Shown piece by piece: positions 1 through 32,764 of a stretch of DNA of 32,764 nt. The position numbers and the translations under genes were made by a program. The DNA comes from Flaviaesturariibacter aridisoli (GTDB lineage: Bacteria; Bacteroidota; Bacteroidia; Chitinophagales; Chitinophagaceae): positions 1 to 32,764 of the forward strand of contig NZ_SKFH01000039.1 of assembly GCF_004343705.1 (NCBI RefSeq), read 5' to 3'. Positions within the stretch are counted from its first letter, which is position 1; each line of letters begins with the position of its first letter. Under the pieces are notes generated by a model that was not told where the DNA came from, searched no databases, and saw only the letters and a program-made list of their open reading frames with translations.

Positions 1-2
1 CC

Positions 3-80
3 GTCGTGCAGGTGCACGGTATGGGGCCCTTCGCCATCACCTACATCAATCCAGCCGATGACCCGCGCAACAAGCACTAA
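3..80 (+). CDS. C-terminal fragment of an unidentified protein
   Basis: An open frame enters from the left edge and stops at TAA 78-80, giving the last 25 residues (starting VVQVHGMGPFAITYIN and ending NPADDPRNKH). Only the tail is visible. The hydrophobic/aromatic pattern resembles the final strands of a small beta-barrel protein such as a cupin, but that is a guess. A GC-rich hairpin follows directly (87-110), consistent with a real gene end. Confidence 0.55.
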   Translation, partial: VVQVHGMGPFAITYINPADDPRNKH

Positions 81-86
81 CGGGTA

Positions 87-110
87 ACGCCGGGCCGGCA
101 GGCCCGGCGT
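87..110 (+). terminator. Hairpin after the partial gene
   Basis: Perfect 10-bp stem (acgccgggcc / ggcccggcgt) with a 4-nt loop, starting 7 nt after the stop at 80. There is no clear T-run, so termination is plausible but not certain. Confidence 0.5.
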
Positions 111-298
111 TCGCTTCCGGGGCACCGGAACGGGCGATCGGCGGGGTATTTTCGTCCGCGATGATCGCCTATTTCCGAGGAGAGCCGGACCGCGCAGGCA
201 CGGGGGGCACGCGACGGCGCAGCGAAGGGCGGCACGGCGAACGGGCCGAGACCTACCCCAACCTGCAATCGGTTGATAATCAAAAGCAAAATGCTGTT

Positions 299-571
299 GT
301 AGCCGCGGAACACGCTATTGTCGCCGCGGAAGCATCTAATGGACCCGCGGAGGCCGCTAACGTCGCCGCGGAGCCTGCTGTTGGACCCGCGGAGCCATCT
401 ATCGCCGCCGCGGAGGCATCTATCGTTGCCGCGGAAGCATCTATCGTCGCCGCGGAAGCATCTCTCGTTGCCGCGGAGCCATCTCTCGTACTCGCGGAAG
501 CATGGCCCGTCGGCGCGGAGGCATCTGTCGTCGTCGCGGAAGCAACTGTCGGAACCAGGGGCGGGTCTGCT
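299..571 (+). repeat. 21-bp-periodic tandem array, locus 1 (12 in-phase units plus decayed end)
   Basis: Twelve consecutive 21-bp units start at 299, 320, 341, 362, 383, 404, 425, 446, 467, 488, 509 and 530, without a single indel. Unit consensus begins GTCGCCGCGGAAGCATCT followed by three more bases. The core CGCGGA (unit positions 6-11) is identical in all twelve and begins at 304, 325 and so on to 535. In the first nine units it extends to the palindrome CCGCGG. The second half of the unit drifts (AGCATCTATC, GGCCGCTAAC, GCCTGCTGTT, AGCATGGCCC). A thirteenth unit (551-571) is degenerate and a further GCGGA at 575 is out of phase. Because 21 is divisible by three, all frames stay open and yield spurious heptad-repeat ORFs. 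The array ends about 125 bp before the start of the helical-protein gene at 698, on the same strand. A matching arrangement with a different core occurs at 31282-31575. Confidence 0.9.
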
Positions 572-663
572 GGCGCGGAAAGCTACCCATTTGTTTTTTC
601 CGAAAGATGAGTTATATTGGTCTTGTCTTCCGCCCCCTTTGAAACCGACTGCTACCTTAAAAA

Positions 664-697
664 CACTTTTATTTTTTAACGCTAAAATTTAAAAGTG
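664..697 (+). promoter_or_regulatory. AT-rich inverted repeat abutting the start codon of the 698 gene
   Basis: CACTTTTA (664-671) and TAAAAGTG (690-697) are perfect inverted arms. The sequence between them (TTTT...AAAA) can extend the stem. The right arm ends one base before ATG 698, so an RNA hairpin would sit on the ribosome-binding region. No Shine-Dalgarno-like stretch is seen. It could be a cis-regulatory hairpin, an operator, or chance in AT-rich DNA. Confidence 0.45.
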
Positions 698-1375
698 ATG
701 ACCAAAGTTCAAAACCGTTACATCGCCATGTACGGCGCCATTCTCTTGTTTTGCAAAGAAAATCAGGCCCTGGTTGCACTCAGCCCGGCGTTTCAAAAGG
801 CAGTTTTGTGGCTGAATGGGCAGGTGAACCGCATCGATGCGGCGGTGCTGCGCCAGCAAAAGAACCAGCAGGGCGGCGGCGCCAAAAAGACGACGCGCGA
901 GATCATTTGCGCCACCGGTGCCGTGCTGAGCTCCCTGGCAGCGGGCTGGGCCAACGAAGAAGGGCTTGCCGACATGGAAGCCCGCAACACCTGGACGGAG
1001 CCGAAGCTGGACAAGCTCTCCGATGCCCGCCTGCACGCGGTGTGTACCCTCATTGCGGAAGATGCCCACACGGCCCTTGCCGGCGGTGCCGAAAACGGGA
1101 TCACCGACGAATCAATCACCGGCTTCACTGCTGCCCTGGGCCTTTTCAAGGAAGAAAAAGATGCGCCGCGCAAAACCACCACGGCCCGCAGCACGCAGAC
1201 CAACGAGTTGAAGAAACTCATTGCACAAACCAACGACGGCCTCAAAAAGCGGATGGACCGGAACGCTGCGTTTTACAAATCCAAACACCCGGAATTCTAT
1301 TTTGAATACAAGGAAGCCCGCAAACTGATCGACCCCGCATCGAGGCCGAAGAAGGAAGCGGTGAACGAAGCTTGA
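698..1375 (+). CDS. Helical protein of unknown function, array-associated family member 1
   Basis: A 225-residue protein with no signal peptide or membrane segment, predicted largely alpha-helical and rich in Ala, Lys and Glu. I do not recognise a named domain. It has an N-terminal aromatic segment (RYIAMYGAILLF), a middle Lys-rich stretch (QQKNQQGGGAKKTTRE), a long central helix region, and a C-terminal block ending AAFYKSKHPEFYFEYKEARKLID. The 30370-31065 product has the same order of features: early MY...A, Lys/Ala linker near residue 60, and an ...RHPDFVKRWFAARALDE block at the same place. I therefore treat the two as divergent paralogues. ATG 698 is preferred; GTG 695 is in frame immediately before it. 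The gene is monocistronic, with the 21-bp array upstream and a strong terminator at 1407-1435. Function is unknown. A role tied to the array (binding it, or being controlled through it) is inference from layout only. Confidence 0.85.
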   Translation: MTKVQNRYIAMYGAILLFCKENQALVALSPAFQKAVLWLNGQVNRIDAAVLRQQKNQQGGGAKKTTREIICATGAVLSSLAAGWANEEGLADMEARNTWTEPKLDKLSDARLHAVCTLIAEDAHTALAGGAENGITDESITGFTAALGLFKEEKDAPRKTTTARSTQTNELKKLIAQTNDGLKKRMDRNAAFYKSKHPEFYFEYKEARKLIDPASRPKKEAVNEA

Positions 1376-1406
1376 TGTGTCATCAGGTAGATAGTTTTTG
1401 GTTTAG

Positions 1407-1435
1407 ATACCCCGTGATGAGCGGGGTATTTTTTT
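1407..1435 (+). terminator. Rho-independent terminator of the 698 gene
   Basis: Stem ATACCCCG / CGGGGTAT with a 7-nt loop, followed by six T residues, 32 bp past the stop codon. Confidence 0.9.
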
Positions 1436-1881
1436 GTCCCGCCTTACTGCAAATGTGCCCTGCGCCGCACACGGTTTATGCGGCCCCTCCCACGGCGCGC
1501 ATGCCTCTGGCATGCATCGATGCCATCCGCCCCCGGGGATTTCATCCCGGGTTGTGAAGCGTGCATGCCTCCGGCATGCGGGGGGATTTGCCATCCGTCG
1601 TTTCGTTTCCCGGGATTTCATCCCGGGTTGTGAAGCGCGCATGCCTCCGGCATGCCGGGGGGTGTCGTCCCGTCGGGCAGCCCGGGGTTAGGCGGGGGGG
1701 TGTACGGTGCCTGCCTCCGGTACGCGGATCCGTGCCAGGGCCCAGTCGCAGGCGGCCTCTATCTGTCCGGGGGCAGAAGCATGCCGGAGGCATGCGCGTT
1801 TTGCAGCCCGGCATATTTTGCCGGGCGTACGCAGGCAACGCGGCCCGGTGCATGCCGGAGGCATGCGCGATGGGGGCGCGG
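1436..1881. repeat. Left REP cluster flanking the RAYT gene
   Basis: Gene-free stretch filled with palindromes. REP cores GCATGCCTCCGGCATGC (or its reverse complement) lie at 1499-1515 (one mismatch), 1563-1579, 1639-1655, 1779-1795 and 1850-1866, with a decayed copy near 1708-1725. A second hairpin accompanies most of them. CCCGGG-A-TTTCA-T-CCCGGG lies at 1532-1551 and 1609-1627, joined by TTGTGAAGCG to the following REP. GCCCGGC-ATATTTT-GCCGGGC (1806-1826) follows the inverted REP at 1779. The first three cores are in one orientation and the two nearest the transposase are inverted. This is the configuration of REP/REPIN elements mobilised by a RAYT. Confidence 0.88.
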
Positions 1882-2343
1882 TCATTCCGGTTCCTGGAAG
1901 CCATACCGGGGGTCGTACGGAATTCCTTCGCGCTCCACCAGCAATTTTATCTCCTGCCGCATCGTCTTCTTCCGATGGTGCTCTTCCTGGTTGCGGATGT
2001 ACTTGACCACCGTGTCGATGCGGAATGGTTCCACCACAAAGCCCCCGTAACCGACTTGCCAGGCGAATTTGCCGCGCACAAACCCCTGCGCGTTGATCCA
2101 GCGCGAGGTGTCGCGCTTGAGGTGCTGCATGAGGTGAGGAATGGTTTCATTGATGTTGTACCGAAGCAACACGTGCAGATGGTCGGGCATGCTGTTGAGG
2201 GCGAGCACGTCGTGACCATGTTCTTCAATAAGTCCGATGCTGTATTGGTGTAAGCGCCCCTGCCAGGCCGGAGCAATGAGCGCTGCGCGGTATTTTACCG
2301 CATAGACCATGTGAAAATGAGCACGGATGCAGGTGTCGGACAT
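1882..2343 (-). CDS. REP-associated tyrosine transposase (RAYT; IS200-like Y1/HUH)
   Basis: A 153-residue protein of the Y1_Tnp family (single-strand DNA transposases that cut and join through a 5'-phosphotyrosine). The HUH metal site is His55-Leu-His57 in MPDHLHVLL. The nucleophile is probably Tyr115 in VVKYIRNQEEHH, the usual Y-x-x-N-Q context. Length and the C-terminal YDPRYGFQ tail fit the compact RAYT/IS200 class. ATG is at 2343. It stands alone between two clusters of REP palindromes, whose core it presumably recognises. No TnpB/IscB partner is present. The reading frame is intact, so it may be active; domestication cannot be excluded. Confidence 0.9.
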   Translation of the reverse strand: MSDTCIRAHFHMVYAVKYRAALIAPAWQGRLHQYSIGLIEEHGHDVLALNSMPDHLHVLLRYNINETIPHLMQHLKRDTSRWINAQGFVRGKFAWQVGYGGFVVEPFRIDTVVKYIRNQEEHHRKKTMRQEIKLLVEREGIPYDPRYGFQEPE

Positions 2344-2793
2344 AGATCACGTTTTGGTCTGTGAAATTCCGGAACGGTGAAACGATAGCCATGTGTTTTT
2401 CAACAGCGAAATCCGGGATTTTTCACGGGGCCGGATGATGATTTCATCATTCCGCACACCGGGGTGCTGCATGATCGCGGCAGCCATGTCGTATGCCATG
2501 CACGGTTGGCATGCCGGAGGCATGCGCGCTTTACAGCCCGGCATAACATGCCGGGCTGTAACGGCCATAGGTTTCGATGCATGCCGGAAGCTGCCGTCGC
2601 GTAAGCAGCCCGGGATTTCATCCCGGGTTGTGAAACGTGCATGCCTCCGGCATGCGGGGTGGCGTCGTTTCGTTTCCCGGGGATTTCATCCCGGGTTGTG
2701 AAACGCGCATGCCTCCGGCATGCCGGGCATAGGTGCCCTGTGCTGCTCCCGGCGACGAACGCGTATCTTCGCCGCGCACTAAACGCCCGTCGC
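2344..2793. repeat. Right REP cluster between RAYT and gmk
   Basis: REP cores occur at 2509-2525 (inverted), about 2579-2594 (decayed, inverted), 2639-2655 and 2707-2723 (both forward). The inverted copy at 2509 is followed by a perfect 14-bp-stem hairpin (TTACAGCCCGGCAT / ATGCCGGGCTGTAA, 2531-2561). The forward copies are each preceded by the CCCGGG-ATTTCAT-CCCGGG hairpin (2609-2627, 2676-2695). 2344-2500 is the transposase upstream region and shows no gene. The gmk promoter-like element lies just beyond, at 2764. Confidence 0.85.
2764..2771 (+). promoter_or_regulatory. TAnnTTTG-like -7 element of gmk
   Basis: TATCTTCG, 22 bp before ATG 2794, matches the Bacteroidetes -7 consensus TAnnTTTG except at one T. 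It lies immediately after the last REP. Confidence 0.5.
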
Positions 2794-3384
2794 ATGTCCG
2801 CCGATTTCGGAAAGATCATCATCCTCACCGCTCCCTCCGGCGCGGGCAAGACCTCCATCACCCGCTACCTGCTGGGCAAATATCCCGGGCGCCTCGCCTT
2901 CTCCATATCGGCGGCTACCAGGCAGCCGCGCGGCACCGAGCAGAACGGGCACGACTACCACTTCATGAGCGTCGCCGAATTCCAGGACCGCATCCACAAA
3001 AACGAATTCATGGAGTGGGAGATGGTGTACGAAGGCAAATACTACGGCACGCTCAAAAGCGAGATGCGCCGCATCTGGAGCGAAGGCAAGACGCCCCTGC
3101 TCGATATCGACGTGAAGGGCGCCATCCACATCCAGCAGCAATACCCCGAAAACATCCTCTCCCTGTTCATCGAGCCGCCCTCCATCGAGGAACTGCAGCG
3201 CCGCCTCACCGGCCGCGGCACCGAAAGCCCCGACTCCATCCAGGCGCGGATCAACAAGGCCGCCTACGAGATCTCGTTCAAGCACCACTTCCACAAAATC
3301 ATCGTGAATCACGACCTGGAGCAGGCGTGTAAAGAGGCGGAAGAAGCCGTGCTGGCGTTTATAGGGGAAGGGCAGAGTAAATGA
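2794..3384 (+). CDS. gmk: Guanylate kinase
   Basis: A 196-residue cytosolic nucleotide kinase that phosphorylates GMP (and dGMP) with ATP, essential for GTP supply. The P-loop is A13-PSGAGKTS, with Lys19. GMP-binding features follow in order: SISAATRQPRGTEQNGHDYHF, EMVYEGKYYGTL, and LLDIDVKGA. The LID-like segment RLTGRGTESPDSIQARI is also present. The frame stays open upstream into the REP cluster, but ATG 2794 gives the family's usual length and sits 22 bp after a TATCTTCG -7 element. It is monocistronic and convergent with the AraC-type gene; the two are separated only by an inverted octamer-word repeat. Confidence 0.97.
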   Translation: MSADFGKIIILTAPSGAGKTSITRYLLGKYPGRLAFSISAATRQPRGTEQNGHDYHFMSVAEFQDRIHKNEFMEWEMVYEGKYYGTLKSEMRRIWSEGKTPLLDIDVKGAIHIQQQYPENILSLFIEPPSIEELQRRLTGRGTESPDSIQARINKAAYEISFKHHFHKIIVNHDLEQACKEAEEAVLAFIGEGQSK

Positions 3385-3471
3385 CTACATGATTACATGA
3401 GTACATGAGGTTTGATGGGAGGGATGAATTTCTGACCTCATGTAATCATTTGCTCATGTATTCATGTAATC
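3384..3471. repeat. Inverted octamer-word repeat (TACATGAn) between gmk and the regulator
   Basis: The left arm (3384-3410) contains three 8-bp steps, TACATGAT-TACATGAG-TACATGAG. The right arm (3436-3471), read on the minus strand, contains four steps: ATTACATGA, ATACATGA, GCAAATGA, TTACATGA. The arms are inverted copies of the same degenerate word separated by about 25 bp, so both strands can fold. The element lies exactly between two converging genes and overlaps both stop codons, so it may be a bidirectional terminator. A relative lies at 14540-14654. Confidence 0.8.
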
Positions 3472-4336
3472 ACCCCTCTTTTCCCAACTCCTGCATCCTC
3501 GCTCTATATTCCCTCGGCGATAGTCCTTTCTTTTTGCGGAACACCCGGTTGAAATACGTCAGGCTTTCAAAGCCGGTGGCAAAGGCGATCTCGGCGATCG
3601 ATTTGTCGGTGCCGGTGAGGAGGCTGCAGGCGTGGCCCGTGCGTACGTCGTTGAGGTAGTCGGAGAAGGTCTTGCCCGTGACGCGTTTGAAGAAGCGGCA
3701 GAAGGCGCTCGGCGACAGGTGCAGCAACGCGGCCGCCTCGGCCAGCGGCAGCGGGCGGGCCGACGCTTTCTGTATGTGCTGGCACACCTTGTTGATGCGG
3801 CGCTCCGTTTCCTTGGAGCCACGGGCGGCGTCAAACCAGGCCGAAGCCAGCGGCATACTCCGGAGGCGCGACAAACCGCCCAGGATCTCCAGCAGTGCCG
3901 TCACCCGCGCCATGCCCGTGCGGGCGGGCAGGGCCGTTACCAGCTCCGCCAGGGCGCGACTCGCACGGGCGGGGAAGTGCAGTCCCGCCGCCGACCCTTC
4001 GAGTAGTGCCGCTACACCAGCCGCTTCGGGCCAGTGAAGGAAGTCGCCGGCGAAGCTTTCCGAAAACTGTATGACTACGGCTGTAGATCCGCCGCGCAGG
4101 GGGCGGTCGCTGGTCCAGGTATGCGGCAGGTTGGGGCCGATGAGCACGAGGTCGCCGGCGGCGAAGGGCTCGTACGAATCGCCCACCAGGCGCTTCCCCG
4201 ACCCGCGGGTGATGAGCGTGAGCTCGTACTCGGGATGGTAGTGCCACTTGAACGGAAAGGCCGGCACCTTCAGGTCGTAGGCCACGAAGGAGGCATTGCC
4301 TTTTTTGCTGCTGATCTCTTCAAATGCCGCGCGCAT
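3470..4336 (-). CDS. AraC-family transcriptional regulator with N-terminal cupin sensor
   Basis: A 288-residue regulator. The N-terminal cupin half (FKWHYHPEYELTLITRG ... FAAGDLVLIGPNLPHTW) is the usual ligand-sensing barrel. The C-terminal ~100 residues are the double helix-turn-helix of AraC/XylS: first HTH LPLAEAAALLHLSPSAFCRFFKRVTG, second HTH KSIAEIAFATGFESLTYFNRVF, then KKGLSPREYR. The frame can be extended to ATG 4411, but those 25 residues do not fit the cupin. ATG 4336 begins where relatives begin and has TATATTG just upstream, so I chose it. It is divergent from the dioxygenase-isomerase-porter-glycosidase operon starting at 4462, and local control of that operon in response to a sugar is the natural inference. 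Confidence 0.93.
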   Translation of the reverse strand: MRAAFEEISSKKGNASFVAYDLKVPAFPFKWHYHPEYELTLITRGSGKRLVGDSYEPFAAGDLVLIGPNLPHTWTSDRPLRGGSTAVVIQFSESFAGDFLHWPEAAGVAALLEGSAAGLHFPARASRALAELVTALPARTGMARVTALLEILGGLSRLRSMPLASAWFDAARGSKETERRINKVCQHIQKASARPLPLAEAAALLHLSPSAFCRFFKRVTGKTFSDYLNDVRTGHACSLLTGTDKSIAEIAFATGFESLTYFNRVFRKKKGLSPREYRARMQELGKEG

Positions 4337-4439
4337 ACCGGCACAATATACGATGAGCGGTGGGCGCGGGCTACCTTCGTTGGTCAATATAGTGCCGGTA
4401 TTGGGCAGCAACGTACCGGCGCCTGCCGGCCGGAGGGGC

Positions 4440-4447
4440 TAGGTTTG
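4440..4447 (+). promoter_or_regulatory. -7 element of the sugar operon
   Basis: TAGGTTTG is a perfect TAnnTTTG, 14 bp before ATG 4462. No convincing -33 TTTG is seen, as expected if an activator such as the divergent AraC-type protein is needed. Confidence 0.6.
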
Positions 4448-4461
4448 CACAAAACGCGCCC

Positions 4462-5289
4462 ATGCTTGCCCTTCCCGATTCCATACGAGCCGCCCTGCAC
4501 GAACCCTATACGCTAACGCCTGAGCAGGTGGACTTCTACGACCGCAACCGCTTCATCAAACTCAAACAGGTATTCGACCCCGCTACGGTACGGCTCTTCA
4601 ACGAGATCATTTCGGAGCGCGTGCGCCAGATGAACACCGTGGACAAGCCGCTCGAGGAACGCGATACTTATGGCAAGGCATTCCTGCAGCTGTTCAACCT
4701 GTGGCTCGAAGACGAGCTCGTGCGCGAGCTGGTATTCAGCAAGCGTCTCGGCGGCATCGCCGCAGCGCTGATGCAGGTGGAAGGTGTGCGCCTCTACCAC
4801 GACCAGGCACTGTTCAAGGAAGGCGGCGGCGGTATCACGCCCTGGCATGCCGACCAGTATTACTGGCCGCTCGAAACCGACCGCACGGTGACGGCCTGGA
4901 TCCCGCTGCAGGCCACGCCGCTGGAGATGGGGCCGCTCGAATTCAGCGCCGGCTCGCACGTGATCGTGGAGGGCCGCGAGCTCGCCATCGGCGACGAAAG
5001 CGAGACCGTGATGCAGAAGCGCCTTCGTGTGACCGACTTCCAGCACGTGGTGGAGCCTTTCGATGTGGGGGAAATTTCCTTTCACTCCGGCTGGGTGTTT
5101 CACCGCGCCGGCGCCAATCAGACACCCGACATGCGCCGCGTGATGACGATCATCTATATGGACCGCGACATGCGGCTGAAGGCGCCCGAGAACGACAACC
5201 AGGCCCACGACTGGGCCACCTGGTGCCCCGGCGCGCAGATCGGAGAGATCATCAAATCGCCCATCAACCCCGTACTCTACGAAGCCTGA
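4462..5289 (+). CDS. Phytanoyl-CoA dioxygenase (PhyH) family Fe(II)/2-oxoglutarate enzyme
   Basis: A 275-residue cytosolic non-haem iron oxygenase of the PhyH family, which couples 2-oxoglutarate decarboxylation to substrate hydroxylation. The facial triad is visible: His129-Ala-Asp131 in TPWHADQYYWPL and the distal His in FHRAGAN (His214). The substrate is unknown; family members act on very different small molecules. It is the first gene of a tight operon, and its TGA overlaps the next ATG by one base. Its co-transcription with a TIM-barrel isomerase, a sugar porter and a glycosidase suggests a carbohydrate-derived substrate, but that is inference. Confidence 0.9.
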   Translation: MLALPDSIRAALHEPYTLTPEQVDFYDRNRFIKLKQVFDPATVRLFNEIISERVRQMNTVDKPLEERDTYGKAFLQLFNLWLEDELVRELVFSKRLGGIAAALMQVEGVRLYHDQALFKEGGGGITPWHADQYYWPLETDRTVTAWIPLQATPLEMGPLEFSAGSHVIVEGRELAIGDESETVMQKRLRVTDFQHVVEPFDVGEISFHSGWVFHRAGANQTPDMRRVMTIIYMDRDMRLKAPENDNQAHDWATWCPGAQIGEIIKSPINPVLYEA

Positions 5290-6131
5290 TGGAACTGAAG
5301 ATCCTTTGTCCTTACTGGGGCCGCGAAGCACTCGGCGCCCAGGCATTTCTTGACGGCGCGCTGGCCGAAGGCTACGATGGCGTGGAGATCAACTTCCCCG
5401 ACAGCCCCGGCTTCACGGAGCAGTTCGCAGAAGCCCTTGCGGCCATCCGTGCGGAGCGCCCCGGCTTCGCCTTCATCGCGCAGCTCGTGCCGGGAGCATC
5501 CGTAGAAATACCGGAAGCGTTTCAACGCCGCTACGAAGAGCGCCTGCGCTTCCTGTTGGCGCTGCGCCCCGACGCGATCAACGCGCATACAGGCAAGGAC
5601 CATTATTCATTTGAAGACAATTGCCGCATCATCGCAGCCGCCGACGCGATCGCTGCCGATAGCGGCATCCCGTTGTTCCATGAGATCCACCGCGGCCGCT
5701 TCTCGTTTCACCTGGCCGGCCTGCTGCCGTACCTGGAACGCTTCCCGGCGCTGCGTCTTACGGGCGATTTCAGCCACTTCTGCACCGTATCGGAGAGCCT
5801 GCTCGAAGACCAGGAGGAAGCGCTGGCGCATGTGTTTCCTTTTGTGCAACACCTGCACGCCCGCGTTGGTGGCGCGCAGGGACCACAAGCTGCCGACCCC
5901 TTCGCACCCGAGTGGAGCGCTGCGCTCGCCCGCTACGGCAGCTGGTGGCGCGCCGTGCTTCAGGATGCTGAGGCCCGCGGCAGGAAGCACTTTACCATTA
6001 CACCCGAAGCAGGCCCGGCGCCCTATATGCCCCTGCAACCCTATAGCGGCGCACCGCTTGCCGACCAATACCAGATTAACATCCGCATGAAAGACCACCT
6101 TCGCTACACGTTTCAACCCAAGGTTCTATGA
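5289..6131 (+). CDS. Sugar phosphate isomerase/epimerase-like TIM-barrel protein
   Basis: A 280-residue protein of the xylose-isomerase-like TIM-barrel superfamily (AP_endonuc_2 fold). Barrel signatures are DGVEINFPDSPG near residue 35, INAHTGKDHYSFEDN near 98-112, LFHEIHRGRFSFH near 130, LTGDFSHFCTV near 155, HLHARVG near 190 and TITPEAGPAPY near 238. The E, D, H and E residues in these strands are the expected metal ligands. ATG 5289 overlaps the PhyH stop by one base, and a long out-of-frame extension upstream is not coding. The stop overlaps the porter start by 4 nt. The precise sugar is not deducible. Confidence 0.88.
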   Translation: MELKILCPYWGREALGAQAFLDGALAEGYDGVEINFPDSPGFTEQFAEALAAIRAERPGFAFIAQLVPGASVEIPEAFQRRYEERLRFLLALRPDAINAHTGKDHYSFEDNCRIIAAADAIAADSGIPLFHEIHRGRFSFHLAGLLPYLERFPALRLTGDFSHFCTVSESLLEDQEEALAHVFPFVQHLHARVGGAQGPQAADPFAPEWSAALARYGSWWRAVLQDAEARGRKHFTITPEAGPAPYMPLQPYSGAPLADQYQINIRMKDHLRYTFQPKVL

Positions 6132-7507
6132 ACGCCTCGCTCCACCTTCGCCTCGTTGCTCTCATCGCCGCCATCGGCGGCCTCCTGTTCGGCTACGACA
6201 CGGCCGTCATTTCCGGCGCCATCGGTTCGCTGTCGCACTACTTTTCACTGAGTCCCGCCGAAGTGGGCTGGGCGATCTCTTCGGCGCTGGTGGGCTGCCT
6301 CGCCGGCGCGCTGGGTGCCGATCCCTGCAGCACGCGCCTCGGCCGCAAGGCGAGTATGGCCCTGGCGGCACTGCTCTTCCTCGCCGGCTCCATCGGTACG
6401 GCGCTGCCGGAATCTTTTGCCGTATTTGTATGGTTCCGTATCGTGGGCGGCATCGGCGTCGGCCTCGCCTCGATGGTGGTGCCGATGTACATTGCCGAGA
6501 TCGCGCCGGCCGACAAGCGCGGCGCACTCGTGGCCTACAACCAGCTCGCCATCGTGATCGGGATCGTGGTTGTTTACTTCGTGAATTATTACATCGCCCT
6601 GCAGGGTAGCGACGAATGGAACCATACCGTGGGCTGGCGCTGGATGTTCGCTTCCGAAGCCATCCCCGCGCTGCTCTACGGCGCGCTGGTGCTGGTGGTG
6701 CCCGAAAGTCCGCGCTGGCTGCTGATGCGCGGCCGCGGGGAGCGGGCGCAGCGCGTGCTGGAACGCTTTCATCAACCTGCCGCCGCCACCCTCATCGCCG
6801 CGGAGATCAGCGGCTCGCTCACGCAGCGCAGCGACGCCTCCTGGCGCTCGCTGATGCAGCCGCACCTGCGCCGCGCGCTGTGGACAGGCATCGGCCTGTC
6901 GGTGTTTCAGCAGGTAACGGGCATCAACGCCATCCTGTATTATGCGCCCGAGATCTTCAAGAGCTTCGGTTCCTCGGCGAATGCGTCGCTGCTCGAAACA
7001 AGCTACCTCGGTGTCATCAACCTGGTGTTCACCATCATCTCGATCTTTCTCGTTGACCGCGTAGGGCGCCGGCCCCTGCTTTTGGCCGGAACAGGCGGCA
7101 TGCTGCTGGCGCTGGCCGTGGTAGGCGCAGCCGCTTATACGGGTTCGGTTTCGGGCTGGCTGCTGCCGTTCCTGCTGCTGTTCATGGCCTCGTTTTCCAT
7201 TTCCTGGGGGCCCGTGGTGTGGGTGTTGCTGTCGGAGATCTTTCCCAACAGCGTGCGCAGCCTCGCCCTCTCCATTGCCGTATTTATACAATGGGCGGCC
7301 AACTTCGCCGTGAGCCAGACCTTTCCGCTACTCACCGGATCGAAGGCTTTGAACGAACGCTTTCACGGTGCGGCGCCCTTCCTGCTGTTTGCCGTGCTCT
7401 GCGTGGGGGCCTTTATTTTTGTACGACGCTTCGTTCCCGAAACCCGTAACAAGACCCTGGAGCAGATGCAGGACCTCTGGCAGGCGCAGACCGCTCCCGA
7501 AAAATAG
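6128..7507 (+). CDS. MFS sugar:proton symporter (SP family)
   Basis: A 459-residue inner-membrane transporter with 12 predicted helices. Sugar-porter signatures are LLFGYDTAVISGA in TM1, STRLGRKAS after TM2, VPMYIAEIAPADKRG in TM4-5, PESPRWLL before the central loop, QQVTGINAILYYAPEIF in TM7, DRVGRRPLLL between TM8 and 9, and PETRNKTLE after TM12. These match the XylE/AraE/GLUT subfamily of hexose and pentose symporters. The start overlaps the preceding stop by 4 nt and the stop is 5 bp before the glycosidase gene. It probably imports the sugar released by that glycosidase. Confidence 0.94.
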   Translation: MNASLHLRLVALIAAIGGLLFGYDTAVISGAIGSLSHYFSLSPAEVGWAISSALVGCLAGALGADPCSTRLGRKASMALAALLFLAGSIGTALPESFAVFVWFRIVGGIGVGLASMVVPMYIAEIAPADKRGALVAYNQLAIVIGIVVVYFVNYYIALQGSDEWNHTVGWRWMFASEAIPALLYGALVLVVPESPRWLLMRGRGERAQRVLERFHQPAAATLIAAEISGSLTQRSDASWRSLMQPHLRRALWTGIGLSVFQQVTGINAILYYAPEIFKSFGSSANASLLETSYLGVINLVFTIISIFLVDRVGRRPLLLAGTGGMLLALAVVGAAAYTGSVSGWLLPFLLLFMASFSISWGPVVWVLLSEIFPNSVRSLALSIAVFIQWAANFAVSQTFPLLTGSKALNERFHGAAPFLLFAVLCVGAFIFVRRFVPETRNKTLEQMQDLWQAQTAPEK

Positions 7508-7512
7508 TCCCT

Positions 7513-9441
7513 ATGAAACCCTTCCTTTCCCTTGTGCTTCCCGTAGTGCTGCTGGCTGCTTCTGTTGCAGCGGCGCAGGAGCCGTTTCAAAAGCTGAAGC
7601 CGGTGGCCGAGAAGCTCCGGCCGCTGCCCTTCGGCGCCGTGCGCCCCGAAGGCTGGCTGAAGGCCCAGGTGCGCCAGAACCTCGACGGCTACACCGGTCA
7701 CCTCGATGCGCTCGTGCCCGACCTTATTGTCAAAGACGACATCTACGGCCGCGACCGGCTCACACCGAAAGTGAAGAGCAAAGACGTGGGCGCCGTGGGC
7801 GAAGGCGGCGACTGGCAGGTGCAGTTTCTCTGGTGGAACTCCGAAACGCAAAGCAACTGGCGCGATGGCTACATCCGCAGCGCGCTGCTGCTGCGCGACA
7901 GCGCCCACCTGCGCCGCCTTCGCACCTACGTGGACCGCATCCTCGCCACGCAGGACGCCGACGGCTACCTCGGCATTTATGCACCGGCACTGCGTTACCG
8001 CTTCGACAATGAGAACGGCGAGCTGTGGGCCCAGGCGACCCTGCTGCGCGGCCTCCTTGGCTGGTATGAAGCCACCGGTGAGCGCCGTGTGCTTCGCGCC
8101 GTGGAGCGCGCCGTGGCGGCGACCATGAACGCATGGCCGGCCGGTTCGGCGCACCCTTTTCATTCGGTCAACCCCAACGTGGGCGGGCTGTCGCACGGGC
8201 TCATGTTCACCGACGTGCTCGAGAGCCTGGCCCGCATTACCGGGCGATCTGCCTACCGCGACTACGCGCTGTTCCTTTACCGCGACTTTTCCGCGGCCAC
8301 GCTCAACGAAGACGCGCAATATCAAAAGTTGGTGAATGCATCCCTGCCGCTGAAGGGGCATGGCGTGCACACCTACGAGCATTTACGCCCGGTAGCCGCG
8401 GCCTACTATGCATCGGGCAATCCCGCCCTGCGCGCTGCGCTCGACGGCTTCCTGCAAAAGATCGCGCGCTGCACCGTGCCTTCCGGCGGGCCTATCGGCG
8501 ACGAATGGATCGGTGGCGGAACGGCCGATGCCACGAAGCGCGGCTACGAATATTGCTCGCTCCAGGAGCTGCAGCACAGCTACAGCGAGCTGCTGCTGAA
8601 GTCGGGGGAAGCCCGGTGGGGCGATGCGGTGGAGCGGATCTTCTTCAACGCGGCGCAGGGCGCCCGGCATCCGCACGAGTCGTCGATCGCGTACCTCAAG
8701 ACCGATGATTCCTACGCCATGACCGGTGGCCTCAACGGCGATACGTCGAATAAGCAGCAGGTGCGCTACAAGTATTCGCCCGTGCACCAGGACGCGGCGG
8801 TGTGCTGCGTGCCCAATGCCGGCCGCATCGCGCCGTACTACGTGCAATACATGTGGGCCCAGGATGCAGAAGGGCTCGTGGCGACGCTGCTCGGCCCCGC
8901 CACCGTGCAGGCCACCTGGAAAGGGAAGCCGGTGACCATTCGTACCGAAACCGGATATCCCTACGGCTACACCCTGAACTATACTTTGGAAGGGGCCAGG
9001 CCGGGCTTCGTGCTGAAGATCCGCAAGCCGGCCTGGGCGAAGGAGGTACGATTGAACGTGCCTTACACCGAGGTGAATGGCTACCTCGTGGTACGCCGCG
9101 CCTGGAAGGCGAAGGAGCAACTGCGCCTGGAGCTGGAGCCCGAGGGCGCCGTGGCCACCGACGTGCAGGGCGCGCACTACTTTACCTACGGACCGCTGGT
9201 GCTGGCCCACCCCATCGCCGCCGACAGCAGCGTAACGAAGACCTTCCCGCTGCCCGGCTACCGCGACCTGCACTACCGGGCGGAGCGGCCGGCGCTGTAT
9301 CGCTACGCGGCCCCGCGCCTCGTGCCGGCAGGGCCGCTGCGCTTCCGCATCGGCGCCATCGACCCGCAAAGCGGCACGGCCGTATCGCTGGAGCTCGTGC
9401 CGATGGGCGGAACGATACTGCGGCAGGTGACGTTCAAGTAA
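7513..9441 (+). CDS. Secreted DUF1680/GH127-type glycosidase (beta-L-arabinofuranosidase-like)
   Basis: A 642-residue protein with a Sec signal peptide (MKPFLSLVLPVVLLAASVAAAQ), so probably periplasmic. The body is the (alpha/alpha)6 barrel plus beta-sandwiches of DUF1680/GH127. The known family uses a Cys nucleophile with a Zn site formed by Glu-x-Cys and a Cys pair. Here Glu346-Tyr-Cys348 (RGYEYCSLQE) and Cys431-Cys432 (AVCCVPNAG) reproduce that set with similar spacing. Other conserved stretches are GYLGIYAP, ENGELWAQATLLRGLLGWYE and NPNVGGLSHGLM. It closes the operon with the MFS porter. Characterised GH127 enzymes release L-arabinose from beta-L-arabinofuranosides, but DUF1680 is broad, so other substrates are possible. 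Confidence 0.88.
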   Translation: MKPFLSLVLPVVLLAASVAAAQEPFQKLKPVAEKLRPLPFGAVRPEGWLKAQVRQNLDGYTGHLDALVPDLIVKDDIYGRDRLTPKVKSKDVGAVGEGGDWQVQFLWWNSETQSNWRDGYIRSALLLRDSAHLRRLRTYVDRILATQDADGYLGIYAPALRYRFDNENGELWAQATLLRGLLGWYEATGERRVLRAVERAVAATMNAWPAGSAHPFHSVNPNVGGLSHGLMFTDVLESLARITGRSAYRDYALFLYRDFSAATLNEDAQYQKLVNASLPLKGHGVHTYEHLRPVAAAYYASGNPALRAALDGFLQKIARCTVPSGGPIGDEWIGGGTADATKRGYEYCSLQELQHSYSELLLKSGEARWGDAVERIFFNAAQGARHPHESSIAYLKTDDSYAMTGGLNGDTSNKQQVRYKYSPVHQDAAVCCVPNAGRIAPYYVQYMWAQDAEGLVATLLGPATVQATWKGKPVTIRTETGYPYGYTLNYTLEGARPGFVLKIRKPAWAKEVRLNVPYTEVNGYLVVRRAWKAKEQLRLELEPEGAVATDVQGAHYFTYGPLVLAHPIAADSSVTKTFPLPGYRDLHYRAERPALYRYAAPRLVPAGPLRFRIGAIDPQSGTAVSLELVPMGGTILRQVTFK

Positions 9442-9452
9442 ACAGCCCTCCC

Positions 9453-9460
9453 TATCTTTA
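9453..9460 (+). promoter_or_regulatory. -7 element before the CBS-domain transporter gene
   Basis: TATCTTTA (TAnnTTTG with a final A), 4 bp before ATG 9465 and 11 bp after the glycosidase stop. It suggests a separate promoter with a very short leader. Confidence 0.4.
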
Positions 9461-9464
9461 TTCC

Positions 9465-10730
9465 ATGATCGACACTTCCGTTGTCATTTGGTTTTTCGTG
9501 ACCATCCTGATGATGGCGTTCTTTTCCGGGATTGAAATGGCCTTTTACAGCGTCAACCGCTTTGGCGTGGAGCTGAAGAAAAAGCAGGGCCGCCCGGGCG
9601 CGCAGCTGCTGTCGCGCTTCATCCAGACGCCCGAGATCTTCGTGAGCGTGATGGTCATCGGCTTTACGATCTCGCTGGTGTGCTTCGTCATTGAGTTCAT
9701 CCGCGTTACCGACGTGCTGTGGACCCTCGCCCGCCTACACGGCGAGCGCTTCGCCACCCTCCGCAATATTGTCGACATCGCCCTCGGCACCTTTCTCGTG
9801 CTGGTGTTCGGCGAGTTTATCCCGAAGGCCTTCTTCCGCGCCAAAAGCAACATCATCCTGTCGCGGCTCGTGTGGGTGGTGAACCTGTTTTACAAACTGC
9901 TGCAGCCGCTTGCCTCACTGTTCGTGAACCTCTCCGAGTGGGTACTCAAATACATTTTCAACGTGCGCGTGGACGAAAAGAAGGACGTGTTCAGCGGGAG
10001 CGACTTCGATACGCTGTTCCAGCAAAGCAACGACGACTACGAGCCCGAGGACGTCAACACCGAGCTCTTTGAAAATGCCCTGGAGCTGCCCAAGACGAAG
10101 ATCCGCCAGTGCCTCGTGCCCCGTAAGGAGATCATTGCGGTAGAAATGAAATGTCCCATCGAGGAGGTACGCCAGAAGCTCGTGGAAACGAAGCTGAGCA
10201 AGCTCGTGGTGTTCGAAGGGAACATCGACCACATCGTGGGCTACGTGCACCAGCTCGATCTTTTCAAGAGCCCGCGCGCCATCCAGGACATCCTGCTGCC
10301 CATCCCAGCGGTGCCCGAAAGCATGAGCGCCACCGACCTTATCAATAAGTTTACCCGCGAAGGCAAGAGCATCGCCTGGGTGGTGGATGAATTCGGCGGC
10401 ACCGCCGGCATCGTGACGATGGAAGACGTGCTTGAAGAGATCTTCGGCGAGATCCAGGATGAATACGACTCCGAAGAGTTCGTGGAGCGTCGCATCTCCG
10501 AGAACGAGTACATCCTCTCCGGCCGCCTCGAGCTCGACTACCTCTGCGACAAGTTCGACCTTTCCTTCCCCGAAGATGAGGAGTCGGAAACCCTCTCGGG
10601 CTACATCATCAACCACCACGAAACGATCCCCAAGCAAAAGGAGCGGATCATCATCCACAACTACGAGTTTGACATCCTCAACGTTGGCGACACCCGGATC
10701 GAGATGGTGAAGCTGCGGGTGCTGAAGTGA
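9465..10730 (+). CDS. HlyC/CorC (CNNM-like) membrane protein with CBS domains
   Basis: A 421-residue protein with three to four N-terminal hydrophobic segments of the DUF21/CNNM domain (residues about 1-165, with FFSGIEMAFYSVNR and LVFGEFIPKAFFRAKSN). A tandem CBS pair follows (about 200-330; LVPRKEIIAVE, SIAWVVDEFGGTAGIVTMEDVLEEIFGEI). A C-terminal CorC_HlyC domain (about 340-421) ends the protein. The family is implicated in Mg2+/Co2+ efflux or homeostasis; the hemolysin name is historical. The relatives include the GldE proteins of gliding Bacteroidetes, and this gene could be one, but there is no gliding gene beside it. The frame extends far upstream inside the glycosidase gene; ATG 9465 is the sensible start. 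Confidence 0.92.
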   Translation: MIDTSVVIWFFVTILMMAFFSGIEMAFYSVNRFGVELKKKQGRPGAQLLSRFIQTPEIFVSVMVIGFTISLVCFVIEFIRVTDVLWTLARLHGERFATLRNIVDIALGTFLVLVFGEFIPKAFFRAKSNIILSRLVWVVNLFYKLLQPLASLFVNLSEWVLKYIFNVRVDEKKDVFSGSDFDTLFQQSNDDYEPEDVNTELFENALELPKTKIRQCLVPRKEIIAVEMKCPIEEVRQKLVETKLSKLVVFEGNIDHIVGYVHQLDLFKSPRAIQDILLPIPAVPESMSATDLINKFTREGKSIAWVVDEFGGTAGIVTMEDVLEEIFGEIQDEYDSEEFVERRISENEYILSGRLELDYLCDKFDLSFPEDEESETLSGYIINHHETIPKQKERIIIHNYEFDILNVGDTRIEMVKLRVLK

Positions 10731-10739
10731 GCATCCCGT

Positions 10740-10862
10740 AGAGAAAGAACGCAGGTTTATTATGATTTCTACGATTAGCGCAGGTATAAAATGTGCGTCA
10801 GCAAATCATAACACATCATAAAAGATCTGCGCATCCCGCTTGCGGGATCTGCGTTCTTTCTG
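10740..10862. repeat. Intergenic inverted repeat built from GAAAGAACGCAG words
   Basis: AGAAAGAACGCAG near 10741-10753 is mirrored by CTGCGTTCTTTCT at about 10848-10861. Between them are further GCGCAG-type words, and a hairpin GCATCCCGC-TT-GCGGGATCTGC sits inside the right arm. It fills the gap between the CBS-protein gene and the zincin and is a probable terminator or structured leader. Confidence 0.6.
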
Positions 10863-10921
10863 TATTGCCGGTTGTCATTTTCACAAATCCTTGTCTCCGG
10901 AGGGTTGTAATTTCACGGTGT

Positions 10922-13513
10922 ATGCTGCACCTTCCCCGGACCCTCCTGACTGCTTTCGTAGTGGCTTTGCTCTGTGTGACCGCTTCTGCGCAGAACCCCG
11001 GCAAGGCGCCGGCAGCCCTGCCGGTTTTTGGCGGCGACAGTGTCCGGGCGAAAAAACCGGCCTGGCCGCTGGCCGACAAAACGAAGGGCGCCCGCCGCAG
11101 CGAAGGGCTCTTTACCTTTTACCAGGATACGACCAACGGCGGGGTGAATCTTTACATCCGCAAAACGCAGTTGGGTAAGGAATTCATCTACCAGAGCTTT
11201 GCGCTCAGCGGTCCCACGGCGCTGCTGCTCAACCAGAGCATCTACCGCTCCAACTTCATCTTCCGCATCGAAAAAGCCTACGACCGCATCGAGATCAGCC
11301 GCGTCAACACCGCCTTTTATTACGATCCGGCTAATCCGATCAGCCGCACGAAGGACGTGGACAAGCCCGAGGCCGTGCTGCTTTCCGAGCGGATCATCGG
11401 CGAAGATTCCACCGGCTACCTCGTGGCCGCCGACGGCCTTTTTCTCGGCGAACGCTTCGACCCCGTGAAGCCGCCGGTAGTGGTCAACCTGTTCGGGCCG
11501 GCCTCCTTCTCGCTGGGCAACCTCAACCCTTTCAAATCAAAATACGTAGCCCTCAAAGCCTTCCCCGGCAATACCGACGTGGTGGTGGACCTGGCCTACG
11601 ATAATCCCAACGCCGCCGCCGCGCCCGGCCGCGACATCGCCGACCCGCGTTACGTGCGCGTACGCCTGCAGCACAGCTTTATCGAGCTGCCCCAAAACGA
11701 CTACCGCCCCCGCCGCGACGATCCGCGCGTGGGGTATTTCGCCCACCAGGTGAACGACCAGACAAGCATCAGCGCCACACCCTTCCGCGACGTGATCGAC
11801 CGCTGGCACCTGGTGAAAAAAGATCCCGCCGCCGCACTCAGTGAGCCGGTGGAGCCGATCACGTTCTGGATCGAAAACACCACGCCGGTGGCCTACCGCC
11901 CCATCGTGCGGGCCGCTATCCTGCAGTGGAATAAAGCTTTCGAAGGCGCCGGCTTCAAAGACGCCATCCACGTGGAGGAGATGCCCGACAGCGCCAGCTG
12001 GGATCCTTCGGACCTGCGCTACAACGTGGTGCGCTGGGTGTCTTCTGCACAGCCACCCTACGGCGCCATCGGGCAATATACCAGCAACCCGCGCACGGGC
12101 CAGATCCTCGGCGCCGACGTGACCATTGAATGGTTCACCGGCTCGGCCGCTCCCGTGCTCGAAGAATTGCTGACCGGCGCACACACGGGAACGGCTGCGC
12201 ACAACATCGAAACTGCCGGGAGTAACTATGCCCTGTGCAGCCTCGCCGATGAGCTGAAGTCCCAATTCGTGGCTGGCGGCACCGCCCTCGAAGCAGCCGG
12301 TGGTGGAGCGGACGAACTCAGCCGCCTGCACCGCCAGTTCCTGACCTACCTCGTGATGCACGAGCTCGGACACACCTTCGGCCTCAACCACAACATGAAA
12401 GGCTCGCAGCTCTGGTCGCCGGCGCAGCTGAACGATACGGCCCTGACCCACCAATGGGGACTGCTCGGCTCGGTGATGGACTACCCGGCCGTCAACATCG
12501 CGCGGGACCCGAAAAAACAGGGCGACTATTACACTACCAAAGAAGGTCCTTACGACGACTGGGCCATCGCCTTTGGTTATACCCCTTATGCCGACAGCGC
12601 TGCCGAAGCGGCCGGCACCGCCGCCCTGCTGGCCCGGAGCACTGATCCGAAGCTGGCCTTCGGCAATGACGCCGACGACATGCGCTCGCCCGGCAAGGGC
12701 ATGGATCCGCGCGCCAACGTAGACGACCTGAGCAGCGATGCCGTGGGCTATGCCGCCGAGCGCCTTCAGTTGCTGCGGAGCCTGCTACCCGGACTGGTGC
12801 AGCGTTACAACAAGCCCGGCCAGAGCTGGGCCGAACTGCGGGTACGCTATGCCGCCTTGCAAGGGCAGCGCCAGCAGATGATCGGCGCGGTGAGCCGCTA
12901 CGTGGGCGGTGTGTATGTAGACCGCAGCTTCCCCGACCAGCATTCGGCCACGCGCCCCTTTACGCCCGTGCCGCTGGCACTGCAGAAAAGAGCCGTCAGC
13001 GTGCTGAACAAATACGTGTTTGCCCCTGACGCCTGGCTGGCCGACACCGCCTTGCTGCCCTACCTGCAGCCGCAGCGCCGCGGCTTTAACCAGAATCCCT
13101 ACGGCGACGACTACAAGGCTACCAGCGCCGCACTGGCGCAGCAATACAACGGCGCCCTCGCGCACCTGCTGCACCCGGCTACGCTGCAGCGCCTCACCAA
13201 CAGCCGCCTGTATGGCAACCGCTACTCTGTGGCCGACCTGTTGGCAGACCTCGAAAGCGGCATCTTCGCCGCGGACCTCAACGGGGCGGTGAACGTATAC
13301 CGCCAGAACCTGCAAACCGAATACACGCGCCTGCTGCTGGAGATCGTAGCCGACCGCTACAGCCAATACGACGCCGTGGCCGGTGCCGCCGCCCTCGATG
13401 CCGTGCAGCGAATCCATGCCCGCCAGGCCGCCGCCCCGGCCCCCGATGCCGAAACGCGCGCGCACCGGAATAACCTGGTGTACCTGATCAAAAAAGCCCT
13501 CGAAACCAAGTAA
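10922..13513 (+). CDS. Secreted zinc-dependent metalloprotease (DUF5117/DUF4953-type zincin)
   Basis: An 863-residue exported protein with signal peptide MLHLPRTLLTAFVVALLCVTASAQ. The N-terminal ~350 residues match the DUF5117/DUF5118-like beta-rich region of large Bacteroidetes zincins. The catalytic domain has HELGHTFGLNH (His480, Glu481, His484, His490), the extended HExxHxxGxxH metzincin-type zinc site. SVMDYPAVN follows about 35 residues later and can supply the Met-turn. The C-terminal part is helical with no recognised domain. The open frame begins 43 codons earlier, inside the repeat at 10740-10862; ATG 10922 directly precedes the signal peptide. Substrate unknown. Confidence 0.92.
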   Translation: MLHLPRTLLTAFVVALLCVTASAQNPGKAPAALPVFGGDSVRAKKPAWPLADKTKGARRSEGLFTFYQDTTNGGVNLYIRKTQLGKEFIYQSFALSGPTALLLNQSIYRSNFIFRIEKAYDRIEISRVNTAFYYDPANPISRTKDVDKPEAVLLSERIIGEDSTGYLVAADGLFLGERFDPVKPPVVVNLFGPASFSLGNLNPFKSKYVALKAFPGNTDVVVDLAYDNPNAAAAPGRDIADPRYVRVRLQHSFIELPQNDYRPRRDDPRVGYFAHQVNDQTSISATPFRDVIDRWHLVKKDPAAALSEPVEPITFWIENTTPVAYRPIVRAAILQWNKAFEGAGFKDAIHVEEMPDSASWDPSDLRYNVVRWVSSAQPPYGAIGQYTSNPRTGQILGADVTIEWFTGSAAPVLEELLTGAHTGTAAHNIETAGSNYALCSLADELKSQFVAGGTALEAAGGGADELSRLHRQFLTYLVMHELGHTFGLNHNMKGSQLWSPAQLNDTALTHQWGLLGSVMDYPAVNIARDPKKQGDYYTTKEGPYDDWAIAFGYTPYADSAAEAAGTAALLARSTDPKLAFGNDADDMRSPGKGMDPRANVDDLSSDAVGYAAERLQLLRSLLPGLVQRYNKPGQSWAELRVRYAALQGQRQQMIGAVSRYVGGVYVDRSFPDQHSATRPFTPVPLALQKRAVSVLNKYVFAPDAWLADTALLPYLQPQRRGFNQNPYGDDYKATSAALAQQYNGALAHLLHPATLQRLTNSRLYGNRYSVADLLADLESGIFAADLNGAVNVYRQNLQTEYTRLLLEIVADRYSQYDAVAGAAALDAVQRIHARQAAAPAPDAETRAHRNNLVYLIKKALETK

Positions 13514-13520
13514 TTAACGC

Positions 13521-13631
13521 GGGAGCGGGAAGTCGGAAGTCCGGCCAGCGGGAAAATCCGTAAGTAAGGCGGCTGAATAACGCCGGGATAACAGTTCCGA
13601 CGTCGGACTTCCGACTTCCTAACTTCCTCCC
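13521..13631. repeat. Inverted repeat of GGAAGTC(C/G) words between the zincin gene and tatC
   Basis: The left arm (13521-13544) reads GGGAGC-GGGAAGTC-GGAAGTCC-GG. The right arm (13594-13631), on the minus strand, reads GGGAGGAAGTTA-GGAAGTC-GGAAGTCC-GACGTCGG. The words are 7-8 bp. The right arm ends 4 bp before the tatC -7 element. Confidence 0.75.
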
Positions 13632-13634
13632 GGT

Positions 13635-13642
13635 TATCTTTG
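13635..13642 (+). promoter_or_regulatory. -7 element of tatC
   Basis: TATCTTTG, a perfect TAnnTTTG, 19 bp before ATG 13662. Confidence 0.6.
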
Positions 13643-13661
13643 CCGCACTTTTAACTCTGGC

Positions 13662-14510
13662 ATGGCGCTGTTGAATCTGTTCAAAAGAGGGGGAGATCCG
13701 AACCGATCGGAAATGTCGTTTATCGAGCACCTGGATGTGCTGCGGGGTACGCTGTTCCGCAGTGTCATCGCGGCACTGGTAGGCGCTATCGTGGTCGGCA
13801 TCTTCAACCGTTTTTTCATTCACGACGTGCTGCTGGGCCCTACGCACGCCGAATTCCCGACCTACGGTATCCTGTGCCGCATCGGGGAGGCGCTGCACGT
13901 AGGCAAGTCGCTTTGCATGGAGGGGCTTTCCATCAAAATGCAAAGCACGGGGGTGAGCACGCAGTTCAGCATGTTCTTTACCGTCTGCTTCATCGGCGGC
14001 GTCATCATCGCCTTTCCCTACATCTTTTTTGAGTTCTGGCGCTTCGTGCGGCCGGCGCTCACCGAAAAGGAACGCAGCAACACCGGCGGCGTGATCTTCT
14101 GGGTATCGGTACTCTTCTTCATTGGCGTGGCGTTCGGCTACTTCGTCATTGCGCCCTATACCATCAAATTCTTCGCCTCCTTCCAGCTCGATGACAACAT
14201 CGAAAACCGCTGGACCGTGGCGAGCTACATCGATACGATGATCCCGCTGGTGCTGGGCTCTGGCCTGGCCTTCCAGATGCCGCTGGTGATTTACTTCCTC
14301 GCCAAGGTCGGCGTGGTGAACGCCACCTACCTGCGCAAGGTGCGGAAGTACTCCATCATCATCATCTTCATCATCGCCGCCATCATCACCCCCGGCCCCG
14401 ACATCGTAAGCCAGCTCACCGTGGCGCTGCCGCTGCTGCTGCTGTACGAAGTGTCGATCCTGCTGGCGCGCCGGGTGGATAAGCACAAGAAGCCGAAAGA
14501 GTGGAGTTAA
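13662..14510 (+). CDS. tatC: Twin-arginine translocase subunit TatC
   Basis: A 282-residue inner-membrane protein with six predicted helices. It is the receptor that binds twin-arginine signal peptides and nucleates the Tat pore. Family signatures are MSFIEHLDVLRGTLFRS at the N-terminus (the signal-peptide-binding Glu-x-x-x-Leu-Arg region), FYIFFEFWRFVRPALTEKER-like text after TM2, GVAFGYFVIAPYTIKFF in TM3, and IIAAIITPGPDIVSQ in TM5. No tatA/B is adjacent, which is common in this phylum. Confidence 0.97.
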   Translation: MALLNLFKRGGDPNRSEMSFIEHLDVLRGTLFRSVIAALVGAIVVGIFNRFFIHDVLLGPTHAEFPTYGILCRIGEALHVGKSLCMEGLSIKMQSTGVSTQFSMFFTVCFIGGVIIAFPYIFFEFWRFVRPALTEKERSNTGGVIFWVSVLFFIGVAFGYFVIAPYTIKFFASFQLDDNIENRWTVASYIDTMIPLVLGSGLAFQMPLVIYFLAKVGVVNATYLRKVRKYSIIIIFIIAAIITPGPDIVSQLTVALPLLLLYEVSILLARRVDKHKKPKEWS

Positions 14511-14539
14511 GAGGGGTGAGGGGCGGACGCCGAGGGAAA

Positions 14540-14654
14540 TACTTGATTACTTGAGTACATGAATAATAGATTACTTGGGGGATGCACCCCTGTCATGGTG
14601 AACGCCTTCCCTCAGGTAGTCCCGTAATCATGTATTCTATTATTCAAGTAATCC
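14540..14654. repeat. Inverted octamer-word repeat (TACTTGAn/TACATGAn) between tatC and rpiB
   Basis: The left arm (14540-14580) steps every 8 bp: TACTTGAT, TACTTGAG, TACATGAA, TAATAGAT, TACTTGGG. The right arm (14621-14654), on the minus strand, gives GATTACTTGAA, TAATAGAA, TACATGAT, TACGGG. The word is the same family as at 3384-3471. A GTCATGGTGA element (14592-14601) sits in the loop. Confidence 0.78.
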
Positions 14655-14667
14655 ACCTCCTCGTTCC

Positions 14668-14675
14668 TACCTTTA
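14668..14675 (+). promoter_or_regulatory. -7 element of rpiB
   Basis: TACCTTTA, close to TAnnTTTG, 17 bp before ATG 14693. It supports this start over the longer open frame. Confidence 0.5.
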
Positions 14676-14692
14676 TCGCTCAAACCCTTGCT

Positions 14693-15148
14693 ATGCACGC
14701 TCCTCTTTTCGACCTTTCGAAACCCATCGCCATCGGCGCCGATCACGCCGGTTTTGAATACAAGCAGCAGCTCGTTCAATGGCTGCGCGACAAAGGCCTC
14801 CAGGTGACCGACTTCGGAACGGACAGCCCCGACTCGGTTGATTACCCCGACTTCGCACATCCCGTAGCTTCCGCCGTTGAGAGCGGTGAAGCAGCGGCCG
14901 GCATCCTCGTTTGCGGCTCCGCAAACGGTGTGGCCATTACGGCCAACAAGCACGCCGGCATCCGCGCGGCCATCGCCTGGGAAGACCAGCTTGCGTCGCT
15001 CGCACGTCAGCACAATGCCGCCAACATCATCTGCATTCCTTCCCGCTTCGTGACGCTCGAAACGGCCAAACACATCGCCGGCCTTTTCCTCGAAACACCC
15101 TTCGAAGGCGGACGGCACGAGAACCGCGTCAATAAGATCGCCTGCTAA
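14693..15148 (+). CDS. rpiB: Ribose-5-phosphate isomerase B
   Basis: A 151-residue cytosolic enzyme of the RpiB/LacAB family, which interconverts ribose 5-phosphate and ribulose 5-phosphate in the pentose phosphate pathway. Motifs are IGADHAGFEYKQ (phosphate and catalytic loop, near residue 11-22), DFGTDSPDSVDYPDFA, GILVCGSANGVAITANK (the active-site Cys and SANG loop; most relatives have C-GTG-G at this point, so the small change is notable) and RQHNAANIICIPSR. The open frame runs 37 codons further upstream through the octamer repeat; ATG 14693 fits the family's length. Confidence 0.95.
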   Translation: MHAPLFDLSKPIAIGADHAGFEYKQQLVQWLRDKGLQVTDFGTDSPDSVDYPDFAHPVASAVESGEAAAGILVCGSANGVAITANKHAGIRAAIAWEDQLASLARQHNAANIICIPSRFVTLETAKHIAGLFLETPFEGGRHENRVNKIAC

Positions 15149-15324
15149 TCTGCTAGTTTGCCAATGTGCTAATAAACGAACGCCCAGCCGAATGCCGGGC
15201 GTTCGCTATTCATGTGTTGGTAGAGAAGCGGTGTTTGCAAATTATCGCGGGAGCAGGCCGGCACATTAACTGCCGGTAACAAACAAGTATTAGCAGACCA
15301 GCACATTAGCACATCAGCACATTA
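15148..15324. repeat. Inverted octamer-word repeat (ATGTGCTn) with internal terminator, after rpiB
   Basis: The left arm (15148-15174) reads ATCTGCTA-GTTTGCCA-ATGTGCTA-ATA. The right arm (15288-15324), on the minus strand, reads TA-ATGTGCTG-ATGTGCTA-ATGTGCTG-GTCTGCTA-ATA. All steps are exactly 8 bp. A separate hairpin (15177-15205) and GCCGGCACATTAACTGCCGG lie between the arms. Confidence 0.8.
15177..15205 (+). terminator. Hairpin after rpiB
   Basis: Inverted arms CGAACGCCC / GGGCGTTCG, 28 bp past the rpiB stop, inside the octamer-word element. The T-run is weak. Confidence 0.6.
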
Positions 15325-15348
15325 TTTTCCGCTGTATATTTCCAACCT

Positions 15349-16872
15349 ATGAAACGAATGCTCTTAGCCACTGCTTTGCTCGCCGGCCTCGCGGGCACGG
15401 CGCAGAAAAGTGCGAACCCAAAGCTGTTTGCGGCCACGATCAATGAGGCCGATATGCGCAAGCACCTCTTTACGCTGGCCGGTCCGGAGATGGAAGGCCG
15501 CGAAACCGCCACGCCCGGCCAGAAGAAGGCCGCAGCCTACATCGAGAACTACTTCCGCAGCCTCGGACTCGAGCCGGGCAACAACGGTTCCTACCAGCAG
15601 GTGTACCCGGTGTACCAGGATTCCCTGCTGCGCGCCGTTGTGGAAGTGAACGGAACACCGTTCCTGCTCGACAAGGATTTCAACTTCCAGAACCTCGGCA
15701 CGCTGACCAACGCCACCTACCGCTTTTCCGAGGCCGTGTTCGTGGGCGCTGGTGCCGACGACTCCACGTCGAGCGACTACAAGGGCCTCAACGTGCGCGG
15801 ACGCCTCGTGATCGCCTGGGGCAACGCAGCTCCCAGCGGCACACGCAGCGTGACCAGCTTTGCCAAGCTCGATGCCGCCAGCCGCAATGGCGCCGCCGCC
15901 ATCCTGCTGATCAACAAAGACTTTCCGCGCAAGACCGCTACCAACACCCGCGGCAACATGTCGCTCTCGGGCTTCCGTCGCTCCATTGCGCCGCAGACGT
16001 TCTCGGTGTCTGAAGCCGTGGGCCGCGCCATCCTCGGCGCTTCTTACGACAGCGCGCAGAACGGAACGCTGACCAATCGTGAGTTTACCGCCAACGTGCT
16101 GCTCGACATCGCCAAGCAAACCCGCACACTCGAAAGCAGCAACGTCATCGGCGTGCTGCCCGGCACCGACCTCAAGGACGAATACCTGTTCGTGACCGCG
16201 CACTACGATCACCTCGGCAAGCGCGGCGACAGCATCATCTTCTACGGCGCCGACGACGACGGTTCGGGCACCACCGGCGTGCTGGAAATGGCCGAAGCAT
16301 TCTCCCTGGCCAAGAAGGCCGGCCGCGGACCCCGCCGCACGATGGTGTTCATGACCGTGAGCGGCGAAGAGAAAGGCCTCTGGGGCTCGCAGTATTATTC
16401 CGAGCACCCCATCTTCCCGCTCGACAAAACCACTGCTGACCTCAACATCGACATGATCGGCCGCGGCGACGCTACGCGCAAAGACGCGGCGGGCAACGTG
16501 GACACGCTCAACTACGTGTTCGTGGTGGGCGACGACAAGGTGAGCTCCGACCTGCGCCCCATCAGTGAAAGCGTGAACAAGAAGTACGTGAAGATGCAGC
16601 TCGATTACAAGTTCAACGATCCGAAAGATCCGAACCAGATCTACTTCCGCAGCGACCACTACAACTTCGCCCGCAAAGGCGTCCCGATCATTTTCTACTA
16701 CGACGGCATGCTCGGCGCCGACTACCACAAACCCACCGACACGCCCGACAAGATCAACTACGCGCTCATGGCGCGCCGTGCCCAGCTGGTGTTCTACACC
16801 GCCTGGGAGATGGCCAACCGCAAAGCGATGCTGAAGCGCGACAAGCCGCTGCCCAGCACGCGCATGCGCTAA
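15349..16872 (+). CDS. Secreted M28-family aminopeptidase with PA domain
   Basis: A 507-residue exported metallopeptidase (signal MKRMLLATALLAGLAGTAQ). A PA-like insert precedes the catalytic domain (about 110-250, GLNVRGRLVIAWGN ... GAAAILLINKDFP). The co-catalytic two-zinc site is complete: His285 in TAHYDHLG, bridging Asp303 in GADDDGSGT, general base Glu340 and ligand Glu341 in SGEEKGLWGS, Asp368 in LNIDMIGR, and His460 in DYHKPTDT. M28 enzymes of this layout release N-terminal amino acids from peptides in the periplasm or outside the cell. It is monocistronic, with a terminator hairpin at 16898-16920. Confidence 0.95.
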   Translation: MKRMLLATALLAGLAGTAQKSANPKLFAATINEADMRKHLFTLAGPEMEGRETATPGQKKAAAYIENYFRSLGLEPGNNGSYQQVYPVYQDSLLRAVVEVNGTPFLLDKDFNFQNLGTLTNATYRFSEAVFVGAGADDSTSSDYKGLNVRGRLVIAWGNAAPSGTRSVTSFAKLDAASRNGAAAILLINKDFPRKTATNTRGNMSLSGFRRSIAPQTFSVSEAVGRAILGASYDSAQNGTLTNREFTANVLLDIAKQTRTLESSNVIGVLPGTDLKDEYLFVTAHYDHLGKRGDSIIFYGADDDGSGTTGVLEMAEAFSLAKKAGRGPRRTMVFMTVSGEEKGLWGSQYYSEHPIFPLDKTTADLNIDMIGRGDATRKDAAGNVDTLNYVFVVGDDKVSSDLRPISESVNKKYVKMQLDYKFNDPKDPNQIYFRSDHYNFARKGVPIIFYYDGMLGADYHKPTDTPDKINYALMARRAQLVFYTAWEMANRKAMLKRDKPLPSTRMR

Positions 16873-16897
16873 GCTGATTTTTTCATGAAAAGTTCGA

Positions 16898-16920
16898 AAG
16901 GCTTCCCGCAAGGAAGCCTT
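16898..16920 (+). terminator. Terminator of the M28 peptidase gene
   Basis: Stem AAGGCTTCC / GGAAGCCTT with a 5-nt loop followed by TT, 26 bp after the stop. It lies immediately upstream of the TATCTTCC -7 element of the next gene. Confidence 0.75.
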
Positions 16921-16950
16921 TTCCTATCTTCCTGCTTCAAACCACTGCAT

Positions 16951-17379
16951 ATGAATGAGCCCGAACAGCATATCCTGACCGAATACATGGAAGGGAACCG
17001 CGAAGTACAAGAACATATCTGGAACACCGAGCGCCGGAGAACGCGCAACCGTATCTGGTTTATCGCCCTTGCATTCCTGGCGGCCGACCTGCTGGCCCTG
17101 GGCATGGCAAACCTGCTTACCGGGCCCGCGCTGCTGGCCAGCCTGCTGGTGCCGGGGCTGCTGCTCGCGATCGGCTTCTGGGCGCTCGCCCATCCACTGC
17201 CTGCGATCATTACCGTCACGGTGCTGGTGCTGGCCATCTTCGGCTACCAGTTTTACCGCTACGGGTGGAGCAGTCTCCTCTCCGGCCTGCTGATGAAGGG
17301 CTTGCTGGCCGGGCTACTCATTGCCGGCTGGAAGAGCGCCCGCGAAGCCGAAGCTGCCAGGCGGCAGATCGGGACGTAG
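16951..17379 (+). CDS. Small multi-pass membrane protein of unknown function
   Basis: A 142-residue protein. The N-terminal 35 residues are charged and cytosolic-looking (MNEPEQHILTEYMEGN..., RRRTRNR). Four hydrophobic segments follow: IWFIALAFLAADLLALGMAN, LLASLLVPGLLLAIGFWALA, AIITVTVLVLAIFGYQF and LLMKGLLAGLLIAGW. The C-terminus is charged (KSAREAEAARRQ). No domain name is recognised. ATG 16951 follows TATCTTCC (16924-16931) by 19 bp; the in-frame ATG at 16885 lies inside the preceding terminator and was rejected. Confidence 0.8.
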   Translation: MNEPEQHILTEYMEGNREVQEHIWNTERRRTRNRIWFIALAFLAADLLALGMANLLTGPALLASLLVPGLLLAIGFWALAHPLPAIITVTVLVLAIFGYQFYRYGWSSLLSGLLMKGLLAGLLIAGWKSAREAEAARRQIGT

Positions 17380-17438
17380 CGCAGGCATGTTTTAACCATC
17401 ATTAACAAACCGAAACATGGATGGGTATGGCATGGTTT

Positions 17439-17446
17439 TACTTTCG
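17439..17446 (+). promoter_or_regulatory. -7-like element before the 23-codon ORF
   Basis: TACTTTCG, one mismatch to TAnnTTTG, 24 bp upstream of ATG 17471. Confidence 0.45.
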
Positions 17447-17470
17447 ATGCTACCATACAAACACACATCT

Positions 17471-17542
17471 ATGAAATCCATCCTCCAGTTCTTCGTGGTG
17501 TTGGCCGTACTCCTGATCGGGCCCTTTATGGGCGACCACTGA
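17471..17542 (+). CDS. Possible 23-residue hydrophobic small protein
   Basis: ATG 17471 to TGA 17540 encodes a peptide with one hydrophobic segment (MKSILQFFVVLAVLLIG, then PFMGDH). Lys2 and the hydrophobic stretch look like a tiny membrane peptide or a leader. In favour: a -7-like element 24 bp upstream and a strong terminator 15 bp downstream, making a self-contained 150-bp unit. Against: short ORFs arise by chance. It is below the size normal gene callers report. Confidence 0.45.
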   Translation: MKSILQFFVVLAVLLIGPFMGDH

Positions 17543-17557
17543 CAAAAGCTTTCTATA

Positions 17558-17590
17558 TGAAAAAGACCCCGCCGTAGGCGGGGTCTTTTT
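17558..17590 (+). terminator. Strong bidirectional-looking terminator
   Basis: AAAAAGACCCCGCC-GTAG-GCGGGGTCTTTTT, a perfect stem with A-run before and T-run after. It can end transcription of the mini-ORF on the plus strand and of the convergent deoxyhypusine-synthase-like gene on the minus strand. Confidence 0.9.
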
Positions 17591-17626
17591 GTTTAATCAG
17601 GTAGCCTGCACAGAAGACAGGGGCCG

Positions 17627-18601
17627 TTACCAGCCCAGTACGTAGGCGAACACCAGCGGTGCCACGATCGTTGCGTCGCTTTCGATGATGAACTTCGGTG
17701 TGTGGATGTCGAGCTTGCCCCAGGTGATCTTCTCGTTGGGGTGGGCACCCGAATAGGAGCCGTACGAGGTGGTGGAGTCGGAGATCTGGCAGAAGTAGCT
17801 CCAGAAGGGGATCTCGTGCATTTCGAGGTCCTGGTACATCATCGGCACCACGCAGATGGGGAAGTCGCCGGCGATGCCGCCGCCCACCTGGAAGAAGCCG
17901 ATGCCCTTGCCGCCCGATTGCTGCTTGTAGTACTCTGCGAGCCACACCATGTACTCGATGCCGCTCTTCATGGTCGAGGCCTTGATCTCGTTTTTATATA
18001 CGTACGAAGCGAAGATGTTGCCCATGGTGCTGTCTTCCCAGCCGCCCACCACGATGGGCAGGTTCTTCTCAGCCGCGGCGATCATCCAGGAGTTCTTCGG
18101 GTCGATCTGGTAATATTCTTTCATGACGCCGCTGTTGAGCAGGTCGTACATGTATTCATGCGGGAACTTGCGCTCGCCGGAAGCGTCGGCATCGTGCCAC
18201 AGCTTGGCGATGTGCTTCTGGATGCGGCGGAAGGCCTCTTCCTCGGGGATGCAGGTGTCGGTGACGCGGTTGAGGCCGCGCTCGAGCAGGTCCCACTCCT
18301 GTTGGGGTGTCAGGTCGCGCCAATTGGGAATACGCTCGTAGTGGTCGTGGGCCACGAGGTTCATGATGTCTTCCTCGAGGTTGGCGCCGGTGCAGGAGAT
18401 GATGTGGATCTTGTCCTGGCGGATCATCTCGGCGAGGGAGATGCCCAGTTCCGCGGTGCTCATGGCGCCGGCCAGCGTCACCATCATCTTGCCGCCTTCC
18501 AGCAGGTGCGTTTCGTAACCTTTGGCCGCGTCCACAAGGGCGGCGGCGTTGAAGTGGCGGTAGTGGTGGGTGATGAACTGCGATACGGGTCCTTTAGTCA
18601 T
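17627..18601 (-). CDS. Deoxyhypusine synthase-like protein, catalytic Lys absent
   Basis: A 324-residue cytosolic NAD-binding-fold protein of the deoxyhypusine synthase family. Recognisable blocks are VTLAGAMSTAELGISLAEMI, ISCTGANLEEDIMNLVAHDHYERI, GIGFFQVGGGIAGDFP (about 234-248) and SGAHPNEKITWGKL near 281. In eukaryotic DHS the lysine that forms the enzyme-butylamine intermediate follows the GGG turn (GGGVVKHH); here the aligned residue is Gly245. Bacteria lack eIF5A, so the substrate must differ, and a polyamine or other NAD-dependent reaction is possible but unproven. ATG 18601 is chosen over 18637: TACTTTTG (18624-18631, minus strand) lies inside the longer version. It is convergent with the mini-ORF. 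Confidence 0.9.
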   Translation of the reverse strand: MTKGPVSQFITHHYRHFNAAALVDAAKGYETHLLEGGKMMVTLAGAMSTAELGISLAEMIRQDKIHIISCTGANLEEDIMNLVAHDHYERIPNWRDLTPQQEWDLLERGLNRVTDTCIPEEEAFRRIQKHIAKLWHDADASGERKFPHEYMYDLLNSGVMKEYYQIDPKNSWMIAAAEKNLPIVVGGWEDSTMGNIFASYVYKNEIKASTMKSGIEYMVWLAEYYKQQSGGKGIGFFQVGGGIAGDFPICVVPMMYQDLEMHEIPFWSYFCQISDSTTSYGSYSGAHPNEKITWGKLDIHTPKFIIESDATIVAPLVFAYVLGW

Positions 18602-18623
18602 AGAAGGCAAACAATTTAAAGCG

Positions 18624-18631
18624 CAAAAGTA
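18624..18631 (-). promoter_or_regulatory. -7 element of the deoxyhypusine synthase-like gene
   Basis: TACTTTTG on the minus strand, 22 bp before ATG 18601. TTG lies 23 bp further upstream. Confidence 0.6.
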
Positions 18632-18778
18632 GGGCATAGACCGGGTCGGACGCCCAAAAAACGCGGCTTATCCGCTGCAGGGCCGTCCCGGTCTGAGCCC
18701 CGTCGGCCGTTTGCGCGGAAAAGCGTATCTCTGCACCGGAATTAACGTTGCTTAACGTTCAAACCCACCGCGATCCCC

Positions 18779-19987
18779 ATGAATTTCCTGTACCGGGAAG
18801 TACGGCTCGGCAAATACCGGGTGGCAGTAGCCACCCTGCTTTGGTTCGGCCTGGCGCTCATCGCCACGCTGGCCCAGATCGGGCGTCATTCCTACAAGAA
18901 TTACGACATTTTCAAAGGCGTGTTCTGGCATATGCGTGCCGGCACCAACCTCTTTGCCGAATACCCCGCCGAATACACCGACACCAATCACTACGGCCCT
19001 TCATTCGCCCCGCTCATCGCGCCCTTCGCCGTACTGCCCGACTGGCTCGGCGTAGCCCTCTGGTGCCTGGCCAACGCGGCGCTGCTGTGGTGGGCCGTGA
19101 AAAAGCTGCCGCTGCCCGAGCGCAGCCGGCTGCTGATCCTCGCTATCGGTGCTATCGAAATGATGACCGCTACCCACAACGTGCAGTTCAACACGATGCT
19201 GACGGCCTTTCTCGTACTGGCCTATGTCGGCGTGGAAAAGGAAAAGGACTTTTGGGCCACGCTCCCTATCGCTTTCGGGTTCCTCATCAAATTGTACGGC
19301 ATCGGCGCCCTGCTCTTCTTCGTGTTTTCGAAGCACAAGGGCAAGTTCGTGCTCTCGTTCCTGTTCTGGTGCGTCGTGCTTTTCGCCCTGCCGATGCTGC
19401 TGTCGTCGCCGCAGTTTGTGCTCCAGAGCTACCACGACTGGTATACGAGCCTGATGGCGAAAAACGCGCAGAACGTAGACTTTATCGCCTCGGAAGGCTA
19501 CCAGGATATTTCCGTGATGGGCATGATCCGCCGTACGGTGTACCACCTCACCGGGGCCCGTGGCGAGATCATTCCGAACCTGGCCGTGCTCGCGCCGGCC
19601 GCCCTGTGCATCCTCCTGCCGCTGCTGCGCTTTTCCCAGTATAAATACAAGGCCTTCCGCCTCAGCTACCTCGCCATCGTGCTCATCTCGGTGGTCATCT
19701 TCAGCTCCTCGGCGGAGTCGTCCACCTATGTCATCGCCATCATCGGCGTCGGCATCTGGTATGTGCTCAACCGCCGCGATGGGGGCAAATGGGTACTGGG
19801 CCTGCTCATCGCGGTGTTCCTGCTCACGGAGCTGTCGGCAACCGACCTTTTCCCGCAGGTAATCCGGAAAGACGTGGTGCGTGCCTATTCGCTGAAGTGC
19901 CTTCCCGTGTTTATCGTATGGTGCTGGCTCATCGCCCAGGCGGCACGCAAGAATTTTTCTGCCACCCACAACCTGGAGGCCGCATGA
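18779..19987 (+). CDS. Membrane glycosyltransferase of the GT87/DUF2029 type
   Basis: A 402-residue integral membrane protein with about ten hydrophobic segments. The N-terminal periplasmic loop (NYDIFKGVFWHMRAGTNLF ... YGPSFAPLIAPFAVLP) carries the Asp and aromatic pattern typical of GT87/DUF2029, polyprenyl-phosphate-sugar-using transferases. GFLIKLYGIG in the middle matches the family's FKxxP-like segment. It is the first gene of a three-gene operon and overlaps the GT2 gene by 4 nt. It probably adds a sugar to an envelope glycan or lipid on the periplasmic face. Confidence 0.85.
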   Translation: MNFLYREVRLGKYRVAVATLLWFGLALIATLAQIGRHSYKNYDIFKGVFWHMRAGTNLFAEYPAEYTDTNHYGPSFAPLIAPFAVLPDWLGVALWCLANAALLWWAVKKLPLPERSRLLILAIGAIEMMTATHNVQFNTMLTAFLVLAYVGVEKEKDFWATLPIAFGFLIKLYGIGALLFFVFSKHKGKFVLSFLFWCVVLFALPMLLSSPQFVLQSYHDWYTSLMAKNAQNVDFIASEGYQDISVMGMIRRTVYHLTGARGEIIPNLAVLAPAALCILLPLLRFSQYKYKAFRLSYLAIVLISVVIFSSSAESSTYVIAIIGVGIWYVLNRRDGGKWVLGLLIAVFLLTELSATDLFPQVIRKDVVRAYSLKCLPVFIVWCWLIAQAARKNFSATHNLEAA

Positions 19988-20913
19988 AACAGGTAGACAT
20001 CGTCATCCCCGTATTCAACGAGGCGGAGAACATCGCCGGGCTCGTGGCCGCCGTGCAGGCGGTGATGGACGGCCTCCCGTATAACTACGGGTTCATCCTC
20101 GTCGACGACGGCAGCTCCGACGGCACGCTTTCGGTGCTGCAGGGGCTCAGCGCCCACGACCCCCGCGTGCGCTATCGTTCCTTCAGCCGCAACTTCGGTC
20201 ACCAGGCCGCCCTCAAGGCCGGCCTCGACGCCTCCACCGGCGACTGCGCCATTTCCCTCGACGGCGACTTCCAGCATCCGCCCGAGCTCATCCCGCAGCT
20301 GCTCCAGCACTGGGAAGAAGGCTACGACGTGGTGTATACGCTCCGCCGCGACGAAGACAAGCAGGCCGGGTCGATGAAGCGCTGGACCTCCGACCAGTTC
20401 TATAATTTCATGAACCGCATGGCCGACCTCGACCTCGAGAAAGGTTCCGCCGACTTCCGCCTTCTCGACCGCAAATGCGTGCGGGTGCTGCAAAAGATGC
20501 AGGAGCACGAGCCCTTCTTCCGCGGGCTCGTGAAGTGGATCGGATTCCGGCAGGTGGCGGTGGAATACCAGCCGGCCGCACGCCGCGCCGGCCGCTCCAA
20601 GTATACGTTCCGAAAGATGATGCGCTTTGCGCTGCAGGGCATCACGTCCTTCAGCACAAAACCGCTCTTCTTCGCAGCCTACCTCGGCTTCGTATTCGCC
20701 ATGGCCTCCGTGCTGTACCTGCCCTATGCGCTGATTTCTTATTATTTCGGCCACGTGGTCAACGGCTGGACCTCCGTGATCGTGACCATCACTTTTTTCG
20801 GAGGCCTGCAGCTCTGCATCCTCGGAATCATGGGCCTTTACCTGGGTAAGGTGTTCATGCAGGGCAAAGACCGGCCGATGTACCTCGTAAAAGAAGAAAC
20901 GACCGGATCATGA
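19984..20913 (+). CDS. GT2 glycosyltransferase (dolichol/undecaprenyl-phosphate sugar transferase type)
   Basis: A 309-residue GT-A enzyme with two C-terminal membrane helices. Signatures are VDIVIPVFNEAENI, LVDDGSSDGT (nucleotide-sugar Asp), SRNFGHQAALKAGLD, SLDGDFQHPPELIPQLL (the DxD-like metal site) and RRAGRSKYTFRKM before the membrane segments (about 230-255 and 265-290). This is the ArnC/DPM1/GtrB-like layout, which charges a polyprenyl phosphate with a sugar. The GT87-type enzyme encoded just upstream could use that lipid-linked donor. It overlaps both neighbours by 4 nt. Confidence 0.92.
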   Translation: MKQVDIVIPVFNEAENIAGLVAAVQAVMDGLPYNYGFILVDDGSSDGTLSVLQGLSAHDPRVRYRSFSRNFGHQAALKAGLDASTGDCAISLDGDFQHPPELIPQLLQHWEEGYDVVYTLRRDEDKQAGSMKRWTSDQFYNFMNRMADLDLEKGSADFRLLDRKCVRVLQKMQEHEPFFRGLVKWIGFRQVAVEYQPAARRAGRSKYTFRKMMRFALQGITSFSTKPLFFAAYLGFVFAMASVLYLPYALISYYFGHVVNGWTSVIVTITFFGGLQLCILGIMGLYLGKVFMQGKDRPMYLVKEETTGS

Positions 20914-21698
20914 AGCGCCCCGCCCTGCTCCTGACCTTCGATGTGGAAGAATTCGACATGCCGCTCGAGTACGGACAGTCCGTGCCGGAAGACGAGCAGC
21001 TCCAAGTTGGCCGCGAAGGCCTGCGCGCCGTGCAATCATTGCTGGAAGCCTATCCACAGGTGCGCGGCACCTTTTTCACCACCGCCAACTACGCGCAACA
21101 CGACGAAGAAGGCGTGCGGGCGCTGGCGCAAAAGCACGAGATCGCCTCGCATACATTTTACCACACGCACTTCGACGTGCCCGACCTGCTTTCTTCGCGC
21201 GAAGCGCTCGAGGCGATCAGCGGGCAGGCCGTACGCGGGCTGCGGATGCCGCGCATGCGGCCTGTGGAAATGTCCGACGTGCTTGCCGCCGGCTACACCT
21301 ACGATTCGTCGGTCAACCCCTGCTGGCTCCCGGGCCGCTACGACAACCGCCACCTGCCCCGCAACCCGTACACCGAATCGGGCATGCTGCGCTTTCCCGC
21401 TTCGGTCACGCCCCGCTTGCGCATCCCCCTGTTCTGGCTGTCGTTCAAGAACTTTCCCTACCCACTCTTCCGCAGCTGGGTGAAGGCTACGCTGAAAAAG
21501 GACGGCTATGCCTGTCTCTATTTTCATCCCTGGGAATTCATCCGCCTCGACAGCTACAAGATCCCGGGCTACACCAAGGCCCGCGCCGGCCAGCCCCTGC
21601 AGGACCGCCTGCGGCGCCTCATCGAGGATTTTTCGACGGAGTGTGATTTCCTGCCCATGGCGGAATACATATCGTCAGGCGTGAGGCGTGAGGCGTGA
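20910..21698 (+). CDS. Polysaccharide deacetylase (NodB/CE4 fold)
   Basis: A 262-residue protein with no signal peptide. The CE4 motifs are LLTFDVEEFD (catalytic base Asp11; the second acidic residue of motif 1 is present), then SHTFYH (zinc ligands His81 and His85), and GLRMPRMRPVEMSD as motif 3. YLYFHPWEF-type text near the end (CLYFHPWEFIRLDSYKIPG) matches the His-containing last motif of WalW/DUF3473-like deacetylases. It is the third gene of the envelope-glycan operon. The last codons overlap a GCGTGAG heptamer repeat (21674-21702), which may have replaced the original C-terminus. Confidence 0.9.
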   Translation: MKRPALLLTFDVEEFDMPLEYGQSVPEDEQLQVGREGLRAVQSLLEAYPQVRGTFFTTANYAQHDEEGVRALAQKHEIASHTFYHTHFDVPDLLSSREALEAISGQAVRGLRMPRMRPVEMSDVLAAGYTYDSSVNPCWLPGRYDNRHLPRNPYTESGMLRFPASVTPRLRIPLFWLSFKNFPYPLFRSWVKATLKKDGYACLYFHPWEFIRLDSYKIPGYTKARAGQPLQDRLRRLIEDFSTECDFLPMAEYISSGVRREA

Positions 21699-21702
21699 GC
21701 GG
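21674..21702 (+). repeat. Heptamer repeat GCGTGAG overlapping a stop codon
   Basis: GTCAG-GCGTGAG-GCGTGAG-GCGTGAG-CGG, three perfect 7-bp copies. They encode the final residues and the TGA of the deacetylase gene. Confidence 0.8.
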
Positions 21703-21834
21703 CTGCGTCTTTCGTTTTCGATCACTCCGCGTAAAAGAGGAGTTTGCTTCCCTCGCCTCAGGCGAGGTCGCAATGACGGGCATTCGCCCGTCCGTCCAAA
21801 CAAGTAGCCGTGTTTACGGCTGGTAGGTCCCGGT

Positions 21835-21865
21835 TACCAATTAACCAATAGACCAATTAACCAAC
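21835..21865. repeat. Octamer repeat ACCAATTA
   Basis: ACCAATTA-ACCAATAG-ACCAATTA-ACCAAC, 8-bp steps. It lies directly downstream, on the minus strand, of the terminator for the PepSY-like gene. Confidence 0.7.
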
Positions 21866-21890
21866 AAAAAGCCCCCGTAAAAACAGGGGC
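21866..21890 (-). terminator. Terminator of the PepSY-like gene at 21916
   Basis: Read on the minus strand: GCCCCTGTTTTTACGGGGGC stem-loop followed by TTTTT, 26 bp after the stop codon. Confidence 0.85.
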
Positions 21891-21915
21891 CGCCAAAACA
21901 CACACTAAAACGACT

Positions 21916-22353
21916 TTAGATCTTTTCGATCTGCTTGTACGTGCTCCACTCGTTGTTGTTGGACGAACGGAGGGTGATTTTCATATCGGCATTTTCGAGG
22001 GTAGCATAATAGAAGGTGCCTTCATCGGTAGCATATTCAAAGAGTTCGCTGATCCAGGCGCCGTTGTGCTGGCGCTTCAGGCTCGTCTGGAGCATGACCG
22101 GCAGCTGGCTCACGGTAACGTTTCGGGTGAGGGCCACCAGGCCGCCTTCGGCCGTGTAATAAGCGTTGATGTGCTGGCCATCGAGGGTGAAGCGGGCGGC
22201 GAAGAGCTCGTTGCTGCTGTTCCAGCTTACTTCCTTGGCATTGCCGAAGGTGGTCTGGAAGGATTCGAGCACGGCGGGCGTGACGTCAACGGTAGTGCCG
22301 GCATTACTAATGAGCGTGCTGAACGAGGCGAGGAGGATAAACAGAAATTTCAT
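21916..22353 (-). CDS. Secreted PepSY-like/DUF2874-type protein A
   Basis: A 145-residue protein with signal peptide MKFLFILLASFSTLISNAG. The mature part (VLESFQTTFGNAKEVSWNSS..FAARFTLDGQ..NAYYTAEGGLVALTRNV) is the small alpha+beta fold seen in PepSY-like secreted proteins of Bacteroidetes. It is a clear paralogue of the 26565-27005 product: same length, same F..TF..A..V.W....LFAA.FT opening, and the same positions for the aromatic residues. Function unknown; a role in envelope stress or protein binding is only a guess. A TACTTTTG -7 element and TTG -33 stand upstream. Confidence 0.8.
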   Translation of the reverse strand: MKFLFILLASFSTLISNAGTTVDVTPAVLESFQTTFGNAKEVSWNSSNELFAARFTLDGQHINAYYTAEGGLVALTRNVTVSQLPVMLQTSLKRQHNGAWISELFEYATDEGTFYYATLENADMKITLRSSNNNEWSTYKQIEKI

Positions 22354-22401
22354 GACTGGTTATTTGAAGTTTTTTTGAATGATTTCGCTTGTTTGACGGG
22401 T

Positions 22402-22409
22402 CAAAAGTA
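22402..22409 (-). promoter_or_regulatory. Promoter of the PepSY-like gene A
   Basis: TACTTTTG on the minus strand with TTG exactly 20 bp upstream. This is the same TTG-N20-TAnnTTTG layout as the paralogue's promoter at 27045. Confidence 0.65.
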
Positions 22410-22642
22410 GAAAGCGTTACAGGCGGCGGCAAGCCAAATAGGAGGAACGGAACCGGCCCCGGGCGCGCATTTTCGCTTTAACTCATATGTTAACGGCGGA
22501 CGAACTGTCGATTTCCGGGTATGAACGTACAGGCCCATTTGATGAACGAGCCGGTTCGCGTGTCAACGATCTGTTAAGGGGCGGCGGGGAATGCTAAGGA
22601 TGAACTGTCGAAAAGGTTGGATGAACGGAAAGGAGCTATCTT

Positions 22643-22670
22643 GGATGTCTGATGTCGGATGTCTGATGTA
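22643..22670 (+). repeat. Heptamer repeat GATGTCT/GATGTCG in the acpH leader
   Basis: GATGTCT-GATGTCG-GATGTCT-GATGTA, 7-bp steps, ending 5 bp before ATG 22676. The same words form an inverted repeat at 28783-28846. Confidence 0.8.
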
Positions 22671-22675
22671 ACCGT

Positions 22676-23272
22676 ATGAACTATCTCGCGCACGCATACC
22701 TTTCTTATGGCGACCCCGGCCTGCTGGTGGGCAACATGATCTCCGACTTCGTGAAGGGACGCGCCCGCTTCGATTACCCGCCCGCCATCGCCGCCGGTAT
22801 CGAGCTCCACCGCCGCATCGACGCTTTTACCGACAACCATCCCGCCACCGCCGCCGCCAAGGAATTCTTCCGCCCCCGCTACCGCCTCTACAGCGGTCCC
22901 ATCGTAGACGTGGTGTACGACCACTTCCTCGCCAACGACGCCGGCGCCTTCCCCGACTTCGACCACCTGGAGCGGTTTACAGAAAAGACCTACGCTACCA
23001 TCGAGCGGCATGCCGACGCGCTGCCGGAGGGCTTCGCCCGCATCTTTCCGTATATGCGGCAGCACAACTGGCTGTTCAACTATCGCCACAGCGAAGGGAT
23101 CGGCCGCAGCCTCGCCGGCCTCGCGCGCCGCGCCGCCTGGATGGGCAGCTCCGACGAAGCAGCCACCCTGCTCACCGCCCACCGCGCCGAGCTCCGGGCC
23201 TGCTACGAAGCCTTCGCCCCCGATGTTAAAGCCTTTGCAAAAATGGAGGGAGCAGCCCTCCGGCAGGGCTAA
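22676..23272 (+). CDS. acpH: Acyl carrier protein phosphodiesterase (DUF479 family)
   Basis: A 198-residue cytosolic HD-like hydrolase related to AcpH, which removes the 4'-phosphopantetheine group from holo-ACP. Conserved text is MNYLAHAYLSYGDPGLLVGNM, ISDFVKGR, GIELHRRIDAFTDNHPA, VVYDHFLAND and FPYMRQHNWLFNYR. The His and Asp residues in the first, third and fourth are the likely metal ligands. The ATG lies 5 bp after a heptamer repeat, and no strong Shine-Dalgarno is seen. The 3' end is followed at 52 bp by the first DUF2911 gene. Confidence 0.9.
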   Translation: MNYLAHAYLSYGDPGLLVGNMISDFVKGRARFDYPPAIAAGIELHRRIDAFTDNHPATAAAKEFFRPRYRLYSGPIVDVVYDHFLANDAGAFPDFDHLERFTEKTYATIERHADALPEGFARIFPYMRQHNWLFNYRHSEGIGRSLAGLARRAAWMGSSDEAATLLTAHRAELRACYEAFAPDVKAFAKMEGAALRQG

Positions 23273-23299
23273 CGGTCCGCGACGATCAGAGCTGGCGGT

Positions 23300-23307
23300 T
23301 ACCTTTG
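23300..23307 (+). promoter_or_regulatory. -7 element of the first DUF2911 gene
   Basis: TACCTTTG, a perfect TAnnTTTG, 17 bp before ATG 23325. Confidence 0.6.
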
Positions 23308-23324
23308 TGTCTTACGCCCCGCTC

Positions 23325-23903
23325 ATGAAACACCTCTTCTTCGTTCTCGCACTCTTCGCGGCCCTCGGTGCCGCAGCTCAAGGTTCCAACAGCACACGCC
23401 CCGTGGCGCCCGCCCTCGACAAATCGCCGATGGACATGGCCTATTACCCCGTTAACTACCCGATGCTCAAAGTGCAGGACAAGGCCGCGGAGCCGCTGCT
23501 GGTGCGCGCCATCTACAGCCGCCCCCTCAAGAACGGCCGCAACATCTTCGGCGACCTGGTACCTTACAACGAAGTATGGCGCCTCGGCGCCAACGAAGCC
23601 ACCGAGGTGGAATTCTTCCGCGACGTGCGCGTGGGCGGCAAGAAGCTGGCGAAAGGCAAATACACGCTCTACGCCATCGCTACCCCGCAGCAATGGACGC
23701 TGATCTTTAATAAAGAGACCGATACCTGGGGCGCCTTTAAATACGATGAGAAAAAAGACGTGGCCCGCGTTACCGTTCCCGTAGAAACACTGTCCGAGTC
23801 GTTAGAGCCCTTCACGCTCTATTTCGAAAAAACCGCCGCCGGCCCGGTCCTCGTCGTGGCCTGGGACACCCAGCGCGTGACCCTCCCGATCGCGGTTAAA
23901 TAA
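23325..23903 (+). CDS. Secreted DUF2911 protein
   Basis: A 192-residue protein with signal peptide MKHLFFVLALFAALGAAAQ. The family core is YYPVNYPML near 40, VRAIYSRPLKNGRNIFGDLVPYNEVWRLGANEATEVEF (about 62-100), GKYTLYAIATPQQWTLIFN, and the final VVAWDTQRVTLPI. DUF2911 has no established biochemical function; it is frequent in Bacteroidetes secretomes. The next protein-coding gene (24095) encodes a lipoprotein version of the same domain. Confidence 0.9.
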   Translation: MKHLFFVLALFAALGAAAQGSNSTRPVAPALDKSPMDMAYYPVNYPMLKVQDKAAEPLLVRAIYSRPLKNGRNIFGDLVPYNEVWRLGANEATEVEFFRDVRVGGKKLAKGKYTLYAIATPQQWTLIFNKETDTWGAFKYDEKKDVARVTVPVETLSESLEPFTLYFEKTAAGPVLVVAWDTQRVTLPIAVK

Positions 23904-23909
23904 TACACA

Positions 23910-23937
23910 GTCACCCTTCGGCTGCGCTCAGGGTGAC
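23910..23937. repeat. Palindromic intergenic repeat GTCACCCT..AGGGTGAC
   Basis: Arms GTCACCCT (23910-23917) and AGGGTGAC (23930-23937) around TCGGCTGCGCTC, 7 bp after the first DUF2911 stop. Related copies: 24032-24053 (opposite orientation, GTCAGGCTGAGCGCAGCCGA core), 28507-28534, and decayed pieces at 14592 and 28551. Probably a dispersed repeat that also terminates transcription. Confidence 0.75.
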
Positions 23938-24094
23938 AAGGAGCCTTTCCCTCAAAGGGTAAGTGCGCTGGCTACAGCATCCGTTCGGCATTAAGCATCT
24001 ATACAATCGCGATTGGGGCGTGTGCGCGCCTGTCAGGCTGAGCGCAGCCGAAGGCCTGCAAACGCAGGTCGCTAATTATCCGTACTTTTTCGGC

Positions 24095-24724
24095 ATGAAA
24101 CGACTGGCTGCGCTTTGTTGCCTGCTGCTGGCCGCCTGCTCCGAGGGCGGTGACCATTTTAGTGCCGCTCCCGATACCGCGCGCCAGCGCGATACCGCTC
24201 CCATCCAGGCCATCCGCGTCAACAAGCTGTCGCCGGTGGACCTGTCGCCGCTCGACGTAGCCTACTTTCCCGTCGACTACCCCGTGCTGAAAATGAGCAA
24301 CCCCGCCGTGGGCGGCCCCAAGGCCCGCGTCATCTACAGCCGGCCCCATAAGGGCGGACGCGTGATCTTCGGCGGACTGTTGCCCTACGGCGAGCCCTGG
24401 CGCCTCGGCGCCAATGAAGCCACCGAGCTCGAGCTCTTCGAGCCGGCCGTGGTGCAGGGACAAACCGTGCCCCGCGGTCGCTACGTACTCTACAGCATCC
24501 CCGGGCCCAACGAATGGGTGATCGTTTTTAACCGCAACATCTACAGCTGGGGACTGAAGCCCGATGCTTCGCAGGACGCCTTCCGCTTTACCATTCCCGT
24601 GCAGGGCAAGCAGGAACCGCTCGAGCATTTCACCATGGCCTTCCAGCCGAGCGCTGGCGGCGCCGACCTGGTGATGGGCTGGGACGATGTGCGCGCCCGC
24701 CTTACCTTCCTGTTCAAATCCTGA
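24095..24724 (+). CDS. DUF2911 lipoprotein
   Basis: A 209-residue predicted lipoprotein with lipobox LLLAAC (Cys15 region of MKRLAALCCLLLAAC). It contains the same DUF2911 core as its upstream neighbour (VIYSRPHKGGRVIFGGLLPYGEPWRLGANEATELEL, then GRYVLYSIPGPNEWVIVFN, ending GWDDVRARLTF). ATG 24095 follows TACTTTTTCGG by only a few bases. The longer frame back to 23963 crosses a dispersed repeat and was rejected. Its stop is 2 bp before asnB, so it may be co-transcribed with it. Confidence 0.9.
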   Translation: MKRLAALCCLLLAACSEGGDHFSAAPDTARQRDTAPIQAIRVNKLSPVDLSPLDVAYFPVDYPVLKMSNPAVGGPKARVIYSRPHKGGRVIFGGLLPYGEPWRLGANEATELELFEPAVVQGQTVPRGRYVLYSIPGPNEWVIVFNRNIYSWGLKPDASQDAFRFTIPVQGKQEPLEHFTMAFQPSAGGADLVMGWDDVRARLTFLFKS

Positions 24725-24726
24725 TT

Positions 24727-26568
24727 ATGTGCGGCTTTGCCGGTATCGTATCTGATCAGCCACAGCGCGCCGCCGCGCTGCCCCTGGCCGCCGCCATCGC
24801 CTGCCTGCGCCACCGCGGGCCCGAGCCCGCCGGCACCTGGACCGACGCCAGCGGCCGCTGCCGCATGGCACACGGCCGCCTCTCCATCATCGACCCCGAC
24901 CCGCGCTCGCGCCAGCCCTTTTCGTACGGCGACCGCTTTACGGTTGCCTATAACGGGGAGTTGTATAACTACGTAGAGCTTCGCGACGAGCTGCGCGCCG
25001 CCGGCTTTTCCTTTCGCACCGCCTCCGACACCGAAGTGCTCTGCGCCGCCTGGGCGGCCTGGGGGCCGGCCTCCCTCGACCGCTTCGACGGCGCCTTTGC
25101 CTTTGCCCTCTGGGATGCGCGGGAAGGCCGCCTCTACGCCGCCCGCGACCGCTTCGGCGAAAAGCCCTTCTTCTTCTATTTCGATGGCGGCACCCTGCTG
25201 TTCGCCTCGGAGCTCAAAGGCCTCTGGGCCCTCGGCGTGCCCCGCAGCGCCAACGACCGCATGGCCTATAACTTCCTCGCGCTCGGCTACACGCAAAACC
25301 CGGCCGACGCCCTGGAGACCTTTTTCAAGGACGTGTCGAAGCTGCCCGCAGGACACTGGCTCGAATACCGGCCCGGTGCGGAAACCCTCGAGCTAAACCG
25401 CTTCGGCGACATTGCTATTGAAGAAAACGAGATGTCCGACGAAGAAGCGATCGGTGAATTCCGGCGGCTCTTTACCGAATCGGTGCAGCGACGCCTCCGC
25501 AGCGACGTGCCCGTGGGTACCTCCCTCAGCGGCGGCCTCGACAGCGCCTCGGTGGCCGCCATCTGCCGCAGCGTCGCTTCTTCCGCCTACACCCACAAAG
25601 CCTTCACCGCTGTATTCCCCGGCTTTGAAAAGGACGAGCGCCGTCTCTCCGGGCTCGTGGCGGGCCATCTGGGACTCGAGCAACATTTTGTAACCATCGG
25701 CGACGATGAAGTGCCCGGGCTCATGGACCGCGTGCAGGCGCAGCAGGACGAGCCCGTAGGTTCGGCCTCCGCACTGGCGCAGTACGCCGTGTTTGCCGCC
25801 GCGAAAAAGGAAGGTGTTACGGTGCTGCTCGACGGGCAGGGCGCCGACGAAACCCTTGCCGGCTATGACAAATATTACCGCTGGTACTGGCAGGAGCTGC
25901 TCCGCGCCGGAAGCTTCGGAAAGAGCGGCGAGCTGGAGGCGGCCCGCGCTTTGGGCATAACCGAAACCTTCGGGGCCCTGAGCCGCCTCGCCGCGCGGAT
26001 GCCGCAGTTCAGCGCTTCGCTGCAGGAAGGGCGCCGCGCACGGGCCGCGGCACGCACGCCCTATCTCAACCCGGAGTGGCTGCGCGCGCAGCGTCCGTAT
26101 TTCTACTATATGCTCCCGTCGGCGTTTACCCTCAACGGCGTGCTGCACTACAACACATTCAGCAACGGCCTCGAGGAATTGCTTCGCCTAGCCGACCGCA
26201 ACAGCATGGCGCATAGCCTCGAGGTACGCCTGCCTTTTCTGAGCGCCGACCTCGTTCGTTTCGAATTCCGCCTGCCGGCGCGCTTCAAGATCCGCGAGGG
26301 CCGCACGAAGTGGCTGCTGCGACAGGCGATGAAAGACCTGTTGCCCGCGGAAGTGCTGTGGCAGCCGCGCAAGACCGGCTTCGAGCCGCCGCAGGCGCGC
26401 TGGATGGCGCTGCCCGCCGTGCAGGAACGCATCGACGCCGGCCGCCGCAAGCTGGTGGAAGCCGGCGTGCTCGACGCATCGGTACTGCAGCAAAAAATAC
26501 AGCCGCATACGGCGTATGCGGCTGACGGCCCCGATTGGAAATACTGGGCCCTGTACTTTATGTATTAA
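24727..26568 (+). CDS. asnB: Asparagine synthase (glutamine-hydrolysing)
   Basis: A 613-residue cytosolic enzyme making asparagine from aspartate, glutamine and ATP. The N-terminal class II amidotransferase domain has the catalytic Cys2 (MCGFAGIVS), then RHRGPEPAGTW, LSIID, and YNGELYNYVELRDEL. The synthase domain has SGGLDSASVAAI (PP-loop, Ser268 onward), LDGQGADETLAGY, and RLPFLSADLVRFEF. Length is close to bacterial AsnB of the AsnB-like subgroup used also in surface-glycan clusters; a plain housekeeping role is equally likely. The 3' end overlaps the convergent PepSY-like gene by 4 bp. Confidence 0.95.
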   Translation: MCGFAGIVSDQPQRAAALPLAAAIACLRHRGPEPAGTWTDASGRCRMAHGRLSIIDPDPRSRQPFSYGDRFTVAYNGELYNYVELRDELRAAGFSFRTASDTEVLCAAWAAWGPASLDRFDGAFAFALWDAREGRLYAARDRFGEKPFFFYFDGGTLLFASELKGLWALGVPRSANDRMAYNFLALGYTQNPADALETFFKDVSKLPAGHWLEYRPGAETLELNRFGDIAIEENEMSDEEAIGEFRRLFTESVQRRLRSDVPVGTSLSGGLDSASVAAICRSVASSAYTHKAFTAVFPGFEKDERRLSGLVAGHLGLEQHFVTIGDDEVPGLMDRVQAQQDEPVGSASALAQYAVFAAAKKEGVTVLLDGQGADETLAGYDKYYRWYWQELLRAGSFGKSGELEAARALGITETFGALSRLAARMPQFSASLQEGRRARAAARTPYLNPEWLRAQRPYFYYMLPSAFTLNGVLHYNTFSNGLEELLRLADRNSMAHSLEVRLPFLSADLVRFEFRLPARFKIREGRTKWLLRQAMKDLLPAEVLWQPRKTGFEPPQARWMALPAVQERIDAGRRKLVEAGVLDASVLQQKIQPHTAYAADGPDWKYWALYFMY

Positions 26569-27005
26569 GCTTTGCCCATTTTCTTTTCCTCGGCCAGGAA
26601 ACCCGTGCCGTCGGCGACGAGCATCGTCCAGTTGGTGGCCGATTCCAGTACGATGTGGTACTCCGTGTGGTCGTTCGTGGTTACCTCGGTAACGCCGAAC
26701 ACCTTCTGGCCTTCGTAGTTGTTCTTCACGCGGGCCAGCACGTTGAGCGGCAACTGCTGCTCGTAGTAGTAGCGGATCGTTTGCACCGCATTGCCCTCAT
26801 CGTCGTAGGTAACGCGGGTAACGATGTCGTTGAAGGTGAAGTGCGCTTCGAAGAGACCGCGGTGCTCGCTCCAGCGTACGTCCTGGGCGGAGACGAAGGT
26901 CTGGCTGAAGGCTTTCAGCACTTTTTCCGTAACGGTTGTGGGGGCGGCGAAGGCGCTGGCGCTGATGGCCAGGGCGATCAGGGAGGCGAAGAATGCTTTT
27001 TTCAT
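26565..27005 (-). CDS. Secreted PepSY-like/DUF2874-type protein B
   Basis: A 146-residue protein with signal peptide MKKAFFASLIALAISASAFA. The mature domain (VLKAFSQTFVSAQDVRWSEHRGLFEAHFTF..VTYDDEGNAVQTIRYY) aligns over its whole length with protein A at 21916-22353. The C-terminal half VFGVTEVTTNDHTEYHIVLESATNWTMLVAD fits the second repeat of the fold. The promoter is TACGTTTG (27045-27052) with TTG 20 bp upstream. The stop overlaps the asnB stop region. Unknown function. Confidence 0.82.
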   Translation of the reverse strand: MKKAFFASLIALAISASAFAAPTTVTEKVLKAFSQTFVSAQDVRWSEHRGLFEAHFTFNDIVTRVTYDDEGNAVQTIRYYYEQQLPLNVLARVKNNYEGQKVFGVTEVTTNDHTEYHIVLESATNWTMLVADGTGFLAEEKKMGKA

Positions 27006-27044
27006 GGTCTTTATGATTTATGGTTTACGAGCCGTTTGACAAGA

Positions 27045-27052
27045 CAAACGTA
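27045..27052 (-). promoter_or_regulatory. Promoter of the PepSY-like gene B
   Basis: TACGTTTG on the minus strand with TTG exactly 20 bp upstream. It is the best promoter match in the window. Confidence 0.7.
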
Positions 27053-27282
27053 GCGCGGCCCAAAGCCGGTGTCAAGGCGTCCTACACGACCGGCCTGTTA
27101 ATGTTTCGTCAACGCCCGAAGGTCTACGATGGCCTTCGTCGGATTGTGGAAATACGGTGATGACCGGCAAAAAGGCGCGATGAATTGCCGTGCCGGATTG
27201 CAGAAATGTTACAGCTCCTTCCGTTAATTCGGAGCAGCGGCAAATGGGGAAGGGTGATAAATGGAAAAAACACACCTTTGTT

Positions 27283-27367
27283 GATCTCAGATTTAGGATT
27301 TCAGATCTCAGATTCCAATGCCGCTCATACTGAATCCTAAATCGCACATCTGAAATCTGAAATTTTG
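27283..27367. repeat. Inverted heptamer-word repeat (ATTTCAG) in the leader of the PLP enzyme gene
   Basis: Left arm (27283-27316): ATCTCAG-ATTTAGG-ATTTCAG-ATCTCAG-ATTCC. Right arm (27329-27367), on the minus strand: ATTTCAG-ATTTCAG-ATGTGCG-ATTTAGG-ATTCAG. Strict 7-bp steps. The right arm ends 3 bp before ATG 27371. Confidence 0.8.
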
Positions 27368-27370
27368 ACT

Positions 27371-28510
27371 ATGCGTTTAGGTACCAAGTTCATCCACGCC
27401 GGCGCGGAGCCGGATCCTACTACGGGCGCGATCATGACGCCCATTTACCAGACCTCTACTTATGTGCAGTCGGCGCCGGCCGAGCACAAGGGCTACGAAT
27501 ACGCCCGCAGCCAGAACCCCACGCGCACCGCGCTGGAAGCGGCCTACGCGGAAATCGAGAACGGTAAGTTCGGCCTGGCCTTCGGCTCGGGTGTGGCGGC
27601 CACCGACGCCGTCATCAAGCTGCTGCAACCCGGCGACGAGGTGATCACCGGCAACGACCTCTACGGCGGCACCTACCGCCTCTTTACGAAAGTGTTCGCC
27701 CGCTTCGGCATCAAGTTCCATTTCGTGAACATGCAGGACGCCGACAGCATCCGCCCGCTGATCAATGAAAAAACGAAGCTGATCTGGGCCGAAACGCCCA
27801 CCAACCCGCTGATGAACGTCACCGACATCGCGGTGCTCGCGTCCATCGCAAAGGAGCACAAGATCCTGCTCTGCGTGGACAACACCTTTGCCTCTCCCTA
27901 TTTACAAAACCCGCTCGACCTCGGCGCGGACCTCGTGATGCACTCCGCCACGAAATACCTCGGCGGCCACAGCGATGTGATCCAGGGCGCGCTGATGATG
28001 AACGACGCGGCGCTGCGCGAGCAATTATACTTCATCCAGAAAAGCTGCGGCGCCGTGCCCGGTCCGCAGGACTGCTTCCTTGTGCTGCGCGGCATCAAGA
28101 CGCTGCACGTGCGGATGCAGCGCCACTGCGAGAACGGGGCGAAGGTGGCCCACTTCCTGCGCAACCATCCGAAGGTGGCCCGGGTCTACTGGCCCGGCTT
28201 CGAAGATCATCCCGGCCACGCCATTGCGAAAAAGCAGATGCGCGACTTCGGCGGCATGATCTCCTTCGAGCTGAAGAACGACTCGACAGACGAAGTGAAG
28301 CGCGTGCTGTCGGCCACCAAAGTATTCGCCCTCGCCGAAAGCCTCGGCGGCATCGAATCGCTCATCAACCACCCCGCCTCGATGACGCACGCTTCCATCC
28401 CCCGCGAGGAGCGCATCAAGAACGGCCTCAACGATTCGCTGATCCGCATCTCGGTAGGTATCGAAGACGTGGAAGACATCATCGACGACCTGAAGCAAGC
28501 CATTGGGTAA
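27371..28510 (+). CDS. Cys/Met metabolism PLP enzyme (cystathionine gamma-synthase/lyase type)
   Basis: A 379-residue cytosolic fold-type I PLP enzyme. Family text is KFIHAGAEPDPTTGAIMTPIYQTSTYVQ, YEYARSQNPTRTALE, FGSGVAATDAVIKLL, VCVDNTFASPYLQ-type (LLCVDNTFASPYLQNPL), HSATKYLGGHSDVIQGA with the PLP lysine Lys195, and SLGGIESLINHPASMTHASI. It makes or cleaves cystathionine in the transsulfuration/methionine pathway. The sequence alone does not separate synthase from gamma-lyase with certainty. ATG 27371 is chosen over an in-frame TTG six bases earlier. It is monocistronic with a terminator at 28584-28607. Confidence 0.93.
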   Translation: MRLGTKFIHAGAEPDPTTGAIMTPIYQTSTYVQSAPAEHKGYEYARSQNPTRTALEAAYAEIENGKFGLAFGSGVAATDAVIKLLQPGDEVITGNDLYGGTYRLFTKVFARFGIKFHFVNMQDADSIRPLINEKTKLIWAETPTNPLMNVTDIAVLASIAKEHKILLCVDNTFASPYLQNPLDLGADLVMHSATKYLGGHSDVIQGALMMNDAALREQLYFIQKSCGAVPGPQDCFLVLRGIKTLHVRMQRHCENGAKVAHFLRNHPKVARVYWPGFEDHPGHAIAKKQMRDFGGMISFELKNDSTDEVKRVLSATKVFALAESLGGIESLINHPASMTHASIPREERIKNGLNDSLIRISVGIEDVEDIIDDLKQAIG

Positions 28511-28534
28511 CCCTTCGGCTGCGCTCAGGGTAAC
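28507..28534. repeat. Palindromic intergenic repeat, GTAACCCT..AGGGTAAC variant
   Basis: Arms GTAACCCT / AGGGTAAC around TCGGCTGCGCTC. The left arm contains the TAA stop of the PLP enzyme gene. It is the same element as 23910-23937 with compensating changes (CAC/GTG to AAC/GTT), which suggests the hairpin is maintained. Confidence 0.75.
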
Positions 28535-28583
28535 AATACAACTGCCCGCTGTCATGGTGAGCGCAATCGAATGAAGACAGTGG

Positions 28584-28607
28584 AAAGCCGCCTCCGGGCG
28601 GCTTTTT
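28584..28607 (+). terminator. Terminator of the PLP enzyme gene
   Basis: AAAGCCGCC-TCCG-GGCGGCTTT plus T-run, about 75 bp after the stop. Confidence 0.85.
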
Positions 28608-28782
28608 CGTGGAGTTGTCTAAAGGTATTTAGGGAATATATTTTAACGCAGAGAAGCAAGAGCGTTTCACGGAGGGCACGAAGAGGCAGGTTTAATACCA
28701 ACAGGTCACTTAATGTACGAACGATCTGAAACAACCCGCTGTCCGTAGAGAGAAGAGACGCCGCAAGCCGCATGCCTTTGGC

Positions 28783-28846
28783 GATGTCTGATGTAGCGGG
28801 AACTGCTTTTTCCCTATCAGACATCCGACATCCTACATCAGCGATC
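28783..28846. repeat. Inverted heptamer-word repeat (GATGTCT/GATGTAG) behind the kinase gene
   Basis: Left arm (28783-28796) GATGTCT-GATGTAG. Right arm (28815-28846), on the minus strand, GATCGCT-GATGTAG-GATGTCG-GATGTCT-GATA. The CTTTTTCCC loop and the position 11 bp after the minus-strand kinase stop suggest terminator use. Confidence 0.78.
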
Positions 28847-28856
28847 TTACAGCGTT

Positions 28857-30230
28857 TTACTCCATCGGTATCCGGACCTCTACCCGCGTGCCCTGGCCGG
28901 GTGCCGAGTCGATGCGCAGCGTGCCGTTGAGGAACTCGGTGCGGCGGCGGATGTTTTCGAAGCCGATGCCAGTGCGCGTGGCGCGCGGGTCGAAGCCGGC
29001 GCCGTTGTCGGTGATGCGCAGTACGATGCTTTCTTCTTCGCATTGCACGGTGATGGCCACCCCGGAGGTTTGTGCATACTTGATCACGTTGGTGAGCTGC
29101 TCCTGTATGATCCGGTAAAAACCGAGCTGCACCTTTTCGCTGAGCCGCACGCCGGGGTCTACGTAGATCTTCGCCTGCAGGCGGTTGTTGACGCTCATGC
29201 TCCTCGTGAGCGAATGGATCTTGTCGGTGAGCGGGAAGTCGGGGTCGGTGGAAGGTGCCAGCTGCTGCGACAGCCGCCGCAGTTCGAGCGTGGCTTCGGT
29301 GAGCGACGCTTTCAGGTTTTGCGTTACGTCCTGCGTGGAAGGCGTGCCGGGAAGCGTTTGGAGGAAGTCGACGTTGAGCGCCGCCGCGGTGAGCAGCTGC
29401 TGCACGTTGTCGTGCAGCTCCATCGCCAGCCCGTAGCGTTCTTCCTCCTGCGCGTTCACCACCGCTTCGTTGATCCGCTTGTTGCTTTGGCGGTGCGCGA
29501 TGATGGTACCGATGATCTGGCCCAGCACGTTGATGAGGCGCTCTTCTTCATAAAGAAAGATGCGCCCGCCGTAGGCCGGCACCTGCTGCCGGTAGCACAC
29601 TTCCAGGAGGCCGTATTGATCCTGCGCCGTCCGCAGGTCGGCCTGCAGGCACCAGTCCGTTTTTTCGAAGCCTTCGGTGGCGAATACGGCGCCGTCGCGC
29701 AGCGACATCCGCACCCCGGCGGCGTCCGGGAACTGCCAACCTTCGCGGATCGGCTGCAGGCAGCGCTGCAGCGTTGTATAGAGGTCTTCTTCCCGGAAGC
29801 ACAGCTCGATCACGTTGAGGATGCACAGTTGCTCCTTCACGCGTTCGTTGAGGTCGTAGGTGAGCTTGCGGGTGATGCCGATGGGGTCGAAGGTCCAGAT
29901 GTAGAGTTGCTCCGCTTCGGATTCGAAGGTGACGGCCTTGATGTCGGCATAAATGGTGATGCCTTCCTTGCTTTTGATCCAGTGGTCGTGCTGCACGTTG
30001 TAGAGCTCGAGGAATTCGGCGAAGGAGGTGCAGGCCTTGCCGCCGAAGTAGTTTTTGAGGAAGGACTGGTCGATGAGGTCGCAGAAGCTCAAGCCCTCCA
30101 GCTTGCTGCTGTCGCCGTCAAGAAGGGCGTCGGCTTTTTCGTTGGCGAGCCGGATCGTTCCCCTCCCGTCGGTTACGATGAGGGGCACCGGGGCGGCATG
30201 AAACAGTTTCTCGTACTGGGTTTCGAGCAT
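28857..30230 (-). CDS. Sensor histidine kinase, PAS plus HisKA_3/HATPase_c (NarL-type)
   Basis: A 457-residue soluble kinase with no membrane segment. The N-terminal PAS domain (LETQYEKLFHAAPVPLIVTDGRGTIRLANEKADALL, to about 130) is followed by a GAF-like region (about 140-250). The HisKA_3 dimerisation helix has the phospho-acceptor His273 in ELHDNVQQLL. The HATPase shows the N-box QEQLTNVIKYAQ, G1 ITDNGAGFD and G2 GIGFENIRRR. ATG 30230 is preferred to 30257 because TAACTTG on the minus strand lies just upstream of it. No response regulator is adjacent, so it is an orphan; the partner is expected to be a LuxR/NarL-type regulator elsewhere. Confidence 0.92.
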   Translation of the reverse strand: MLETQYEKLFHAAPVPLIVTDGRGTIRLANEKADALLDGDSSKLEGLSFCDLIDQSFLKNYFGGKACTSFAEFLELYNVQHDHWIKSKEGITIYADIKAVTFESEAEQLYIWTFDPIGITRKLTYDLNERVKEQLCILNVIELCFREEDLYTTLQRCLQPIREGWQFPDAAGVRMSLRDGAVFATEGFEKTDWCLQADLRTAQDQYGLLEVCYRQQVPAYGGRIFLYEEERLINVLGQIIGTIIAHRQSNKRINEAVVNAQEEERYGLAMELHDNVQQLLTAAALNVDFLQTLPGTPSTQDVTQNLKASLTEATLELRRLSQQLAPSTDPDFPLTDKIHSLTRSMSVNNRLQAKIYVDPGVRLSEKVQLGFYRIIQEQLTNVIKYAQTSGVAITVQCEEESIVLRITDNGAGFDPRATRTGIGFENIRRRTEFLNGTLRIDSAPGQGTRVEVRIPME

Positions 30231-30321
30231 GACACAAGTTAGCCTTTTCACCGGCACCGGCGCCTCGGGGCGACGCCTCTTGGTTGCCGCAAACTCCCGT
30301 TCGTGGGCCGGCGCCAGGGCA

Positions 30322-30344
30322 CAAAAAAGCTCCCCTGGGGAGCT
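30322..30344 (-). terminator. Terminator of the second array-associated gene
   Basis: Minus strand: AGCTCCCCAGGGGAGCT stem followed by TTTTTT, 26 bp after the stop codon at 30370. Confidence 0.9.
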
Positions 30345-30369
30345 GTGTAAAACGCTTTGCGGGGGGGCT

Positions 30370-31065
30370 TCACGAAGCGCCGGCTGCGGGCACCGAGGCC
30401 GGGCCGGACGCGTGTGTGCCGGGCGTTTCGTCGAGGGCGCGGGCGGCGAACCAGCGCTTCACGAAATCGGGATGGCGCTTCTCGAGGTTGCGGATCATGG
30501 GGTCGATCTCGTCTTTGAGGAGCTTGTCGGTAGCGGTAAACAATTCGGCAAGGCGCGCCACCTGGATGGTCTTTTCGTTTCGTCCGAGCTTGGGGGCGGG
30601 TGAGAGTTGGCGGAAGTCGTCGGTGAGGGTTTTCAATTCCTCCAGCTGGGTGTCGGTGAAGCCGCGGCGCAGGAGAGCGGTCTTGTGCGTGGTAGCGAGT
30701 GCATGAATGGCATCGGCGACGATGGGCAGGCGGCCGTCGCGGGTGCGGAGGAAGGAACTGCGCGAGTAGCGTGCCTGCGCGATGAGCTCGGGGTTGCCGG
30801 TAGTGGTGCCTTCGGCAACGAGCAGGCCTGCGGTAAGGTGGAGGGCGTCAACGAGCCGGTCTTTCCCGGCGCGTTTGGCGGCTCCCTTGCCGGCAACGGC
30901 GGCTTCCTTGCGGCCGGAGGCCTCATCGATCCCGTCCATGTTTTCCTGGAGGCGATCATGGGCTTCGGCAAGGGCGATGACTTCGTCTACAACGGTGGCT
31001 TCGTCGGTAAGCACGGCGTCGCAGGCTTCGTACATGTTGTCTTTTTCTTCTTGACGATCGTTCAT
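30370..31065 (-). CDS. Helical protein of unknown function, array-associated family member 2
   Basis: A 231-residue soluble, mostly alpha-helical protein. It opens MNDRQEEKDNMYEACDAVL, has a Lys/Ala linker (RKEAAVAGKGAAKRAGKDR) near residue 52-70, a central helix bundle (LTAGLLVAEGTTTGNPELIAQARY, VADAIHALATTHKTALLRRG), a late block RNLEKRHPDFVKRWFAARALDE, and a low-complexity Ala/Pro/Ser tail. The order and spacing match the 698-1375 product (MY near the start, linker, L/A-rich core, HP(D/E)F followed by an aromatic-rich AR helix), although identity is low. Monocistronic with its own terminator. The 21-bp array lies 216 bp upstream in the same relative position as at locus 1. No known domain recognised. 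Confidence 0.83.
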   Translation of the reverse strand: MNDRQEEKDNMYEACDAVLTDEATVVDEVIALAEAHDRLQENMDGIDEASGRKEAAVAGKGAAKRAGKDRLVDALHLTAGLLVAEGTTTGNPELIAQARYSRSSFLRTRDGRLPIVADAIHALATTHKTALLRRGFTDTQLEELKTLTDDFRQLSPAPKLGRNEKTIQVARLAELFTATDKLLKDEIDPMIRNLEKRHPDFVKRWFAARALDETPGTHASGPASVPAAGAS

Positions 31066-31281
31066 GGCGATGTATGTTTTGTGGTTAGGAAATCGCTTGG
31101 AGGGAACGGATCGGTGTTTTGGGGGGTCAGCAGTGGTTCGTAAATGAATTTACGGCAGGGCTTTCAAATTCGGTGCAGCGAAAGCGGATTTTCTTTCGAA
31201 ACTACCGGGAGCGCGCCGGTCCTTTGGCCCGAAAAACGCCCTGTGGCGTTCCGTATCAGCACGTTACATATTAAAACGGGG
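31066..31281. other. Leader/promoter region between the second array and its gene
   Basis: No ORF is credible here. On the minus strand a TTTG (AATTTGAAAG, about 31166-31175) followed by TAAATTC and a downstream leader could be promoter-like, but the match is weak. A GCCACAGGGCG/CGCCCTGTGGC hairpin (about 31236-31247) is visible. Confidence 0.4.
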
Positions 31282-31575
31282 AGCCCTGCAAGGCCAATAT
31301 TTGTCATTGTTACCGGCGCGATTGCCATTGTGGCGCTGTAAACGGGCGTTGAACGGGCGCGCGTGGGCGTTGCAGCGCCGGCAATGGCCGTTGCAATCCT
31401 TTCAGCGGTCGTTGCAAGGAAAACAGCGGTCGATGCACGGTTGTTCGTGCTCATTGCAGCCCCGTGGATGGGCGTTGCTGCGCTGCGGGCGGGCATGGAA
31501 AGGCAAATGCCGGTCCTTGCAGGCGCTGCAGGGGTTATTGAAAAAGTGTACGTGGCGGTTGCGGGAGGCTGCAGC
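31282..31575 (-). repeat. 21-bp-periodic tandem array, locus 2 (14 units with unique variable halves)
   Basis: Units begin (plus-strand coordinates) at 31282, 31303, 31324, 31345, 31366, 31387, 31408, 31429, 31450, 31471, 31492, 31513, 31534 and 31555, always 21 bp apart. Plus-strand consensus is GNCRTTGCA plus about 12 variable bases ending mostly in G. Unit position 7 is G in 14 of 14, position 6 is T in 13, and positions 1 and 3 are G and C in 12. The remaining bases of each unit are essentially unrelated to one another (AGCGCCGGCAATG, AATCCTTTCAGCG, AAGGAAAACAGCG, ACGGTTGTTCGTG, and so on). In gene sense the core reads TGCAAYGNC. The array lies upstream of the 30370-31065 gene and ends about 15 bp before the IS256 element. 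Confidence 0.85.
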
Positions 31576-31589
31576 TTACAATGTGGGAG

Positions 31590-32764
31590 AGTGTAAACTA
31601 AACTGTGTCAGGTTGAGACGATTTCTCATCTTTAAAACAGTTTATGAAAAAGGAAAAGAAGGATTTGTTGTCCGGCCTTGATCCGGAAGTTCGCCAGCAG
31701 GCCCTGGATCAGTTTATGAGCGGGAAGGCGGTTTTTGGCAAGGAGGGCGCCCTGGGGCCTTTGCTGCAGCAGTTGCTGGAAGCTGCCCTGGAAGGGGAAC
31801 TCGCCGCGCATTTGAAGGAAGAACAGCCGTATTTAGAAGGGGAGGCGAACCGGCGCAACGGTTTTTCCCGTAAGCAGCTTCGAACCGCCGCCGGCACTAT
31901 CGAACTATCCACGCCCCGCGACCGCCTGGGTTCCTTTGAGCCGGACCTGGTCAAAAAGCGGCAAACCATTCTGGCCGATAACCTCGAGGAAAAGATTCTG
32001 GGTTTGTACGGGCTGGGGATGTCGCTTCGGGATATCTCGCGGCATATCGAAGAGATGTACGGCACCGAGATCTCCCACACGGTCTTATCCGAGATCACCG
32101 ACCGGGTGGTTCCTGCGGTGAAGGCCTGGCAGAGCCGGCCCCTGGACCCCGTCTATCCCATTATGTGGCTGGATGCCATGTACTATAAAGTGCGGGACGA
32201 GGAGTCCGGTAAGGTGGTGACGCGCTGCCTGTATAATATACTGGGCATCCTTCCCTCGGGCCACAAGGAGGTATTGGGCTGCTACGTGAGCGGGTCGGAA
32301 GGAGCGCGCTTCTGGCTCTCGGTCCTTACAGACCTGAAGAGCCGCGGGGTAGAGGACGTGCTGATTGCCTGTATCGATAACCTGAGCGGATTTGACGATG
32401 CCATCAGGACGGTGTATCCGTATTGCGACGTGCAGAGCTGCATCGTCCACCAGTTGCGCAACTCCGCCAAATATGTAGCTTCTAAAGACCAGCGTGCTGT
32501 TCTAAAGGAGCTGAAGGCGGTGTATGGGGCCGTGAACCGAAGTGTTGGGGAGAGCGCCCTGGAAGCCTTTGCAGGCAAATGGACAAAGCAGTATCCGCTG
32601 GTGGTGAACTCGTGGCAGACCAACTGGGATAAGCTCTCCACCTTCTTCGATTACCCGGAGCACGTACGCCGGGTGATCTATACGACCAACACCATCGAAG
32701 GCTATCACCGGCAATTGCGCAAGGTCACCAAAACAAAAGGAGCCTTCGTCAATGACATGGCGCT
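31590..32764 (+). mobile_element. IS256-family insertion sequence, left part
   Basis: The element consists of a transposase gene and a likely left terminal repeat beginning near 31590 (GTGTAAACTAAACTGTGTCA, 31592-31611). The exact end and target duplication cannot be fixed because the right end is outside the window. It begins directly beyond the 21-bp array. Confidence 0.75.
31644..32764 (+). CDS. IS256-family (mutator-type) transposase, truncated by window edge
   Basis: An open frame of 373 codons from ATG 31644 to the end of the window. The DDE residues are Asp177 in MWLDAMYYKVRDE, Asp245 in CIDNLSGFDDAI, and Glu352 in TTNTIEGYHRQLRK. The C-x2-H motif typical of the family is SCIVHQLRNS. 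The usual D-G-L at the second Asp is D-N-L here. N-terminal text (GALGPLLQQLLEAALEGELAAHL, EANRRNGFSRKQLRT, IELSTPRDRLGSFEP) is also typical. No frameshift is seen in the visible part, so the copy may be active. These transposases move the element by a copy-out type reaction. Confidence 0.93.
   Translation, partial: MKKEKKDLLSGLDPEVRQQALDQFMSGKAVFGKEGALGPLLQQLLEAALEGELAAHLKEEQPYLEGEANRRNGFSRKQLRTAAGTIELSTPRDRLGSFEPDLVKKRQTILADNLEEKILGLYGLGMSLRDISRHIEEMYGTEISHTVLSEITDRVVPAVKAWQSRPLDPVYPIMWLDAMYYKVRDEESGKVVTRCLYNILGILPSGHKEVLGCYVSGSEGARFWLSVLTDLKSRGVEDVLIACIDNLSGFDDAIRTVYPYCDVQSCIVHQLRNSAKYVASKDQRAVLKELKAVYGAVNRSVGESALEAFAGKWTKQYPLVVNSWQTNWDKLSTFFDYPEHVRRVIYTTNTIEGYHRQLRKVTKTKGAFVNDMA

Follow-up and report, generated by a model that had tools for sequence, protein, structure and literature searches.

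Iteron origins carry direct repeats at about two helical turns upstream of the rep gene. In parC/ParR, phased direct repeats with an 11 bp unit lie upstream of the gene for a small binding protein and are coated by it in register. TIGR-Tas systems combine a protein that has a Nop domain with 36 nt tigRNAs, which derive from spacer-containing dual-repeat units (PMC12045711). The stretch of 32,764 nucleotides analysed here (the window) twice shows a related arrangement: a tandem array of 21 bp units followed by the gene for a small helical protein. Many Bacteroidota have families of small helical proteins encoded beside private arrays, with repeats spaced by two or four turns of the double helix; this hints at a set of proteins, not described so far, in which every member would read a single face of its private array. 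A literature search that left out most subscription journals returned no description of this layout.

The two loci of the window

Table 1. Positions of the arrays, the genes and neighbouring features in the window
Feature	Position	Strand	Description
Array 1	302..553	+	12 units of 21 bp; consensus gcCGCGGAagCatCT.tcGt
Gene 1	698..1375	+	ATG at 698, stop ends at 1375; 225-residue helical protein
Terminator-like hairpin with T run	1405..1431	+	3′ of gene 1; from a hairpin scan that gave three sites in all against 2.6 in shuffles, i.e. without excess
REP-like palindromes	1480–1880		several copies of type GCATGCCTCCGGCATGC, seen by eye 3′ of gene 1
Tandem repeats of 7 or 8 bp	3375–3472, 14540–14577, 15142–15324, 21673–21864, 22643–22669, 27283–27363, 28816–28839		about 2–5 copies, differing units, apparently intergenic
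Gene 2	31065–30370	−	231-residue paralogue of the gene 1 product
Array 2	~31285..31578	−	13–14 degenerate units of 21 bp
Transposase-like gene	31644–32764		beside array 2, runs off the contig end; IS256-type by eye

The earlier note had described a strict 21 bp array before a helical-protein gene at both loci, and this is borne out by the spacing of the units. Both arrays lie upstream of their respective genes, in gene sense. All 11 unit spacings of array 1 measure 21 bp, and its lag-21 identity is 0.74 compared with 0.28 in shuffled sequence (z = 16.8); for array 2 the corresponding values are 0.47 and 0.27 (z = 7.6). Array 2 had been counted as 14 units, which is the number obtained when it is folded by hand, whereas automatic calling gives 13 (12 of 12 spacings at 21 bp). 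The unit cores CGCGGA in array 1 and TGCAA in array 2 are correct. Array 2 has a single conserved block instead of two: in gene sense, the conserved part of its unit is tgCAA.g.Cc and the remainder is variable. The two proteins are paralogous (BLASTP 7e-6), each finding the other in whole-genome searches at about 2e-4. Gene 1 has an alternative start, GTG at 695. Contig C47 carries a copy of locus 1 with 100% identity that reaches the end of C47; since this end position and the orientation are those of two overlapping contig ends, the other being the beginning of the contig that holds the window, the copy was counted as locus 1 itself.

Tandem repeats similar to the 7 or 8 bp ones of Table 1 are also found in loci L013 and L014. 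Intergenic 7 bp TAACTGA repeats in other bacteria are the subject of a published paper (PMC4679880).

Array-plus-gene loci in other genomes and in two further families

The window's genome (4.37 Mb, 84 contigs) holds 14 distinct members of the protein family of the window (the first family); the search lists 15 matches, one of which is the contig-overlap copy of locus 1. The distribution of the family is patchy and often multi-copy, with matches in 40 of 294 genomes of the same bacterial family (the window's own counted in) and in 22 of 395 genomes phylum-wide. It has two branches, A3 and A4, whose homology is supported by an hhalign probability of 99.8. Among the scanned members, the core domain has no match over the cut-off in Pfam or NCBIfam, and no other curated family covers it; four of these members carry an extra C-terminal carboxypeptidase-regulatory-like domain over the cut-off and one an fn3 match below it. 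Among solved structures, the only similarities were weak ones, either to coiled-coil proteins or to helical proteins made by design. Phage and plasmid records (one query each) gave no match, and in viral contigs no relative was confirmed. Named records with a relative are Paradesertivirga mongoliensis, Flaviaestuariibacter flavus and the Chitinophagaceae metagenome bin PMG_218; the array is present at the Paradesertivirga locus and the first PMG_218 locus and absent at the F. flavus locus. Genome G010, which shares the contig coordinates of the F. flavus hit and so is seemingly that very assembly, nevertheless has four array-bearing loci (L037, L043, L046 and L048). In one paralogue of the window's genome (L031, G000:C27), the C-terminal part is out of frame relative to the others.

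We tested 122 loci of the first family in 57 genomes: 14 from the window's own genome and then 12, 75, 20 and 1. The 75 are part of the 111 rows of the search in the same bacterial family (own genome and G018 left out), the 20 come from the phylum-wide search and the last one from the named records; the untested rows were mostly weaker, partial or at contig ends. Upstream sequence was too short at two loci, leaving 120 testable. An array was scored when the signal at lags of two or four turns lay more than 5 standard deviations above 60 dinucleotide-preserving shuffles of the same locus. This check of homologues by upstream autocorrelation, which the earlier note had named beforehand, found an array at 102 of the 120 loci, compared with 6 of 88 downstream control stretches, which were often shorter than the upstream ones. 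The top lag corresponded to two, four or six turns in 106/120 upstream and 17/88 downstream stretches. At least one array is present in 50 of the 57 genomes, and at 18 of the 120 loci none was detected upstream. The units differ among most loci. The existence of the array-plus-gene module is secure. The census agrees with the proposal of a spacing that is conserved while the unit differs, and the observation exceeds its first account in extent.

The same layout is found in two further families. DUF6261 (PF19775), with genes for about 240 residues and 14 copies in the window's genome, has an array in 17 of 19 loci (control 1/19) at a period of 41–43 bp, or four turns; counted by a top lag of 41–43, the figure is 18/19. 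The third family, which is unnamed, was found by its array and starts with INPIKLFGNFF. It comprises 15 loci, two of them too short to test, and all of the 13 testable loci pass (control 1/13), 12 of them also by a top lag of 41–42. It occurs in seven genomes, six of which are also among the matches listed for the first family. The three families may be distant relatives; the hhalign probabilities among them are 36, 35 and 0.5. The window proteins have no DUF6261 match in the Pfam scan, and the profile–profile probability between their family and DUF6261 is 36. The two have the layout of array and gene in common, but differ in period, and any kinship between them is marginal. In the literature searched, the name DUF6261 occurs in one paper.

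The repeated unit, its partner gene and its dispersed copies

For motif work we took 88 arrays of the first family, with 8–25 units each. The strongest mean harmonic of conservation along the unit is 10.5 bp, with z = 14.0 for the 88 arrays and z = 11.1 for 67 non-redundant ones; without any motif model the rhythm is again seen (z = 10.1, 97 arrays), as it is in a 42 bp fold (z = 18.4). It should be read as an average: among 75 arrays, 10.5 bp is the leading harmonic in 35 and the one-patch 21 bp harmonic in 16, and array 2 of the window, with its single conserved block, does not follow the two-patch pattern. The 21 bp harmonic is itself significant (z = 7.1) and exceeds the 10.5 bp one in the 18 most degenerate arrays. 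No 10.5 bp signal was found in A/T content (z = −1.1) or purine content (z = 0.3), and bent DNA was rejected as the cause of the rhythm, since A/T lacks this phasing. Palindromic units are not in excess (p = 0.55; mirror symmetry p = 0.053) and the similarity between half-units is small (0.02–0.05 at lags 9–10, 0 expected), so that the typical unit is asymmetric. A third-family locus (L211 12978–13229, G000:C29) has a unit that contains, by eye, the palindrome TCACAATTTTGTGA, unlike the asymmetric first-family units. The exceptions in spacing keep the helical phase: the consensus of L033 has two cores 20 and 21 bp apart within a 41 bp repeat, L032 has a period of 41 and L031 mixes 21 and 22. 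The suggestion that 21 bp stands for two helical turns thus gains from the conservation rhythm, from the 20/21 alternation and from the relatives with periods of 41–43 bp. In the first family, the rhythm points to duplex DNA being read in a sequence-specific way from one face, a well supported interpretation; the rhythm does not reach significance in the small set of DUF6261 arrays (z = 1.5) or in those of the third family (z = 1.3, with two of the 13 windows placed off the array).

Protein similarity is correlated with unit similarity (Mantel r = 0.40 on the same strand and r = 0.11 on the opposite strand, both p = 0.0005), which is also expected from linked descent alone. Three pairs of proteins that are 65–68% identical have unrelated units (0.27–0.33), which means that the codes turn over. 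Among the 11 gene-linked 21 bp arrays of the window's genome, no pair exceeds 0.58 (53 pairs) when two related pairs are set aside, and one general factor is therefore unlikely to be able to read all of them. We infer that the adjacent gene is the sole constant locus-specific partner of each array. A comparison of same-unit with different-unit pairs hinted at the N-terminal 45 residues as the specificity region; it was set aside because overall identity differs between the two groups (0.70 versus 0.53).

Arrays sharing their unit with a gene-linked array also lie away from its gene, a feature that, like the two further families, the earlier note had not recorded. A blind scan for 21 bp arrays, which covered 787 kb (18%) of the window's genome, found two arrays that precede family genes already listed, three next to members of the two other families and four without an adjoining family gene (C11:51047, C11:31393, C29:43314 and C2:275896). 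Three of these four each match one particular gene-linked array (0.83, 0.66 and 0.64, with column-permuted maxima of 0.55–0.60; p = 0.003 each, the smallest value possible with 300 permutations): C11:51047 matches array 1, C11:31393 the array of L023 and C29:43314 the array of L026. At 0.64, the last is the lowest of the three, compared with a maximum of 0.62 among 693 cross-genome comparisons; this array (L213 3493–3681, G000:C29) lies between trpB and trpA, both on the same strand. The unit of C2:275896 matches none of the gene-linked arrays compared, and the array may belong to L036, which lies about 1.1 kb further on and itself lacks an array. For four arrays next to genes of other families, no such unit match is seen (p 0.10–0.65). 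The scan also returned a 21 bp array downstream of a 251-residue gene without a Pfam match (L185 17168–17440, G000:C1), and a hit at C2:170619 was dropped as coding repetition, as it overlaps the end of a ribosomal-protein-like frame. In addition, an array with the unit of array 1 at C29:82652–82856 was found via the 14-base core of array 1 and confirmed by a search with the whole of array 1 (E = 3e-27; match 0.90). The contig ends about 95 bp past it, and a gene beyond this end is possible. As it was found by an array 1 query, the claim of action in trans rests on three of the four blind arrays. The whole of array 2, used in the same way in the window's genome, returned only itself.

Readings of the layout and comparison with known systems

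We lean, with some reserve, towards the view that each putative cognate protein coats its own phased array, both where this precedes the gene and at dispersed locations. Each locus would be a self-contained pair, made of the gene for a small helical protein and an upstream array of double-stranded DNA. Units placed every two helical turns would present contact patches on one face, and the cognate protein would recognise the asymmetric unit by touching it at points spaced by roughly one turn, line up in register and coat one side of some 170–525 bp of DNA. Dispersed arrays with the same unit would be further sites in trans. The likely outcome would be control of the protein's own gene and of the genes beside dispersed arrays, or else a locus-specific folding of the chromosome. 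The adjacent protein as the putative binder is the most economical inference from these sequences; the wide range of predicted pI (about 5 to 9.5, median 6.2) and the lack of a recognised core domain count against all of the proteins coating DNA.

It is possible, if rather unlikely, that the arrays are only cooperative operators or upstream activating arrays with which the protein regulates its own gene, and that the dispersed ones are leftovers of duplication. Their place upstream, in gene sense and at a median of 138 bp from array end to ATG (88 arrays), fits such a role, but the distance varies widely (quartiles 81–202) and operators usually have fewer than the 8–25 units counted here. Moreover, two dispersed arrays are correctly oriented before ordinary genes, namely trpA and an FAD/2Fe-2S oxidoreductase gene, and the one at C29:82652–82856 keeps the unit and period of array 1 between flanks without similarity.

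A role for the array as transcribed RNA, be it an antitoxin of the type III toxin–antitoxin kind, a guide array or a structured leader, appears improbable. A small protein gene preceded by tandem repeats does resemble toxIN and TIGR loci, and matches to the Bacteroidota promoter consensus (TTTG / TAnnTTTG) are enriched in the gap between array and gene (51 versus 25 in shuffles) and upstream of the array (53 versus 31); the antisense strands give 56 versus 40 and 45 versus 33, so that the consensus is neutral on array transcription. Against an RNA role, the 88 arrays fold no better than their column-permuted versions (mean z −0.11 sense and −0.20 antisense), which also gives no support to the structured leader that the earlier note had envisaged. 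Conservation follows the period of the double helix, the window has no Rfam match at the gathering threshold, and some arrays have near-identical units without variable guides (L172, lag-21 identity 0.95).

Neutral minisatellites that keep their period by slippage are a very doubtful explanation: higher-order 42 bp copies in some arrays and the turnover of units between paralogues are as slippage would give, yet the period is common to most loci tested across the phylum and rare downstream, and the 10.5 bp rhythm is absent from simulated neutral arrays (n = 100, z = 0.0). A coding role, in which seven codons per 21 bp would yield a peptide of heptad repeats, for example in the 149-residue frame 161–610, has next to no credibility and was rejected for the family by stop codons. 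A sense frame is open through array 1 and part of array 2, and the least-interrupted frame has somewhat fewer stops than after column permutation (33 compared with 45.7, summed over 68 arrays). Yet in 32 of these 68 every sense frame is interrupted, 21 have no open frame at all, and repeats of 41 or 43 bp do not preserve a reading frame of triplets.

Beyond the coating of individual arrays, we tentatively propose that Bacteroidota possess orthogonal protein–DNA address codes, in which paralogues of at least three helical families would have private one-face arrays and scattered copies of them. Coated arrays would link specific loci far apart on the chromosome or govern them as a private regulon, with fresh codes emerging as units turn over. 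If the cognate protein does read its array, these would be natural, mutually distinct protein–DNA codes, phylum-wide and in proteins without a recognised DNA-binding domain. This would suggest a role for DUF6261 and two unnamed families, and would offer a case of protein–DNA co-evolution with many parallel replicates and possibly usable orthogonal DNA binders. The dispersed arrays make a regulatory or chromosome-folding network directly testable.

Compared with described systems, the loci resemble type III toxin–antitoxin modules (ToxIN) in that tandem repeats precede the gene for a small protein, but differ in having a DNA-helix rhythm and no RNA structure signal; known type III toxin families had no match in Pfam, NCBIfam or PADLOC. 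They resemble TIGR-Tas (PMC12045711) in the array beside a gene, with repeats that are constant within a locus and different between loci and most often 5–15 units, whereas the units here are of 21 bp, near-identical in some arrays and without dual repeats. The Nop domain had no match in Pfam or solved structures, although a very remote relative is possible. With parC/ParR they share a phased direct-repeat array upstream of the gene for a small protein, here a putative binder; the unit is of 21 bp instead of 11 bp, the protein is not recognised as ribbon–helix–helix, no ParM-like ATPase was found among ten window proteins scanned, and gene 1 is followed by the terminator-like hairpin. Helically phased direct repeats of about 17–22 bp that precede the gene of a putative binder are common to iteron/Rep systems and the present loci. 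Here, however, a genome has up to 14 copies of the family, mostly with their own unit, and dispersed arrays as well, and the members scanned have no core match over the cut-off to a Rep domain in Pfam or NCBIfam. None of the known families fits; in logic, the nearest are iteron/Rep and parC/ParR, and the system may well work like iteron or parC arrays, without membership of either being implied.
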